Shown piece by piece: positions 1 to 64,000 of a stretch of 64,000 nt of DNA. The notes below the pieces were generated by a model. It did no database searches, was not told where the DNA came from, and saw only the letters and a list, made by a program, of their open reading frames with translations. The DNA comes from Neobacillus piezotolerans (GTDB taxonomy: Bacteria; Bacillota; Bacilli; Bacillales; Cytobacillaceae): positions 248,001 through 312,000 of the forward strand of contig NZ_QNQT01000001.1 of assembly GCF_003362805.1 (NCBI RefSeq). The letters are read 5' to 3'. The position numbers and the translations under genes are program-made. How positions within the stretch are numbered: position 1 is the stretch's first letter; each line of letters starts with the position of its first letter.

Positions 1-165
1 GAAGCAGTTGAGTCACTTGGCCAGTTAATGCCAAGAGGTGCTACACTAAGACTGTTTATCGACCATCAGACCCACCATCGCGGGCAAATGACCGTACTTC
101 TTCGTCAAGCAGGATTGAAAGTTCCTGGCATCATGGGTCCAACTGTAGAAGATCAAATGAAGTAA
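1..165 (+). CDS. DinB-family protein, C-terminal end (partial)
   Basis: An open frame enters from the left edge and ends in TAA at 163-165, giving the last 54 residues of a protein. The segment HQTHHRGQMTVLLRQAGL, followed by VPGIMGP, is typical of the C-terminal helix of DinB/YfiT-like four-helix-bundle proteins, in which histidines on this helix bind a divalent metal. These proteins are often metal-dependent thiol (bacillithiol) transferases or damage-inducible proteins of unknown substrate. The start lies outside the window. A strong terminator follows directly. Confidence 0.8.
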   Translation, partial: EAVESLGQLMPRGATLRLFIDHQTHHRGQMTVLLRQAGLKVPGIMGPTVEDQMK

Positions 166-171
166 GTACAT

Positions 172-225
172 AAAAGGCTGTCCCATTAAATTCGCAATCC
201 GGCGATTTTTGGGACAGCCTTTATA
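172..225 (+). terminator. Rho-independent terminator of the DinB-like gene
   Basis: A perfect 13-bp stem pairs 173-185 with 210-222 and is followed by T-rich sequence. The A-rich left flank would also allow it to end the LysR gene transcript arriving from the other strand. Confidence 0.85.
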
Positions 226-290
226 TTTGCAAATGCGGCTATTTTCACATTGGTGCGTTTTAATGTCTGCGCCAAACCCAATTACAATTT

Positions 291-1172
291 TCACATCTTC
301 TCATTTACGATTTCCCAAAAATGATGGGCTGCTTTTGAGATTGGTTCATCTTTTAACTTTACAAAGACTGGTTCAACACTAAAATCCAGTTGTTCTAGTT
401 CGAAAAGCATGGTGTGCCCTAAAAAAGGAGATACATAATCCATTCTGGGAATAATCGATAAGCCCAAGCCTCTGCTTACTAGTGAGACAACCATTGAAAT
501 ATCTTTCGACTCAATCATAACATTTGGCTTAAGGCCTCTTTGATCAAAAGCGTTAAGGATGTTTTCAGTGAAGGAATATCCTTCCATCGCACCTAACAAT
601 ATCAACGGGTATTGGACAATTTCCTCCAATGAGGCGCGTTCTGAAAAGGACGACGACCAACCAGATGGGACAATCACGGCGGCTGGCTGCTTTTTAAGTG
701 TTTTCATACTATACTTTTCACTTTTTCCAGACCGTAGCAGCAACGCGATATCGATTTGCCTCTGTTCCAGTTTTGTTAGTAATTCCTCCGAATTGCCTGT
801 AATAATTGTGATTTTCACATTTGGAAACTGCGCTCTGAGCGAGCCGATATAGTCGATGGCCATATTCGAACATGCAGACGAAACACCTAATCGCACGGTT
901 CCAGCTGTACCTTGTTCAATTTCTTGGATTCGCTGTTTCACATCTTCCATTTGAATCAACATTTGCTCTGCATATTGATATAAAAGTTTCCCCGTTTCAG
1001 TAAGCTCCCATTTCTGGCGATACCGCTGGATCAGCGTGGTTCCCAGCTCCGTTTCAAGCTTTTTCAGCAATTGGCTCAGCGGCGGCTGCGCCATATGCAG
1101 CACCTCTGCAGCTTTTGAAATACTTCCCTGCGTTACTATTTCCTTAAAGTAATATAGATGCCGAATATCCAT
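291..1172 (-). CDS. LysR-family transcriptional regulator
   Basis: A 293-residue protein of normal LTTR length. Residues 1-60 form the winged HTH (MDIRHLYYFKEIV, then SISKAAEVLHMAQPPLSQ, the recognition helix region). From about residue 90 it continues as the periplasmic-binding-protein-like effector domain. It is transcribed away from the YczE-type membrane protein across a 111-bp AT-rich gap, the usual arrangement in which the regulator controls the divergent gene. The effector cannot be named from sequence. Confidence 0.9.
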   Translation of the reverse strand: MDIRHLYYFKEIVTQGSISKAAEVLHMAQPPLSQLLKKLETELGTTLIQRYRQKWELTETGKLLYQYAEQMLIQMEDVKQRIQEIEQGTAGTVRLGVSSACSNMAIDYIGSLRAQFPNVKITIITGNSEELLTKLEQRQIDIALLLRSGKSEKYSMKTLKKQPAAVIVPSGWSSSFSERASLEEIVQYPLILLGAMEGYSFTENILNAFDQRGLKPNVMIESKDISMVVSLVSRGLGLSIIPRMDYVSPFLGHTMLFELEQLDFSVEPVFVKLKDEPISKAAHHFWEIVNEKM

Positions 1173-1204
1173 TTCACAACCCCGTTATATCCTTCTTAAT
1201 ATGA

Positions 1205-1262
1205 CTGGTTTATTAAATATATATTATTAATATGTTGAATTCAATGTTATATTTATTTTTAT
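1205..1262. promoter_or_regulatory. Divergent LysR/YczE promoter region with palindrome
   Basis: This AT-rich spacer holds the 10-bp palindrome TTGAATTCAA at 1235-1244, flanked by further ATTAATAT/ATAT symmetry. LysR regulators bind such dyads between divergent genes. The assignment is inference. Confidence 0.4.
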
Positions 1263-1283
1263 GATTTTGAAAAGAAGGATGTT

Positions 1284-1955
1284 TTGACTCAAATGAATAT
1301 TACGAAACGACTCGCCTTGTACTGTATGGGCTTATTTTTTTTATCGCTAGGAGTTAGCATTTCAATCCAAGCAGGGCTGGGCGTATCGCCAGTGTCCTCG
1401 CTGCCGGTTGCTGGTTCTCTTACGACTGGCATATCTGTAGGTGCTACAACAGTGCTTGCAAATGTTCTGTTTATTATTGTTCAAGTTATTTTAAACAAAC
1501 GCATAGAAATAAGGGAATTTGCAGTTCAATTAATGGTTGCATTCTTGTTCGGATTCTTTATGGATGTCACGCTATTCATCGTTCAACTTCTTCCCACCCC
1601 TGAAACCATTGTTGTCCGTGTACTCTATTTAATCGTAAGTTTATTCATTTTACCGGCAGGCTTGTGTGGTTATTTCAAAGCAAAACTTCCTCTGATGCCA
1701 TACGACGCGTTAACGTATGTGATAAGTGAACGATTCAGATTAAAATTCAGCAGAGCAAAAATTACGAGTGACCTTATAAATGTTGTAGTGGCTGGTTTGG
1801 TATGTCTAATTTTCATACAATCCCTGGGGTCTATTGGAATTGGCACACTGATTGCTGCATATTTCAACGGAAAAATTCTTGGATGGATGCTTGCAAATTA
1901 CGAACGAATATTTGGACAGTGGGTATTTAAAAGTGATAGTCAAGTTGAAGCCTAG
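1284..1955 (+). CDS. YczE/YyaS/YitT-type integral membrane protein
   Basis: A 223-residue hydrophobic protein with about five membrane segments (near residues 10-30, 48-70, 80-103, 110-133, 160-190). The conserved N-terminal stretch LGVSISIQAGLGVSPVSS and the later LPLMPYDAL segment match the COG2364 family (B. subtilis YczE). YczE is needed for activity of some secondary-metabolite enzymes in B. subtilis, but the family has no settled biochemical role. TTG at 1284 lies 5 nt after AGAAGG. An ATG at 1293 is the alternative start. The divergent LysR gene probably controls it. Confidence 0.75.
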   Translation: MTQMNITKRLALYCMGLFFLSLGVSISIQAGLGVSPVSSLPVAGSLTTGISVGATTVLANVLFIIVQVILNKRIEIREFAVQLMVAFLFGFFMDVTLFIVQLLPTPETIVVRVLYLIVSLFILPAGLCGYFKAKLPLMPYDALTYVISERFRLKFSRAKITSDLINVVVAGLVCLIFIQSLGSIGIGTLIAAYFNGKILGWMLANYERIFGQWVFKSDSQVEA

Positions 1956-1995
1956 AGTGGGTTTTTGAACGGGTTCAAAACTACGAAGAAAAGAA

Positions 1996-2033
1996 AAAGG
2001 CATTGGGAAGATTTCGCTCCCAATGCCTTTTTA
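1996..2033 (+). terminator. Terminator of the YczE-type gene
   Basis: A stem of AAAGGCATTGGGA with its complement TCCCAATGCCTTT around an 8-nt loop, ending in a T-run. Confidence 0.85.
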
Positions 2034-2040
2034 GTTAGAA

Positions 2041-2096
2041 TTCAAATAAAATCAAAAGCAACTTTATTTGAATGTTCAATTACAATCCAGTAATAT
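2041..2096 (+). promoter_or_regulatory. Promoter with overlapping inverted repeat upstream of RidA gene
   Basis: TTGAAT (2068-2073) and TAATAT (2091-2096) are 17 nt apart and form a good sigma-A promoter. A perfect 10-bp inverted repeat, TTCAAATAAA at 2041-2050 and TTTATTTGAA at 2063-2072, overlaps the -35 box, so a dimeric regulator could act here. Confidence 0.55.
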
Positions 2097-2136
2097 GGGG
2101 GTTATATTGATATAATAAAAAGGGAGAATCATCACA

Positions 2137-2517
2137 ATGAGGAAGGCTTATGAGGCAAAGAACGCAACTGTATCCGGCCCATATTCACATGCGGTGGATG
2201 CAGGAGAATTTGTTTATTTCTCGGGTCAAACAGCAATGAATTCAATTTCAGCGGAAAACCTGAAAGGGGATATCGGCAAGCAAACAGAGCGGTGTTTCAA
2301 TAATTTATTTGAAGTATTGGATGTAGCTGGGCTTACCCCTGATGATGTTGTAAAAGTGAATGTATATTTAACGGATATGAATAATTTTGCTGCCATGAAC
2401 GAAGTATATGAAACAAAATTCTCAAGCCCGTTTCCTGCTCGGACATGCGTAGCTGTGTTAGCTTTGCCATTAGGTGCTGAAGTTGAAATCGAAATGATTG
2501 CCAAACGAGGAAAATAA
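2137..2517 (+). CDS. RidA/YjgF/YER057c-family protein (Rid deaminase-like)
   Basis: 126 residues, the family's usual size. RidA proteins form trimers and hydrolyse reactive enamine/imine intermediates to keto acids plus ammonia. The conserved catalytic arginine segment FPARTCVAVLALP and the C-terminal VEIEMIA motif are intact. The N-terminal SGPYSHAVDAGEFVYFSGQ region is characteristic. The ATG at 2137 follows AAAGGGAGAA with good spacing. It stands alone between its own promoter and terminator. A link to the nearby nitrogen-compound catabolism is possible but unproven. Confidence 0.9.
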   Translation: MRKAYEAKNATVSGPYSHAVDAGEFVYFSGQTAMNSISAENLKGDIGKQTERCFNNLFEVLDVAGLTPDDVVKVNVYLTDMNNFAAMNEVYETKFSSPFPARTCVAVLALPLGAEVEIEMIAKRGK

Positions 2518-2529
2518 TTTCAGAATGAA

Positions 2530-2570
2530 TAAAAGGGTGTGATTGTTTACGTAAACGATCGCACCTTTTT
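2530..2570 (+). terminator. Terminator of the RidA gene
   Basis: A 15-bp stem, GGTGTGATTGTTTAC paired with GTAAACGATCGCACC, is flanked by A-run and T-run, so it can work in both directions. Confidence 0.85.
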
Positions 2571-2844
2571 AATTTGTGCTATTTTCAGATGTTAAAGGGT
2601 CCATTTCATAATCGTTCAACATATACAAACTATAGTTGTGTTGAATTTCATTTGGCGAATTATCCAAAGTAGAACGGAACTTATAATCAGTGGGGAAGGA
2701 AGGAAGAAAACCCACTAAATGAAGTTTCACTTTATACAAAAGGTAAAACTAAGCCTTTTTTATTGTTCAAAGTGTACAAGCGTTTGTTCATCTCGGTGTT
2801 ATTTTGAAATTATTTATGCAGTATAAATAGGTGTCGTTTGTTCA
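2571..2844. other. Intergenic stretch without recognised gene
   Basis: No frame here has both a ribosome binding site and protein-like composition. It forms the far upstream region of the first permease. Confidence 0.5.
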
Positions 2845-2891
2845 TTTTGTTTAATAGACATAAAGACCTAATTGAAAAAGCTATGTATAAT
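2826..2891 (+). promoter_or_regulatory. Probable activator-dependent promoter of the first NCS1 permease
   Basis: A consensus -10 TATAAT (2886-2891) has no recognisable -35 at the right distance (2863-2868 is AAGACC). Upstream lies TTTTGTTTAAT at 2845-2855 within a longer block starting GTGTCGTTTG. A matching block sits at almost the same distance before the PucI-like permease. This suggests a shared activator site, probably for one of the PucR-family regulators. Confidence 0.5.
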
Positions 2892-3129
2892 AAGCCTTGT
2901 TAACAAAGAAAACGTGTCCAAGGAGGTTTAATTGTTTGGCCTAATGTCCATTATGGACCTCAAAATTATTTAACTGATTGGAGTACCGATATATATAAAG
3001 AAAGTTGTATTTCCAAAGCAGCCTCTAGCCTTAGAAAAATAATTTTACAGTAATTAGGTTAAACTTTTGCTAAATGGTCGAATCAAACGGGGTTTTAAAT
3101 ACGGCATACGATGAAAAGGGGTATGAAAA

Positions 3130-4521
3130 ATGGCTACAACAATTGAAAGTCACGATACAAAAGAGATTGAACGTGTCGCGGGTGTGGATGAATCATTATA
3201 TCCTAAAACCGCTAAGGGAAGGACAGTCAGCGCGAGAGACTATATTTTCATGTGGATTGGCGACGGCGTTAATTTAGGTAATATGACGCTGGGGGCTAGT
3301 GTTGTTGTGGCAGGTGTTGCGACATTAAACATCTTCCAAACAATTGTAGCAGCGCTTATCGCAATTGCGATCATTTCAACTGTTTTTGCATTGAATGATC
3401 GTCTTGGCTACAAAGAAGGAATTCCATATGTTGTACAGCTCAGAATGTCCTTTGGGATTAAAGGGACTGTGATATCGTCACTTCTGCGGGGGATACCAGC
3501 CATCGTTTGGTATGGGATTCAAAGCTGGATTGGAGGAACTGCCTTAAATGAAATTGCCAGGATTGTTACAGGCGGAAGTTTTGATAACGTTTTTGTTTGC
3601 TTTGTAGCGCTGCAATTATTTCAGATTGTTCTTTCTTTATTTGGTTTCCATGCAATTAAATGGGTTGAGACTGTTGCATCTGTTGTATTTATGATAGCAC
3701 TTATTTATGTTTTCGGAATTCTTGTAACATCACATAGCACTGAAATCGCGCAAAACTGGATTCACGCAAAAGGCACATGGGGCCTGCCGTTCTTCGCGCT
3801 CATTATGGTCTTTTTGGGGAATTATGCAGGTATTTTCGTTAGTGCCGCTGACTATTCCAGGGAGCTTAAAACTGGTTTGAGTGATGGAAAACGCGGATCA
3901 TTATACTTTATCCCAATTACCTTATCATATGGTTTTGTTCTTGTAATCGGGGTAATGCTGGCTGCTGCAACTGGGGTAACGAATCCCGCGCATGCACTCC
4001 CGATTGTCATCGATAATCCTTATATTTCGGTTTTTGTATCTGCGTTTATTGTAGTTGCGGTTATTGCAACAAATATGGTTGCTAACATCATCCCGCCAAC
4101 TTATGTAATTTCATTGCTGACAAAGTTAAAGTATAAAGCATCTGTAACGGTAACAGGATTGCTTGCATTAGGCGCATTTCCTTGGTTGCTTATCCAGGAA
4201 TCATCGTCTAAGGGTCTTAATTTGTTCATTCTGATTTATTCCGCATTTTTAGGACCGGTTATTTCAATATTATTGGTCGAATATTATATTATAAGGAAGC
4301 AGAGAGTAAGTACTGCAGACTTGTATAAGGAAGATGGTCCTTTTGCTGGGTTTAATCCAGCAGGCTTGATTGCAATGTTCATCGGTGCAGGTGCCGCTTT
4401 CATTAAGGTGGAGCTAGCATGGATAATCGGTGTAGTAGTAGCAGGCATCGCTTATTATCTTCTAACAAAGTTCGCCTTTAAAGATTCAAGCTTCAAAAAA
4501 GGGACGATTTTTGAAAAATAA
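3130..4521 (+). CDS. NCS1-family permease (cytosine/purine/allantoin type)
   Basis: 463 residues with about twelve membrane segments. The family (nucleobase:cation symporter-1) imports cytosine, purines, hydantoins or allantoin with a cation. Recognisable features are the N-terminal SARDYIFMWIGDGVNLGNM segment before TM1, LRMSFGIKG, and LVEYYIIRKQ near the end. It is less similar to PucI than the next permease, so the substrate may be a related purine breakdown product. The ATG at 3130 has AAAGGGG 8 nt upstream. It is monocistronic with its own terminator. Confidence 0.85.
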   Translation: MATTIESHDTKEIERVAGVDESLYPKTAKGRTVSARDYIFMWIGDGVNLGNMTLGASVVVAGVATLNIFQTIVAALIAIAIISTVFALNDRLGYKEGIPYVVQLRMSFGIKGTVISSLLRGIPAIVWYGIQSWIGGTALNEIARIVTGGSFDNVFVCFVALQLFQIVLSLFGFHAIKWVETVASVVFMIALIYVFGILVTSHSTEIAQNWIHAKGTWGLPFFALIMVFLGNYAGIFVSAADYSRELKTGLSDGKRGSLYFIPITLSYGFVLVIGVMLAAATGVTNPAHALPIVIDNPYISVFVSAFIVVAVIATNMVANIIPPTYVISLLTKLKYKASVTVTGLLALGAFPWLLIQESSSKGLNLFILIYSAFLGPVISILLVEYYIIRKQRVSTADLYKEDGPFAGFNPAGLIAMFIGAGAAFIKVELAWIIGVVVAGIAYYLLTKFAFKDSSFKKGTIFEK

Positions 4522-4534
4522 AGAGAAGCTTCAA

Positions 4535-4573
4535 AAAATACTTTGCAGAGGAGGCTCTGCAAAGTATTTTTTA
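4535..4573 (+). terminator. Terminator of first NCS1 permease
   Basis: A 16-bp stem (AAAATACTTTGCAGAG with its exact complement) around a GAGG loop, then a T-run. Confidence 0.9.
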
Positions 4574-4724
4574 TGTATCGGGAACCTTTGGGATTTATAA
4601 AATTGAACCTTGAGGATAAAGGACTTTTAAATGTTTTACACAATTCGCCAATTATAACTGTGCAAGTTGCACTTTCGTTTATTTGAAGTGAATATGAATA
4701 TAAAATACATTATGCACAATGCAT

Positions 4725-4787
4725 AAGAAGTGTTGTTTGTTTTGTTTAATGAAACTAAAGAAGTGAAACGGGATACTATTGTATAAT
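4725..4787 (+). promoter_or_regulatory. Probable activator-dependent promoter of the PucI-like permease
   Basis: TATAAT at 4782-4787 lacks a good -35 (4759-4764 is AGAAGT). TTTTGTTTAAT at 4740-4750, preceded by GTGTTGTTTG and followed by AAAGA, repeats the block seen before the first permease. The distance to the -10 is 31 versus 30 nt. Confidence 0.5.
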
Positions 4788-4892
4788 AGTAATGGCGGAA
4801 ATAAATAAAAAAATGTTTTTGGACATGAAACCATGAACCTCATTGCATTTTTTTATTGCATACGTGAATCATAAGTTCAAGGAATGATGACC

Positions 4893-6407
4893 TTGAACAA
4901 AAGCTTCGATGATTATTGGAGTTACCCAAGGAGGAGAGAATTGAGTCGTTTTAATAGAGAGGAATTAAAAGCTGCTGGATTTAGTGAAGACGTTTTGCCG
5001 ACAAGAGAAGAAGAAAGAAAATGGAACATTGGGAATTTTGCTTCTATATGGATGGGTGCTGTCCATAATATACCTAACTATATTGCAATCGGCGGACTTT
5101 TTGCCTTAGGATTGTCAGTTGGTCAGGTTTTTGCTGCCATTATGGTTGCCTCCCTAATAATAGCTGCAATGCTCGTTCTTAATGGCCACGCGGGCTCAAA
5201 GTATGGATTGCCATTTGCGATGCTGCTCCGTTTGTCCTTTGGAACGAAAGGCGCAATGATTCCAGGAGTATTAAGGGGAGTAATTGCGGCGATCATGTGG
5301 TTCGGTTTTCAGACCTACGCCGGAAGCCAAGCATTATCCATTTTAATCGGAAAACTTTGGCCTTCGTATTTAACGATGGGCGGAGATTGGAGCCTTTTAG
5401 GTTTATCATTGCCTGCATTACTATCCTTTTTGATTTTTTGGCTATTGAATGTTGCCTTAATTTATGGAGGTATGGGGTTCTTAGGGAAATTTTCAAATAT
5501 CCTTTCACCGCTTGTTTACATAGTTTTTGGAGGAATGGCAATTTGGGCCATTAACTTAGCAGGTGGTATAGGACCAATATTAGCTTATACCGGATCAGGT
5601 GTTGCAGGAAATAAAATGATAATCTTTATCGCTGCTGTGACAGCAGTTATTGCTGCCTGGGCTACACTGTTTGTAAATGTTTCGGATTTCACAAGGATGG
5701 CGAAGTCTACTAAGGACCAAGCAATCGGACAAACAATTGGCATTGTAGTGGCATTTTTACTATTTGCGGTTGCTAGTATTTCAATTATTGTGGGCTCCGA
5801 AATTGCCTTTGGTACACCAATTTGGAACGTACTGGATGTAGTTGCACGGTTTGATAGTACTTTTGCAATCGGTATATCAGTACTTACACTATGCTTAACA
5901 ACATTATCTGTAAATGTTACAGGAAATATTGTTCCTGCAGGTTACCAGTTGGCATCCTTATTTCCAAAAAAAATTACTTTCAAGTCCGGTGCATTGATTG
6001 CAGCATTTATTGGAATTCTTGTCATGCCGTGGAAGTTGATGGAAAACGCAACAAGTATTTTCACTTTCCTAAATATTGTTGGCGGAATTTTAGCTCCAGT
6101 AACCGGAATTATGTTAGCGCAGTATTTCATCATTTCAAAAACCAACATTGACCTGAATGAACTATATGCACCAAAGGGCAAATACAATTATAAAAATGGT
6201 TTTAATATAATTGCCATCATCACAATGATTATCGCAGGCATCCTGTGTTTGGGTGGTAATTTCCTTCCGCTTCTGAAGCCGCTCTACGATATGTCCTGGT
6301 TTGTCGGAATCATTTCGGCGTTTATTATTTATACATTGATTGAGTGGCAGAATTCAAAAGGTACTTTGCTTGAAAAGAAGCCCAAATTACATGAAGAAAA
6401 TAGTTAA
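4893..6407 (+). CDS. pucI: Allantoin permease, PucI-like (NCS1)
   Basis: About 504 residues, twelve membrane segments. It closely follows B. subtilis PucI: KWNIGNFASIWMGAVHNIPN before TM1, LNGHAGSKYGLPF, LRLSFGTKGA and the C-terminal PLYDMSWFVGIISAF. PucI takes up allantoin. Two in-frame ATGs at 4884 and 4887 lie directly on the AAGGA motif (4879-4883), so TTG at 4893, 9 nt downstream of it, is the better start. It precedes the two allantoinase genes and probably feeds them. Confidence 0.88.
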   Translation: MNKSFDDYWSYPRRRELSRFNREELKAAGFSEDVLPTREEERKWNIGNFASIWMGAVHNIPNYIAIGGLFALGLSVGQVFAAIMVASLIIAAMLVLNGHAGSKYGLPFAMLLRLSFGTKGAMIPGVLRGVIAAIMWFGFQTYAGSQALSILIGKLWPSYLTMGGDWSLLGLSLPALLSFLIFWLLNVALIYGGMGFLGKFSNILSPLVYIVFGGMAIWAINLAGGIGPILAYTGSGVAGNKMIIFIAAVTAVIAAWATLFVNVSDFTRMAKSTKDQAIGQTIGIVVAFLLFAVASISIIVGSEIAFGTPIWNVLDVVARFDSTFAIGISVLTLCLTTLSVNVTGNIVPAGYQLASLFPKKITFKSGALIAAFIGILVMPWKLMENATSIFTFLNIVGGILAPVTGIMLAQYFIISKTNIDLNELYAPKGKYNYKNGFNIIAIITMIIAGILCLGGNFLPLLKPLYDMSWFVGIISAFIIYTLIEWQNSKGTLLEKKPKLHEENS

Positions 6408-6476
6408 ATAAAGAAATGGCAAAACTAAAAATTCTTAAGTCAATAAAAAAACTTGGTCCTGAAAGGGGTATTTCAC

Positions 6477-7832
6477 ATGGCATTTGATTTAGTTATTAAA
6501 GGCGGAAATGTTGTATTACGGGATGGCGTATATAAGGTTGATATCGGAATTAAAGATGAAAAAATCTCCTGCATCGCGGAACAAATTAACGATGAGGCAA
6601 AAGAAGTAATCGATGCGAGCGGACAATATGTTATGCCGGGTATGATTGATACACATGTTCACATCAGCGAACCAGGACGTACAGAATGGGAAGGCTTTGA
6701 AACAGGGTCGAAAGCATTGGCGGCCGGCGGTACGACGAGTTATGTGGAAATGCCATTGAACGCGCTCCCTGCAACAATCAATAAAGACGCACTGGATCTT
6801 AAGCTTGAAGCGGCAAAAACTCAAAACTATGTCGATTATGCCTTCTATGGCGGTCTTGTACCAGAAAACCTGGACAAGCTGGAAGAATTGGCTGATGCGG
6901 GAGTCCTTGCCTTTAAGTGCTTCATGTCTGATATTACAAGTGACATCCCTGGAGATTTCACAAATGTCGATGATTATACTTTGTATAAAGGGATGCAGAA
7001 ATTGGCGGAACTGGATCAGCTGCTGTGCATCCATGCTGAAAATCCATCAGTTACATCCGGGCTTGCCAAAGAATTTGCTAAAGCAGGCAAAAATTCCGGC
7101 GTAGAATATGCGGAATCCCGCCCTGTTTTTACAGAAGTGGATGCCGTCCAACGCGCCATTCTGTTTGCAAAAGAAACTGGCTGTAAATTGCATTTAGTGC
7201 ACATCAGTACATCAGAGGCTGTTCAAGTAATTCAAAAGGCCAAGCAAGAAGGTGTTGATGTAACGGTTGAATCCTGCCCTCATTATTTTGCCTTCACAGC
7301 TGAGGAAGTGGATGAAATCGGCCCAAGAGCAAAGTGCCAGCCGCCAATCAGGCCAGCAAAAATCCAGGCAAAACTATGGGACGAGCTTCTGGACGGGAAT
7401 ATTGATTGGATAACATCAGACCATTCACCTTGTACCGAGGATTTAAAGCAAGGAAACCTATGGGAAGCATGGGGCGGAATAAGCGGCGCCCAGAACAACG
7501 TCGACCTCATGTTCGACCTGGCTGTGAAACAACGCGGACTCGCAGTCAATAAGTTCGTTGATTTGATTGCAACACATCCAGCTGCACGATTTAATTTGCC
7601 TCATAAAGGCGAAATTGCCGTTTCAAAGGACGCGGATATTATTTTAGTGGATCCTAACCAATCTTATACTGTGAAAAGAGAAGATCTTTACTATAAAAAT
7701 AAGCACAGTGCATATGAAGGCAGGAAGATTGACTGCCGTGTAACGAAAACAATCGTTCGCGGGAATGTCGTTTTCGATTTGGAAAAAGGGATTGTTGGAG
7801 GTCCTGTAGGAAAGCTGATGACTGCTAAATAA
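6477..7832 (+). CDS. allB: Allantoinase (first copy)
   Basis: 451 residues. Hydrolyses the hydantoin ring of allantoin to allantoate in the cytoplasm. It belongs to the cyclic amidohydrolase group of metal TIM barrels. The dinuclear metal set is complete: His60 and His62 (DTHVH), carboxylated Lys147 (AFKCFM), His186 (CIHAE), His242 (VHIS) and Asp315 (SDHSPC). These are almost the same positions as in E. coli AllB. The ATG at 6477 follows GAAAGGGG by 8 nt; an upstream in-frame TTG at 6453 has no such site. A second allantoinase follows 87 nt later. Confidence 0.93.
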
Positions 7833-7858
7833 TCAGCATTAAAACGAACCAAGTATCT

Positions 7859-7891
7859 CTTTGCCGTTGTCAGCGTTTGACAATGGCAAAG
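7859..7891 (+). promoter_or_regulatory. Intercistronic hairpin between the two allantoinase genes
   Basis: A 14-bp stem, CTTTGCCGTTGTCA (7859-7872) paired with TGACAATGGCAAAG (7878-7891), has one mismatch and a 5-nt loop. No T-run follows, so it is probably not a terminator. It may stabilise or process the mRNA and set different levels of the two enzymes. Confidence 0.55.
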
Positions 7892-7919
7892 GGTTACTAA
7901 ATGGCAGGAGGTATGAAAC

Positions 7920-9272
7920 ATGGCTACATATGATCTGATTATTAGAAACGGGAATATTGTCACTTCTGAGTCAACGGTTCAAGGTGACATTGCCATTAAG
8001 GATGGCAAGATTAAGGAAGTATCTGTGGGCAAATCACTCGAGGCAACAGCCGATAAAGAGATTAACGCTGAAGGGCTTCATATCCTTCCAGGTTTAATCG
8101 ATACACACGTCCATTTTAATGAACCAGGCAGAACGGAATGGGAAGGGCTCGCAACAGGAAGCAGGAGTTTGGCTGCAGGCGGTGTAACAACATTCTTTGA
8201 TATGCCTTTGAATAGTACGCCTCCGACCATCAACAAAGCGAATTTGGAGCTGAAAAGTTCACTTGCTGATGAAAAATCGATTGTTAATCCGCGTTTCTGG
8301 GGCGGGCTAGTGCCGGAAAATATTGCCGATTTAAAGGAACTTTACGAAAACGGCGTCATCGGATTCAAGGCATTCATGTCACCAAGCGGGATTGCTGATT
8401 TCGACAATGTTGATGATGAATCACTTTTTAAGGGCATGAAAGAAATTGCTTCCTTTGGCTCACTTTTAGCTGTCCATGCGGAAAGTACGGTTATTTGCGA
8501 TCAGCTGGCAAAAGAAAAGCAAAGCCAGGGAAAAACAAGCGCAAGGGATTTTGTTGAATCACGGCCGATTATTTCTGAAATCGAAGCAGTTCGAAGAGTA
8601 ATCTCTTATGCTGAAGCAACTGGATGTAAACTCCATATTGTCCATGCGAGCAGCAGAAAAGTAGTCGAGGTTATTAAAGAGGCTCAACAAAGGGGCGTGG
8701 ATGTAACAGTCGAAACATGCCCGCACTACCTATCTTTGACCGTTAAGGATTTAGAAGAAAAAGGAGCTTTGGCGAAATGCGCTCCTCCGTTAAGGGATGA
8801 AGAAGAAGTAGAAGATCTTTGGGCGGCTGTTGCTAACGGTGAAATTACTGTGATTGGTTCAGACCATTCACCTGCCCCGGCGTCCATGAAGACCATTACT
8901 GACAACTATTTTGAAGGTTGGGGCGGTATCTCTGGTGCTCAATCGACATTGAATATTCTGTTGACTGAAGGGCACTTCAAACGGAATCTTCCATTAGAAA
9001 AAATCGTTGAACTGACAGCGACAAACCCGGCTAAATTGTTCGGTCTGGCAACGAAAGGAACAATCGCCGAAGGCTACGATGCCGACCTGGCCATTGTTAA
9101 CCTAAACGAAAGCTTTGAGCTAAAGAAAGAAGACTTGTTCTATCGCCATAAGCATTCACCATATGTTGGCATGACATTTAAAGGGAAAGTCAAAACAACG
9201 ATTGTCAATGGTGAAATTGTCTTTGAAAACGGAAAAATCATTGTTGATGGAAAAGCAGAAGTTAAAGCATAA
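7920..9272 (+). CDS. pucH: Allantoinase (second copy, PucH-like)
   Basis: 450 residues, same fold and reaction class as the preceding gene. Metal ligands are present: His63, His65, Lys150 (GFKAFMS), His186, His242 and Asp315. The segments GGVTTFFDMPLNS, KGALAKCAPPLRD and GGISGAQSTL are closer to B. subtilis PucH than those of the first copy. SDHSPAP replaces the first copy's SDHSPCT. It follows AGGAGG at 7907-7912 and is cotranscribed with the first copy. The two may differ in stereospecificity or one may act on another hydantoin-type ring, which the sequence does not decide. Confidence 0.92.
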   Translation: MATYDLIIRNGNIVTSESTVQGDIAIKDGKIKEVSVGKSLEATADKEINAEGLHILPGLIDTHVHFNEPGRTEWEGLATGSRSLAAGGVTTFFDMPLNSTPPTINKANLELKSSLADEKSIVNPRFWGGLVPENIADLKELYENGVIGFKAFMSPSGIADFDNVDDESLFKGMKEIASFGSLLAVHAESTVICDQLAKEKQSQGKTSARDFVESRPIISEIEAVRRVISYAEATGCKLHIVHASSRKVVEVIKEAQQRGVDVTVETCPHYLSLTVKDLEEKGALAKCAPPLRDEEEVEDLWAAVANGEITVIGSDHSPAPASMKTITDNYFEGWGGISGAQSTLNILLTEGHFKRNLPLEKIVELTATNPAKLFGLATKGTIAEGYDADLAIVNLNESFELKKEDLFYRHKHSPYVGMTFKGKVKTTIVNGEIVFENGKIIVDGKAEVKA

Positions 9273-9275
9273 GTA

Positions 9276-9317
9276 AAAAAACCAAAACCCGGTTGTAAAA
9301 GGGTTTTGGTTTTTTTA
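9276..9317 (+). terminator. Terminator of the permease-allantoinase operon
   Basis: AAAAAACCAAAACCC pairs with GGGTTTTGGTTTTTT around a 10-nt loop and ends in a long T-run. Confidence 0.9.
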
Positions 9318-9413
9318 TTGTCGAGATTCAGGGGGGATGCTTCAGCGGCATGGATATCCCGTGAAGGAAAAGCGTTACCTTCGATGCCGATAGCCTATAC
9401 GCTTACGATAATC

Positions 9414-11066
9414 TTATGCGTTGCTTTCGTTTTCTTTTAGGATGGAGCCGATAATTAAAGCAACACGCATGCGCAATGAATCAACAGGATCACGAAATGA
9501 ACAGTTTAGCATTTCTTCTGTTTTCTCGATACGGTATTTAACCGTATTTCTGTGGATAAACAATTTCCTTGATGTCTCGGAAATTTCACATTGGGAATCA
9601 AGGTAGACTTGGATGGTTTTAACTAATTCCTGTTCTTCCTTTGTCTTAGGATAAGCAAGAGACTTTAATGTATTTTCGTATAATGCTTTTAAATCCTTTT
9701 TAGGAACGGAGCTTAGTAATTCTTCAAGCTCCTTCGGTTTATAGAAATTTACGAATCCCAGCTTGTTCATTTCATATCCGGTGAGTAATGCTTCCACCGC
9801 TTCGTGATAGGCAGTAGTGATATCCTTAATCGAGAAGACTGGATTACTCACACCGAATGAAATGGAAAAATCACCCTGTATGTTAGTTTGGCAATTATTT
9901 ATAAAATTGGTTAGAGTATCGGAATCTACTTCCCCGAACTTGGGGAATTGGAGAATCATGACGAAGTATTTTTCTTTTGTAAATAAAATTGCCTCAATAT
10001 CATTCTGAATGATTTCGTCTTCGAGCTGATCGTAAATACTATTGTATAACTCTCCGACCTTTTTTTCATACAGTTGCAGCGATTCGTAATTTTGCCCTTT
10101 TTGGTCTACAGTGCAAACCATGCAAATATTATCCATGTTTTCTTTCAATCCGTAATAATTTCCACGGCTTAAAATCTCTTCCTCAGAGCCAATCCTCATT
10201 TCGATTAATTCATCGAAGAAATTATTTTTTAACAATCTGGAATTTTCTTCGATAGCCTGTTCTTTGATGAGTGTGAATGAAATGACGTTGCCAGCCTGTT
10301 CAATGGCCATTTGTGAAGAGGGGTAGGGCAAGGTTAATGAATCAAAGATAACCAACATACTTGGAAACAGCCGTTTTGTTTGTACAGGAAATGTAGTGAT
10401 GGATTGATTGTCTCGCAGTGGGATTGTAAATGTCCTGCCTTGCCGGGAAGATACTAAATCTTCTTTAACTTTTTGAATGATTTCCCGTTCGACTGTTTTC
10501 ATTGATTCCATTCCAAAATGATGGCTGGAGGCGATTTTTTCTCCTCTGTGATTTAATAAAAGAGTCGGCCGGGCCAAAAAATGGCCTAATTGTTCGATTA
10601 GCGCACTCATGCTGTACCCTTTTATCATCATTTTTGAAAACTCTTTTTGAACATGGAGGGCATAATAAAGTTGCTCGGTTTCGTCATCATTTAAGTAGTT
10701 TAAAATGTGGCGGGATACTTCTCCCAATGTATGTTTTGTAGGTAAATCGATAATAGGAAAAGCCAAGTCATCGGCAAGCAATTTAACTTCAGTTGGCAAC
10801 TCCTTCAAAAAACGATTAATTTTAATAACCATTCCTGAACAATTTAGCGCATGCATGTGTTTAATCAACTCACACATTTGCTGAATATCGTCTTTAAAAG
10901 CATACCCGGTTGTGAGAAGTAGATGATTGCTGTCTAAAAATTTAATAACATCAGGGGTGTCTGATATATTGACGAATTGGACGTTTCGGGTAAGTCCTCT
11001 GTGGCCAGCCAGTACGGCACTTTCCTTCATGCCTTCTAAAATAAATAAATCGTTTATTGTTTTCAT
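9414..11066 (-). CDS. pucR: PucR-family transcriptional regulator (first copy)
   Basis: 550 residues. Residues about 1-125 are the PucR N-terminal domain (start MKTINDLFILEGMKESAVLA). A middle GGDEF-like sensor region follows, and residues about 485-545 are the PucR C-terminal HTH (SETSRKLFIHRNTVKYRIEK). In B. subtilis PucR activates purine degradation genes and responds to allantoin, allantoate or ureidoglycolate. Transcribed towards the allantoinase operon and away from the DUF2877 gene, it is the obvious candidate activator of this region. The effector specificity is inference. Confidence 0.9.
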   Translation of the reverse strand: MKTINDLFILEGMKESAVLAGHRGLTRNVQFVNISDTPDVIKFLDSNHLLLTTGYAFKDDIQQMCELIKHMHALNCSGMVIKINRFLKELPTEVKLLADDLAFPIIDLPTKHTLGEVSRHILNYLNDDETEQLYYALHVQKEFSKMMIKGYSMSALIEQLGHFLARPTLLLNHRGEKIASSHHFGMESMKTVEREIIQKVKEDLVSSRQGRTFTIPLRDNQSITTFPVQTKRLFPSMLVIFDSLTLPYPSSQMAIEQAGNVISFTLIKEQAIEENSRLLKNNFFDELIEMRIGSEEEILSRGNYYGLKENMDNICMVCTVDQKGQNYESLQLYEKKVGELYNSIYDQLEDEIIQNDIEAILFTKEKYFVMILQFPKFGEVDSDTLTNFINNCQTNIQGDFSISFGVSNPVFSIKDITTAYHEAVEALLTGYEMNKLGFVNFYKPKELEELLSSVPKKDLKALYENTLKSLAYPKTKEEQELVKTIQVYLDSQCEISETSRKLFIHRNTVKYRIEKTEEMLNCSFRDPVDSLRMRVALIIGSILKENESNA

Positions 11067-11254
11067 GGTTGTTCATCCCTCATTTACTACCTATTAATTC
11101 GTTAACTTATGTAAGGAACATACAAATTTCATGCGAATTTTAGTTATTTTGAACAATGACAGTAGTCCTATTGTATCTTACAATTATAGTGAAGGTAAAC
11201 AAAATATTTATAGAAATTTCTTCAAGGAACTATTTTCAGTTTGGGGTGAATTGG

Positions 11255-12193
11255 TTGATTTATTCAATGGAAAGAAAAAATCATGATAACAGCAGCTGGC
11301 CTGCCAACGCTTCCAGTGAAGAAGTATATAAAATCCTAAAGAGTAATCCCATCGGCTGTGTCCATAGTATTTTTAACAATAGTTTTAACTTAGCTTTTGA
11401 TAAATATTTAATTCATGTGGGTCCCGTGGAAAATGGATTATCCCCATTCGGAATTGGAATGGATCGAAACCACGTGCTGCAGCTTATAAGGCGCATAAGC
11501 AATAAACAGGAAGCGGTTTGGGATGTGGCATCAAAAACGATTGAATTTTCAGAAGGAGCTTCCATTTCGTTACAACGGGCAGAATTGACAAATCATACCC
11601 TATTTGGTCATTTGTACAACCGCCAATATTTAAAAGAGAATTTTTTATTTGTTGCCGACAGGCTGCTGCAGGAGGAGTGGAGGACAGGCCTGGCAGAAAC
11701 GATTGATGATAAAAGGACGATAGTCAAGTATTTGCTTGACCATGTGTTTGATCAAAAGGATAATCCGACTCTAAAGGAGTTGGACAATCTAAAAAGGCTT
11801 GCCCATGGAGATCCTACTGTAGCAGCCGAAAACGTATTTAATTATTGGATCGGTAGAGGCCTTGGGCTGACTCCTAGCGGGGACGATGTCATTACCGGGA
11901 TATGTGCAATCCTTTCTGCCTTAAAAGGAACAAATGAAGCTTTTCAGCAGCAGTTGAAATCCTACTTAGTGGAAAACGGAAGGAAAAGGACAACACATAT
12001 TGCGTTGGAATACCTTTTATATGCAACTAATAGCAAATTTCACTCGCATCTTATTCAGATGTGTTCTGTAATGGATAAACCTCGTGGGCTAGAGTTTTTG
12101 GCTGCTCTCGAAGACATGAGAAAAATAGGCCACACTTCCGGCGCAGATACCATTATAGGCATTCTGGTAGGAATAAAAGCCACAGATGGTTAG
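11255..12193 (+). CDS. allH: DUF2877 protein, oxamic transcarbamylase subunit (AllH-like)
   Basis: About 312 residues. Matches DUF2877 (E. coli YlbF/AllH), one of three proteins reported as the oxalurate-splitting transcarbamylase with FdrA and YlbE. The core GRGLGLTPSGDDVITGI and the C-terminal TSGADTIIGIL motif are diagnostic. The frame is open back to 11156, but GGGGTG (11243-11248) best serves TTG at 11255; ATG at 11267 is the alternative. It lies 10 kb from its presumed partners FdrA and DUF1116, divergent from pucR and ended by a terminator, so its control may differ from theirs. Confidence 0.85.
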   Translation: MIYSMERKNHDNSSWPANASSEEVYKILKSNPIGCVHSIFNNSFNLAFDKYLIHVGPVENGLSPFGIGMDRNHVLQLIRRISNKQEAVWDVASKTIEFSEGASISLQRAELTNHTLFGHLYNRQYLKENFLFVADRLLQEEWRTGLAETIDDKRTIVKYLLDHVFDQKDNPTLKELDNLKRLAHGDPTVAAENVFNYWIGRGLGLTPSGDDVITGICAILSALKGTNEAFQQQLKSYLVENGRKRTTHIALEYLLYATNSKFHSHLIQMCSVMDKPRGLEFLAALEDMRKIGHTSGADTIIGILVGIKATDG

Positions 12194-12222
12194 AAAGGCA
12201 GATTGCCATAAACCAAAAACGA

Positions 12223-12256
12223 GAAAAGGGCTGAGAATCCTCTCAAGCCCTTTTGT
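12223..12256. terminator. Bidirectional terminator between DUF2877 and hydrolase genes
   Basis: AAAAGGGCTGAGA pairs with TCTCAAGCCCTTTT (one bulge). A-run and T-run flank both sides of the convergent genes. Confidence 0.85.
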
Positions 12257-13123
12257 TTAATTTAAATGTAAATTTAAGAAAGCAATAACCTCATCAAAAG
12301 CTTTTTGGACAATCGGATTTTGCCACTCTTCATCAAATACATGCTTGCCGTTTGGAATCGTAATTAACTGGCTCTTCGCTCCGGCCTTGTTTAATGCTTC
12401 GGCCATCACTACTGATTGTTCGTATGGGACATCCTCATCCATTGTTCCATGGAGAAGCAGTGTAGGCGGAAAATCGGCGCTTACAAAGTTTATAGGGCTA
12501 AACTGGGAAAGTCCATCCTTTCCTCCGGTAATTTTCTCAATCCAAGCACCCGTTTGCCGACCATGCATATAGATTGCATATCGTTTGTGGATAGGGCCGA
12601 CTGTAATTACTTCGTCAGAAACCAGCATATTTGCGAGTTCGCCGGGTACCGTTGTCATCCTTTGATAGTGTGGGCTTGGTTTTAACGCCCAATCACCCGT
12701 AATATCCCCGTAGCCATAAAAAGAAACGATTGCCTTAGGCTTGTTCTTCAAGGTTCCAGTCATCAGGGCAAGATAGGCGCCAGCAGAGCTTCCAATAACA
12801 GCTACCTTTTTTGGATCATAGTTAAATTGCTTGACACCCTTATTCTCAATCCAAGATAGAGCATCGGCAATGTCGGATAGTATTTCCGGCAGCTTCGTTT
12901 CTGGTGCAAGGCGATAATCAATTGAGAATACGTTAAAACCAGCGCGATGATAAAATTCAAGTTGTTCGGTTTTTATGTCTTCCCTCGATCCCCATACGAG
13001 CCCGCCGCCATGAATAAAGATAATGACTGGACGCATTGATTGGGAAGCAGGATAAAAATCTCCTTTTACCTCAAAATGGGGGTCTTTTTTGTAAATGATT
13101 GTTGTTGGCATCATGATGTTCAC
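12257..13123 (-). CDS. Alpha/beta hydrolase (HSL/carboxylesterase-type)
   Basis: 288 residues. The oxyanion motif IFIHGGGLVWG, the nucleophile elbow GSSAGAY (catalytic Ser), the acid in LLHGTMDEDVPY and His in NGKHVFDEE form a complete catalytic set. The substrate is unknown. A role in hydrolysing a purine-derived ester or amide is only suggested by its position between two pucR-type genes. GTG at 13123 sits 3 nt after GGAAAG, whereas ATG at 13114 has a more usual distance. No signal peptide, so cytoplasmic. Confidence 0.8.
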   Translation of the reverse strand: MNIMMPTTIIYKKDPHFEVKGDFYPASQSMRPVIIFIHGGGLVWGSREDIKTEQLEFYHRAGFNVFSIDYRLAPETKLPEILSDIADALSWIENKGVKQFNYDPKKVAVIGSSAGAYLALMTGTLKNKPKAIVSFYGYGDITGDWALKPSPHYQRMTTVPGELANMLVSDEVITVGPIHKRYAIYMHGRQTGAWIEKITGGKDGLSQFSPINFVSADFPPTLLLHGTMDEDVPYEQSVVMAEALNKAGAKSQLITIPNGKHVFDEEWQNPIVQKAFDEVIAFLNLHLN

Positions 13124-13442
13124 TTTCTTTCCAATAAAGTTTTTTACGTTAATATACTATAGCATAAATAAATATGGTTACTAACTTTTTCGTTTGATTC
13201 GGGTTGCCGGACAACTGCCAATGAAAGTAGCCGTCCCTCGGCACTGGGGATAAATTCCTGTTAAAATAGAAATTGGTCCTTTAAAAAGGTGCCGGATTAT
13301 GGGTTAATATAGTGGATATGCATAGTTTTTTGAAAGAGCCAAAGATTCTGGTTGTTATATACATGGAAAAATCAATGATCACGATTATAATTGCAAAACT
13401 GTTTATAAAACTGGTGAAAGGGTTTGTTCATCCGTCATTCAC

Positions 13443-13506
13443 AGGAGGTAAAAGGACTATGAGTTTTTCTTTTAGTCCTTTTTTGCTAGACAGACTGACT
13501 ATTTAA
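13443..13506 (+). promoter_or_regulatory. Putative leader peptide and attenuator-like hairpin before second pucR-type gene
   Basis: AGGAGG (13443-13448) precedes ATG at 13459, which opens a 15-codon frame (MSFSFSPFLLDRLTI) ending at 13506. The frame overlaps a terminator-like hairpin, AAAAGGACTA (13450-13459) pairing with TAGTCCTTTTTT (13473-13484). Ribosome movement over the short frame could decide whether transcription reaches the regulator gene. The longer open frame from 13312 has no ribosome binding site. This is a model from layout only. Confidence 0.45.
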
Positions 13507-13528
13507 TGCAGAAAGGTTCGTACTGACC

Positions 13529-15190
13529 ATGGAATTTAAAGTGAAAGATTTGTTGAAGGTTGCCTCCTTAAAAGATGCTGTGATACTCAGCGGAAAAGAA
13601 AATTTGGATAAAGTGTTAACAGGAGCTACGATCATGGAAACACCCGATATTGCAGATTGGTTGAAAGGCGGGGAATTAATTTTAACGAGTCTTTACCCCA
13701 TCCGATATTTTAATGATAGCCAAAAAGAGCAATTCATTTTTCGATTGGCCGAAAAGAGGGTAAATGCCCTATTGATTAAAAACGTGTCAGGGATCCCGGA
13801 GATTATTATTAGAGCGGGTGAGAAGAGTGGACTGCCAATTATCCAGCTGCCTAAAGAGGTTGCTTATATAGATGTAATGTACCCGGTCATGGGGGAGATA
13901 ATGAATAATCAAGTAAAGAAGCTCCGATATTATAAAAACATCCATGATCAGTTTACGGCATTATCTTTAGCAGACAAAGGCCCTGAAAAAATAATAGAGA
14001 CATTGGAAGGGTTAATTGGGAATTCTGTTACTTTATTTGACCGCAACTTCCATTGTATTACATCAACAGAGCCATCCCTAACGAGATTTAAGATTGTTGA
14101 AAAAGTCCCTTATTATAATAAAACGGAGGAAATTAAGTTTCCGCACTACCGGCAAATTGTTGAATATCCAGAACTTGATGGTCAAAAAGGTTATCAAATA
14201 GTTGTTCCAATTGAAACGGTTAATAATATCAGAACATATCTATTAATAAGTGAAATGAATAAACCTTTGGGAGAGCTCGATTTCATTGCTGTGGAAAATG
14301 CGGCAACCGCGCTCTCGCTTGAATTAGTGAAACAATTTGCTGTAGCTGAAGTAGATAAAAGATTTAAAAATGATTTACTTGAAGAGTTAATTGAGGGGAA
14401 AAGCCGATCAACGGACTTTTTCCAAAATGCCAATTTAATTGGCTGGGATATTGAAGGTTCGTTTGCGGCTGTTTTGTTCAAAATAAGCAAGAATAATGAA
14501 CTGCTCTCCAAGGAACAGATTAAACGCGGTATATCAAATCGAAATGAGACGTTGCTGTATGAGGCTATTCAGAAACACATGCCAGATTGTATTGTCGGCA
14601 GTAAAAGCGGCTTAGTTGTCGTACTTTGGAAAATAGCCGAGGATGATAAAAATGATAATTTGTGGATGGACCAGATAAAAGAAACGGCATCCAGAATTCA
14701 GCAATTTCTTAAAAAACAAAACAATAATATCGTTGTCCAAGTTGGTTTGGGGAGTTTGGCAAATGGAATAATGGATGTTGGGGAAAGCTATAAGAAGGCT
14801 CAAGAAGCACTTGAACTTGGAGAGGTTCTAAATGGAAAGGAAGCCATTACAGCGTATTCTGAATTAGGGATTTATAAGCTTTTATGCGAATTTGAAGATC
14901 CATCCCTTTTAAATACGTTTATCCCGCCTTCGCTCAACAAGTTATTGAGTTACCCGCAGGCGAATAAAAATGATTTGTTGGAAACTTTAAAAATCTTTTT
15001 AGAGTGTAACCAAAATGCCACTAAAGTATCTCAAGTTCTCTTCATACACCATAAAACCGCGGTCTATCGTCTCGAAAGAATTAAGGAGATAACCGGGATG
15101 AACTTTGATGATTCGGAGGAGATGTTATCCGTTCAAGTAGGATTAAAAATTATCAATCTTCTTGAACGAAAAAGGATGTATATTGACTGA
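13529..15190 (+). CDS. PucR-family transcriptional regulator (second copy)
   Basis: 553 residues with the same layout as the first copy. The N-terminal PucR domain runs to about residue 130 (MEFKVKDLLKVASLKDAVIL), then a sensor region, then the HTH at about 490-550 (TKVSQVLFIHHKTAVYRLER). The two proteins are clearly divergent, so this is not a recent duplication. It precedes the LctP-type permease and lies between the two halves of the allantoin region. It may answer to a different intermediate from the first copy. ATG at 13529 follows GAAAGG. Confidence 0.88.
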   Translation: MEFKVKDLLKVASLKDAVILSGKENLDKVLTGATIMETPDIADWLKGGELILTSLYPIRYFNDSQKEQFIFRLAEKRVNALLIKNVSGIPEIIIRAGEKSGLPIIQLPKEVAYIDVMYPVMGEIMNNQVKKLRYYKNIHDQFTALSLADKGPEKIIETLEGLIGNSVTLFDRNFHCITSTEPSLTRFKIVEKVPYYNKTEEIKFPHYRQIVEYPELDGQKGYQIVVPIETVNNIRTYLLISEMNKPLGELDFIAVENAATALSLELVKQFAVAEVDKRFKNDLLEELIEGKSRSTDFFQNANLIGWDIEGSFAAVLFKISKNNELLSKEQIKRGISNRNETLLYEAIQKHMPDCIVGSKSGLVVVLWKIAEDDKNDNLWMDQIKETASRIQQFLKKQNNNIVVQVGLGSLANGIMDVGESYKKAQEALELGEVLNGKEAITAYSELGIYKLLCEFEDPSLLNTFIPPSLNKLLSYPQANKNDLLETLKIFLECNQNATKVSQVLFIHHKTAVYRLERIKEITGMNFDDSEEMLSVQVGLKIINLLERKRMYID

Positions 15191-15250
15191 ATTCGCCAAA
15201 ATCATTTTCTCATATAGATTTGATTAATAAAACCAAATATTGGATGGGTA

Positions 15251-15282
15251 AAATAGTAAGCAGCGAAGCTTACTATTTTTTT
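15251..15282 (+). terminator. Terminator of the second pucR-type gene
   Basis: AATAGTAAGC pairs with GCTTACTATT around a short loop, followed by seven T residues. Confidence 0.85.
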
Positions 15283-15399
15283 GTCTAAATCCCAGGCTAG
15301 CGGAGGATAAGCTTGGCGCTCCATTGGCATCATAAGTCCATGGAATCCCGCTCTGCCATCATTTCGTTTTGTGATAATTTGTTTTGCTTGTTGTAGATA

Positions 15400-15430
15400 G
15401 TGCACAAAAATTTATGGTGTTTTTGTACAC
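15400..15430. promoter_or_regulatory. Long inverted repeat, candidate operator upstream of LctP-type permease
   Basis: GTGCACAAAAA (15400-15410) and TTTTTGTACAC (15420-15430) form 11-bp arms with one mismatch and a 9-bp spacer, so the half-site centres are 20 bp apart on one DNA face. It lies 150 bp before the permease start. A regulator site is more likely than a terminator because no T-run follows. Confidence 0.5.
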
Positions 15431-15580
15431 TTTGCAAATTGAAAGAAGCATGAGAAAGTTGTACATTATACTTTGTGAGTAAACAGTTATTTTCAAAAAG
15501 TAATTGTTTTTATTTGTGAGTGAAATTTCTGCAACCGTGAGAAGTTTCATTTTATGCCATAAAAAGGAGGAGAGCAGGAA

Positions 15581-17197
15581 TTGGAATTACCTGTGAACAT
15601 ATTGATGTGGGTAATGGCGGTTTTACCTATAGCAGTACTTATATTACTAATGGTTAAATTCCATTGGGGAGCTGCCGAAGCTGCACCAATTGGACTATTA
15701 ACGGCATTAATCATATCAATCGTTTTTTATAAATCTGATCTAGAGTTGATCGGATTGGAAAGTGCAAAAGGGATATGGACTTCACTAACAGTAATCGCGA
15801 TTATTTTGCCTGCGATTCTGATATATGAAGTAACCACTGAAGCGAAAGCATTTGACTCTATCCGGAATGGATTAAAAAAGTTTACTTCAAATGAACTACT
15901 TCAAATTATGGCCATCGGTTGGGTGTTTGCCAGCTTTTTGCAAGGGATAACTGGTTTTGGAGTTCCAATCGCGGTTTGTGCTCCATTACTAGTCGGACTC
16001 GGAGTAAGGCCGCTATGGGCTGTCGTCATTTCTTTGTTTGGGCAGGCCTGGGGAAATACGTTTGGAACTCTGGCTGTAGCTTGGGATGCGCTAGTTGCCC
16101 AAACAGGTATTCAGGGCACTACATTAGTTGAGGCTGCCATCTGGGCTTCCATTTTCATCTGGATTATCAATTTTGCGACAGGAATTATTATTTGCTGGGC
16201 CTATGGCCGCATGGAAGCTGTAAAGAAAGGTCTGCCGGCGGTCGCGATCATATCGCTCATCCAAGGTGGAGGGCAAATGGTTTTATCTCAAGCAAATCCA
16301 TCTCTAGCAGCATTTATTCCATCTTTACTGTCACTCGTTGCTATTCTTTTCATTGGTAAACTTAAAATGTACAGAAATTCATGGAGCATCCAGGATAGCA
16401 AAATGATGCTTCGCCAGGAAGAGGAAAATAAGCAGCAATCCGATATGAAGGCAGAAGGATTGCTTACGATGAATCAAGCTTTTTTCCCTTTTTACGTATT
16501 AACTGCTATTACTTTGCTCGTATTACTGATTAATCCACTAAAGAACTTCCTCAATAAGTGGCAGTTAGGCCTTAGCTATCCTGAGACATCGACCGGTTAT
16601 GGGGTGGTGAATCATGCTTATGACGTATATTCGCCTGTTATGCCATTAACGAATTCGGGGTTATTCCTGCTTCTTGCCGCAATCCTTGGTTTTGTCTATT
16701 TCAAAAGTAAAGGGAAAATTGAAAAAGGCGGAGGAGTACGGGCTATCAGGAGAACTATTGAAAAATCGATACCTTCAACGATTGCCGTAATCGGACTGAT
16801 AATAATGTCCAAGATCATGGGTGGATCTGGCCAAACAACCGAACTTGCCATGGGGACCGCGGGAGTTATGGGCCAGACTTACGTAATGTTGGCACCAGCT
16901 ATTGGCGTTCTTGGATCCTTTATGACTGCAAGTAATATGTCCTCGAATATTTTATTAGGTGGGTTCCAACAAGCGACTTCCCAGCTGTTGAATATAAATG
17001 AAGCTGCAATATTGGGGGCTCATACAGGGGGAGGAGCGCTTGGTTCGGTTCTGTCGCCAAGTAAAATCATCCTTGGGACGACAACAGCTGGAATTCTTGG
17101 CCAAGAAGGTCTTGTCTTGAAAAAGATATTGCCTGTTGTCATCATCATCGCTATTTTGATGGGAATAATATTAACGATTGCTACACAGTTTATTTAG
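15581..17197 (+). CDS. LctP-family (L-lactate permease type) transporter
   Basis: 538 residues with about 12-14 membrane segments. The family moves small 2-hydroxy or 2-oxo monocarboxylates such as lactate and glycolate. Family motifs include FLQGITGFGVPIAVCAPLL, SLFGQAWGNTFGTLAVAWDA and GGALGSVLSPSKI near the C-terminus. TTG at 15581 follows AGGAGG. Set in an allantoin pathway ending in oxamate, a close isostere of pyruvate and lactate, the likely cargo is oxamate (export), or glycolate or ureidoglycolate. This substrate is inference. Confidence 0.85.
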   Translation: MELPVNILMWVMAVLPIAVLILLMVKFHWGAAEAAPIGLLTALIISIVFYKSDLELIGLESAKGIWTSLTVIAIILPAILIYEVTTEAKAFDSIRNGLKKFTSNELLQIMAIGWVFASFLQGITGFGVPIAVCAPLLVGLGVRPLWAVVISLFGQAWGNTFGTLAVAWDALVAQTGIQGTTLVEAAIWASIFIWIINFATGIIICWAYGRMEAVKKGLPAVAIISLIQGGGQMVLSQANPSLAAFIPSLLSLVAILFIGKLKMYRNSWSIQDSKMMLRQEEENKQQSDMKAEGLLTMNQAFFPFYVLTAITLLVLLINPLKNFLNKWQLGLSYPETSTGYGVVNHAYDVYSPVMPLTNSGLFLLLAAILGFVYFKSKGKIEKGGGVRAIRRTIEKSIPSTIAVIGLIIMSKIMGGSGQTTELAMGTAGVMGQTYVMLAPAIGVLGSFMTASNMSSNILLGGFQQATSQLLNINEAAILGAHTGGGALGSVLSPSKIILGTTTAGILGQEGLVLKKILPVVIIIAILMGIILTIATQFI

Positions 17198-17215
17198 ATC
17201 GAGTGGTGATAAGAA

Positions 17216-17464
17216 ATGAGAGATTTTTTTTCAACCAAAATTGGGCAACAAACAATAGCGACACTCGTTACGCTATTTTCCTTCCTGTTCCTTTATGTTG
17301 GAGGGACTCAGCATAATAACGGAGTATTGATTGTCGGAATCATCCTCATGCTTGGGGGAATGCTGGCTGTTCCAGCAATAGGGTTCAGCCATGCAAAAAA
17401 TGAGCAGAAAAAAGAAGGAACAAAGATAAAAGCATCCTCGAAACTTCGGGACAGCGAAAGTTAG
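17216..17464 (+). CDS. Small two-helix membrane protein
   Basis: 82 residues with two membrane helices (about 12-29 and 36-58) and a charged Lys/Glu-rich C-terminal tail. It starts 18 nt after the LctP-type permease and ends before that operon's terminator, so the two are cotranscribed. It resembles no family I can name. A role as an accessory subunit or stability partner of the permease is a guess from position. Confidence 0.7.
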   Translation: MRDFFSTKIGQQTIATLVTLFSFLFLYVGGTQHNNGVLIVGIILMLGGMLAVPAIGFSHAKNEQKKEGTKIKASSKLRDSES

Positions 17465-17572
17465 GCATACCTTTCGTTACTGAATGCTATCTGACAAAGA
17501 ACAGGAAACAATGATATGCGCGGGTCATCATGGAGAAATCGGGAACCATGATCCGAATGAATGAATTAGTTT

Positions 17573-17607
17573 GAGGCGCATGAAACGTTCCATGCGCCTG
17601 TTTTTTT
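17573..17607 (+). terminator. Terminator of the permease-small membrane protein operon
   Basis: AGGCGCATG pairs perfectly with CATGCGCCT around an 8-nt loop, then seven T residues. Confidence 0.92.
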
Positions 17608-17879
17608 ATCCATTGGAGATAAATCGTGGAAATGAATGCCTGCAAGGATTTTGTTTATCCACTTTAGATAAAAATGATAACTCATCTTTATCCATTCGTC
17701 ATAAAGACTATACTGTTCAATACGCTTACAATTATAGGGGGACAAGAGGTCCGGACCTGTCTGGATTGAAGCTTTGTCCATATGGTTAGTATTAGCGGGA
17801 TTTGGAACAATAAGAGGGATGTTTTGAAAACAGTTCCTAAATTGAACTATTTTACATAATGAGGAAAGGTAGATGGAAG

Positions 17880-19142
17880 TTGGGGAACATACTAAAAGCA
17901 ACAGGTAAACAGCTTGATGCATTGGCGGAAGAAACAGCCCAGAAGCTTGATTGGCTAGGCGGATTCGGGAAAGATTCCGAAGGTGGTGTTTCACGTCTGC
18001 TTTATTCCAAAGAATGGGTCGACGGCCAGAACGCCCTGAAAGAATGGATGGAAAACGAAGGCCTCGAAGCTCGCTTTGATGAAGTCGGAAATCTTTTCGG
18101 TACACTGCAAGGGAAAAACACTGACGAAACAATCCTGACTGGTTCGCATGTCGATACAGTGAAAAATGGCGGCCGCTATGACGGGGCATATGGAATCGTC
18201 GCTGGTATATTGGCGCTAAAATACTTGAAAGAACAATTCGGCCAGCCACTTCGCAACATTGAAGTTGTTTCAATGGCCGAAGAAGAAGGAAGCCGTTTCC
18301 CTTACACGTTTTGGGGTTCCAAAAACATTGTAGGTTCAGCGAAACGTGAAGATGTCGAAACAATTACAGATTTTGACGGTGTCCCATTTGTCGAAGCGAT
18401 GTCCAATGCCGGCTTTGGTTTCAGGGATGAATCAAAAGGGACGCGCAATGACTTAAAGGCGTTTGTCGAAGTCCATGTAGAACAAGGAAGCGTCCTCGAA
18501 ACTGAAAAGAAATCAGTCGGGGTTGTCCATAGCATCGTCGGCCAGAGACGGTACACCGTTGAAATTACAGGCGAAGCAAATCATGCTGGGACAACGCCAA
18601 TGGGATACAGAAAAGACGCGGTTTTTGCGGCAAGCCAAATGATCGTTGAAATTATCACCATGGCAAAGGAAGCTGGAGATCCGCTTGTCGCTACAGTTGG
18701 TAAAATCGAGGTTCAGCCAAACATTGTCAATGTCGTGCCAGGAAAGGCGATTTTCACTATTGATGTTCGCCATACTGACAAAGAAGCCATTGTATCCTTC
18801 ACGGAAAAAATGACTGCCAGGATGAATGACATTTCAAAAGAGCATGTAGTTGAAACGGCAATTGATATGTGGATGGATGCTGATCCAGTCCCAATGGATC
18901 AAACGGTTGTGGAACTAATCGAAAAACAATGCAAAGAAAATGGGCTTAATTATAAGTTAATGCACAGCGGTGCCGGGCATGACTCGCAAATTTTCGCCCC
19001 GGTTGTGCCTACAGCAATGCTTTTTGTGCCAAGCTTAAAGGGAATCAGCCACAATCCGGCAGAATTTACCGAGCCGGCTGATTTGGCGGAAGGCGTCAAA
19101 GCACTGATTGGAGCCCTGTATGAATTGGGTTATAAAGAGTAA
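17880..19142 (+). CDS. allC: Allantoate amidohydrolase
   Basis: About 420 residues. M20/ArgE-type metal amidohydrolase that converts allantoate to ureidoglycine plus ammonia and CO2. Metal ligands are visible in TGSHVDTVKNGGRYDGAYG (His, Asp), AEEEGSRF (Glu), VEVHVEQG (His) and SGAGHDSQ (His). The dimerisation insert around NHAGTTPMGYRKDA is typical of the AllC/hydantoinase-carbamoylase branch. TTG at 17880, 10 nt after AAAGG, is preferred over ATG at 17859, which has no ribosome binding site. It heads the run allC-allE-allD-allD. Confidence 0.9.
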   Translation: MGNILKATGKQLDALAEETAQKLDWLGGFGKDSEGGVSRLLYSKEWVDGQNALKEWMENEGLEARFDEVGNLFGTLQGKNTDETILTGSHVDTVKNGGRYDGAYGIVAGILALKYLKEQFGQPLRNIEVVSMAEEEGSRFPYTFWGSKNIVGSAKREDVETITDFDGVPFVEAMSNAGFGFRDESKGTRNDLKAFVEVHVEQGSVLETEKKSVGVVHSIVGQRRYTVEITGEANHAGTTPMGYRKDAVFAASQMIVEIITMAKEAGDPLVATVGKIEVQPNIVNVVPGKAIFTIDVRHTDKEAIVSFTEKMTARMNDISKEHVVETAIDMWMDADPVPMDQTVVELIEKQCKENGLNYKLMHSGAGHDSQIFAPVVPTAMLFVPSLKGISHNPAEFTEPADLAEGVKALIGALYELGYKE

Positions 19143-19219
19143 TCAATGTGCATTGCAACTAGTTATTAAAATGTTTTAAGCCATTTATAATACTATTTGT
19201 AAAAAGGAGAATGTTAAAG

Positions 19220-19984
19220 ATGGGTTATCCAAAGGATTTACTTTCAAGCAGGTCTATTATTAAACACGGCTTATATGCTCTTATTGCACCAGAGGGCTTA
19301 GTTAATAACGTTGTCCCTGGTTTTGAAAATTGCACAATGTCCATTTTAGGTTCACCGAAATTGGGTGCAAGCTTCGTGGATTACATCATCACAATGCACG
19401 AAGGCGGCAAGAATAGTGAAGGATTTTGTGGACAGGAAGATGTTGAGTCGTTTGTCTACGTTCTAGGTGGAAAGGTGAAGGCAACTGCTGATGGCCAGGA
19501 GTACATATTAAAGGAAAGCGGCTATCTTTATTGCCCGCCAGGAGTGAAAATGTATTTGGAAAATGTTGAATCCGGGGATTCCCGCCTATTCCTTTACAAA
19601 CAGAAATATAAGCCACTAGAAGGCCGCAAGCCATGGGTTGTTTCCGGCCATTCAAATGATATCGAATATAGGGACTACGATGAAATGCATAACGTTCATA
19701 TCAAAGACCTATTGCCGATGGAGCTTGATTTCGATATGAACTTCCATATCCTTTCGTTCGATCCAGCAGCAAGCCATCCATTTATTGAAACACACGTCCA
19801 GGAGCATGGTGCGTACCTGCTGTCCGGAGAAGGTATGTATAATCTTGATAACGAATGGATTCCGGTTAAGAAAGGCGATTACATTTTTATGGGCCCTTAT
19901 GTCCATCAAGCTGCTTATGCAGTTGGAAGAGAACCATTGACATATGTTTACTCTAAAGATTGTAATCGGGATGCGTCATTATAA
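19220..19984 (+). CDS. allE: (S)-ureidoglycine aminohydrolase
   Basis: 254 residues, a bicupin that removes ammonia from (S)-ureidoglycine, the AllC product, giving (S)-ureidoglycolate. The second cupin carries the metal-site residues in FIETHVQEHGAYLL and GPYVHQAAY (Glu, His, His, Gln pattern of the Mn-dependent enzymes). The start of the protein, LLSSRSIIKHGLYALIAPEG, is also family-like. ATG at 19220 is 9 nt after AAGGAGA; ATG at 19211 touches that motif and is unlikely. It directly follows allC. Confidence 0.92.
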   Translation: MGYPKDLLSSRSIIKHGLYALIAPEGLVNNVVPGFENCTMSILGSPKLGASFVDYIITMHEGGKNSEGFCGQEDVESFVYVLGGKVKATADGQEYILKESGYLYCPPGVKMYLENVESGDSRLFLYKQKYKPLEGRKPWVVSGHSNDIEYRDYDEMHNVHIKDLLPMELDFDMNFHILSFDPAASHPFIETHVQEHGAYLLSGEGMYNLDNEWIPVKKGDYIFMGPYVHQAAYAVGREPLTYVYSKDCNRDASL

Positions 19985-20008
19985 TATTCCCAACGAAGAG
20001 GTGTCACC

Positions 20009-21058
20009 ATGAGAGTAACAAGAGAAGACTTAAAAAGTCTAATCCAAAATAAGCTTCACAAGGCAGGCTTAAACGAGGACCACGCCGAAATAGCGGCGGA
20101 CGTCCTTGTGTTTGCAGACGAAAGAGGAATTCATTCCCACGGAGCCATGCGTGTGGAATATTATGCTGAAAGAATTGCAAAGGGCGGGATTAATACAAAT
20201 CCTGACTTTAAGTTCGAGAAAACCGGCCCAAGTACGGGCATCTTCCATGGCGATGGCGGGAATGGCCATGCTGCAGCGAAGATGGCTATGGACGAAGCCA
20301 TTAAAATGGCAAAAGAAAATGGCGCTGCGATTGTTGGTGTCAGAGATATTTCCCATAGCGGTGCAATATCCTATTTTACTCACCAGGCAGCGGACCAGGA
20401 TATGATTGGTATTTCGGTATGCCAATCCGATCCGATGGTAGTTCCATTCGGAGGTGCTGAGCCTTATTATGGTACGAACCCAATTGCCTTTGCCGCTCCA
20501 GGCAGCGATGGGAGAAAGATTACATTGGATATGGCAACAACTGTCCAGGCCTGGGGGAAAATCCTTCATGCCAGATCTAAGAATGAGTCTATCCCGGATA
20601 CATGGGCAGTAGATAAAAACGGAGAACCGACAACTGATCCGTTCAGTGTCAACGCATTATTGCCAATTGCCGGCCCTAAGGGCTATGGCCTTGCAATGAT
20701 GGTCGATGTATTGTCTGGAATCCTTTTAGGCCTCCCGTTCGGAAATAAAGTTACTTCTATGTACGAAGATTTGACTGCATACCGGAAGTTGGGACAACTC
20801 CATATTGTCATTAACCCGGCATTCTTTACAGGTATAACTGGCTTCAAGAAAGATATTACGCAAACAATGGATGACTTGAATCAAATCAAACCTGCCCCAG
20901 GTTTTTCAAAGGTTCTTTTCCCTGGACAGAATAACGATCTTGTCATAGCGGATTATAAGGAAAACGGGATTGAAATCGTAGATGATATCCATGAATATTT
21001 AACCTCGGATGTCATTCATAACAACCAATATGATCATAAAGACCCGTTTGCTAAATAA
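20009..21058 (+). CDS. allD: Ureidoglycolate dehydrogenase (first copy, divergent)
   Basis: 349 residues, exactly the length of E. coli AllD. NAD(P)-dependent LDH2/malate-type dehydrogenase that oxidises (S)-ureidoglycolate to oxalurate. GIHSHGAMRVEYYAERIAKG, MCQSDPMVVPFGG-type (here VCQSDPMVVPFGGAEPYY), GPKGYGLAMMVDVLSG and the end DPFAK match AllD. The active-site loop reads ISHSGAISYF where most AllD and the next gene have GHSGA, and the segment before the C-terminal YL is more divergent. It may be a specialised isozyme. It starts 24 nt after allE. Confidence 0.9.
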   Translation: MRVTREDLKSLIQNKLHKAGLNEDHAEIAADVLVFADERGIHSHGAMRVEYYAERIAKGGINTNPDFKFEKTGPSTGIFHGDGGNGHAAAKMAMDEAIKMAKENGAAIVGVRDISHSGAISYFTHQAADQDMIGISVCQSDPMVVPFGGAEPYYGTNPIAFAAPGSDGRKITLDMATTVQAWGKILHARSKNESIPDTWAVDKNGEPTTDPFSVNALLPIAGPKGYGLAMMVDVLSGILLGLPFGNKVTSMYEDLTAYRKLGQLHIVINPAFFTGITGFKKDITQTMDDLNQIKPAPGFSKVLFPGQNNDLVIADYKENGIEIVDDIHEYLTSDVIHNNQYDHKDPFAK

Positions 21059-21118
21059 GCATCAGGTTTGATACGAGGATAAACTGGGAAGGTTTAACGA
21101 TGTTAGGGGTGAGTAGGA

Positions 21119-22168
21119 ATGAGATTGTCTAAAGAGCAATTGAAGAATTTAATCTCGACAAAGCTCCAAAAGGCTGGACTAACTGAAGAGCATGCTGCCG
21201 TTGTGGCAGATGTGCTTGCTCATGCCGATGCCAGAGGCGTCCACTCTCACGGCGCCATGCGCGTGGAATATTATGCCGAAAGAATTGCTAAGGGTGGAAT
21301 CAATAATAACCCGGACTTTACGTTTGAAAAAACGGGTCCATGTACAGCAGTTTTTGACGGTGATAATGGGGCAGGGCATGTTGCGGCAAAGGTCGCTATG
21401 GATGAAGCCATTAAAATGGCTAAGGAAAATGGAGTCGCTGTCGTGGGGGTCAGGCGAATTGGCCATAGCGGCGCGCTTTCCTATTTTGTTCAACAGGCGG
21501 TCAATGAGAATTTGATTGGAATTTCCGTGTGCCAATCCGATCCGATGGTTGTTCCTTTTGGCGGATCTGAGCCTTATTACGGAACAAATCCAATTGCGTT
21601 TGCCGCACCTGGCAAGGACGGTAAGCATATTACGTTCGATATGGCGACAACCGTACAGGCCTGGGGAAAAATTCTTCATGCCAGATCGAAAAATGAACCC
21701 ATTCCAGATACATGGGCTGTTGATAGCAACGGAGAACCAACAACCGATCCATTTAAAGTAAATGCATTATTGCCTATAGCCGGTCCAAAAGGTTACGGGC
21801 TCATGATGATGGTTGATGTTTTATCCGGTATATTACTTGGCCTTCCGTTTGGAAACAAGGTTTCCTCAATGTACCATGATCTAACTGAATATCGGAATCT
21901 TGGACAGCTCCATATTGTTATTAATCCTGAATTTTTCACAAACCTTCATGCATTCCAGGAAGGCATTGCAACGACAATGAAGGACCTTAATAGCATTAAG
22001 CCCGCTCCTGGCTTTGATCAAGTTTCTTATCCTGGCCAAAGAAGTGCTGAAAGGGAGAAGAAATATGAAGAGGACGGCATTGAAATTGTTGACCATATCT
22101 ACGAGTATTTAAAGTCCGACGTGGTCCACAACAATGCGTATGACAATAAAAGTCCTTTTGCAAAGTAA
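21119..22168 (+). CDS. allD: Ureidoglycolate dehydrogenase (second copy)
   Basis: 349 residues and strongly similar to the preceding gene along its whole length: a tandem duplication. It is the closer of the two to E. coli AllD, with IGHSGALSYFVQQAV and APGFDQVSYPGQ. Its product oxalurate is the substrate of the transcarbamylase encoded next. GTGAGTAGGA-type sequence precedes the ATG at 21119. Both copies keep the His of the GHSGA/SHSGA loop and the HSHGAMR motif, so neither looks inactive. Confidence 0.92.
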   Translation: MRLSKEQLKNLISTKLQKAGLTEEHAAVVADVLAHADARGVHSHGAMRVEYYAERIAKGGINNNPDFTFEKTGPCTAVFDGDNGAGHVAAKVAMDEAIKMAKENGVAVVGVRRIGHSGALSYFVQQAVNENLIGISVCQSDPMVVPFGGSEPYYGTNPIAFAAPGKDGKHITFDMATTVQAWGKILHARSKNEPIPDTWAVDSNGEPTTDPFKVNALLPIAGPKGYGLMMMVDVLSGILLGLPFGNKVSSMYHDLTEYRNLGQLHIVINPEFFTNLHAFQEGIATTMKDLNSIKPAPGFDQVSYPGQRSAEREKKYEEDGIEIVDHIYEYLKSDVVHNNAYDNKSPFAK

Positions 22169-22177
22169 AATCATAAA

Positions 22178-22218
22178 AAGGAAGGGTGGTCTCATACGAG
22201 ATGCCACCCTTCTTACAT
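22178..22218 (+). terminator. Hairpin after the second allD, terminator-like
   Basis: GAAGGGTGG (22181-22189) pairs with CCACCCTTC (22204-22212). The following T-run is short (TTACAT), so it may be a partial terminator or an mRNA-processing boundary between the allCEDD and fdrA segments. Confidence 0.6.
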
Positions 22219-22287
22219 GGGGATAACTAGCTTAATTAGGCAGCTTTTTTTCAACAAGAAAAATTACAAGAAGAGGTGCGTGAACCA

Positions 22288-24033
22288 ATGCTATACACCA
22301 TTATAAAAGAGAATTCCTACCAGGATTCTGTTAACTTAATGCTTCTTACTAATAAAATCTCGACAATGGATGGAATTAACAAGGTCCAAATCATGATGGG
22401 AACTCCAGCCAATAAAGATATTTTCAAAAGCTCAGGCCTTTACACTGAAGAGCTTGAAAAAGCGGCTGCAAATGACATGTGTCTTGTAATCGATACCGAC
22501 CAGGAAGAAAAAATTCAGGAAGTACTTGATGAAGTCGATAATTATTTAAACAATCAGGCAATCAGCAGCAGTAAAGAGGAATTTGAATCTGTACGTACAT
22601 GGGATAAGGCGCTTAAGGCTTTGCCAAGTGCGAATATCGCTTTGATCTCGACACCGGGCCAATACGCAGCAGAAGAAGCGGACAGGGCGCTTGACAACGA
22701 TTTGCATGTCCTTATCTTCAGTGACAACGTAACGATTGAAGATGAACGCCGCCTTAAAGAAAAAGCTCATGAAAAAGGCCTTCTTGTAATGGGACCTGAC
22801 TGTGGAACAGAAATTTTGTCTGGCGTACCGCTTGCGTTCGCGAATGTGGTTAAGCAAGGAAACATCGGACTTGTTGGTGCTTCCGGAACAGGTATTCAGG
22901 AAGTTACCGTCCAAATCGACCGGCTTGGCGGCGGTGTAACTCATGCAATCGGAACAGGCGGCCGTGACCTATCTGATAAGATTGGCGCAATCACAATGAT
23001 CGATGCGATTAAAGGCCTTGAAGCACATAAGCAAACCGAAGTGATTGGGATTGTCTCCAAGCCACCTGCAAAAGAAGTACGCGACCAGGTAGTAGAATTG
23101 CTTCAAAGCCTATCTAAACCGGTTGTCGCTATCTTCCTTGGTGAAGAGCCGCACAATCATGAAGGTAATATCTATTATGCGAATACCCTTGAAGAAACAG
23201 CAGCAATTGCCGTAGATCTTGCAAAAGGAAATCCTGTAAAAGGAAACTATAACAAACTTGTTGGTGAAGTACCTTCAGTTGAATTGAAACCAGAACAAAA
23301 AACGATTAAAGGCCTTTATTCCGGCGGTACACTTGGATATGAAGCAGCAACCCTCATTAGCAGAGGCATTGGCCTTGGCAAGAGTGACTCCCATGAGGAA
23401 GGTTACTTGTTAAAAACAAACGGCTATGAAGTCGCTGACTTGGGTGACGATATTTATACTCAAGGAAAGCCGCATCCAATGATCGACCCTGATACACGAG
23501 TGAAATTCTTCCAAAAGGCCGCAGAGGATGAGTCTACAGCGATCATTCTATTTGATGTTGTACTTGGTTACGGTTCACATGAGGACATGGCTGGCGCGTT
23601 GATTCCTGCTATCCAAAAAATCCAAAGCAATGCGCGTGAAAACGGCAAAAACATTTACTTTGTTGCGACTGTTTGCGGTACGGAGCAAGACCCGCAAAAC
23701 ATTCATGAGCAAAAGTCAAAACTTGAACAAGCGGGTGTAATTTTACGAGACAGCAATAACCAAGCAATCCGCACGGCTCTTGCTATGCTTGATATCCGGA
23801 TTGAAGAGAAGGATAAGGAATTGGTTTCTGGCAAAGCAGCTGCAAAAGCAGAAATCAACGTTTCTCCTGCCATCGAGAAATTATTGAACGAGAAACCGAA
23901 TGTTGTCAACGTTGGCCTGAAGAAATTCGTTTCTGCTATTACAGAAAACGGCGGCAGGGCTGTTCAGTTCGATTGGCGTCCAGTTGCTGGCGGTAACGAG
24001 AGAATGCGTAAAGTTCTAAGTGTCCTTCGTTAA
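22288..24033 (+). CDS. fdrA: FdrA / oxamic transcarbamylase subunit (AllF-like)
   Basis: About 581 residues. FdrA proteins resemble the alpha subunit of succinyl-CoA synthetase: NIGLVGASGTGIQEVTVQI is the nucleotide-binding loop and IGTGGRDLSDKIG follows it. With the DUF1116 and DUF2877 proteins, FdrA has been reported in E. coli to form the enzyme that cleaves oxalurate with phosphate into oxamate and carbamoyl phosphate. The N-terminal IIKENSYQDSVNLML matches E. coli FdrA. ATG at 22288 lies 9 nt after AGAGGTG; GTG at 22276 is part of that site. Confidence 0.88.
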   Translation: MLYTIIKENSYQDSVNLMLLTNKISTMDGINKVQIMMGTPANKDIFKSSGLYTEELEKAAANDMCLVIDTDQEEKIQEVLDEVDNYLNNQAISSSKEEFESVRTWDKALKALPSANIALISTPGQYAAEEADRALDNDLHVLIFSDNVTIEDERRLKEKAHEKGLLVMGPDCGTEILSGVPLAFANVVKQGNIGLVGASGTGIQEVTVQIDRLGGGVTHAIGTGGRDLSDKIGAITMIDAIKGLEAHKQTEVIGIVSKPPAKEVRDQVVELLQSLSKPVVAIFLGEEPHNHEGNIYYANTLEETAAIAVDLAKGNPVKGNYNKLVGEVPSVELKPEQKTIKGLYSGGTLGYEAATLISRGIGLGKSDSHEEGYLLKTNGYEVADLGDDIYTQGKPHPMIDPDTRVKFFQKAAEDESTAIILFDVVLGYGSHEDMAGALIPAIQKIQSNARENGKNIYFVATVCGTEQDPQNIHEQKSKLEQAGVILRDSNNQAIRTALAMLDIRIEEKDKELVSGKAAAKAEINVSPAIEKLLNEKPNVVNVGLKKFVSAITENGGRAVQFDWRPVAGGNERMRKVLSVLR

Positions 24034-24077
24034 TCCAATCGCAAATTACACTAACGTGAAAATCAGGAGGAAGTAAA

Positions 24078-25352
24078 ATGTACGGACAATTTAAAACAAT
24101 TGATGAAGCAAACCGCGCAGTAATCGATAAAGTTGTATCAAGTGCACCTTTCTTGGTAGATGTAGTGCCTGCAAAATCTGTCATTAAAGAATTAAACGGT
24201 AAGGTTCTGCTTCATGCAGGACCGCCAATCAAATGGGAAAACATGACAAGCCCGATGCAAGGATCTTGTATAGGAGCTGCTTTATTTGAAGGATGGGCGG
24301 CTAATTCCGAAGAAGCATTTAAACTTTTCGAGAATAATGAAGTTGAATTTATCCCATGCCACCATGTTAATGCTGTCGGCCCAATGGGCGGGATTACATC
24401 CGGCAATATGCCAGTTTTTGTTGTAGAGAATCGTGACGGCGATAATCAAGCATACTGCACAATGAATGAAGGTATTGGTGCGGTTCTGCGTTTCGGTGCG
24501 TATTCCGATGAAGTAATCAACCGATTGCAATGGTTTAGGGATGTACTTGGCCCAACAATAGCTAAAGCGCTAAAAGTTAAAGGTGACGGATTAAACATTA
24601 ACGTTATGATGGCGAAAGCAATCACAATGGGTGATGAGTTCCACCAACGTAATATTGCTGGATCGCTTATTTTCCTAAAAGAAATCACTCCGTATATTTT
24701 AAAAACAGATGCATCTGAAAAGGATAAAGAGGACGTTATTCAATTCCTTGCTGATACAGACCAGTTCTTCTTGAATATTGCGATGGCAACAACTAAGGCT
24801 GTAATGGACACTGCACGTAAAATCCAGCATGGAACAGTTGTAACAGCAATGTGCCGTAACGGTTATGAATTCGGTATCCGTATTGCCGGTATGGGTGACC
24901 AATGGTTTACAGCACCTGTAAATACGCCTCAAGGTTTGTTCTTTACAGGTTATGATCAAAGCCTGGCTTGCCCTGACATGGGTGACAGCGCCATTACTGA
25001 AACATTCGGGATAGGCGGCTTTGCAATGATTGCTGCACCAGGTGTTACGCGCTTCGTAGGCGCTGGCGGTATGGACGATGCAGTTAATACAAGTAATGAA
25101 ATGATGGAAATTTGTATTGACCATAACCCGAACTTCTCAATTCCTACTTGGGATTTCAAAGGGGCTGCCCTTGGAATCGACGCAAGAAAGGTAGTTGAAT
25201 TAGGTATCGAACCAATCATCAACACTGGTATTGCACATAAAGAAGCAGGAGTTGGGCAAATCGGTGCGGGTACTGTCCGCGCGCCAATGGCTTGCTTCGA
25301 AAAAGCAATCGATGCTTATGCTGTAAAGCTTGGCCTAATTGAAGCTCAATAA
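24078..25352 (+). CDS. allG: DUF1116 protein, oxamic transcarbamylase subunit (AllG-like)
   Basis: 424 residues, similar in size to E. coli YlbE. DUF1116 markers include INGKVLLHAGPPIKW-like LNGKVLLHAGPPIKWENM, CHHVNAVGPMGGITSGNMPV, and GGMDDAVNTSNEMMEI. No catalytic mechanism has been fixed for this family, but it acts with FdrA and DUF2877 in oxalurate transcarbamoylation. It begins 44 nt after fdrA behind AGGAGG and is followed by a short hairpin and carbamate kinase, giving the same order as in enterobacterial allantoin clusters apart from the displaced DUF2877 gene. Confidence 0.88.
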   Translation: MYGQFKTIDEANRAVIDKVVSSAPFLVDVVPAKSVIKELNGKVLLHAGPPIKWENMTSPMQGSCIGAALFEGWAANSEEAFKLFENNEVEFIPCHHVNAVGPMGGITSGNMPVFVVENRDGDNQAYCTMNEGIGAVLRFGAYSDEVINRLQWFRDVLGPTIAKALKVKGDGLNINVMMAKAITMGDEFHQRNIAGSLIFLKEITPYILKTDASEKDKEDVIQFLADTDQFFLNIAMATTKAVMDTARKIQHGTVVTAMCRNGYEFGIRIAGMGDQWFTAPVNTPQGLFFTGYDQSLACPDMGDSAITETFGIGGFAMIAAPGVTRFVGAGGMDDAVNTSNEMMEICIDHNPNFSIPTWDFKGAALGIDARKVVELGIEPIINTGIAHKEAGVGQIGAGTVRAPMACFEKAIDAYAVKLGLIEAQ

Positions 25353-25365
25353 TGAAATTTTAGTT

Positions 25366-25400
25366 GGAGAGGAAACGAAAAACAATTCCTCTCCTCCTTT
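25366..25400 (+). terminator. Weak hairpin between allG and carbamate kinase
   Basis: GGAGAGGAA (25366-25374) pairs with TTCCTCTCC (25386-25394), followed by TCCTTTT. Probably leaky, allowing read-through to the kinase gene. Confidence 0.55.
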
Positions 25401-25500
25401 TATGAAAACGAGCAATTTTTTTGAAAATTTGGATTAAATGCTTCCATTAAGATCAAACTAAGTTGAGGCAACTAAGTAAATTTACAGGAGAGATATGACA

Positions 25501-26436
25501 ATGAGCAAAATTGTTTTAGCCATCGGCGGAAATGCAATTATCAAAGAAGGACAAAAGGGTACTCTTGAAGAGCAGCAAAAAAATATTGATGAAAGCTGTG
25601 AACCTGTTCTTGCACTGATTGAGCAGGGAAATACAGTTGTAATAACTCATGGCAATGGGCCGCAAGTTGGAAACTCATTGATTAAAAACCAAATGGCTGA
25701 ATCAGTGGTACCGGCTTATCCGCTTGACGTTTTAGATGCGGAGACTCAAGGTAATTTGGGATATTTAATTCAGCAAGCATTCAGGAATAAAATGGTTGAA
25801 CGCAATATCCAGAAAACAGTTGCGACAGTTGTTACACAAGCGGTTGTTTCCAAAGACGACCCAGCTTTCTCCAACCCGACTAAACCAATTGGGCCATTCT
25901 ATACAAAAGAAGAGCTGGACAAGGTCCTTGAAACTGAAGAAATTTCCTACATTGAGGACAGCGGCAGGGGATACAGGCGTGTCGTTGCTTCTCCAAAGCC
26001 AGTTACAATTGTTGAAAAAGAAGCAATTCAGGCGTTGCTTGACAAAGAAATCACAGTCATCACAGCTGGCGGCGGCGGCATCCCTGTTATCGAGGAAAAC
26101 GGGAAGCTACAAGGAACAAATGCTGTCATTGATAAGGATTTCGCAAGTGCGCTTCTGGCTGCTGAAATCAATGCGGATTATCTATTCATCCTTACTGGTG
26201 TTGAGCAGGTTGCGATCCACTTTGGAACACCAGAACAAAAAAATCTGTTTGAAATGACGATTGACGAAGCATTGCGTTACATGGAAGAAGGCCATTTCCC
26301 TAAAGGAAGCATGGGACCGAAAATCGAAGCTGCAATCCTGTTCTTGAAAAAAGGCGGCAAAAACGTCATTATTACATCCATGGATAAGCTTCAAGATGCG
26401 CTGGAAGGTAAAACTGGCACACGTATAACATTATAA
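25501..26436 (+). CDS. allK: Carbamate kinase
   Basis: About 311 residues. Transfers phosphate from carbamoyl phosphate to ADP, giving ATP, ammonia and CO2, the energy-yielding last step of anaerobic allantoin use. Family motifs: VLAIGGNAI, ITHGNGPQVGN, VIDKDFASALLA and FPKGSMGPKIEAA. The catabolic role (as E. coli YbcF/AllK rather than arginine-deiminase ArcC) is inferred from the position after fdrA and DUF1116; no arginine deiminase genes are nearby. ATG at 25501 is 10 nt after AGGAG; ATG at 25495 is possible. Confidence 0.92.
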   Translation: MSKIVLAIGGNAIIKEGQKGTLEEQQKNIDESCEPVLALIEQGNTVVITHGNGPQVGNSLIKNQMAESVVPAYPLDVLDAETQGNLGYLIQQAFRNKMVERNIQKTVATVVTQAVVSKDDPAFSNPTKPIGPFYTKEELDKVLETEEISYIEDSGRGYRRVVASPKPVTIVEKEAIQALLDKEITVITAGGGGIPVIEENGKLQGTNAVIDKDFASALLAAEINADYLFILTGVEQVAIHFGTPEQKNLFEMTIDEALRYMEEGHFPKGSMGPKIEAAILFLKKGGKNVIITSMDKLQDALEGKTGTRITL

Positions 26437-26467
26437 TTTCAACAAGACAATTCTTCGGAGTGTCTAC

Positions 26468-26505
26468 AAAAGCCCGCAAGAGGATATCCTCTTGCGGGCT
26501 TTTGA
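26468..26505 (+). terminator. Strong terminator closing the allantoin region
   Basis: A 36-nt perfect palindrome, AAAAGCCCGCAAGAGGAT and its complement. It works in both directions, and the minus-strand SDR remnant ends just beyond it. Confidence 0.92.
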
Positions 26506-26512
26506 TCGTTCG

Positions 26513-27123
<611 letters not shown>

Positions 27124-28548
27124 ATGAGTGTAAACCAGACAACAGATCTCACAGTAGAAAAGGACGATTATTCATTTGATAGGGTTCCGGTAGAAAAACG
27201 GAACATGGGTTGGTTTAGTGTAACCAACATAACGTTTGGCATTGCCACCGCAATTTTCTATTTTCAAACAGGTAGTGTTATGGCACTTCAGTTTGGCGCA
27301 ATGAACGCCATTATTTCAGCCATTTATGCCATCGTGATTGCCGGAGTCTTAGGTACAGTCATTGCCTATTTATCCGCGAAATCAGGGATGAACGTAAATC
27401 TTATGTCTAGACAGGGTTTTGGATATATTGGTGCTTCGTTAACCTCCTTAATTTACGCATCCAATTTCATCATGTATTGTGCATTCGAAGGTATGATTCT
27501 CGTTACCGCTGTACATGCATATTTCCCCGCAATTCCGCTATGGCTTCTAATTGTCGTGTTTGGATCAATTGTCATCCCACTGAATTGGTTCGGAATTAAA
27601 CAATTAGACAAGCTGCAGAAATGGTCATTACCGATCTTCGGTATCTTCTTAATTACCACAATAATCGTTGCGTTCAATACCCCATCAAAGTTCGGTGGGC
27701 ACTTTTGGACATATCTGCCGGATGGCGTGCAGATTGGCGGAACAGCCTTGCTTTTATGTATAGGAATGCAGCATGGCATTATGGGACTGACAGCTTTAAT
27801 CGCGTCGGACTACGCGCGTTTCCTTAAGCCTAAAGATATTAAACTTGGGTCCATTATGATTGGATTTGTACCACAGGTATTCTGTTTCGGGGTCATGGGC
27901 TTGCTTGGAATCTGGTTTGGAGTCCGCTTAGGTGAATCGAATCCGGGTGTCTACATTGTCACACTTCTTGGACTAGGTGGAGTCGTTTTTACGATGCTAA
28001 CGCAATTGCGTATTAACATTACAAATATTTATAGTGCTTCCCTGTCATTGTCCAATTTTTTTGAGAATGTATTTCATTTCAAACCCGATCGGCGTTTTTG
28101 GGTTGTTTTCTCGGCTGTCGTTTCAATGGCGTTAATGCTTGGCGGAATTCTCGATCATTTAGCCAGCGCGATGACGTTCCAGGGAGTTCTCCTGATGGCG
28201 TGGGCCGCAATCCTAGTAACAGATGCATTAGTCGTGAAGAAGTTGTTAAAAATTGTTCCGAAAGAATATGAAGCAAGACAGGAAAAATTGTATAAATGGA
28301 ATCCAGCCGGGGTTGTTCCTCTCCTAATCTCAAGTGTGATTGGAACAATTGCGGCATTAGGATACATGGGTACGTTCCTGCAAAACACGGCGACTTTCTT
28401 TGGTGCCGTATTAGCCTCAATCCTTACCATAGCCATAGCGTTCTTTACGAAAGGCAAATACTACAGTAAAAATCACGCTAACACAAGGGATGTACGAGTT
28501 AAAAAAGAAAGTAAAATGTACACCACTCCAAGAGAAAAGACCACTTGA
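27124..28548 (+). CDS. NCS1-family permease (CodB/purine-cytosine type)
   Basis: 474 residues, about twelve membrane segments. It begins with a soluble N-terminus (FDRVPVEKRNMGWFSVTNIT) typical of the cytosine/purine branch of NCS1 transporters, and carries AYLSAKSGMNVNLMSRQGFG and MQHGIMGLTALIASDYARF. It is only distantly similar to the two permeases near the allantoinases. The position beyond the strong allantoin-region terminator suggests separate control, but a purine-related cargo (uracil, cytosine, hypoxanthine or allantoin precursor) is plausible. ATG at 27124 follows GAAAGGATG. Confidence 0.85.
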   Translation: MSVNQTTDLTVEKDDYSFDRVPVEKRNMGWFSVTNITFGIATAIFYFQTGSVMALQFGAMNAIISAIYAIVIAGVLGTVIAYLSAKSGMNVNLMSRQGFGYIGASLTSLIYASNFIMYCAFEGMILVTAVHAYFPAIPLWLLIVVFGSIVIPLNWFGIKQLDKLQKWSLPIFGIFLITTIIVAFNTPSKFGGHFWTYLPDGVQIGGTALLLCIGMQHGIMGLTALIASDYARFLKPKDIKLGSIMIGFVPQVFCFGVMGLLGIWFGVRLGESNPGVYIVTLLGLGGVVFTMLTQLRINITNIYSASLSLSNFFENVFHFKPDRRFWVVFSAVVSMALMLGGILDHLASAMTFQGVLLMAWAAILVTDALVVKKLLKIVPKEYEARQEKLYKWNPAGVVPLLISSVIGTIAALGYMGTFLQNTATFFGAVLASILTIAIAFFTKGKYYSKNHANTRDVRVKKESKMYTTPREKTT

Positions 28549-28555
28549 TCAATTT

Positions 28556-28610
28556 GGGGACGGTTCTTGTTTGCCCTGCTGGGAAATGAGAGCCGTCCTT
28601 ATTTTTTTGT
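28556..28610 (+). terminator. Terminator of third NCS1 permease
   Basis: GGACGGTTCT (28558-28567) pairs with AGAGCCGTCC (28589-28598), followed by seven T residues. Confidence 0.85.
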
Positions 28611-28774
28611 TATAAATAATGTTCTGCCAAGTACAACATGAAAAAAGCAACTCACCAAATCAATGATTGTATAATTGAGAATATAAGGCTGTTTATGTAG
28701 CCATGTGATGGCGAATGGTTGCCTGTATTTTGAAAGTTTTACCGGAATCCAATTTGTTTTTTGGGGGAGAAAAA

Positions 28775-29434
28775 ATGAAAGAACGAATCGCAATATCATG
28801 GAGTGGGGGAAAGGACAGCTGTTTCGCGCTTTATCAGCTTTTGCAAAGTGATGAATACATTGTTGATTCCCTTTTTACAACAATCACCGAAGAGTACAGC
28901 CGGGTCAGCATCCACGGCGTGAGGGAAAGCCTCTTGGAAAAGCAGGCGGATAGCCTCGGTTTCCCGTTAAAGAAAGTATACATACCCGCCGAATGTTCAA
29001 ATGAAATCTACCAGGAAAGAATGGATGGAATAATGGAATCACTCAAAAAAGCCGGCGTTACGGCGGTGATGTTCGGCGATATATTGCTGGAGGATGTGAA
29101 GTCCTATCGGGAAAATCAGGTTCGGGAACATGGCCTGAAGGGGGTTTTTCCAATTTGGGGACAGAATACGAATACCCTCATTCGGGACTTTTTATCTCTT
29201 GGTTTCAAAACAATCACAACGTGTATTGATTCGGAAAAGCTGTCCGCCCCGTTTCTTGGGAGAGTGGTAGAAGGTGGATTCCTGGATGAGCTTCCGCCAG
29301 ATGTCGACCCGTGCGGTGAAAACGGGGAATTCCATACGTTTTGTTTTGCCGGGCCGATTTTTAATCGGAAATTGGATATAACAATAGGTAACAGAGTGGA
29401 CAAAGGCCGATTTCATTTTTGTGATTTGCGATAG
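28775..29434 (+). CDS. Dph6-like ATP-pyrophosphatase (diphthine-ammonia ligase family)
   Basis: 219 residues. Adenine-nucleotide alpha-hydrolase fold with the PP-loop SWSGGKDSCFALY near the N-terminus, used to adenylate a carbonyl group before amination. Later family motifs: FGDILLEDVKSYRE, GVFPIWGQNT and CGENGEFHTF. Eukaryotic and archaeal relatives make diphthamide. Bacteria lack diphthamide, so the bacterial substrate is unknown. ATG at 28775 follows GGGGGAGA; the frame extends upstream without a better site. Confidence 0.88.
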   Translation: MKERIAISWSGGKDSCFALYQLLQSDEYIVDSLFTTITEEYSRVSIHGVRESLLEKQADSLGFPLKKVYIPAECSNEIYQERMDGIMESLKKAGVTAVMFGDILLEDVKSYRENQVREHGLKGVFPIWGQNTNTLIRDFLSLGFKTITTCIDSEKLSAPFLGRVVEGGFLDELPPDVDPCGENGEFHTFCFAGPIFNRKLDITIGNRVDKGRFHFCDLR

Positions 29435-29632
29435 CCGCTCAGAAAAATACGCAAAGGAATGGGCGCTGCTATTATTCATGATATCAGCCGTCCCTTTTAC
29501 CTGGAAATTTACATCATTTGTACTATACATAAATGTCTTGCCCGTTAATATACCTAGAGTAACTCCATCTTTTTGGGAGGGCCTCAAAACCTATGGACAG
29601 TTTTCCATACTTCAAAACGGGTGGTGGGTTGT

Positions 29633-30205
29633 ATGGCGTATTCAAGCTTTATCCGTTTCACTGGTTTGTGTGGGATTATCGCGGGGCTTCTGACCGTTTC
29701 GCTGTCGGTCTGGTACAACATTTCAATGGAAGCATTCGGTTCGTATGTTGATTTGATTGGCATGCTGTTTCTCCTTCTTGCACTTATTGGGATTTATCTC
29801 GTCAATGCGAAAAGTTTCGGGAAAACGGGTTTCGGCATCTTCTTATTAACCTTTTTTGGAGCGGCGATGTGGACCGGGCACAGCTGGGTGAACGCGTTTG
29901 TCGTGCCTGTCCTTGAGAAAAGCGCTCCGGCAATCCTTGATAAGCCGCCGTCATTACTAATGATGGGAGTATCATTGTCACTCTATCCATTTTTTATCGG
30001 GCTTCTCTTATTCGGCTTGTTTCTTGCCCTGAAAGGGATTCTTCCGAAGTGGGCTGGCATCATTTTAGCAATCGTTCCAATCCTGGATTTTATCCCGTAT
30101 GGATCCTATGTAGCACAGCCCCTTGCTGGCGTTGCAATCCTCTGGCTTGGATGGGTGCTTTGGAAAGAAAAGTACAACAAAACGGCGTTATACGGCGGAA
30201 GGTAA
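29633..30205 (+). CDS. Small integral membrane protein (DUF4386-like)
   Basis: 190 residues with about six membrane helices (near 5-27, 35-55, 62-82, 110-135, 140-158, 160-178). Composition and length resemble uncharacterised Bacillus membrane proteins. I cannot assign a function. ATG at 29633 is preceded by GGTGGTGGG. It has a hairpin downstream and stands apart from the Dph6-like gene by 198 nt. Confidence 0.7.
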   Translation: MAYSSFIRFTGLCGIIAGLLTVSLSVWYNISMEAFGSYVDLIGMLFLLLALIGIYLVNAKSFGKTGFGIFLLTFFGAAMWTGHSWVNAFVVPVLEKSAPAILDKPPSLLMMGVSLSLYPFFIGLLLFGLFLALKGILPKWAGIILAIVPILDFIPYGSYVAQPLAGVAILWLGWVLWKEKYNKTALYGGR

Positions 30206-30228
30206 AAACCTGCTAAAACGAATGATTC

Positions 30229-30260
30229 GCTCCAATCCGCTGAAACGGGTTGGGGCTCTT
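30229..30260 (+). terminator. Probable terminator after small membrane protein
   Basis: GCTCCAATCCG (30229-30239) pairs with CGGGTTGGGGC (30246-30256) with G-T pairs. The T-rich tail is short. Confidence 0.6.
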
Positions 30261-30368
30261 ATTAATTAGGCCAGCAGGAAAATTCAATAGTTAATGTATG
30301 TTTTTCCCTTCTCATGTATAGTTAGGGTAAGGTTTCAATAGTACTGGCTATATGGAAGGGGACATACG

Positions 30369-31220
30369 ATGAAGCGAATTATTTTAACAACGGAGAGCGG
30401 CGCGGATTTACCAGAGGACTTGGCACGGAAGCATGCGGTCCAGGTGGTCCCGATGCATGTCATCATGGATGGGAAGGATTATTTGGATGGAGACCTGCCA
30501 GTGGAGGATATTTACGAATATTATGACCGGACGAAAAAAATACCTTCAACCGCTGCCACGAACGTTCATGAATATCAGGAGTTTTTTGCGAAAATAAAAC
30601 GGGATTTCCCTGGATGCACCATTGTGCACATTGGGTATACATCGAAGGCGTCTGTCTCTTTTCAAAGCGCAGTGATTGCCTCCGAGGATATCGACAATTT
30701 GTATCTTATAGATGCCTTGAATGTTACAGGTGGATTGGCGGCCATTGTTATGTATGCTGTAAAAGTGCTTGAAGAGGAGCCTTCCATTGAGCCTGAACGG
30801 TTAATTGATAAAATAGAAGCGATCGTTCCGAAATCACGGCTTGCATTCATCCCAGGCAGCCTCGATTTTTTACGGGCAGGTGGACGGGTCAGCAATATTG
30901 CCTATCTCGGCGGTGCTTTATTAAAAATTAAACCAGTCATCGAATTGATCGACGGGAAGCTAGTGTCCACTAAAAAGTACCGCGGCAAAATGAGCGCGGT
31001 TTCCGAGAAACTTATGTCCGAATATTTAAGTGAATACAATATTGATAGAGAGCAGCTTTATCTCCTGTATTCACTTGGTCTTGATGAAAGCATTAAACAG
31101 CGGATGGATGAAATTGCAAAGGAGGCCGGGTTCAGGAATGTCCGGTGGATTCAGGCCGGAGCGATGATTTCCACCCATGCCGGGCCTGGCGGGTTTGGCG
31201 TTGCGGGGTTGGAAGTATAG
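30369..31220 (+). CDS. DegV-family fatty-acid-binding protein
   Basis: 283 residues, the normal DegV length. DegV/FakB proteins hold a fatty acid in a buried pocket and present it to FakA kinase. Visible motifs: ILTTESGADLPEDLA at the start, the PSTAATNVHEYQEFF loop, IGYTSKASVSFQSA, and the C-terminal STHAGPGGFGVAGL where the carboxylate is bound. No fakA gene is adjacent, which is usual. ATG at 30369 follows GGAAGGGG. Confidence 0.92.
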   Translation: MKRIILTTESGADLPEDLARKHAVQVVPMHVIMDGKDYLDGDLPVEDIYEYYDRTKKIPSTAATNVHEYQEFFAKIKRDFPGCTIVHIGYTSKASVSFQSAVIASEDIDNLYLIDALNVTGGLAAIVMYAVKVLEEEPSIEPERLIDKIEAIVPKSRLAFIPGSLDFLRAGGRVSNIAYLGGALLKIKPVIELIDGKLVSTKKYRGKMSAVSEKLMSEYLSEYNIDREQLYLLYSLGLDESIKQRMDEIAKEAGFRNVRWIQAGAMISTHAGPGGFGVAGLEV

Positions 31221-31265
31221 TTTAACTGTGATGCTGATAAAAGAACATTAGTGCTCAAATTAGAA

Positions 31266-31305
31266 AGCCTTCTCGACATATTAGCCGGGAAGGCTATTTA
31301 TTTCC
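31266..31305 (+). terminator. Terminator of the degV-type gene
   Basis: AGCCTTC (31266-31272) pairs with GAAGGCT (31289-31295), with a T-rich tail. Confidence 0.65.
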
Positions 31306-31435
31306 CTGGCATGCCAGGCAGGTTTTTAGTTTGAAGTTTCAGTAAATTGAGGGGAATTCCTTTACTGCCTTGTTTGGCCTGCTATATAGTAGAAGGGTGG
31401 TTGCAAAACCAAATTTTACTAAGGAGGAGAGCGGA

Positions 31436-31501
31436 ATGTTGATGAAATGTACTGTTTGCAAAGGAAAGGGTATTGAAGAAAATAGGAAACTGGAAACCTA
31501 G
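31436..31501 (+). CDS. Tiny CxxC ORF upstream of GNAT fusion
   Basis: A 21-codon frame starting at ATG 31436, 7 nt after a near-perfect AAGGAGGAG. Its product (MLMKCTVCKGKG then IEENRKLET) holds one CxxCxGxG knuckle as found in DnaJ-type zinc fingers. It ends 34 nt before the next gene. The strong ribosome binding site argues for translation, either as a leader peptide, as a real micro-protein, or as the broken start of a longer protein. Confidence 0.45.
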   Translation: MLMKCTVCKGKGIEENRKLET

Positions 31502-31535
31502 CGGGGCTGGGATTTGGAACGGAGGAAAATTTTTT

Positions 31536-34500
31536 ATGAATTTAACAAAGGAAGAAATTAAAATTGTAGAATACCACGAAGGGCTTGCCGCGGGTGTTGC
31601 GGAAATGTGGAACCTAAGCCGAGAGGGCTGGGGCGGGGATGCGCAGGTTACGACCGCCGAAAAGGTCCGCGTCCAGGAAGCGAACTCCGGCAACCTGAAC
31701 CTTTTCCTCGCGATGGACGGGGACAAGGTTGTCGGCTATTGCGGGCTTTGCGAGTATCGGGAGGATGAAGGGGCGCTGTATATTCCGCTCCTGAACGTCC
31801 GTACCGATTATCATGGAAAGAAAATAGGCAAAATGCTTGTCCTGAGGGCGCTCGAACGGACAGTTGAACTCGGCTGGCCGCGGCTTGACCTGTATACGTG
31901 GCCAAGCAACACGAAAGCTGTTCCGCTTTACAAGAAATGCGGATTCTTCTGGGAGGACCGGGATGATACGACGCATCTGATGAATTTTTTGCCGACGGTC
32001 CTGAATACTGAAGCCGTCCAGGGCTTTTTCGCTGAGGCGGATTGGTATGCGGACAGCACGAGAATCATTGAAGTGACGCCGGATGGCAGGAAGGACAACG
32101 ACTTCTCCTATTACGAGTATAGCTGGAAGTCTGGCGCAGGCAGCCTGCGGATGGAATTCGAGCGGACCGGCCGGGGGTTACGGCTGATTGAAACGGACGA
32201 CTACCATATTTCTGTGGCGGTTGAGGATTTCAAGCTTGTTTGCGGGTCGGAATACACGGTCACTTACGATATAAAAAATAAGTCCGGAAAACCGCTTCAT
32301 GTCGAGCTTGAAGGCGTGGACCATAAGGCTGTCACGTTTAATTTCAAAAAGGGTTTGGCAGTTGAAGATGAAACAACCGTCGAAGCAAAGTTCATGCTCG
32401 GCGATCCGGATGAGGAGCAGAGCAACTGGCGCACCCACCCATCCGTCGTTACCAGGGTATTGATCAATGGGAAGGAAGCGAAGTTCGGTGTCGGCGTCCT
32501 GCCGAAGCAGCCGGCGAAAGTGGCCGGGACCGTTCCTGGTTCGCAAAGCTACCTTCATGAAGAAGCGGTTTTCTATCTTGACGTGGAAAACAACTTCAGT
32601 GAACCGGCTGCGTTCACGATTCAGTTTCCGGAAAACGGGTTTGTGCAGCTGCCGGAGAAAACATTCACTGTTAAACTTGGCGCGAGAGGGAAAACGTCGA
32701 TTGCGATTCCGTATGTATTGAGTGGCTACGGTTTTTATGCACCGGAGCTGAAAATTGACGCGGCCGCCGAAAGCGGGACGTTGTCCACTTTTACCAAAAA
32801 GCTGGGTCTTGGCTTTAAGGGGCCAGGTGCGCGTTTCAGTGGTGAGTGTGAGGATTACTGGCATATTTACAATGGTTTATATCATACGTATTTGCGGAAG
32901 TTCAACAACTGGGTTGTTCCAGGCAGGCTGACGAAGGGCGCGCAGAAAACGATGGGCATGTATCCGAAAATCGGGAAGCCGTATTCAAGCGAGTTTTCGA
33001 AGCGGAAGCCTGTCCGCGTCGAGTACAGGGAAGAAGGCGCGGCGATTGTGATGTCTGCGGTTTATGAATCGGATGATTTCAAGGGGCTTGTGTTTGTCAG
33101 CGAGTCTAAACTGTACGGGGAGGGCTTGCTTGAGCAGTGGTACATCATCCGAAACATAGCCGAATCGGAGACGGATTCGCCAATTAGTGTGTATCAACCG
33201 ATTTACCATGAATTGAACCGGCCTGTTTTTGCGATGGATGGGGAAATCGTGGCATTCGATGAGAAGGCGGATGCAGAATACGGGCTTTGGGACAGCAGCC
33301 GTCTTTCGGAAAACTGGCTGTTCTCGCGGCATGAGCCGTATGCCCAAGGGGTCGCGTGGCCTGAAGGTGCGACCGTGAATTACGAGTCTTGGTATATGTA
33401 TGTGGAGCATGAACTTGGCCATATTCCGGCTGGCGGCGAGCTGAGGACGGAGCCGGTCGCGCTGTCGTTCGGGGCGTATCAAAGCTGGGAGGAGTTCCGG
33501 GAGTTTGCGACGAGAAGGAAGCATCGGAAGGAAATTGCCGTGGAACCGGTGGAAGTTCAAGTAGCCAACCGGGAGGACGGCTCCGAGGAAATTATTCTTT
33601 CCGGCCGGAAAACAAGTTTTTTCGATGGAGAAATGAGTTTCGAACGTGATGGATGGGAATTTTATAAAACAGGGCTTGCTCTTGACGAAAAAAGGCGGGA
33701 GGCATCGGCGTTTGCCGAGAGTGGTGCCACGCCGCTTTCGATTGTGTCGGCGGCATACGAAATCAACGGAATTAGTGACAGGATGGATGTGCTCGTCCTA
33801 AACCCAACAGAAGAGACTGTTGCAATCCGAGAAGAGGAGCGGGAAGGCTTGACGGTTTGGAGAGCGGGAAATGGCATGCTGTCGATCGCGGCTTCGAAGA
33901 GTTTTTATCCGTCGCTGTTCTCACTTGAAGTTTCTGGCCGTGAATGGCTGGACTCGTCCTTCCCTTCGCTTGCGCCGAAAGCGTGGTGGAATCCATGGAG
34001 CGGCGGGATGGTGACCGGTATTGAAGGCATCAACACGAAGTCGTTCGCGAAGGAAGAAACGCGCGTTGGCGCCGCGGCACTTCTTGATGATGAAGGCCGC
34101 GAGTGGCGCGGGCTCAGGGTTTCGACTGTTTTTGAAAAGAACGAGATGTGGAAGGGGCTTGGCATCCATCAGTATTTTTGCATGCTGCCGGGCGTTCCGG
34201 TTCTTGTGAACGTGACGAAATTCAGCCAGAATAGCGGAACGTATTTCCATAATAAAAACTGGTTCAGCCAAATATTTTTTAAAAAAGGCTGGTTGAAAAA
34301 CGCAGGAGGTACGCGTTCGTATCTGGCGGGGAAATCGGAAATCATGACCTACCTATCGGGCCATGCGGTCATTGGTTCGGACGATTGCGCCGAGTTTCTC
34401 CAGGTGATTGCAGACCGGGAATCAAAGGGCATGGAAACCTACATGAACAAGGAAGTTATGCTGATTGGCTTGGACCGCTCCATCGACCTTGCCCACGGTT

Positions 34501-34616
34501 CCGAATGGCTGTCCGCTCCGTCGTTCACAGTTGCCGCAGACCGTGTGCTTTCCGAAGGTGAAGTGAAAGGCCTGAAAAAATTGACATTTAAAGAGGTAAG
34601 CAATGAAAATTATTGA
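31536..34616 (+). CDS. Giant fusion: GNAT acetyltransferase plus large beta-rich region
   Basis: 1026 residues. Residues about 1-150 are a GNAT N-acetyltransferase with the acetyl-CoA loop around YHGKKIGKMLVLRALE and the end motif AVPLYKKCGFFW. The remaining about 870 residues are rich in beta strands with several Ig-like segments (for example GSEYTVTYDIKNKSGKPL), aromatic-rich patches, and no signal peptide. I do not recognise that part; a sugar-binding or glycan-acting role is possible. ATG at 31536 follows GGAGG. It overlaps the next gene by 14 nt. Codons here are visibly G+C-richer than in the allantoin region, hinting at transfer. Confidence 0.75.
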   Translation: MNLTKEEIKIVEYHEGLAAGVAEMWNLSREGWGGDAQVTTAEKVRVQEANSGNLNLFLAMDGDKVVGYCGLCEYREDEGALYIPLLNVRTDYHGKKIGKMLVLRALERTVELGWPRLDLYTWPSNTKAVPLYKKCGFFWEDRDDTTHLMNFLPTVLNTEAVQGFFAEADWYADSTRIIEVTPDGRKDNDFSYYEYSWKSGAGSLRMEFERTGRGLRLIETDDYHISVAVEDFKLVCGSEYTVTYDIKNKSGKPLHVELEGVDHKAVTFNFKKGLAVEDETTVEAKFMLGDPDEEQSNWRTHPSVVTRVLINGKEAKFGVGVLPKQPAKVAGTVPGSQSYLHEEAVFYLDVENNFSEPAAFTIQFPENGFVQLPEKTFTVKLGARGKTSIAIPYVLSGYGFYAPELKIDAAAESGTLSTFTKKLGLGFKGPGARFSGECEDYWHIYNGLYHTYLRKFNNWVVPGRLTKGAQKTMGMYPKIGKPYSSEFSKRKPVRVEYREEGAAIVMSAVYESDDFKGLVFVSESKLYGEGLLEQWYIIRNIAESETDSPISVYQPIYHELNRPVFAMDGEIVAFDEKADAEYGLWDSSRLSENWLFSRHEPYAQGVAWPEGATVNYESWYMYVEHELGHIPAGGELRTEPVALSFGAYQSWEEFREFATRRKHRKEIAVEPVEVQVANREDGSEEIILSGRKTSFFDGEMSFERDGWEFYKTGLALDEKRREASAFAESGATPLSIVSAAYEINGISDRMDVLVLNPTEETVAIREEEREGLTVWRAGNGMLSIAASKSFYPSLFSLEVSGREWLDSSFPSLAPKAWWNPWSGGMVTGIEGINTKSFAKEETRVGAAALLDDEGREWRGLRVSTVFEKNEMWKGLGIHQYFCMLPGVPVLVNVTKFSQNSGTYFHNKNWFSQIFFKKGWLKNAGGTRSYLAGKSEIMTYLSGHAVIGSDDCAEFLQVIADRESKGMETYMNKEVMLIGLDRSIDLAHGSEWLSAPSFTVAADRVLSEGEVKGLKKLTFKEVSNENY

Positions 34617-35454
34617 CGCTCATATCCATTACTCCGAAATCGGGAGTTTTCATGAAACTGCCCGGAACATTTCGAAGGTCGACTATTCATATGAGGGAAT
34701 CCAAAAGGAGTTCGCTGAAAATGGCGTAGTGCTTGGGATTGCGATGGGCGTGACGGAAACAGCCGGGGAGGGGTTTCCCGACTCGGCTGCCGAAACCCCA
34801 ATGGGTATCGATCTGACGCCGGACATTCCGAAAAATATCGTGTATTGCGCCGGAGTCAATCCGTTTAATCTGGACGCGGCGGCGCTTGCCCGGCTTGAGC
34901 AGGATGTGCAGAAGCCTGATTGTGTCGGAATTAAAATCTATCTCGGCTATTATCCATTTTATGCGTATGACGAGGTGTATGAGCCGGTGTACCGGATTGC
35001 GAAGGAGTATGGGGTTCCGGTCGTCTATCATACCGGGGATACTTATTCCGAGCGGGGCAGGCTGAGGTTTTCTCATCCGCTTGCGATTGATGAAGTCGCC
35101 GTAAAGCACCGTGACATGACGATTATGATGGCGCACTTTGGTGATCCGTGGGTGCTAGACGCCGCGGAGGTAGTGTATAAAAACCGCAATGTGTATGCGG
35201 ATTTGTGCGGATTGGTTGTCGGGGAAGACGGGGACATCAGGAAGCTTCAGCAAACAAGGTTCTTCGACCATTTGCTCCATGCGCTAACATTTACGAATAA
35301 TTATGAGAAGTTCCTGTTCGGGACCGACTGGCCGCTTACGCCAATCAAGCCGTACATCGAATTTATCGCGGACATTATCCCAAAGGAACATCACGAAGCC
35401 GTATTTTATGAAACGGCGCTGAAGGTTTTTCCGAAGATTAAGGGGTTTTTGTAA
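34603..35454 (+). CDS. Amidohydrolase-2-type metal-dependent hydrolase
   Basis: 283 residues. TIM-barrel hydrolase/decarboxylase family (ACMSD-like). Metal-site pattern: DAHIHY (His-x-His) at the N-terminus, VVYHTGDTYSE (His), MMAHFGDPW (His) and FGTDWPLTP (Asp). The start lies within the end of the GNAT fusion, behind AGAGGTAAGC, so the two are translationally coupled and probably act on the same compound. The substrate cannot be named. Confidence 0.85.
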   Translation: MKIIDAHIHYSEIGSFHETARNISKVDYSYEGIQKEFAENGVVLGIAMGVTETAGEGFPDSAAETPMGIDLTPDIPKNIVYCAGVNPFNLDAAALARLEQDVQKPDCVGIKIYLGYYPFYAYDEVYEPVYRIAKEYGVPVVYHTGDTYSERGRLRFSHPLAIDEVAVKHRDMTIMMAHFGDPWVLDAAEVVYKNRNVYADLCGLVVGEDGDIRKLQQTRFFDHLLHALTFTNNYEKFLFGTDWPLTPIKPYIEFIADIIPKEHHEAVFYETALKVFPKIKGFL

Positions 35455-35561
35455 TTAATTGTCTACTCCCAAAGTCTTAGTTATTTCCATTATAAAGGCC
35501 AATGTGTAAAAAAGTGCAGCCTTGTAAGATGAAGATAACAAGAGCAAGGGAGTTGGAACCC

Positions 35562-35723
35562 ATGTATGAGGAAATTTACATGATTGAAAAAACGATGCAG
35601 TACCGTGAACAGGAATTTCGTAAAGTGGAATTCACCCAACGGGATGCCGAACATGCGAAAAAAGAACTATTCTATTGCAAATTGCCGGTTTTGAACCAGA
35701 TGAGCATATGCAATTGCAACTGA
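35562..35723 (+). CDS. Small hypothetical protein
   Basis: 53 residues from ATG 35562, 9 nt after AAGGGAG, ending with a cysteine-containing tail (SICNCN). Strongly charged helix-like middle (MQYREQEFRKVEFTQRDAEH). The frame also extends upstream to 35502, without a site. A strong terminator follows at once, which supports a real transcript. Function unknown. Confidence 0.55.
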   Translation: MYEEIYMIEKTMQYREQEFRKVEFTQRDAEHAKKELFYCKLPVLNQMSICNCN

Positions 35724-35756
35724 AGCGATTCTGACTTGTTTGAAGAAATTTGAAAA

Positions 35757-35796
35757 GAAGCCGATATGGAGCCATCCTCCATGCCGGCTTTTTTTG
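35757..35796 (+). terminator. Terminator of small hypothetical gene
   Basis: AAGCCGATATGGAG pairs with CTCCATGCCGGCTT, followed by seven T residues. It also lies just beyond the end of the minus-strand lipoprotein gene. Confidence 0.85.
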
Positions 35797-35799
35797 TCC

Positions 35800-36543
35800 T
35801 CACTGCGCTGGGTTCAATGGCTGCCGATGGGCGAAGGCCCCGTCGACAAGTCTCCTAAAATCGCCGTTTACATCATCGCGGCCATTGCTCAGGTCATCTG
35901 CGAGCCGGTTCATCCTTATAAAAAAAGATCGGTTAAATGAAATATAAACCCTTTGAATCGTAGGTTCAGCTTGTAAAACCTGTTTGGCAATATCTTTTTT
36001 GAAAGAAGCCGAGATGCCGGAGTAGGATGAGTCCAACACAATGGCAGGGCTTCCGAACCCCGAATGTATGTTGTCATTAGTGCTGTTTCCGGCTCTGAAG
36101 CTTTTTCCTCTTTCGGAATGGTCCGTGAGAGCGAGTCCATCGATGCTGCCACCGCCGATTCCCGTACCGCTGTAATCGCCAGTCTGGGTGCCTACTCCAT
36201 ATCCGCGGTAGCCGGGATTGCCAAACGTGTCTGTCTTTTCGCCGCGATGATCCTTCGTATTTGTTTCATACCCTTGCGCCCTCATATTCTCGCTTCCGTC
36301 CAACCTTACGGCCACATATGCGTCTTGATTGATGATGGCGACAAGGGCGCTTTGGACTTCAACCAGGCTTTCCACCGAACGGGACGCCTCCATGGAAACC
36401 CTTAATGCACCATTCCCTCCAGCCGAATTGGTGTTCACCCGGTTAATTCTAGCCCTGCCGCCGTTGTCGTTATTGCCGATCCCGCAGCTGCTTAATACGA
36501 AAAGAAGCAAGATTGTCAGTGTGATTTTCAATGTTTTTTTCAC
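35800..36543 (-). CDS. YhcN/YlaJ-type sporulation lipoprotein
   Basis: 247 residues. A lipoprotein signal (MKKTLKITLTILLLFVLSSCG) puts the lipidated Cys at about residue 20. The C-terminal half resembles the YhcN/YlaJ family of spore lipoproteins: ESLVEVQSALVAIINQDAYV and KKDIAKQVLQAEPTIQRVYI. A low-complexity Gly/Ser/Asp-rich stretch (about 100-165) separates the two parts. Likely sits in the forespore or spore inner membrane. GTG start, 6 nt after GGGAGGGG. Supports a spore-forming host. Confidence 0.8.
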   Translation of the reverse strand: MKKTLKITLTILLLFVLSSCGIGNNDNGGRARINRVNTNSAGGNGALRVSMEASRSVESLVEVQSALVAIINQDAYVAVRLDGSENMRAQGYETNTKDHRGEKTDTFGNPGYRGYGVGTQTGDYSGTGIGGGSIDGLALTDHSERGKSFRAGNSTNDNIHSGFGSPAIVLDSSYSGISASFKKDIAKQVLQAEPTIQRVYISFNRSFFIRMNRLADDLSNGRDDVNGDFRRLVDGAFAHRQPLNPAQ

Positions 36544-36809
36544 AAAATACCCCTCCCTTCCTGGCGTTTTGTCTATAGTGTGGGTTTTAAAGAGAAGAAC
36601 TATCCATTATCTGGTGGTTTGCGTCTGATACGTGCTTGAATTTGTGATGATTTATAGCTGGTGCAGGGGGGAGGCATTTCTGATTGTTCTTTTTAAAAAT
36701 TCAAATAGCCTAGCCGGCATTGTCCTTGCTGACATCTTCCCGGACTGGCGACCACTCAGTTAAGAGCGAAGAACCGTGCTCCCCATTTACAAGCATTGGC
36801 ACCAACGCA
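36544..36809. other. Intergenic, no gene seen
   Basis: Upstream region of the YhcN-like gene. No ORF with a ribosome binding site. Confidence 0.5.
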
Positions 36810-36848
36810 AAACAACCCGGGAACTAATTCATCCCAGGTTGTTTTTAG
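36808..36848 (-). terminator. Terminator of 39-residue ORF
   Basis: AACAACCCGGG (left) pairs with CCCAGGTTGTT (right), with A-run and T-run on both sides. It is 48 nt beyond the stop of the minus-strand small ORF. Confidence 0.75.
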
Positions 36849-36893
36849 TACTTGATTTTAGTTGGCTGCAGATAGTAGGCAGCGGGCTTTCCA

Positions 36894-37013
36894 TTACTTA
36901 TTTTGTTTCGTCTTTTGGTCCTTGAGCGCGACTCTTTCAAGCCCGTTATCCGCGAATTCTACATCCGCTTTTGGCATAGCCTTTTTGCTTTCCTTATCGT
37001 TTTTCTTCGCCAT
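36894..37013 (-). CDS. Small hydrophilic protein, 39 residues
   Basis: ATG at 37013-37011, stop at 36896-36894, with GGTGAG just upstream. Product begins MAKKNDKESKKAMPKADVEF and ends with a Lys/Gln-rich tail; very hydrophilic, no membrane segment. Its own terminator follows, and a palindrome GTTTGTTAAAAACAAAC (37029-37045) lies just upstream. It recalls the many small basic proteins of sporeformers, but I cannot name a family. Confidence 0.55.
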   Translation of the reverse strand: MAKKNDKESKKAMPKADVEFADNGLERVALKDQKTKQNK

Positions 37014-37187
37014 GAACTCACCAACCGCGTTTGTTAAAAACAAACTTAGTTTGTAACGCTTTCAACGTTATAATACACCGGTTCGGCCCCTTGCTTAACG
37101 AGGCCGGGGTTGGTTGTAACGTAACGGATGGGGCGGATACTCGTCCGTCGTTGCACGAATGAGCAAAAATCCTTTCCACGGTTCAAT

Positions 37188-37550
37188 CTATCGCCGAAGG
37201 TATTTTTCGTTGATAATGAGTACTTTGCCGTTTTCGGTTTTGAGGTATTTGCGGTTTAGGAATTTGTATTTTTCATAGGCGAAGTGGCCTGCTATATAGA
37301 TTGGTATGATAATGGCCAAAAGGATGGCCATTTGCTGCAAATAATTGATACCCTTTTTGAGCATAAAATCCATGACAGCGTGCACGGCGAAAGAAGCCAT
37401 TAAGATAATCAGCACGTTGCATACATGGAAGGCGAATACACCGCTCTTTTCCCGGAACATCCGCTCCAGTTCCGCTTTGAAATAAAGCGTGACCATGACA
37501 GAAATGACAATTACCACCAGGGAGGCCAGATAGGTAAGGGCTGTGCTCAA
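37188..37550 (-). CDS. Three-helix membrane protein, unknown function
   Basis: 120 residues with membrane helices near 6-24, 40-62 and 73-93, then a basic C-terminal tail (YKFLNRKYLKTENGKVLI). No recognised family. The frame is single, uses a normal codon mix and begins at ATG 37550. Its neighbours give no hint. Confidence 0.6.
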   Translation of the reverse strand: MSTALTYLASLVVIVISVMVTLYFKAELERMFREKSGVFAFHVCNVLIILMASFAVHAVMDFMLKKGINYLQQMAILLAIIIPIYIAGHFAYEKYKFLNRKYLKTENGKVLIINEKYLRR

Positions 37551-37979
37551 TTTCCAAATTCAACTCCAATCGCTCTTTTTATCCAAACGTTCAATGGGAC
37601 TGTTGTTTTAACTGATTATACCATTATTAGCATGAATATATTGATTGGATAATCGTACATATAACCTGGGATATTGAGATGGTACTTGCCCTCTGTCAAA
37701 GACATACGAATAATGGTCTGGATAAGGTTGTCCCATGGAAGAAAAGCCGACTGTTTTTTTAAAAAAAAGGCCTTAATTTTCCCAAGTTTTAGTGGCCAGA
37801 TATTTCTCATAGGTATTAGCAGGCTTGAAAATCTTCTAACTTCGACATAATTCCCTTTCTTCTCCTCTTTTACGGCAAAAACATTTTCCCAATATTACAA
37901 AAATTGAATTCGCAGTATAGTAAAATTGTGTTGTTAATCTTGTCCTGGTGAGGGAAAACCCTTTGCCAGAGATACTTTA
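37551..37979. other. Intergenic region before the subtilase gene
   Basis: 430 nt without a supported ORF. Homopolymer-rich stretch at 37750-37775. Presumably contains the subtilase promoter, which I cannot place with confidence. Confidence 0.4.
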
Positions 37980-37993
37980 GGAGGGGGAAAAGT

Positions 37994-40192
37994 TTGAAGT
38001 TCTTTAAGAAGCTCAGGAATGTGTTTGGGATTTCGTTGATCCTTCTGCTGATTTTGAACGCGGGAATTCCTGCGGAGGCGATTGTCAAAAATGACGACAG
38101 CCCGGTGAATTTGGCCGGAGAGGATCAAGAGTACGTTTTCGTGCAATTCGGTGATGCGCCAATTGCATCTTATGATGGGTCGATTTCAGGTTATGAAAAG
38201 ACAATGCCAGCCAAAGGGCAGAAGGTTAATCTGAATTCCCCCGCTGCCAAAAAGTACGGAAAAAGGCTTGAGTCACAGCGCGAAAACTATAAAAAGTGGC
38301 TCGCGAAGCAGCTTCCAAAGGTGGAAGTCGTCACCGAATATGATGTTACCTACAATGGGATTGGCCTGAAGCTTAACGGCGCATCGCTCAAGGACATTAG
38401 CCGCGGGCCGGGAGTAGTTAAAGCCGGAGTCAGTGGCACGTACCGGAAGACGATGAGCGAAAGCACAGCCCTTATTAATGCAGGAGAGCTTTGGACAGGG
38501 CTTGGCGGACAGGCCAATGCTGGACAAGGAATGAAAGTAGGCGTCATCGATTCCGGAATTGACCAAAATCATCCTTTCCTCCAGCCGAATGAGGGTATGA
38601 CAGCGCCTGAAGGATTCCCAAAAGGGGATACTAAATTTACAAGCGCTAAAGTCATTGTTGCAAAGGTTTTCAACCAGAATCCAAAGCTGAGTGCGGAAGC
38701 GGTTGACAGCCACGGTACGCATGTAAGCGGTACGATCGCTGGAAAAGCGGGAACTATGCCGACTCTAGGCAGCAAACCTATGAGCGGCGTCGCTCCTGGA
38801 GCCTATCTTGGGAACTATAATGTTTTCCCGGGTGATGTAGCAGATGCGAAAAGCTTGTTCATTGCGAAAGCGGTTGAAGAAGCAGTAGAAGATGGAATGG
38901 ACGTCCTCAACCTTAGTCTTGGCGGGACGCCTCATAAAGGCGCAGACCTACTTGATATGGCCGTTAATGCCGCGGTTGACGCAGGCGTTGTTGTTGCAAT
39001 TTCCGCGGGCAATGAAGGGCCTGGGAAATACACAGTCGGTTCTCCAGGAACAGCGGATAAGGTTATCACTGTTGCCGCAATCACCAACAGCCGCACGTTT
39101 GCAATGAAGTTAAAATCAGCTGCTTTTGAAAGCGGCGAGACTGTAGCCACAACTGGTACCCAGGGCGGCGAGGTGAAAAAACAGCTTGCTGGTGAATATG
39201 CGCTTTGGAGCGAAGCAACAGGCGGGGATAAACTTGCTTGTACTCCAGTACCAGAAGCCAAAAAACACCTGGAAGGCAAAATCGCGGTGATTCAGCGAGG
39301 CTCCTGTACGTTTACTGAAAAAATTAATAACGCGGCATCGGCCGGGGCAGTAGGGGTCATTGTATACCAGAACAGTGCTGCTGATCCGATTCCAATGTCA
39401 ACGGATGGTGCGAGCGTTCCTGCTGTAATGATTAACCTAGAAGCTGGGAATCTACTTGAAGAATGGCAAGGGGACAGGAATGTTACGTTTGCCTATCCGC
39501 CTGTTGAATATGAAACTGTTCCGAATCTTCTTTCGGACTTCAGCTCATGGGGGCCAACGCCTAATTACACGCTGAAGCCTGATGTAGCGGCGCCTGGGGT
39601 GAATATTTATTCCTCGGTTGTCGGCGGCGGTTACGAGTTGTATCAAGGTACATCCATGGCATCGCCTCACGTTGCCGGGTCAGCAGCCGTTCTTCTTGCT
39701 TATAGCAAGCAAGAGAAACTGGGCTGGGGGCCAGCGGAAGTAAAAGCGGCCCTGATGGGAACAGCGCGAAATGTAGACGGATCCGTCCTTCCTGATATTG
39801 AAGGTTCAGGTCCTTTAAAGGTGGGCGCGGGCACTATTGATCTTGGCAGGGCAATGAAGGCGCCGGCAATGGCATTCCCGTCTTCCTTAAGCTTTGGGCT
39901 CGTCCGTCCGACTGGAAACCAATCTTATCAAATGACGGTCACTTTGGTGAATCCGACTGACCAGCAACTGGATTACAGTTTTTCCGGGGATGATAATCTG
40001 AAGCTTAGCAAATCCGGCGTTTCAATTGCCGGAAAGGGCAAGGCGGAATTTAAAGTGGATGTTGTAAACAGGGGAACCCATTCGGGTGGAAATAATGGAA
40101 CCGGTGATTTCCAGAGTGGGTACATTACTGTAACATCCAGTGCTGGCGATATCCGTATCCCTTATATGTATGTGATTGATTATAATCGTTAA
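37994..40192 (+). CDS. Secreted subtilisin-like serine protease with PA domain (Vpr-like)
   Basis: 732 residues. Signal peptide at 1-30, inhibitor-type propeptide to about 150, then the S8 catalytic domain: Asp in VGVIDSGIDQNHP (near 184), His in DSHGTHVSGTIAG (near 239), Ser in GTSMASPHVAG (near 553). A PA insert (KIAVIQRGSCTFTEKINNA) lies before the Ser. A fibronectin-like C-terminal sandwich (LSFGLVRPTGNQSY onwards) completes it. It acts outside the cell in protein degradation. TTG at 37994 follows AGGAGGGGG. Own terminator. Confidence 0.93.
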   Translation: MKFFKKLRNVFGISLILLLILNAGIPAEAIVKNDDSPVNLAGEDQEYVFVQFGDAPIASYDGSISGYEKTMPAKGQKVNLNSPAAKKYGKRLESQRENYKKWLAKQLPKVEVVTEYDVTYNGIGLKLNGASLKDISRGPGVVKAGVSGTYRKTMSESTALINAGELWTGLGGQANAGQGMKVGVIDSGIDQNHPFLQPNEGMTAPEGFPKGDTKFTSAKVIVAKVFNQNPKLSAEAVDSHGTHVSGTIAGKAGTMPTLGSKPMSGVAPGAYLGNYNVFPGDVADAKSLFIAKAVEEAVEDGMDVLNLSLGGTPHKGADLLDMAVNAAVDAGVVVAISAGNEGPGKYTVGSPGTADKVITVAAITNSRTFAMKLKSAAFESGETVATTGTQGGEVKKQLAGEYALWSEATGGDKLACTPVPEAKKHLEGKIAVIQRGSCTFTEKINNAASAGAVGVIVYQNSAADPIPMSTDGASVPAVMINLEAGNLLEEWQGDRNVTFAYPPVEYETVPNLLSDFSSWGPTPNYTLKPDVAAPGVNIYSSVVGGGYELYQGTSMASPHVAGSAAVLLAYSKQEKLGWGPAEVKAALMGTARNVDGSVLPDIEGSGPLKVGAGTIDLGRAMKAPAMAFPSSLSFGLVRPTGNQSYQMTVTLVNPTDQQLDYSFSGDDNLKLSKSGVSIAGKGKAEFKVDVVNRGTHSGGNNGTGDFQSGYITVTSSAGDIRIPYMYVIDYNR

Positions 40193-40202
40193 GCTTTTTG
40201 GG

Positions 40203-40247
40203 GAATCCCCTTCTGGCTTTTAGGCCAAAAGGGGATTTTATTTTTTA
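40203..40247 (+). terminator. Terminator of subtilase gene
   Basis: AATCCCCTTCTGGC pairs with GGCCAAAAGGGGATT, followed by a T-run. Confidence 0.85.
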
Positions 40248-40320
40248 AAATTGTAATTATGGCAACGGTGAATCCAGGTAACAGTTCATTATAGGTACAG
40301 CTAGTTTGTTGCTAACCCAA

Positions 40321-40528
40321 CTTCTGACACCTATCCGGGATTTTACCTAAATCGAGTCAGAAGAACCTCTAACTTCCGACAGCTTTTCAGGATTTCGCCC
40401 TCATCGAGTCAAAAGAACCTCTAACTTCCGACAGCTTTTCAGGATTTTGCCCTCATCGAGTCGGAATTACCCCAAACTTCTGACAGCTTTTCAGGATTAT
40501 GCCCCCATCGAGTCAGTAGTTCCCCAAC
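40321..40528. repeat. Four tandem 52-bp extragenic repeats
   Basis: Units start at 40321, 40373, 40425 and 40477. Shared core: CTTCYGACAGCTTTTCAGGA, then TTTYGCCCTCATCGAGTC, then a variable part. Units two and three are nearly identical, the first and last have diverged. Across each unit junction, GTCNGAAG pairs with CTTCYGAC about 9 nt later, so each junction can form a hairpin. No coding potential. Confidence 0.85.
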
Positions 40529-40575
40529 TTTTAAATCCCTAACTTCGCACATCCTTAAATGTACTGACACATCAA

Positions 40576-40601
40576 TTAAAAGTAAAAATATTTACTTTTA
40601 A
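40576..40601. promoter_or_regulatory. Perfect palindrome upstream of HTH/F1-beta-like gene
   Basis: TTAAAAGTAAA and TTTACTTTTAA (11-bp perfect arms, 4-bp centre AATA). Further AAAGTAA and AGTAA copies lie at 40602-40653, up to the ribosome binding site. Probable autoregulatory operator of the HTH protein encoded next. Confidence 0.6.
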
Positions 40602-40664
40602 GAGTAACGAATTATTGCTTTCAAACGTAAAATAAATTACACTTAAAGTAAGGAGGGGAAAAAG

Positions 40665-41711
40665 ATGGAAGATTTAAGGTTGAATGTTTCATTGCTCCGA
40701 AAACGGGTGCCGAATTTAACGAGTGCGGCAAAGTCGATTGGGCTCCGGCCGGCGACGGTCTCAAATTTATGCACGGGAAAGATTCCGATTGGGCGTGCGG
40801 AGGTACGGACATTGGCTGCTCTCGCATCGCTGGCACAATGCAGCCTGGATGAATTGATTTTAAAAGGGGAGGCGTTTGAAATGATTGAAACGAAGATTAA
40901 AACGCTTGATTTATTCGCTCCAATTGTAAAAGGCGGGACGATTGGCCTGGTGGCGAGGCCGGGGATGGGGCAATTAGTGGTCCTTTCTGAATTGTTCTTT
41001 AGGCTAAAGAAAGAAGGGTATCTCAGCTTTGTGCTACAGCCGGAAGCGGAAGGCTATCCGGGGCTGGAGGATTTGAATGAACATGTTGATGTTATCGTTA
41101 CCTCAATCGCCGACGCGTTAAAAAAGATTTCCGAGCTTGGAAAAGACCGCGACATCATTTTTGCGGCAGATAGGTCGCATGTTTTAACAGGGGAAATCTT
41201 CGAATTGCAGGAAAAATTGCAGGATGAAGCAATCCGGACTGTCACCACCTTCCTGCTCGATTTGAAAGGGGAGGCGGTAGACGAGGAACTTCCGTACGGG
41301 CCGCTTGAAACGGTATGGAACTTCGATGCTGATCTTGCTGCAAGGTTCAGGTTTCCCGCAGTCAATCCAATCTCATCGACCTCTTCGATTCTTGAAGGGG
41401 CTTATCTTGACCAAAGCCACATTACAGTAAAGCAAAGGGCCCAAAAACTGTTGCGCCGGTACAGGGAGCTTCGTTCACTCGTGAACGTTAAGGGCATTGC
41501 GGGTATTCCTGATGCCGAAATGCAAACATACCACCGCGGTGAAAGGCTCGAGGCTTATCTAACGCAGCCGTTTTACGTTGCGGAGGCTTTTACAGGCCAA
41601 AAGGGCGTCGATGTCGAGCTGAAGGAAACAATCGAGGATGTCCGTAAAATCATTGATGGGGCTTATGACTCCAAGGAGCCGGCTGAACTGTCGTTTGTAG
41701 GAAAGCTATAG
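40665..41711 (+). CDS. XRE-like HTH fused to degenerate F1-ATPase beta-subunit-like domain
   Basis: 348 residues. Residues about 5-65 form a helix-turn-helix (LTSAAKSIGLRPATVSNLCT). Residues 74-346 align with the nucleotide-binding and C-terminal parts of ATP synthase beta: IKTLDLFAPIVKGGTIGLV (79-97), FPAVNPISSTSSIL (230-243), LLRRYRELRSLV, and LTQPFYVAEAFTGQKG (299-314). The P-loop GGAGVGKT is replaced by ARPGMGQL (97-104), so the catalytic Lys is missing and ATP hydrolysis is unlikely. The N-terminal beta-barrel is absent. Strong AAGGAGGGG site. Probably a DNA-binding regulator using the domain as a sensor or scaffold. Confidence 0.8.
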   Translation: MEDLRLNVSLLRKRVPNLTSAAKSIGLRPATVSNLCTGKIPIGRAEVRTLAALASLAQCSLDELILKGEAFEMIETKIKTLDLFAPIVKGGTIGLVARPGMGQLVVLSELFFRLKKEGYLSFVLQPEAEGYPGLEDLNEHVDVIVTSIADALKKISELGKDRDIIFAADRSHVLTGEIFELQEKLQDEAIRTVTTFLLDLKGEAVDEELPYGPLETVWNFDADLAARFRFPAVNPISSTSSILEGAYLDQSHITVKQRAQKLLRRYRELRSLVNVKGIAGIPDAEMQTYHRGERLEAYLTQPFYVAEAFTGQKGVDVELKETIEDVRKIIDGAYDSKEPAELSFVGKL

Positions 41712-41768
41712 GCCGGCTGCTCTGCAACCGCGGATAGAGTTAAAGACTTGAACAGCCAGCTGTATAAA

Positions 41769-41800
41769 AAAGACCAGACGTTCACAAGTCTGGTCTTTGT
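41769..41800 (+). terminator. Terminator of HTH/F1-beta-like gene
   Basis: AAAGACCAGAC pairs perfectly with GTCTGGTCTTT around an 8-nt loop. Confidence 0.88.
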
Positions 41801-42321
41801 CATTTGAGCGTGACTAATTCGAATTTGCCAATATAGTATGAGGCTTTCGCTCTTTATTCAAAATCGAGGGAAATGCAAGCAAGTAAAATCTGCCATAGAC
41901 AGGCATCCCCGGTCGAACCTTGAAGTAAATGACCAAAAACTGGCGGCGGAAAAGGCTGCCATGGGCGGGATTGTTTAATGTCCCGGGAAATTTTTTGATA
42001 GAAAAGCTTGATTAATGTTGAAATCAACAAGCTTTTTTCTATTGCCACTTGCCACGGCTTTTCAGCAGGGTCCAAGAATGCCTGGTCTTAATAAAATTAT
42101 TGCTGGTTCGACGAGGTTCATAACCTTTATAAAAGAGTGGTAGATTTCCTCATCCCTGTTACTGCCGCCAATGTAATTACTTTATATCTTTCGCCCAATG
42201 AATGAACCAACTTCCTATCAATTTGTATACGTTTCTATTTATTTTGCAATACATTGTATGTTCTTTCCAATTGGGTAATTATGATATTATGGAAAAAATA
42301 CAGAAAACAGGAGGCATAAAG
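41801..42321. other. Intergenic with isolated hairpin
   Basis: A terminator-like hairpin (GAAAAGCTTGAT with ATCAACAAGCTTTTTTC, 42001-42040) has no clear gene before it. TATTAT-type -10 near 42290 probably serves the next gene. No supported ORF. Confidence 0.5.
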
Positions 42322-42630
42322 ATGGCAATCATGGATATTACAGTAATTCCAATCGGGACGGAAACGCCTAGCGTAAGTGAGTATGTGGCCGATATACATA
42401 AAGTCCTGAAAAAGTACGAAGGGAAAGTTAAGTACCAATTGACGCCGATGAGTACATTGATTGAAGGCGACTTGAAAGAATTGCTTGTTGTTGTGGGTGA
42501 AATCCATGAGGTCCCTTTTCAAAAGGGAATTCAGCGAGTCGCCACCAATATCCGAATCGACGACCGTCGTGACAAGGAAAGCACGATGGAAGGAAAACTC
42601 AGAGCCGTAAACGAAAAACTGGCGAATTGA
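42322..42630 (+). CDS. MTH1187/YqgV-family thiamine-binding-type protein
   Basis: 102 residues. Family of small ferredoxin-fold proteins (DUF77/UPF0045) that bind thiamine or related molecules. Motifs: [32 protein letters not shown] and [19 protein letters not shown] at 42322 lies 7 nt after ACAGGAGG. The role in the cell is unsettled; it may buffer or sense thiamine derivatives. Monocistronic. Confidence 0.88.
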
Positions 42631-42725
42631 CTAGATGATGTAAGGGACGGATCCCTGAAAAGGAAACAATGAATCATGTCACGTATCCACTTTTCATTTT
42701 CAACATTTAGGTAGGGGGGAAGGAA

Positions 42726-43280
42726 ATGATTTACAACAAGACAGAGAGAACAATCGAAACGGATCGGCTGCTTTTGCGCCTGTTTAACGAGGGGGACGCC
42801 AACGAAGTCAGCAGGATGTGCAATAATTTTAATATTTACAAAAGCACGTTGACGCTGCCGTTTCCGTATCCGTTGGAATGCGCGGTTTCCTGGATAGCCA
42901 GCCATGAGGGAAATTTCAATTCTGACCGTATGTATGAATTCGCTGTTACGGACAAAGTAAACGGCCAATTGTATGGGGCCATTGGGATATCGAATAAAAA
43001 ACAGCACAAACACGGCGAACTCGCCTACTGGATTGGCGAAGAATATTGGGGAAATGGCTATGGAACGGAAGCCGCGAATGCGGTGATCAAATTTGTTTTT
43101 AAAGAAAAGGGCTACCATCGTGTTTACGCCAGATACTTTACATCCAACCCTGCTTCAGGAAGAATCATGCAAAAATGCGGGATGGTGTACGAAGGCACAC
43201 TCAAAGACCATGTTTTTAAGAACGGGACCTTTGAAGACCTTAATTTATACGGGATTATTAATCCTTATGAGCAAGCTTAA
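42726..43280 (+). CDS. GNAT acetyltransferase (RimJ/RimL type)
   Basis: 184 residues. Begins ERTIETDRLLLRLFNEGDAN as in RimJ/RimL-like enzymes, with the acetyl-CoA site YWIGEEYWGNGYGTEAANAV and the end motif NPASGRIMQKCGM. May acetylate ribosomal-protein N-termini or small amines; the substrate is not decided by sequence. ATG at 42726 follows GGGGGGAAGGA-type purine stretch. Confidence 0.88.
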   Translation: MIYNKTERTIETDRLLLRLFNEGDANEVSRMCNNFNIYKSTLTLPFPYPLECAVSWIASHEGNFNSDRMYEFAVTDKVNGQLYGAIGISNKKQHKHGELAYWIGEEYWGNGYGTEAANAVIKFVFKEKGYHRVYARYFTSNPASGRIMQKCGMVYEGTLKDHVFKNGTFEDLNLYGIINPYEQA

Positions 43281-43302
43281 TATAGTGGTAACTTTTTAGA
43301 TA

Positions 43303-43329
43303 GGGCTGTCTGCCAAGGCAGCCTTTTAT
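43303..43329 (+). terminator. Short terminator of GNAT gene
   Basis: GGCTG and CAGCC arms with a T-run. Short stem, moderate confidence. Confidence 0.55.
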
Positions 43330-43506
43330 CATTGAGTAAACGATTAGGACAAATTAGGAACTAGAATTCGACAGGTTTTTTTATTTTTACATGCATACTT
43401 TCCTTCAATTAGGGTAAAGGACGAAATGGTTATTTGGCAAATCCTTCTATTATTTCCATTATACAGGGTTTGCGAATTAGAAAAATAGAACTGAAAGGGG
43501 ATTAGG

Positions 43507-44931
43507 ATGGAAAAAACGAAACTAGTTGTTGCTTTATTTTTCACAATGGTAGTGTTGTTTGGCTGCCAGGGAAAGGACGAAGGCGGCGGTTCTAAAAAAC
43601 GGGATTCAAAAGAGGAAGGAATTGTTCCAGGGAAAGCGATTGCTGTTTCACAACCTGACGAAGTAGAGCTTCCGGCAACTACGGGCGAAGAATACATACA
43701 GGAAGACATAGGGAACCTTTATCAGAAGTTCATAGAAGGCAACGAATTTACCGATGACAAGGAAAAACTTGAAAAAGCAACTTCAGACGCCCTTGATGCT
43801 TACATACAGGAAGTTGGAAAGAAGAATACGAAGAAATGGGACCAGAAAAAGTGGACGAAATCCATCACGGATGCCCTGCGAACAAGCTATAAAGAAGTTG
43901 CAGAAGAGCTGGAAAACTATCCTGTCGTTTACAAAAAACTGAGGTTGCCGGACGGCCGTCTGCTCGAGGACCTCACCATGGACGAAGTGACGAAGGATGA
44001 AGATAAAAAAGTGAATGTTGTCATGGCCATTGATTCGAGCGGCAGCATGAAGGCGAAGGTGGATGGGGAGGCCAAGATGGCACTCGCCAAAAAAAGTATC
44101 GAAAGCCTGGCAAAAGATCTTCCCGAGTCCGTAAAGGTATCTGTCATAGCATTTGGCCATCAGGGAACGGGCAGCAATGCGGATAAGGCGAAATCATGCA
44201 ATGCAGTGGAAACGATGTATCCGTTGAACACAGTTGATGGGACAGCCTTCGGGAATTCCTTGAAAAAGTTTGATGCAATGGGCTGGACTCCGCTGGCGGC
44301 CGCGATTACGATGGCAAACGAGCAATTGTCCTCTGAAAAGGGTGAAAACACGGAAAACTTTATTTATGTTGTCAGTGACGGAATCGAGACATGTGATGGC
44401 GACCCGGTTGCCGCGGCAAAAAAAGCGGTCCTGGACAATACAAATGTCAAAATCAATATCATTGGATTCGATGTCGATGATGCTGCTGACCAGCAGCTCA
44501 AACTTGTAGCGGAGGCTGGCGGCGGTGAATATTCCTCTGTTAAAACAAAACAGCAGCTTGAGGAAATAAAGAATGTGTGGAAAGAAAAAATCAACATCAA
44601 TACATGGAGATGGTGGGCGATCCACCGCTTTGCCGACAATGTGTGGACGACGCTGGACCACAACAACGCAGTAGATTCGCTGATGGGTAAATCCTACATG
44701 CTTAGGAAAAACGAAGAAAATCGTTTCAAGGAATTGCTGGACCGGCTTGAAAAAGAAGGCAAGATTGATGCTGAAAAGAAAAATTCCGTTTCCAAGTGGC
44801 TTTGGGATCGGAATGATAAAATCAATACGTACTTCTCGGATTTGGATAAAAAGAAAAGTGACGAAATCAAAGCCAAATCGGAAAATTTATCGAAAAAATT
44901 GGACGCAATCGAGAAGCAGGTTGGACTTTAA
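43507..44931 (+). CDS. VWA-domain lipoprotein
   Basis: 474 residues. Lipoprotein signal with lipobox LFGC, so lipidated at about Cys21, then a charged Gly/Ser/Lys linker. A von Willebrand A domain starts near residue 165 with the metal-site motif AIDSSGSMKAKVDGEAKM. The C-terminal 100 residues are a Lys/Glu-rich helical, coiled-coil-like tail. Held on the outer face of the membrane. Similar to Bacillus proteins of unknown role. ATG at 43507 follows GAAAGGGG. Confidence 0.85.
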   Translation: MEKTKLVVALFFTMVVLFGCQGKDEGGGSKKRDSKEEGIVPGKAIAVSQPDEVELPATTGEEYIQEDIGNLYQKFIEGNEFTDDKEKLEKATSDALDAYIQEVGKKNTKKWDQKKWTKSITDALRTSYKEVAEELENYPVVYKKLRLPDGRLLEDLTMDEVTKDEDKKVNVVMAIDSSGSMKAKVDGEAKMALAKKSIESLAKDLPESVKVSVIAFGHQGTGSNADKAKSCNAVETMYPLNTVDGTAFGNSLKKFDAMGWTPLAAAITMANEQLSSEKGENTENFIYVVSDGIETCDGDPVAAAKKAVLDNTNVKINIIGFDVDDAADQQLKLVAEAGGGEYSSVKTKQQLEEIKNVWKEKININTWRWWAIHRFADNVWTTLDHNNAVDSLMGKSYMLRKNEENRFKELLDRLEKEGKIDAEKKNSVSKWLWDRNDKINTYFSDLDKKKSDEIKAKSENLSKKLDAIEKQVGL

Positions 44932-44961
44932 CCACTTTGGGAGTACGGCTTGGTGACATTT

Positions 44962-44989
44962 TTAAGACCCGAATTAGGGTCTTTTTTCA
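44962..44989 (+). terminator. Terminator of VWA gene
   Basis: AAGACCC pairs with GGGTCTT around GAATTA, then six T residues. Confidence 0.8.
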
Positions 44990-45096
44990 TGGGGAATTAC
45001 AACGGAGTGCACCTCTCGATTTTACATACCAATGTTTCTCCGAAGGCTGCAATGGGAACAGGAAATTGGCATGCCATACTATAGGAGGGATTCCAA

Positions 45097-45882
45097 ATGG
45101 GCAAGACCATTTTTATTACAGGAGCCGGAAGCGGGCTAGGGAGAGGTGCGGCGATTGGCTTGGCAAGGAAAGGGCACCGGGTTATCGCGACCACCGAATT
45201 GACTTCCCAAAAAACTGACTTGCTGCGGGAAGCTATGGATCTGGGTTTGGATATCGATGTGTTCAAACTCGATATTACAAATGCAAGGGATCGTAATGAG
45301 ATTCTCAAATATGACTTTGACGTGTTTGTCGCCAATGCAGCCATAAATGAAAGGGGGCCACTCGCTGAAGTGCCGATGGACCGCTTCCGGGAGATTTTCG
45401 AAGTAAATGTTTTCGCAACGCTTGAAACGGTCCAGTTGGCAGTAAAAAAGCTAGTTGAATTAGGAAATGGGAAAATTGTGTTCATGAGTTCCATGGCGGG
45501 AATCATGGCGTCTCCTTATGGCGGCCCTTACGCAGCCACGAAACATGCGATCGAGGCCATTGCGCAAACACTGAAGCAGGAGCTTGAAGGTTTCGGAGTG
45601 AAGGTTGCGACCATTAATCCGGGAGCTTTTAACACAGGCTTTAACGACCGCGCCGCCGAAGAACTATGGAAATGGTACGATGAAGAGAAGAATTTTACGA
45701 AGAAAGAGGATCTGTTAAAGGCGGAAGAAGGATTGAAAAACCAATTTGATCCACAGGATATGATTGAAAAAATGGTTGAAGTCATTCCGGCGGACACGCA
45801 TCCATTCGGGACCGCCTATCCCGAGGAAACTGAAAAGCAAATGAAGGAAACGGAAAAAAAGTGGTGGGAGAAAGAGATTTAA
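45097..45882 (+). CDS. Short-chain dehydrogenase/reductase
   Basis: 261 residues. Classical SDR: cofactor loop TGAGSGLGRG (about 8-17), VANAAIN (NNAG equivalent), catalytic Ser in FMSSMAG and Tyr/Lys in YAATKHA. The protein ends in a Lys/Glu-rich helix. The substrate is unknown. ATG at 45097 follows AGGAGGGA. It is intact, unlike the SDR remnant near 26.6 kb. Confidence 0.88.
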   Translation: MGKTIFITGAGSGLGRGAAIGLARKGHRVIATTELTSQKTDLLREAMDLGLDIDVFKLDITNARDRNEILKYDFDVFVANAAINERGPLAEVPMDRFREIFEVNVFATLETVQLAVKKLVELGNGKIVFMSSMAGIMASPYGGPYAATKHAIEAIAQTLKQELEGFGVKVATINPGAFNTGFNDRAAEELWKWYDEEKNFTKKEDLLKAEEGLKNQFDPQDMIEKMVEVIPADTHPFGTAYPEETEKQMKETEKKWWEKEI

Positions 45883-45898
45883 TTATATTTTTCGAAAT

Positions 45899-45931
45899 GG
45901 AGCCCGTGCTTTGCATGGGCTTTCTTTTTTA
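45899..45931 (+). terminator. Terminator of SDR gene
   Basis: AGCCCGTGC pairs with GCATGGGCT around TTT, followed by a T-rich tail. Confidence 0.8.
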
Positions 45932-45993
45932 AAAAACATATATCTTGCTGTTTAAGCAGAAAATAGGGTACAACCAACACTATGGGAGTGGCA

Positions 45994-46746
45994 ATGATGA
46001 AAAAAACGCTGATAGCTATTTGTTCCCTGCTCATCCTTGCCATGACGATGGCAAAACCATCGCTGGCGAATGAAATAAAACGGTGGAAGTTCGAGAAAAC
46101 CGGCCTTGTTTTCTGGAAAGCGGATACGAAAGAAAAGCTGATTGCGCTAACCTTCGACGATGGGCCAGATCCGCTTTATACAACCCAAATTCTGAATATG
46201 ATGAAAAAATACGATGCGAAAGGAACCTTTTTTGTCATTGGAAAAGAAGCGGAGCGATTTCCCGAAATACTAAAGCGCCAGACAAAAGAGGGCCATGAAA
46301 TTGCCAATCATACGTACCGGCATACATTTAGGGATATGAAAAATCCCGATGTCCTTAAAGCGGAACTACGGAAAAATAGCGACCTGATCAAAAGAATAAC
46401 CGGCAAGGCCCCGACGTTGTTTCGTCCAATCGCCGGATATTATGACAGACAAATCATTGAGACATCGCTAGGAAGCGGCTATTATGTTGTACTTTGGACA
46501 TGGCATCAAGATACGAGGGACTGGAAGAAGCCGGGTGCCAAAAGAATCGCGAAAACTGTCCTTTTCAATTCAAAACCCGGAGACATTGTCATTCTTCATG
46601 ATGCAGGGGGTGACAGATCCCAAACGGTGAAAGCGGTCGAGTATATCTTGGAAGGCCTGTACAAAAAAGGCTATAAATGTGTAACCGTTTCCGAACTGCT
46701 TTCCCATTCGAGTTCGGTAGTGCCCGTCTTATTACTAAATCCTTAA
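45994..46746 (+). CDS. Secreted polysaccharide deacetylase (NodB domain)
   Basis: About 250 residues. Signal peptide (about 1-25), then a NodB homology domain with TFDDGPDP (motif 1, catalytic and metal Asp), HTYRHTF (motif 2, metal His pair), WTWHQDTRDW (motif 4 region) and ILHDAGG (motif 5 His). Motif 3 reads FRPIAGYYD, where peptidoglycan and chitin deacetylases usually have RPPYG. Removes acetyl groups from cell-wall or chitin-type glycans outside the cell. ATG at 45994 or 45997 follows GGGAG; ATG at 45982 contains that site. Confidence 0.88.
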   Translation: MMKKTLIAICSLLILAMTMAKPSLANEIKRWKFEKTGLVFWKADTKEKLIALTFDDGPDPLYTTQILNMMKKYDAKGTFFVIGKEAERFPEILKRQTKEGHEIANHTYRHTFRDMKNPDVLKAELRKNSDLIKRITGKAPTLFRPIAGYYDRQIIETSLGSGYYVVLWTWHQDTRDWKKPGAKRIAKTVLFNSKPGDIVILHDAGGDRSQTVKAVEYILEGLYKKGYKCVTVSELLSHSSSVVPVLLLNP

Positions 46747-46848
46747 CGTAATTCCTATATAAAAAGGTATTTTTCTCACTTGTTCCCCTTAACGTTTGTG
46801 TTATATTTTGGATATATAGACTAAAATTTAATGCTGGGGGAAACAGGG

Positions 46849-47577
46849 ATGAGAAAGCCTGTAATTGGAATTACTGCTGCTTATGTAAAGCATAACGAAA
46901 ATATGGAAGGCGTCTATGTCCATCATGATTATCACAAGACAGTGGCCGCCAATGGAGGAATTCCAATCATTCTTCCATACATCAACCCGGAAATGGCGTT
47001 TGAAATGCTCGGGTTGGTTGATGCGGTCATTCTTAGCGGCGGGGAGGATGTCGATCCAAATTTGTACGGCCAGGATCCGCAACGCAATCTGGGCCGGACT
47101 ATTTTGGAAAGGGATTTAGTTGAAATTGCAATCGCGAAGTATGCGATTGAACATGATACTCCACTGCTGGGCATCTGCAGAGGCAGCCAAATTCTGAATG
47201 TCGCACTTGGCGGGACATTGATTCAGGACATTCCGAGCCAGGCTCCGGAATCCATCCAGCATACCCAAAAAGTTGCAAGGAATAAGGACTCCCATTGGGT
47301 TTCAATATCACCGGACAGCAAGCTGCATCAAATTTTGGGCACTGACCGTGTTCGCGTGAACAGCATCCACCATCAGGCATTGGACAAGGTAGCGGACGAT
47401 TTGCGCGTAGTTGCGCGTTCAGCTGATGGCATTGTCGAAGCGGTTGAATACGCCAAACCATCCAGATTCACGGTTGGCGTCCAGTGGCACCCTGAATCGC
47501 TCGCTCCAAATGATGAAGCCATGAACCGATTGTTCAAGGAATTCATTGCAAGCAGCGCAATGGTCCCCGTTATATAA
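46849..47577 (+). CDS. PuuD-type gamma-glutamyl hydrolase (class I glutamine amidotransferase)
   Basis: 242 residues. Peptidase C26 family with nucleophile Cys in GICRGSQIL, an Asp/Gly-rich loop LSGGEDVDP, and His-x-Glu in VQWHPESL. Family members hydrolyse gamma-glutamyl-GABA or similar gamma-glutamyl amides. No other putrescine genes are adjacent. ATG at 46849 is preceded by GGGGGAAA; ATG at 46831 lies ahead of that site. Confidence 0.88.
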   Translation: MRKPVIGITAAYVKHNENMEGVYVHHDYHKTVAANGGIPIILPYINPEMAFEMLGLVDAVILSGGEDVDPNLYGQDPQRNLGRTILERDLVEIAIAKYAIEHDTPLLGICRGSQILNVALGGTLIQDIPSQAPESIQHTQKVARNKDSHWVSISPDSKLHQILGTDRVRVNSIHHQALDKVADDLRVVARSADGIVEAVEYAKPSRFTVGVQWHPESLAPNDEAMNRLFKEFIASSAMVPVI

Positions 47578-47703
47578 AAAAGTGAATCCGAAATCACAGG
47601 AGATGGTATCGCGCCGTTTCCTGTTTTTAATTTTGCGGAAAAATTAGTAGTCTCAAAAAATGAAAAGTGGGAATAGAAAAGTTCGAAAATTTTAAAAATT
47701 ACC

Positions 47704-47733
47704 TTGACACAATCATATACAGATAAGTAATAT
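47704..47733 (+). promoter_or_regulatory. Promoter of the nine-gene catabolic operon
   Basis: TTGACA (47704-47709) and TAATAT (47728-47733), 18-nt spacing. The first operator palindrome begins 5 nt after the -10, so a bound repressor would block the promoter. Confidence 0.65.
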
Positions 47734-47738
47734 GATAA

Positions 47739-47935
47739 GTAACCGTTTACATATCCAAAAAAATGAAAATGTGTATATGTTTTCAATATCTTCTTTTAAG
47801 ATGGGACCGGTTACATAACCATCATTATATGATCGATTCCAAGAATGTACCTTAATAAGTGACCAGTTACATACATGGTTTGCTTAATAAGTGACCGGTT
47901 ACATACATGGTTTGCTTAATAAGTGACCGGTTACA
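47739..47935. promoter_or_regulatory. Array of five LacI-type operator palindromes
   Basis: Sites with the pattern GTNACCGGTTAC: 47739-47750 (GTAACCGTTTAC), 47803-47814 (GGGACCGGTTAC), 47860-47871 (GTGACCAGTTAC), 47892-47903 and 47924-47935 (both GTGACCGGTTAC). The centre CG with symmetric arms is typical of LacI-family operators. The LacI gene at 57259 is the likely partner. The first site also resembles a CcpA cre box. Confidence 0.7.
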
Positions 47936-47937
47936 CT
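47852..47937. repeat. Tandem 32-bp repeat carrying the last three operators
   Basis: CTTAATAAGTGACC, then RGTTACATACATGGTTTG, at 47852-47883 and 47884-47915, then 22 nt of a third unit from 47916. The 32-bp spacing (about three helical turns) places the three operators on the same face of the DNA. Confidence 0.85.
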
Positions 47938-47972
47938 TTATGGATAGTTGAAACTAATAGAGGTGAAAATTT

Positions 47973-49328
47973 ATGGATATCAAAATACTAGCTCCATGCG
48001 GAATGCTGGGTTATGGTTTTCCGGAAGAATCCTTCTTAAGGGGAATGGATGAGAACCCTCATGCAATCGTGGTTGACGCTGGATCAACTGATGCGGGACC
48101 TCATAAATTGGGAGCTGGAGTATCGATAGTCAGCCGAAGGGCTTTAAAGAAAGATTTACAAATTATGATAACAAACGGCTTACAGAGAGAGATTCCTATT
48201 ATTATAGGATCCGCCGGCGGAGCCGGGGCTAGAGTCCATGTGGAATCAACCATTGAGATCATAAAAGAGATTCTCAATGAGAAGAAATTGTCAGCTTCGA
48301 TGGCCATTATATGGGCAGACATAGAAAAGGAAATGGTTATTTCTGCTTTGGAGAAAGGGAAACTGACACCTTTAAGCCCAAACGTTCCTGAGCTGGATTT
48401 CAATGTAATAGAAGAAACAAACGGTATAGTCGCCCAAATGGGCCATACACCAATACTTGAAGCACTTCAAAGTCAGGCCGATATTATCATATGCGGCCGT
48501 GCTTATGATCCTTCTCCCTTTGCGGCAGTTGGAATCTTCCATGGCAAAGATCCAGGCTTATCCTATCATCTTGGAAAAATATTGGAGTGTGGCGCGCTTT
48601 GTGCAGAACCAGGGACCACTAAGGATTCTATTCTTGGAACTATAAAAGATTCATCTTTTACGGTTAAATCCCTCAATCCTGTAAGAAAGTGCACTCCACT
48701 ATCTGTAGCAGCACATACTTTCTATGAAAAAGAACATCCTTATATCCTCCATGGTCCAGGTTTTACTCTCGACCTCAGCAAATGTACGTTCAATGATATT
48801 GGCAATGGTGTTGTAGAAGTGGAAAACAGCCATTACATTGAAGCCGACAATTATAATATAAAACTTGAAGGAGCAAGAAAAATTGCTTACCGGACAATTG
48901 TGTTTGCTGGAATAAGAGATCCGATATTGCTTGCTAACATCGATAACATTGAGCAAAGGGTTGAGGAGCAGGTTAGAGAATATTATCAAGAAATCTCACA
49001 GGGCGAATATAGCATTCGATTTAACAATTACGGTATAAATGCCGTCTTGGGACCTAGAGAAACAGAGGTATTCACCGGTCACGAAATCGGGGTTCTAATA
49101 GAGGTCAATGCAAAGACACAGGAGTTGGCAAATTCACTTTGTGCAACTGTACGATCTACATTTCTTCATTTTGGACATGAAAAAAGGAAGTCCACCGCAG
49201 GTAACCTCGCCTTTCCATTTGCCCCGAGTGACATTGAATTCGGGCCGGTCTATGAATTTTCCGTCTACCACTTGATGGAAATTACCGAGAGCCCTTTTGC
49301 TATTGAATACACTGGGGAGGGGTTGTAG
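47973..49328 (+). CDS. AtuA-like protein (DUF1446)
   Basis: 451 residues. Matches the DUF1446/AtuA family, named for a gene of acyclic terpene use, with no known biochemical reaction. Diagnostic parts: VVDAGSTDAGPHKLGAG, IIIGSAGGAGARVHVEST, ADIIICGRAYDPSPFAAVG, and the C-terminal half with PRETEVFTGHEIGVLIEVNA. First gene of the operon, behind the operator array. ATG at 47973 follows GAGGTGAAA. Its stop overlaps the next start. Confidence 0.85.
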   Translation: MDIKILAPCGMLGYGFPEESFLRGMDENPHAIVVDAGSTDAGPHKLGAGVSIVSRRALKKDLQIMITNGLQREIPIIIGSAGGAGARVHVESTIEIIKEILNEKKLSASMAIIWADIEKEMVISALEKGKLTPLSPNVPELDFNVIEETNGIVAQMGHTPILEALQSQADIIICGRAYDPSPFAAVGIFHGKDPGLSYHLGKILECGALCAEPGTTKDSILGTIKDSSFTVKSLNPVRKCTPLSVAAHTFYEKEHPYILHGPGFTLDLSKCTFNDIGNGVVEVENSHYIEADNYNIKLEGARKIAYRTIVFAGIRDPILLANIDNIEQRVEEQVREYYQEISQGEYSIRFNNYGINAVLGPRETEVFTGHEIGVLIEVNAKTQELANSLCATVRSTFLHFGHEKRKSTAGNLAFPFAPSDIEFGPVYEFSVYHLMEITESPFAIEYTGEGL

Positions 49329-49639
49329 TGGAAAAACTATACGAATTGGCGAAAGTGCTCCGAAGCAAGAATTCAGGACCGTTCGAGCTTACTCTCGATA
49401 TCCTTTTTGACGATAAAGAAAAATATGACCATGTTAAAAACTCCGGCAAATTGACAGCTGAATCCGTAAGCGTACTATACCACGTCGAGATTGAGTCGAT
49501 TAGACATCTGGTGTTTTTTGACCAGGCGCTGGGCATTAAAATCACCCTTTTGAGGGAAGTTTCCTCCGGCACCATCGGGGACAGGGACGTATACGGAGCA
49601 CAGCAACATGCCCCTTTGATGAATATCTTAATAGACTAG
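49328..49639 (+). CDS. DUF4387 protein, partner of AtuA-like protein
   Basis: 103 residues. DUF4387 proteins are encoded next to, or fused with, AtuA/DUF1446 proteins. Family segments: ELAKVLRSKNSGPFELTLDI and YGAQQHAPLMNILID at the end. GTG at 49328 overlaps the stop of the preceding gene by one base, behind GGGGAGGGG, so the two are made in step and probably form one complex. Confidence 0.82.
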   Translation: MEKLYELAKVLRSKNSGPFELTLDILFDDKEKYDHVKNSGKLTAESVSVLYHVEIESIRHLVFFDQALGIKITLLREVSSGTIGDRDVYGAQQHAPLMNILID

Positions 49640-49648
49640 GTGATGAAC

Positions 49649-50545
49649 ATGAAAAAGATTGCTGTTGTAGGCAGCCTGAACATTGATTATTTCGTGGAAA
49701 CTGATATTTTCCCTTCAACAGGGGAGACAATTATGGGGAAAGGATTTTTCATGTCAGTTGGGGGGAAGGGGGCCAATCAGGCTGTTGCCGCAGCGCGCCT
49801 TGGAGGTAAAGTATCCATGTTTGGCTCTGTTGGGAATGATGATAATGGCAAGCTCTTAATCGGAAAAATGGAAAAAGAAGGAGTGAATGTCAGTCACCTT
49901 AACAAGGTAGAGGGAAGCAATACTGGAGTGGCATTCATAGAAATTTGCAACTCGGAAAACCGGATCCTCGTTATTTCCGGCGCCAATCAGCATACTAATA
50001 TTCAATATATTAATAGAATTCAGGATCGGTTGTTGGAGCATGACATTATCCTGTTTCAGCTGGAGACTCCTCTTTCAATGATAGAGTATATTATTCCGAT
50101 TCTTGCAAAAGAAGGAAAGACAATTATCTTGAATCCCGCGCCAGCCTGCCAGCTAAGCAGTGAATTGATTGCGAACGTCACTTTTCTTACGCCAAATGAG
50201 CATGAGTATCCATTGGTCCTTAATGAAAAGGGAGAGCTTAAGGAAACCCTTGAAAAGCATCCTAACAAAGTAATCGTGACATGTGGATCACGAGGAGTAT
50301 ACTTCCATGAGGGAAAAGGATTAATCAAGGTCCCGGCTATTCAGGTTGAAGCTGTGGATACTACAGGTGCGGGAGATACTTTTTCCGGCGCATTTACTTT
50401 AGCACTTTCTGAAGGGAGGACAATTGAAGAGAGCATAAGATTTGGTACTATCGCAGCAGGGCTCTCAGTAAGGAAAAAAGGCGCGCAGACTGGAATGCCA
50501 ACGAGGAAGGAAATGGAGCATTTCATTAAAGAGGAGCTTGTATAG
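49649..50545 (+). CDS. PfkB-family sugar kinase (ribokinase-like)
   Basis: 298 residues. N-terminal GSLNIDYFVETD, the substrate loop GGKGANQAVAAARLGG, and the anion-hole/catalytic signature DTTGAGDTFSGAFTLAL mark a ribokinase-type enzyme. Phosphorylates ribose or a related sugar or nucleoside with ATP. ATG at 49649 is 6 nt after AGGTG; upstream GTG (49640) and ATG (49643) overlap that site. In this operon it would take the sugar freed by the glycohydrolase-type enzymes. Confidence 0.88.
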   Translation: MKKIAVVGSLNIDYFVETDIFPSTGETIMGKGFFMSVGGKGANQAVAAARLGGKVSMFGSVGNDDNGKLLIGKMEKEGVNVSHLNKVEGSNTGVAFIEICNSENRILVISGANQHTNIQYINRIQDRLLEHDIILFQLETPLSMIEYIIPILAKEGKTIILNPAPACQLSSELIANVTFLTPNEHEYPLVLNEKGELKETLEKHPNKVIVTCGSRGVYFHEGKGLIKVPAIQVEAVDTTGAGDTFSGAFTLALSEGRTIEESIRFGTIAAGLSVRKKGAQTGMPTRKEMEHFIKEELV

Positions 50546-50548
50546 GGA

Positions 50549-51442
50549 ATGGGAATATTGCAGCGAATAAGAAAAGATTGGGTTTTGTATGTGATGCTGT
50601 TGCCTGCGCTTTTGTATTTTGGACTTTTCAATGTCATTCCTCTGATTGGAATGAAGCTTGCGTTCCAGGATTATCGGATAATCGGCGATAACGTCTGGGT
50701 GGGGCTGAAACACTTTAAGATTTTGTTTAGTTCACCGGCCTTTATGGATGTCCTCAAAAATACTGTAATTCTTTCAACAATGAAAATGGTTTTCTTTTTT
50801 CCGGTGCCAATTATACTTTCTATCATCATAAATGAAGTCAGGAACGGACCATTCCGAAAATATGTCCAATCTATTATTTATCTGCCGCACTTTTTATCTT
50901 GGGTAGTTATTGCGGGGATTTGGATAAGCTTCCTGAATCCAGGGGATGGTGGAATCAATGTTATAAGGAATTTTTTCAACTTGCCTTCCCTTGATTTCAT
51001 GACAAGCAAGGATCATATCCGTTGGGTGCTGGTGTTTCAGGAAATGTGGCGCAGCGCGGGTTGGGATTCTATCATTTACCTGGCGGCCATTATGAAAATC
51101 AGCCCGTCTCTTTACGAAGCGGCGAAAATTGACGGGGCTTCCCATCTTCAGCAAATGAGGTACATAACGCTCCCGGAATTGAAAGGGACGATTATTACCG
51201 TTTTTATCCTGAATCTCGGCTTTTTCATGAATGCGGGTTTCGACCAGGTTTTCAATATGATCAATCACTCCGTTATTTCTGTCATTGATATTTTGGATAC
51301 TTATGTCTACAGGATAGGTATTTTAAATGGCCAGTATGCATATGCGACAGCAGCGAGTTTGTTCAAGGGAGTCATCGGCGTAATATTGATACTTTCCACC
51401 CACTTTATTGCTAAAAGAGTAAGTGGAAAGGGAGTCTGGTAG
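50549..51442 (+). CDS. ABC transporter permease (LplB-type)
   Basis: 297 residues, six membrane helices. MalF-like carbohydrate permease of the LplB group: starts RKDWVLYVMLLPALLYFGLF and has the EAA loop EAAKIDGASHLQQMRYITLP where the ATPase docks. It begins 3 nt after the kinase gene. Pairs with the next permease. Confidence 0.9.
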   Translation: MGILQRIRKDWVLYVMLLPALLYFGLFNVIPLIGMKLAFQDYRIIGDNVWVGLKHFKILFSSPAFMDVLKNTVILSTMKMVFFFPVPIILSIIINEVRNGPFRKYVQSIIYLPHFLSWVVIAGIWISFLNPGDGGINVIRNFFNLPSLDFMTSKDHIRWVLVFQEMWRSAGWDSIIYLAAIMKISPSLYEAAKIDGASHLQQMRYITLPELKGTIITVFILNLGFFMNAGFDQVFNMINHSVISVIDILDTYVYRIGILNGQYAYATAASLFKGVIGVILILSTHFIAKRVSGKGVW

Positions 51443-51452
51443 GAGGTGGAGT

Positions 51453-52331
51453 ATGCGTAAACTTAATTTCCCGATTTTGCTCATTTATTCAATTCTCTTT
51501 CTGTCTTCCTTAACGGTGCTAGTCCCAATACTTAACCTGCTGGCCATGTCCATATCCGACCCGTTAAAGGTCCACGAGTTAAAAGGGCTGGGCATTTTTC
51601 CGAAAGGTTTTTCATTAATAAATTATAAAGTCCTGTTTTCAAATCCTTTAATAGTTAAGAGTATTTTCAATAGTATTTTTATCACCGTAATTGGAACGGC
51701 ACTCAATCTGTTTTTAACAGCCATGGCAGCTTATGTGCTTGCCAGGACAAATTTTGTTGGTAAAAGGCTAGTGATCCTGCTGTTGATTATCATCATGGTT
51801 TTTGAGCCGGGACTCATCCCGGAATATCTGCTTGTCAAGAACCTTGGTTTATTGAATACATATTGGTCCTTGATTCTATATAAGGCGATTAATGTATTCT
51901 ATCTGTTTATTATGATGAGGTTTTTTGAGGATATTCCTGATAGTATCCTTGAGGCCGCTAGGATTGATGGAGCTGGCCATTTTAGAATCTTCACCAGTAT
52001 AATGCTTCCGCTTTCCAAACCAGCCTTAGCCACACTGGGCCTGTTTTATGGGGTTTTCCATTGGAACGAATATTTCCGGGCTACCATCTATTTAACAGAT
52101 CCTAACAAATGGCCTCTACAGGTTGTTCTAAGGCAATTTGTTGTAGAACGGGATAATACCACGCTTCTTGGGGCACAAAACGTACTTTCGTATGATCAGA
52201 TTGCCAGCCTTGATTTTGCATCCCTTCAGGCAGGCACTATCATTATATCCATTGTACCGCTCCTGCTTTTCTATCCTTTAATCCTAAAGTATTACGCCAA
52301 AGGAGCTCTTGAAGGGGGGGTTAAAGACTAA
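51453..52331 (+). CDS. ABC transporter permease (LplC/YtcP-type)
   Basis: 292 residues, six membrane helices, with the EAA loop EAARIDGAGHFRIFTSIMLP. Carbohydrate-type MalG-like permease. ATG at 51453 directly follows AGGAGGTGGAG (51441-51451). No ATP-binding subunit gene occurs in the operon, so a shared ATPase such as MsmX encoded elsewhere is expected, as for the Lpl system. Confidence 0.9.
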   Translation: MRKLNFPILLIYSILFLSSLTVLVPILNLLAMSISDPLKVHELKGLGIFPKGFSLINYKVLFSNPLIVKSIFNSIFITVIGTALNLFLTAMAAYVLARTNFVGKRLVILLLIIIMVFEPGLIPEYLLVKNLGLLNTYWSLILYKAINVFYLFIMMRFFEDIPDSILEAARIDGAGHFRIFTSIMLPLSKPALATLGLFYGVFHWNEYFRATIYLTDPNKWPLQVVLRQFVVERDNTTLLGAQNVLSYDQIASLDFASLQAGTIIISIVPLLLFYPLILKYYAKGALEGGVKD

Positions 52332-52419
52332 TATTTCCCGCTTCAATTCTATTTAATTTGTAGTACCAGCAGAAATTGATAGAGAATGGAAAACATTAAA
52401 CCCTATGGGAGGAATTTTG

Positions 52420-53889
52420 ATGAAGAAGTTGCTGATCGTACTTTTCGCAATGTTATTAATGCTGACTACTGCCTGTTCTGATAAGAAGTCTTCTACTGAT
52501 GAAAAAGACAACAATAAAAAAGAGGGTCCTGTCACGCTTAAGGTTGTTTATAAAGATGAAGGCCCTTCAAACCCTGTAGCCAAGCAATATTTTGAAAGCC
52601 TTTCCAAAGCGCTAAAAGAAGATGAAAACTTGGATGTAACATTTGAACTTGTAGAAATGCCACAAGGAAATTACGCGGAAAAATTGAACCTGCTTCTACT
52701 ATCAGGTGACATTCCCGATATGATTTACTTCCAGGGTGGAGACTTGCAGATTTCTCAGCAAGGGCTTCTAGAAGACCTAACCCCTTATATCGAAAAATCA
52801 AAGAATATCAAAAATATTCTGGAGCCGCACAACAAGAAAAGGCTCGAAAACTATCCTTATCTCCTTTGGATTAAACCGCTTGACTCAAAGGTTCCTGTCA
52901 TGAGGAAAGACTGGTTTGAAAAACTATCAACCTCCCAAGCTTTACTTGATGAGCCGACAGTCGATAATTATTATTCATTTTTTAAAGAAATGGTATCCAA
53001 TCCTCCGGGAGGAGCCAAGAAGCCAACCTACGCGCTTACAGCAGCAGGGGACATCGTGGAAATTGATTTTATCTTCAAGAGGGCTTTCGGCCTATCTCAA
53101 ACTTGGCTTGAAAAAGACGGCAACTATGTTTATGGCAAGGTTTCAGATAACGAAAAGGCAAAGCTTGAATTCTATCAAAAACTCTATAAAGATGGCTTGC
53201 TTGACCCGCAATACCTGACTAAACAATGGGATACAAAAGAAAAAGCATTCTATGATGGCGAAGCAGGTGTCATTGTCGGAACAAATGGGAAAATAATTGA
53301 CATTTATAACGGCAAGATGACTCAGGTTAATGGTGAACAATCAGAAGTAGTTGTTCTTCCTCCTGCGAAAGGTGAAGATCAGGGCTTCACTTCTACTGAT
53401 ATAACAAAAGAATCCAGGGGTATCGCCATTAGCTCTCAGTCCAAACACAAAGATACTGTATTCGCGGTACTTGATTACCTTGCAAGTGAAAAAGGTCAAT
53501 TGCTTGACCGTATTGGTTTTGAAGGTGAACACTACAATGTTACCGACAGCGGCATTGAGCTGACTGACAAATACTATGCTGAATGGTATGCCCGATTCTG
53601 GGAGCCTAGCGAGTTTAAGATGGAAAAACCGTTGAATACTCCGTTATTGAGCGAGCCGGCCCAGAAATCCAGAGATTTGGCTAACCAATTCTACAAAGAA
53701 GATAATGCCTTCATTATTCCTGAGGAATATGCAGCCAACTGGGATGCAATGGAAAACCTTTATAAGGAGTATGCAACAGACATCATAACCGGCAAAAAGC
53801 CAATTAGCGAGTTCGATAAGTTTGTAGCTGAATGGGAAAAAGCCGGAGGTAAAGAAATTACGGAATACGCAAACAAAAACATTAAGTAA
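52420..53889 (+). CDS. Extracellular solute-binding lipoprotein (LplA-type)
   Basis: 489 residues. Lipoprotein signal with lipobox LTTAC (Cys about residue 20), Lys/Asp/Asn-rich linker, then a family 1 solute-binding fold. Captures the substrate outside the membrane for the two permeases. ATG at 52420 lies 7 nt after GGGAGG. The 88-nt gap before it holds no terminator. Confidence 0.9.
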   Translation: MKKLLIVLFAMLLMLTTACSDKKSSTDEKDNNKKEGPVTLKVVYKDEGPSNPVAKQYFESLSKALKEDENLDVTFELVEMPQGNYAEKLNLLLLSGDIPDMIYFQGGDLQISQQGLLEDLTPYIEKSKNIKNILEPHNKKRLENYPYLLWIKPLDSKVPVMRKDWFEKLSTSQALLDEPTVDNYYSFFKEMVSNPPGGAKKPTYALTAAGDIVEIDFIFKRAFGLSQTWLEKDGNYVYGKVSDNEKAKLEFYQKLYKDGLLDPQYLTKQWDTKEKAFYDGEAGVIVGTNGKIIDIYNGKMTQVNGEQSEVVVLPPAKGEDQGFTSTDITKESRGIAISSQSKHKDTVFAVLDYLASEKGQLLDRIGFEGEHYNVTDSGIELTDKYYAEWYARFWEPSEFKMEKPLNTPLLSEPAQKSRDLANQFYKEDNAFIIPEEYAANWDAMENLYKEYATDIITGKKPISEFDKFVAEWEKAGGKEITEYANKNIK

Positions 53890-53900
53890 GGAGTTTAGCC

Positions 53901-55049
53901 ATGATAACTTTTCAGGATAAAGTAAGAGGGGCTGTACTCTCAGTTGCACTTGGTGATGCTCTGGGAGCGCCGATTGAAAAGCTAAGCTACCAGGAAATCA
54001 AGGATAAGTACGGCCGGGTGGAAAGCCTCAGGACAAAGTGGTACAAGGAGGACGCCCCGCCCGAGGTTAATCTTGGCAGGCACCGCGGAAATGGAATCGT
54101 AACCGATGATACCTTGATGACGAAAGCGCTCATCAATGTGTATTTGAAGGAAAAACGCCATCTTGACGCGTACGACATGGGGAAAGAATTTATCAAGGAA
54201 ATTGCCTTCCGAAAAACGTATATCCCTGAATTCCAGAACGAAGCGCTAATCATCGACCGGCTGTTCTATCCTGAAAAGTATATTTTCGTCAGGCATGTCC
54301 TGGCCAACTGTGAACCGCGGGAAGGCGGAATTGGCAACATGATCAATTGCGGGGCGGCAATGTACATTACGCCAATCGGGATTGTTAATGCCGGAAACCC
54401 GAAGGCGGCTTATGATGAAGCAATCCTTTTTGCGATGGGCCACCAAAGCAGTTATGGACTTGAGGCAGCGGGAGTCCTGGCAGCTTGTATAGCCAGGGCT
54501 TTCACTCCGGGGGTTACTGTCGATGACATTGTCGACACGGCTATTTCCCTTTCGAAAGATGGAACCCGAAATGCCATCATTGATTTAACTTCGGCAGCAA
54601 AGGAACTGCGGGAAAAGAACAGCGATATGGATGAAGTGGTGGAAACACTGCATTCTGTAATCGCAAAGTATTCTCCGATGAAAGATAATGTTCACCGCAA
54701 AATCGAAAAAGTCGGCATTCCATCGAATCACTATACTCCGAGCAGATTATTCTCGATTGAGGAGCTTCCGCTTGCCCTTGCTTTCATAGTCCTAAATAAG
54801 GGGGAATATTATAAGTCGATCTATGATGGAATTAACTCGGGACGAGACACCGATTCAATCGGGGTCATGATTGGTGCCATCCTTGGGAGCATGTATGGAA
54901 ACCAAGCCATTACGAGAGCTGACATCGACCTTCTTGAATCAACGAATAAAATGAACCTTCTTCAAACAGCGGATGATTTTGCAAAAACAGCGCGTGAAAT
55001 CATTGAAGCCGATTTAAGGTTAAATGAAGAGAGGAAAAAGCTATTTTAA
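53901..55049 (+). CDS. ADP-ribosylglycohydrolase-family protein (single domain)
   Basis: 382 residues. ADP-ribosyl-hydrolase fold with the Mg-binding motifs GIVTDDTLMTKAL near residue 70 and SGRDTDSIGVMIGAILG near residue 315; the start GAVLSVALGDALGAPIEKL is typical. Family members cleave N- or O-glycosidic bonds to ribose in ADP-ribosylated or related compounds. In a sugar-catabolic operon with a ribokinase-like enzyme, a small-molecule riboside is a likelier substrate than a protein. ATG at 53901, 12 nt after the binding-protein gene. Confidence 0.88.
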   Translation: MITFQDKVRGAVLSVALGDALGAPIEKLSYQEIKDKYGRVESLRTKWYKEDAPPEVNLGRHRGNGIVTDDTLMTKALINVYLKEKRHLDAYDMGKEFIKEIAFRKTYIPEFQNEALIIDRLFYPEKYIFVRHVLANCEPREGGIGNMINCGAAMYITPIGIVNAGNPKAAYDEAILFAMGHQSSYGLEAAGVLAACIARAFTPGVTVDDIVDTAISLSKDGTRNAIIDLTSAAKELREKNSDMDEVVETLHSVIAKYSPMKDNVHRKIEKVGIPSNHYTPSRLFSIEELPLALAFIVLNKGEYYKSIYDGINSGRDTDSIGVMIGAILGSMYGNQAITRADIDLLESTNKMNLLQTADDFAKTAREIIEADLRLNEERKKLF

Positions 55050-55058
55050 CTGCAATGA

Positions 55059-57173
55059 ATGGATGTGAACTCTTTGTTTTCAACTGACTATATCGAGAAG
55101 GTATACGCTGGCTTTCTTGGGATGAACGCAGGAATCCGCCTGGGGGCGCCTGTTGAGCCCACCGAATGGACTGCCGATAAGATTCTTTCTGTATATGGTG
55201 ATATTAAAGGGTATGTGAAAGATTACAACACTTTTTCTGCTGATGATGATGTAAACGGGCCGGTCTTTTTTATCAGGGCTCATTACGATGATGCAAAGGA
55301 CAGGGAACTGCAGCCCCAGGATGTCGGCCGGGCCTGGCTTAACTATTGCCGCGACGGGATTGGCATGATTTGGTGGGGCGGCGAGGACGCGAGTACCGAG
55401 CATAAAGCATATAACAACCTAAAAAAAGGGATTAAAGCGCCAAGATCCGGTTCGGCCGAGCAAAATGGGATTGTTCAGGCTGAACAGATTGGCGGCCAGA
55501 TATTCATTGATTCTTGGGGGTTGATGTATCCTGGCAAACCTGAGAAGGCAGCCCATTTTGCCGAAGTTGCCGCAAGTGTATCCCATGATAAGAACGGGCT
55601 TTATGGAGCAAGGTTCATTGCTGGTTGCATTGCCCAGGCCTTCGTTTCGGACGATATCCGTGAAATCATTGATCAGGGGCTAACGCTCATTCCCGATGAT
55701 TCCACCTATGCCCGGGTTACAAGGGCAGTTATTGAATTCCATGAAAATAATCCTGAAAATTTCAGGGATTGTCTTGATTTCCTTCATAGGGATTGGGGCT
55801 ATGATAAATATCCGGGAATATGCCACATCATCCCAAATGCGGGAGTCTGCATCCTTTCACTTCTTTACGGGAAGGGCGATTTTGCAAGAACGATTGAAAT
55901 CGCGACAATGTGCGGCTGGGATACAGATTGCAATGCCGGGAATGTTGGAACAATTGTAGGCGTTATGAACGGCCTTACTGGAATTCCAGAACATTACAGG
56001 AAGCCAATGAACGATAGCGTAATCACTTCAAGTATTTCTGGATATTTGAATATAGTGGATATGCCTACCTTTTCAAAAGAAGTTGCCCTCCTCGGCTATC
56101 AATTGAATGGAGAGGATCCGCCTGCCGGACTGGAGGATTCCATTAAAAGGGGAGAATTGTACTTTGATTTTAGCTTCCCTGGATCAACCCACGGTTTCAG
56201 AGTAAGCAACACTTTCAAAACTCCAGTCATCAGGCATAATCCTGTGATAGGTGACGGGGCTCTTCAGGTAGTAATCGACCGGATGGTTAACGGGGACAAA
56301 AGCAAGGTATTCTATAAGCCATATTACCGCCGGGAAGATTTCAATGATGAAAAGTATAAGCCCGTATTTTCCCCGCAGGCTTTAAGCGGGCAAACTGTGA
56401 AGGTTGACGTTTTCCTTGACCAGTGGAGAGGTTCTGAAATTACACTTGCACCTTTTGTGAGGAAGACATCCTCGAAGCAAGATGTCTTTATGGAAAAAAG
56501 GATTCTTAAACACGGTGTCTGGACAGAGATTGTATTTACACTTCCGCCTTCTGGGGGAGATATTTTTGATGAAGTCGGCTACCTGATTGAGAGTCGCTCC
56601 ACTCTTGATAACCGGGCGTTTGGCTCACTATACTTCAAAAACTTCCATGTGTATGGGAAGTCAGATTATAGGATTGACTTTTCACTGCTAAAAGAAGAGT
56701 TCATTAGCCTTATGCCTTTCTCACATAACAGAGGGGAATGGAATTCTGAAGGGAACGCTATCCGCTGTAAGGCAAGTGAAAACTGTGCTTCCTACACAGG
56801 AAATTACTTTATGCGTGATGGAATTGTAGAATCTGTCATTGAACCTGTTGAAGGCGAGAGCCATTGCATCGCATTCCGTGCGCAGGGTGCCGAAAGAGGT
56901 TATTTTATTGGGCTTGATGGCGCTGGCCAGGTTTCATTGATTTTGAACAATTTTGGCTTCACCCGTATTAAAACGGTAAATTTCCCATGGCAGTATAAAC
57001 AAAAATATAAATTGAAAGTAATGTTTAAGGATAACGCTCTTCGTTTCTTTATTGATGAAAAAGAAGTTTTGGTTCATGATGATGAAACATTCACTTATGG
57101 GATGATTGGATTTGGTGCAATCACTCCTGGCGAAACACTCTACCATTCATTATTGGTTAAAGAAAACATCTGA
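55059..57173 (+). CDS. ADP-ribosylglycohydrolase-family protein with C-terminal beta-sandwich
   Basis: 704 residues. Residues about 10-340 are a second ADP-ribosylglycohydrolase-type domain with GMNAGIRLGAPVEP, the changed acidic motif FSADDDVNGPVFF, and ATMCGWDTDCNAGNVGTIVG. From about 360 a second region follows, ending in a concanavalin/LamG-like sandwich (about 540-704; for example YFIGLDGAGQVSLILNNFGF). Such domains bind glycans or cover the active site. No signal peptide, so cytoplasmic. ATG at 55059 has no clear ribosome binding site and probably relies on coupling with the gene 10 nt before. Confidence 0.82.
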   Translation: MDVNSLFSTDYIEKVYAGFLGMNAGIRLGAPVEPTEWTADKILSVYGDIKGYVKDYNTFSADDDVNGPVFFIRAHYDDAKDRELQPQDVGRAWLNYCRDGIGMIWWGGEDASTEHKAYNNLKKGIKAPRSGSAEQNGIVQAEQIGGQIFIDSWGLMYPGKPEKAAHFAEVAASVSHDKNGLYGARFIAGCIAQAFVSDDIREIIDQGLTLIPDDSTYARVTRAVIEFHENNPENFRDCLDFLHRDWGYDKYPGICHIIPNAGVCILSLLYGKGDFARTIEIATMCGWDTDCNAGNVGTIVGVMNGLTGIPEHYRKPMNDSVITSSISGYLNIVDMPTFSKEVALLGYQLNGEDPPAGLEDSIKRGELYFDFSFPGSTHGFRVSNTFKTPVIRHNPVIGDGALQVVIDRMVNGDKSKVFYKPYYRREDFNDEKYKPVFSPQALSGQTVKVDVFLDQWRGSEITLAPFVRKTSSKQDVFMEKRILKHGVWTEIVFTLPPSGGDIFDEVGYLIESRSTLDNRAFGSLYFKNFHVYGKSDYRIDFSLLKEEFISLMPFSHNRGEWNSEGNAIRCKASENCASYTGNYFMRDGIVESVIEPVEGESHCIAFRAQGAERGYFIGLDGAGQVSLILNNFGFTRIKTVNFPWQYKQKYKLKVMFKDNALRFFIDEKEVLVHDDETFTYGMIGFGAITPGETLYHSLLVKENI

Positions 57174-57177
57174 GAAT

Positions 57178-57223
57178 CAGCCCGAAATGGATTTGACTTG
57201 TTGAATCTTTTTCGGGCTTTTTA
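57178..57223 (+). terminator. Terminator of the catabolic operon
   Basis: AGCCCGAA (57179-57186) pairs with TTCGGGCT (57211-57218), then TTTT. Long loop with extra ATT/AAT pairing. Confidence 0.75.
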
Positions 57224-57258
57224 GCTAAAACGGCTACTTTGCGGGAAGGATTTTCATT

Positions 57259-58290
57259 TTGAAAAAAGGAACTGCAACAATTAGGGATGTGGCAAGGGAA
57301 GCAGGCGTCTCTGTGGCGACTGTTTCCAGATATATTAATAACAATGGCTATGTCAGTGAAAACACGCTAAATAAGATAAAACACGTTATGGAAGTACTTA
57401 ATTATCATCCAAATGAAATTGCACGGGGCCTTGCCAGGAAACGAACAAATACAATCGCATTGGTTATTCCGGATATTACAAATCCATTCTTCCCAGAGCT
57501 GGTTGTCTCCATTGAAAAGGTGGCCAAGGAGAAAGGATACCGTCTCATTTTAATCAATTCCGATGAAGACAGTATCCGTTCAAGTACTTTCTGGAGAAGT
57601 CTTGAAAGCCGCTATACAGACGGTCTCATTCTTGCCTCGTTTCAGTTCAAGGACTCGGTATTGAAAGAATTGAATGCCATGAATATTCCGTTTGTAAGGA
57701 TTGACAGGGCTGCTGATAAAAGTTCAACCGATTCAATAGGAATTGATAATTATAAGGGAGCGAAGCTAGCGGTCAACCATTTGTTTGAAATTGGCTGCAG
57801 GAAAATAGCCCATATATGCGGCCCGCCGAATTTTCAGCCATCTCTTGAAAGGATCAGAGGTTATAAAGATGAGCTTGCCGAAAAGGGCGTAAGTTACCTG
57901 CCAATCATATTGGAAGGAGACTTTTCACTTGAAAGCGGAAAAACATTAACTGATAAACTATTATATGAACATCCTGATGTCGATGGCATTTTTTTGGCAA
58001 ATGATATGATGGCAATTGGTTCATTAAAGATTTTAAAACAGCTTGGAATAAAAGTGCCTGAGGATATCGCCATTATAGGATTTGATGGTATAAAACTCGT
58101 AGAGATGGTAGACCCCGAAATCAGTACGATTGAGCAGCCGATTTATGATATTGGGGTCGTTGCAACCTCCAGGCTAATCGATATGATTGAAAACGTTCAT
58201 GCCACCGATGAAGAGGTCCAGCTGGATGTCCGTTTGGTGAAGAGGGAATCGACGCTAGGTTTTAAGAAAAAAAAGTGTGAATCAAGTTAA
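57259..58290 (+). CDS. LacI-family transcriptional regulator
   Basis: 343 residues. N-terminal LacI HTH and hinge: ATIRDVAREAGVSVATVSRY, then HPNEIARGLARKRTN. The effector-binding domain follows (IALVIPDITNPFFPELV; IGFDGIKLVEMVDPEISTI). TTG at 57259 follows GCGGGAAGGA. It is right after the catabolic operon, so it most likely represses it through the palindromes at 47739-47935 until the substrate appears. Confidence 0.92.
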   Translation: MKKGTATIRDVAREAGVSVATVSRYINNNGYVSENTLNKIKHVMEVLNYHPNEIARGLARKRTNTIALVIPDITNPFFPELVVSIEKVAKEKGYRLILINSDEDSIRSSTFWRSLESRYTDGLILASFQFKDSVLKELNAMNIPFVRIDRAADKSSTDSIGIDNYKGAKLAVNHLFEIGCRKIAHICGPPNFQPSLERIRGYKDELAEKGVSYLPIILEGDFSLESGKTLTDKLLYEHPDVDGIFLANDMMAIGSLKILKQLGIKVPEDIAIIGFDGIKLVEMVDPEISTIEQPIYDIGVVATSRLIDMIENVHATDEEVQLDVRLVKRESTLGFKKKKCESS

Positions 58291-58377
58291 AGATTTGGTT
58301 AAAGGGGATCCCTCCCAAAACCGAATGAGTTATATAAGTTAAACAATAACAAATCAAATGTATCGGAGGCTGATGTA

Positions 58378-60291
58378 TTGAAAAAACTTATGATTGTTGT
58401 TTTGGTTGTTCTTCTTCTTGCACCATTGTCAAATTCGATCGTAGAAGCAAAAGAAAAGGGGAGGGATTCGAGCGTGAAAATTGTTGAATCAATCACGTCC
58501 CAAGCCTTGGTTCATGATGATACCCCTAAACAGAATAAGCTAACTTACAAGATATATTTGCCAAAAGGATACGATTCAAAAAGAGAGGATGGGTATCCGG
58601 TCATCTATCTTTTGCATGGAAGTTCGGGAAATGAAAATAGCTGGGATGGATTTTGGGCCACACTCGACAACATGATTGAAGAAGGAATTGTTGAACCTGT
58701 TATTGCAGTCGTCCCTTCTACAGGGAACAGTTATTGGGTTGACTCTGAAAAGTTTGGCCATTATGAAGAATCCATGATAAACGACCTCATTCCTCATATC
58801 GATAAAAAGTACAACACAAAATCTGAGCGAGAGAGCAGGTTTATTTCCGGATTTTCAATGGGGGGATATGGTGCCTTACGATACTCGCTTGTATATCCGG
58901 AACTGTTTTCCGGTGCAATTCTATTAAGCCCGGCGATTCAAAAAGGATTGCCGCCTATAACTTCCGGGGCAGTTGAAAGGGGGAGCTTCGGGACCCCGTT
59001 CAATCCAAATCGCTGGGAGCAATTGAACTATCCTGCCGCATTGGAATCATATGTAAAACAACCGTTCCGGGTACCTTTCTATATCGTCACAGGTGATGAT
59101 GACTGGAATCACCTTAGTGAAAAAGAGGATCTTCCTCTTGATGCTTATAAGTACAATATGGAAGTCCAGGCTGTAGAACTTTATCAAGAACTTCATCGGA
59201 AAAACCTTTTTAGCAAGGATTTTGACAAGTGGGAAGACGTTCCTTCCAATCCGGCCGAACTCAGGATTATTGACGGGGGGCATGGGATGGACGTTTGGCT
59301 CCAAGGCTTTGAGGAAGGTCTGAAATACGTGTTCGGCAAGAAAGAAAAAGATGATTTTTCTCCTTCCTATCTTGCTGCAAATTATGAAACGCCACATAAA
59401 GGTACTGTCCATCTACGTACCTTTGTTTCTGAAACATTGGGTAAAGACCACAGTCAAACTGAAAAAACATTATCCTATAACATTTATTTGCCAAATGGTT
59501 ACCATGCAGCGGAGGTGGAAAAATATCCCGTTATCTATCTTCTGCATGGCAGCGGGGGTACGGCGAGCAGCTGGGATAGGTATTGGCCAATCCTTGATAA
59601 AATGATTGATGATAAAGTTATAGGACCTGTAATTGCCGTTGCTCCTATTACAGGAAACAGCTATTGGGTCGATTCCGCCAAGTACGGTGCTGTGGAGACT
59701 TCTGTTGTGAATGATTTAATAAGGGAAATTGATACAAACTTTAATACTATCGCTTCGAGAGAAGGCAGAGGGCTAGCAGGCTATTCAATGGGAGGATATG
59801 GTGCATTACGTTACTCTCTAATATACCCTGAAAAGTTTGCTGCAACGACACTATTAAGCCCTGCAATTCAGGACGGTGAGGCACCAGCGACTTCCGGAGC
59901 GGTTGAGCGCGGATCATTTGGGGAGCCATTTGACCCGGAAATTTGGGAGAAACTAAATTATCCATCAGCCCTAAAAATATATAGCAAGCAACAATACAAA
60001 GTTCCTATGTTTATTTATGCAGGTGACGATGACTGGAATCATTTAAGCGAAAAAGAAGATCTTCCGCCTGATGCAAATAAATACAATATGGAAGTCCAAG
60101 CTGTTTCTTTGTACCAGTATCTTCACAGGTCGAACATTTTTAACGAGGGTTTTGAAAAGTGGGAAGACGTCCCTGGAAGTCCTGCTGAGCTTAGAATTGT
60201 AAATGGAGGACATAGTTCACATGTTTGGGGGAAAGGTTTTGAAGAAGGACTGCAATATATGTTCCAGAATGGTTTGAGCTCTGTCAAATAA
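58378..60291 (+). CDS. Secreted esterase with two tandem catalytic domains
   Basis: 637 residues. Signal peptide (about 1-24), then two esterase-D/putative feruloyl-esterase-type alpha/beta hydrolase domains (about 34-315 and 340-632) that are clearly duplicates. Each has its own nucleophile elbow (GFSMGGYGA; GYSMGGYGA), acid loop (GDDDWNHLSEKEDLP in both) and His (DGGHGMDVW; NGGHSSHVW), so both look active. It would remove ester groups outside the cell. TTG at 58378 is 10 nt after CGGAGG. Its place after the LacI gene links it to the catabolic operon. Confidence 0.88.
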   Translation: MKKLMIVVLVVLLLAPLSNSIVEAKEKGRDSSVKIVESITSQALVHDDTPKQNKLTYKIYLPKGYDSKREDGYPVIYLLHGSSGNENSWDGFWATLDNMIEEGIVEPVIAVVPSTGNSYWVDSEKFGHYEESMINDLIPHIDKKYNTKSERESRFISGFSMGGYGALRYSLVYPELFSGAILLSPAIQKGLPPITSGAVERGSFGTPFNPNRWEQLNYPAALESYVKQPFRVPFYIVTGDDDWNHLSEKEDLPLDAYKYNMEVQAVELYQELHRKNLFSKDFDKWEDVPSNPAELRIIDGGHGMDVWLQGFEEGLKYVFGKKEKDDFSPSYLAANYETPHKGTVHLRTFVSETLGKDHSQTEKTLSYNIYLPNGYHAAEVEKYPVIYLLHGSGGTASSWDRYWPILDKMIDDKVIGPVIAVAPITGNSYWVDSAKYGAVETSVVNDLIREIDTNFNTIASREGRGLAGYSMGGYGALRYSLIYPEKFAATTLLSPAIQDGEAPATSGAVERGSFGEPFDPEIWEKLNYPSALKIYSKQQYKVPMFIYAGDDDWNHLSEKEDLPPDANKYNMEVQAVSLYQYLHRSNIFNEGFEKWEDVPGSPAELRIVNGGHSSHVWGKGFEEGLQYMFQNGLSSVK

Positions 60292-60725
60292 TGTTTTTAT
60301 CTGAAATACGCCAATCAACAGGCTTTCTTGAGTTAGCATTACCATTGAGAGAAAAATGCTTAAGCAGAATACCTGTCTCAATTTTCAGTCGGACTATGGC
60401 TTCCTATGCAAAAGTGATGGAGAATATACATTCCATGCTTTGTCGGGCCAACTTTAAGTTGTTAATTTTCTGATTGTTCGGTATTTTTTTAGTGTAAAAC
60501 AGAGGATTTTCCTTCTTCAAAGTAGAATGAATATAGAAGTTTATTAAATGATGGCGGTTCCGTAGGCGTAACCTTTTTACCAAAATTTGAATCAATTAAA
60601 TAAAGTGGTTATGCTGGAAAGACATTTATCAGACATGCCAGGTTGGCTGTCTTGCGGTTTCCGATTTACTTGGCGATTCCATTTTTCTCTTGGACATATG
60701 TGTGGCTGCTCTACATTAACTCTCT
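60292..60725. other. Intergenic, no gene seen
   Basis: 430 nt without an ORF having both a ribosome binding site and protein-like composition; a 60-codon frame from 60291 has neither. Confidence 0.5.
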
Positions 60726-60739
60726 GGGAGGGGACAGGG

Positions 60740-60859
60740 ATGAAGGAGAAAATTAAAAGGTGCATCAAATGCAAAACGGTTCTTACCAATTCGTCAAAAG
60801 TATGTTTTCGCTGCGGGAGCATTAATCTGGAAAAAAAGACACTGACGGCAAATGGCTAA
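60740..60859 (+). CDS. Zinc-ribbon mini-protein
   Basis: 39 residues from ATG 60740, 7 nt after GGGAGGGG. Two CxxC pairs (CIKCKTVLTNSSKVCFRCG) form a rubredoxin-type zinc ribbon that fills almost the whole protein. The last 8 nt overlap the next gene, so the two are translated together. Function unknown; perhaps a regulator or metal-dependent partner of the membrane protein. Confidence 0.7.
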   Translation: MKEKIKRCIKCKTVLTNSSKVCFRCGSINLEKKTLTANG

Positions 60860-61247
60860 AAAGTACAATGTGAAAAAAGTGCTGGCAGGGTTGCTGGCCC
60901 TTTTTGCTGCGGGAGTAATCTTGTTCTACAGCAAAATGTATTACCCTCCGCTTCCGATTAAACATTTGAGCAAGAAGGAAGTTTTCGAAAAAGCCCATGG
61001 CACAAATGGCCAGATTGTAAAATTATCATTTGAAAACAATTATGCCTGGTATATTAGCAATGAACGGAATATGGAAATAACCGACGAGGCCATTAAGGAG
61101 CTTATCACGAGCTACGGCTGGACTTTTTTTCAAAAGGAAGGCAGCGGGCTGTTTTTTAAAAAACAGGAAGAAACCCTCATTGTTTCAACTCAAAAATGGA
61201 CAGCGGACTATACATTGATTAAAATTCCGGCCGGGTTTAATCTATAG
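60852..61247 (+). CDS. Single-pass membrane protein, unknown function
   Basis: 131 residues with one N-terminal membrane helix (about 10-28) and an extracytoplasmic domain of about 100 residues (SKKEVFEKAHGTNGQIVKLS onwards). Starts inside the zinc-ribbon gene. No recognised family. Confidence 0.72.
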   Translation: MAKKYNVKKVLAGLLALFAAGVILFYSKMYYPPLPIKHLSKKEVFEKAHGTNGQIVKLSFENNYAWYISNERNMEITDEAIKELITSYGWTFFQKEGSGLFFKKQEETLIVSTQKWTADYTLIKIPAGFNL

Positions 61248-61255
61248 GCCGACTA

Positions 61256-61292
61256 ATAAAGCAGCCAAATGTGCGGATGTGGCTGCTTTTTG
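61256..61292 (+). terminator. Terminator of zinc ribbon-membrane protein pair
   Basis: AAAGCAGCCA pairs with TGGCTGCTTT, followed by a T-run. Confidence 0.85.
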
Positions 61293-61390
61293 TTGTCCAT
61301 TCTTATTGAGCGGAAAATCGATTCTGTCTAGACCGCTATCTTGTGTTACTTTATTTATAATGAACTTAGTACGAGTAAAGGAAGATATAT

Positions 61391-63652
61391 ATGACCCAGG
61401 AATATATAGTAATCCGTGGTGCCCGGGAGAATAATCTTAAAGATGTTTCCTTGCGAATTCCCAAGCGTAAAATCACTATTTTTACCGGAGTATCGGGTTC
61501 CGGAAAATCGTCAATCGTTTTTGATACCGTTGCCGCTGAATCCCAGCGTCTGCTGAACGAAAATTTCAGTACGTTCGTCAGAACCTTCCTGCCGAGAGTT
61601 CCGCAACCGGATGCAGATGCGATTGAAAACCTAAGTATGGCTGTAATCGTCGACCAGAAACGCTTGGGCGGCGGTTCCCATTCCACGATGGGGACGATTA
61701 CAGATATCTCGCCACTTCTTCGCCTTCTTTACACAAGGCTGGGTCAGCCATATGTCGGCCCAGCGTCAAGTTTCTCGTTTAACGATCCCCAAGGCATGTG
61801 TCCGGAGTGCCATGGCACTGGCCGGAGGATGACCGTTGATATGAGCAAGGCACTGGACAAGTCAAAGTCTTTAAATGAAGGAGCGATTTTGCTGCCGGGC
61901 TATTCGGTGAACAGCATGGATTGGAATGTGATCGTGGAGTCGGGTTCATTCGATCCTAGCAAGAAGCTAAGTGACTATTCGGAGGAGGAACTGGAACTAC
62001 TACTGTATGGCAAAGCTAGGAAAGTGGCGATGCAGTTTGGCGGTAAGACAGTGAATATTACAGTGGAAGGCGCCATCGAGAAGTTCACGAACAAGTATAT
62101 TAAAAAGGACTTGAAGACGTATTCTGATCGCACGCAACAAACTGTAGGGCCGTTTATCTCCGAAGGTCCCTGCACAAGCTGCCGTGGTGCAAGACTTAGT
62201 CAGGCTGTGCTTAACTGCAGGATCAATGGGCTCAATATTGCCGAGTTGTCTTCCATGGAAGTCGGCAGCCTTATCCAGGTTATTCGAAAGATTGAGGACG
62301 TTGGTGCCGAACCAATCGTCAAGTCGCTCACGGAAAGGCTGCAGCATTTGGTGGAAATCGGACTCGACTATTTAACACTGGACCGCGAGACGGATACATT
62401 GTCTGGCGGAGAGTCCCAGCGCGTCAAGATGGTAAAGCACCTCAGCGGCAGCCTGGTTGATGCCACATACATCTTTGATGAGCCAAGTATTGGCTTGCAC
62501 CCACGGGATGTGCACCGGTTAAATGGATTGCTGCAGAAGTTGCGTGACAAGGGGAATACCGTGATTGTCGTCGAGCATGATCCTGATGTTATCAAGGTGG
62601 CCGATCATATCGTTGACGTCGGGCCACACGCTGGCAGCCACGGCGGTACTATCGTGTATGAAGGCACCTACCATGGCCTGCTGGAGGCAGCTACTCTGAC
62701 AGGCACTTATTTGAACCGGCCGATCCAGCTGAAGCGGGCAGCCCGGAAGCCATCCGGCAAGCTGTCCATAAAGGATGCCACATTGCACAACCTTCGGAAC
62801 ATAAGTGTGGATATTCCTACCGGGGTGCTTACTGTTGTTACGGGTGTCGCTGGCTCTGGCAAGAGTACGCTAATTAACGAAGTGTTCCTAAGCCAGCATC
62901 CAGATGCGATTGTCATCGACCAATCGGCGGTAGGAGTGTCAACACGCTCCAATCCCGCGACCTACACAGGCATTATGGATGATGTGCGTAAGGCGTTTGC
63001 TTCCGCAAACAAGGTCAACCAAGGTTTGTTCAGTTTCAACTCCAAGGGTGCTTGCGAGAACTGCCAAGGGCTGGGAGTTGTGTACATTGACCTTGCCTAC
63101 CTTGACAGGGTAGAGGTGCCATGTGAAGTATGCGGGGGCAGGCGGTTCAAGGAGGAAGTACTCGCATATAAGCTGAACGGCAAGTCGATCGCGGATGTAT
63201 TGGAGATGACTGTGGAGCAAGCATTGGATTTCTTTCAGATAAAAGAGGTTATGAGGAAACTTCAGGCGATGAGTGATGTTGGGCTGAATTATCTCACACT
63301 CGGCCAGCCGCTCAGCACGCTCTCGGGCGGGGAATGCCAGCGTATCAAGCTGGCAAGCGAGCTTCATAAGAAGGGCATCATCTATGTGATGGACGAGCCT
63401 ACGACCGGCCTGCATATGTCGGATATCGGTCATCTACTCGAAATCATGAACCGCCTTGTTGAAGCCGGAAATACAGTAGTTGTCATTGAACATAACCTGG
63501 ATGTGATCAGCCAAGCGGATTGGATCATTGATATGGGACCGGATGGAGGCAGCAAGGGCGGCCAGGTAGTTTTTGAGGGCATACCTGCGCAAATCATTCA
63601 TTCGGAACAGTCGATTACTGGAACATATTTAATGAAGCATATTAAAGGCTAA
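61391..63652 (+). CDS. UvrA-like ABC ATPase (class II, DrrC-type)
   Basis: 753 residues, about 200 shorter than UvrA because the UvrB-binding part is missing. Two ABC ATPase halves: Walker A TGVSGSGKSS and TGVAGSGKST; signatures LSGGESQRV and LSGGECQRI; Walker B YIFDEPSIGL and YVMDEPTTGL. Zinc-type Cys pairs CPECHGTG, CTSCRG, CENCQG and CEVCGG are present. Relatives such as DrrC and UvrA2 give resistance to DNA-intercalating drugs. Cytoplasmic, DNA-binding. ATG at 61391 follows AAGGAAG. Monocistronic. Confidence 0.88.
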   Translation: MTQEYIVIRGARENNLKDVSLRIPKRKITIFTGVSGSGKSSIVFDTVAAESQRLLNENFSTFVRTFLPRVPQPDADAIENLSMAVIVDQKRLGGGSHSTMGTITDISPLLRLLYTRLGQPYVGPASSFSFNDPQGMCPECHGTGRRMTVDMSKALDKSKSLNEGAILLPGYSVNSMDWNVIVESGSFDPSKKLSDYSEEELELLLYGKARKVAMQFGGKTVNITVEGAIEKFTNKYIKKDLKTYSDRTQQTVGPFISEGPCTSCRGARLSQAVLNCRINGLNIAELSSMEVGSLIQVIRKIEDVGAEPIVKSLTERLQHLVEIGLDYLTLDRETDTLSGGESQRVKMVKHLSGSLVDATYIFDEPSIGLHPRDVHRLNGLLQKLRDKGNTVIVVEHDPDVIKVADHIVDVGPHAGSHGGTIVYEGTYHGLLEAATLTGTYLNRPIQLKRAARKPSGKLSIKDATLHNLRNISVDIPTGVLTVVTGVAGSGKSTLINEVFLSQHPDAIVIDQSAVGVSTRSNPATYTGIMDDVRKAFASANKVNQGLFSFNSKGACENCQGLGVVYIDLAYLDRVEVPCEVCGGRRFKEEVLAYKLNGKSIADVLEMTVEQALDFFQIKEVMRKLQAMSDVGLNYLTLGQPLSTLSGGECQRIKLASELHKKGIIYVMDEPTTGLHMSDIGHLLEIMNRLVEAGNTVVVIEHNLDVISQADWIIDMGPDGGSKGGQVVFEGIPAQIIHSEQSITGTYLMKHIKG

Positions 63653-63748
63653 GATTTAATCTGTGAAATCGGTCATTGAACGCTGCCGATACAGACTTGT
63701 ATGTGAATTTTTAGCAGATACGTATTTTAGTTGGAAGGGGAATCGGTA

Positions 63749-64000
63749 ATGGATTATCTGCCAAACAGTAAACGATATGATGGGATGATTTATAACAGGG
63801 TTGGGAACTCTGGGTTAAAGCTGCCAGCGATTTCACTAGGGTTATGGCATAATTTCGGGGGAAAAGATTCGTATGAAAATGGAAGGGCAATGGTCCGCAG
63901 GGCATTTGATTTAGGGATTACGCATTTTGACCTGGCCAATAATTATGGGCCGCCTCCAGGTTCAGCCGAGGAGACTTTTGGGAAAATCCTTAAACAGGAC
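63749..64000 (+). CDS. Aldo/keto reductase (YghZ/GpR-type), N-terminal part
   Basis: 84 residues before the window ends. YNRVGNSGLKLPAISLGLWH, then FDLGITHFDLANNYGPPPGS with the catalytic Asp/Tyr region of AKR14-type enzymes, which reduce L-glyceraldehyde 3-phosphate or methylglyoxal. ATG at 63749 is 8 nt after GGAAGGGG. The remainder lies beyond the right edge. Confidence 0.88.
   Translation, partial: MDYLPNSKRYDGMIYNRVGNSGLKLPAISLGLWHNFGGKDSYENGRAMVRRAFDLGITHFDLANNYGPPPGSAEETFGKILKQD

Follow-up and report, generated by a model that had tools for sequence, protein, structure and literature searches.

The gene at positions 40665–41711 of the window (the whole 64,000-nucleotide stretch of Neobacillus piezotolerans DNA analysed here) encodes a 348-residue protein in which a helix–turn–helix (HTH) domain is joined to a barrel-less domain resembling the β subunit of F1-ATPase (AtpD). 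We regard this protein as probably (at a probability of roughly 0.7) a one-component autorepressor whose non-hydrolysing F1-β domain serves as a sensor and assembly module. Support at the sequence level comes from the fusion itself, the loss of the P-loop, the conserved pocket, the gene-tied tandem arrays of palindromes and the arrays at hydrolase genes; we infer that the protein binds DNA and acts as a repressor, not an activator, and likewise its ligand and oligomeric state.

Gene and domain organization

The gene and its two domains are located as follows.

40665..41711, + strand: regulator gene, HTH plus F1-β-like domain, 348 aa (open reading frame; profile and PDB matches; family alignment)
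40665..40862, + strand: HTH domain, residues 1–66 (weak Pfam HTH_26/HTH_3 match at residues 6–65; 32 columns at least 97% conserved)
40878..41708, + strand: F1-β-like domain, residues 72–348, comprising the nucleotide-binding and C-terminal helical parts without the barrel

For the family alignment, 105 copies were extracted, 102 of them distinct; two short ones (L076 and L109) were dropped and the remaining 100 were aligned with the window's protein (101 sequences). Counts across these relatives are not independent of one another. The sequence-only reading had described an HTH followed by a stretch aligning with ATP synthase β, and Pfam, NCBIfam and PDB matches bear this out, confirming at the level of sequence similarity the fusion of an HTH to a barrel-less F1-β-like domain. 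The profile search that it had proposed is significant: the NCBIfam atpD profile matches with an E value of 1.8e-35 and 122.6 bits, below the equivalog cut-off of 462.85, and F1-β chains in the PDB match residues 71–117 and 173–346 (E = 2e-31). The Pfam ATP-synt_VA_C match (E = 1.4e-5) lies above its cut-off and the ATP-synt_ab match (E = 1.6e-5) below its own. The F1-α model is absent among the 16 NCBIfam models listed for the regulator, and models of FliI, type III secretion and V/A-type ATPase subunits are weak matches among those listed.

The β-barrel had been reported as missing, and indeed the N-terminal ∼130 residues of AtpD that form it are absent from the regulator in the family alignment; the alignment with the PDB β chain begins at about residue 132 of the chain and does not cover the barrel. 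Much of the AtpD segment between the P-loop and Walker B is also gone. The genome's own AtpD is encoded elsewhere and is identical to the regulator at 81 of 276 aligned positions.

The HTH bears a weak resemblance to the Cro/CI type at residues 6–65 (Pfam HTH_26, E = 0.0025, 18.5 bits, cut-off 22) and contains the near-invariant motif RPATVSNLxTGK. A genome search found it once only in the window's genome. Across 120 genomes, every one of the 23 strong matches falls within an open reading frame of 349–374 residues; one 66-residue fragment and four weak matches (E = 0.006–0.009) were found besides. Conservation within the family is highest in the HTH, where the mean majority-residue frequency is 0.87 (residues 1–66) versus 0.70 in residues 72–348. 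This uneven conservation, together with the many genomes that show an array at the regulator's own gene only (see below), would suit an ordinary XRE-type autorepressor in which the F1-β part is a structural dimerization body without a ligand. We consider such a body unlikely, as 54 columns of the F1-like part are at least 97% conserved, among them new charged residues around the old active site (R98, Q103, R170, D199 and D206) and the pocket aromatics, which is more than a purely structural body should need.

The former active site and adenine pocket

Five segments of the F1-β-like domain are compared with AtpD, with bovine residue numbers mapped onto the family by motif and a constant offset.

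40953..40976, + strand: degenerate P-loop ARPGMGQL (AtpD: GGAGVGKT); A97 in 101/101, R98 in 100/101, G102 in 101/101 and Q103 in 101/101
41169..41174, + strand: Walker-B Asp169 and family-specific Arg170; Asp in 99/101, Arg in 99/101
41268..41327, + strand: family-specific motif GEAVDEELPYGPLETVWNFD, residues 202–221, where AtpD has the ADDYTDPAP loop; G202 in 101/101, D206 in 100/101
41352..41357, + strand: adenine-pocket Phe230-Pro231 (bovine Tyr345-Pro346); Tyr, Phe or Trp in 101/101, Pro in 101/101
41571..41591, + strand: adenine-pocket Phe303…Phe309 (bovine Phe418…Phe424); F303 in 99/101, Phe or Tyr at 309 in 93/101

The roles of Lys162, Glu188 and Asp256 in F1-β follow passages of PMC4415626 and the adenine-pocket residues follow passages of PMC5608556. 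The loss of the P-loop lysine, already claimed from the window alone, is evident in the change from GGAGVGKT to ARPGMGQL, and the survey of homologs suggested at that time shows it to be constant, with Gln replacing Lys in 101/101 aligned sequences. The first Gly is replaced by Ala in 101/101 and the second by Arg in 100/101, while the Thr is replaced by Leu in 94/101 and retained in 1/101; the GxxxxGK[TS] P-loop of F1-β is thus not found in the family. Glu occurs in 14/101 at the position of the catalytic Glu (bovine 188), where the segment is shortened and unconserved and the alignment uncertain. Among the 101 aligned sequences, the STSR Arg of AtpD is present in none and the DELSEED motif is not preserved. 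On these substitutions, the F1-β-like domain looks catalytically dead.

The Walker-B Asp and the aromatic adenine pocket of F1-β are both retained by the family. Residues 202–221 differ from AtpD and include G212, P213, F220 and D221, each conserved to at least 97%; the near-invariant residues new to the family are R98, Q103, R170, D199, G202, D206, G212, P213, D221 and R227. Because these residues are new and nearly invariant, they suggest a site that was remodelled and not one that decayed. Sensing of nucleotides, as originally proposed, fits with the retained adenine pocket; the conserved pocket residues may reflect the fold and not a ligand.

The presumed operator array

The region upstream of the gene contains four palindromic units, in an array that overlaps a presumed promoter.

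40570..40585, + strand: degenerate operator unit P0, CATCAATTAAAAGTAA (7/10 core positions)
40592..40607, + strand: operator unit P1, TTACTTTTAAGAGTAA (pattern match)
40615..40630, + strand: operator unit P2, TTGCTTTCAAACGTAA; its first six bases are the presumed −35 box (40615–40620)
40637..40652, + strand: degenerate operator unit P3, TTACACTTAAAGTAAG (7/10 core positions)
40638–40643, + strand: presumed −10 box TACACT, inside P3 and 17 nt from the −35 box (read from the sequence)
40652..40657, + strand: Shine–Dalgarno sequence GGAGGG, touching P3 (sequence; same layout in many relatives)

The apparent arrangement of palindrome arrays over the regulator gene's own presumed −35 and −10 boxes is new here. 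The sequence-only reading had placed a single palindrome at 40576–40601; a real array does exist there, but that span straddles units (40592–40607 among them) of a larger one. The units are of a 16 bp type, TTACTTTTAAAAGTAA, at least one of which lies within 260 bp upstream in 96 of 101 distinct relatives (the window not counted), and 101 upstream regions yield 242 matches versus 4.6 per shuffled set. Spacings between neighbours (n = 146) are 21–23 bp in 101 cases and 44–46 bp in 31. In the 86 of 102 upstream regions that could be anchored on the last unit, with at least 8/10 core positions as the threshold, the registers about 22, 45 and 66 bp above it are occupied in 79/86 (P2), 63/86 (P1) and 28/86 (P0), and the next in 0/86. 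The five upstream regions with no unit within 260 bp have arrays farther up: before a small open reading frame or leader (G377 and G523), or before genes preceding the regulator that encode an acetamidase/formamidase (G333 and G450) or an α/β hydrolase (G182).

In many relatives, as read from the sequence, P2 starts with TTGCTT and is followed 17 bases later, within P3, by TACTAT or a similar hexamer, and P3 runs into the Shine–Dalgarno sequence. The presumed −35/−10 pair was not among the results of a σ70 scan of the window. A palindromic operator over the gene's own presumed promoter, as is typical of XRE-type regulators, is present at the sequence level. Promoter geometry could set part of the P2–P3 spacing, which leaves P1 and P0 as the only units whose phasing is free of that constraint. 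Immediately 5′ of the operator array, a 52 bp tandem repeat (3.8 copies, 84% matches) occupies 40319–40516.

The F1-β fold operates within a hexameric ring, the crown of which is formed by the barrel. A ring on DNA, one of the early suggestions, would be an F1-β-like homohexamer (three dimers) with six HTHs on three palindromes, wrapping or holding about 60 bp and opened or closed by a ligand. The best-occupied registers are three (P1–P3), with the fourth present in 28/86; as three palindromes make six half-sites, a hexamer is attractive, and a ring would be compatible with three palindromes in phase. P1 and P0, which lie beyond the promoter core, stay in phase, and the parent F1 fold is itself hexameric. 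The regulator lacks the crown-forming barrel, however, several presumed targets have two clear units only and in the window two of the four units are degenerate; we see the ring as possible, at well under an even chance.

Association of the arrays with the gene

A pattern of two units (at most two mismatches) matches in 72/397 genomes of the order, namely in 71 of the 88 genomes with the gene versus one of the 309 without it (Fisher p = 9e-61, kinship ignored). The single match without the gene (G487) is a poor one inside an open reading frame, and the reversed pattern, used as a control, matches in 3/397 genomes. The 17 gene-bearing genomes without a match at two mismatches include that of the window. 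A stricter pattern matches in 29/397 genomes, in 24 of them at the regulator gene itself and in one at an M3 gene; the remaining four matches are poor, and three of these come from genomes that lack the gene and one from a gene-bearing genome. Its reversed control matches in 9 genomes. The first strict pattern matched in 4/40 genomes, all at the regulator's own gene. Comparative genomics, in tying the operator arrays to the gene, supports the proposal that the protein binds these palindromes.

In the window's own genome, the array pattern search found no array besides that at the regulator gene. A regulon of single sites in this genome was considered and rejected, since such sites do not rise above background: the pattern matches 5 times on the forward and 5 times on the reverse strand, the gene's own sites included, and its reversed control 5 and 9 times.

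Other presumed targets and the proposed mechanism

Seven arrays lie away from the gene, in six gene-bearing genomes. Five are next to genes for M3 oligoendopeptidases (G195, which is Bacillus suaedaesalsae, G418, G355, G380 and G083); the first four of these genes are full-length and above the TIGR02289 cut-off, with G380 alone among them passing Pfam Peptidase_M3 at 1e-4, while that of G083 is a 111-residue fragment and its array lies between two genes and could face either. The other two are in one genome (G381), one by an α/β hydrolase gene and one by an ABC transporter gene. Several presumed targets have two clear units only.

An α/β hydrolase gene lies directly downstream of the regulator in 8 of 45 loci; these hydrolases and the array-linked one belong to the same family (33–51% identity among those compared). 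In one of these eight loci (L087) the α/β hydrolase following the regulator is split into two open reading frames. Acetamidase/formamidase genes occur near the regulator in the 45 loci twice upstream and once downstream. These two enzyme types looked like the only meaningful neighbours. A conserved neighbourhood was rejected, as no cluster of neighbours exceeds 11/45 loci and mechanically called open reading frames in loose GGDEF-type groups make up the largest clusters. Through arrays and neighbours, several lineages thus connect the regulator with enzymes that hydrolyse peptides, amides or esters.

In the autorepressor model, the N-terminal HTHs would bind as dimers to 16 bp palindromes stacked in phase every ∼22 bp, and by covering the −35 and −10 boxes of the regulator gene they would hold down synthesis of the regulator. 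The C-terminal F1-β fold would no longer hydrolyse ATP (Gln in place of the P-loop Lys, no catalytic Glu segment) but, with the adenine pocket and Walker-B Asp retained, would serve to sense a ligand and to direct assembly. Once the pocket was filled by an adenine-type ligand, or by another small molecule, assembly on the array would change and repression would be relieved. These operators would also govern M3 oligoendopeptidase, α/β hydrolase and acetamidase/formamidase genes in some lineages; given operators at such genes, the output is probably the degradation of a compound with a peptide, amide or ester bond. An adenine-type ligand is our first guess and a decoy for an F1 inhibitor a bolder one. 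A combined version, in which a non-hydrolysing F1-β homohexamer with six HTHs on three in-phase palindromes is released when either an F1 inhibitor or a ligand of adenine type occupies the old pocket and hydrolases are switched on, appears doubtful.

The bolder guess would make the dead β a mimic of a target, such that binding of a natural F1-ATPase inhibitor (a peptide or other compound) switches on enzymes that destroy or export it (M3 peptidase, α/β hydrolase and ABC transporter). Most of the presumed targets hydrolyse peptides, amides or esters and one is an ABC transporter, and the effector domain is modelled on the target of an antibiotic and is not a usual sensor fold. The known targets are few, though, with none in the window's own genome, and an ordinary catabolic role suits them equally, which makes the decoy rather improbable. 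We think it very unlikely that the regulator is an adapter to the real ATP synthase, whose domain would pair with F1 α or other subunits and couple expression to F1 assembly: β homology does extend over residues 71–346, but the DELSEED region and other β features are not retained, the only array found in the window's genome is at the regulator gene, and none of the seven distant arrays faces an F1 gene among the open reading frames identified.

Comparison with known proteins

The regulator shares with AtpD homology over residues 71–346, the Walker-B Asp, the adenine pocket and the C-terminal helical part; it differs in having no barrel and no P-loop Lys or Thr, an unconserved catalytic Glu and STSR Arg, a much shortened P-loop–Walker B segment, no DELSEED and an added HTH. 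With XRE (Cro/CI)-type repressors it has in common a small N-terminal HTH and palindromic operators over its own promoter (presumed here), whereas its rotary-ATPase effector domain, its three to four in-phase operators and an HTH under the Pfam cut-offs set it apart. BirA, NadR and PutA are bifunctional autoregulators built on active enzymes. They resemble the regulator in joining an enzyme-derived fold to a DNA-binding domain and in own-gene control (presumed here), but those are active enzymes and the regulator looks catalytically dead. No described regulator of this kind was found in searches of the open-licence PMC literature.

If the model is correct, the family would represent a new effector fold for bacterial transcription factors and would show how an enzyme central to energy metabolism can lose its activity and take on a sensory role, raising the question of what ligand a dead ATP synthase site binds. 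The family is widespread in Bacillales, and its presumed operator is clear enough for immediate testing.

Distribution and origin

Relatives were found in 62/193 genomes of the same taxonomic family (E ≤ 1e-40), in 88/397 genomes of the order and, at E ≤ 1e-30, in 3/398 genomes of the phylum, the last three including the window's genome itself and one more from its taxonomic family. Some of the copies counted, a few in all, are fragments or contain stops. Between the window's gene and its nearest relative (L001), dN is 0.050 and dS 0.857, which shows, as judged from substitutions, purifying selection on the regulator. In a quick tree of 27 family rows and 25 F1-β rows, the family forms one side of a branch with a support of 100, and its stem is 4.53 changes per column long. 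An origin inside AtpD was considered; this tree, made up of family and F1-β rows, gives the family no definite place among the AtpD sequences.

A plasmid search matched 101 records, and the 20 listed comprise one family member (Paenibacillus, 54.5%) and 19 AtpD-like sequences of 26–29% identity. No family member was found in the viral contigs searched. The plasmid member (L153), annotated as 'hypothetical protein', lies at 4995–6053 of an 897 kb Paenibacillus cellulositrophicus plasmid record and has two palindromes 22 bp apart upstream; this plasmid is a possible route of transfer between orders. Second or broken copies with internal stops occur in three genomes (G226:C5, G162:C1:161943 and G419:C43), a split copy in another (G079:C1) and an HTH fragment alone in a fifth (G290:C145); such copies suggest that the family has been lost repeatedly.
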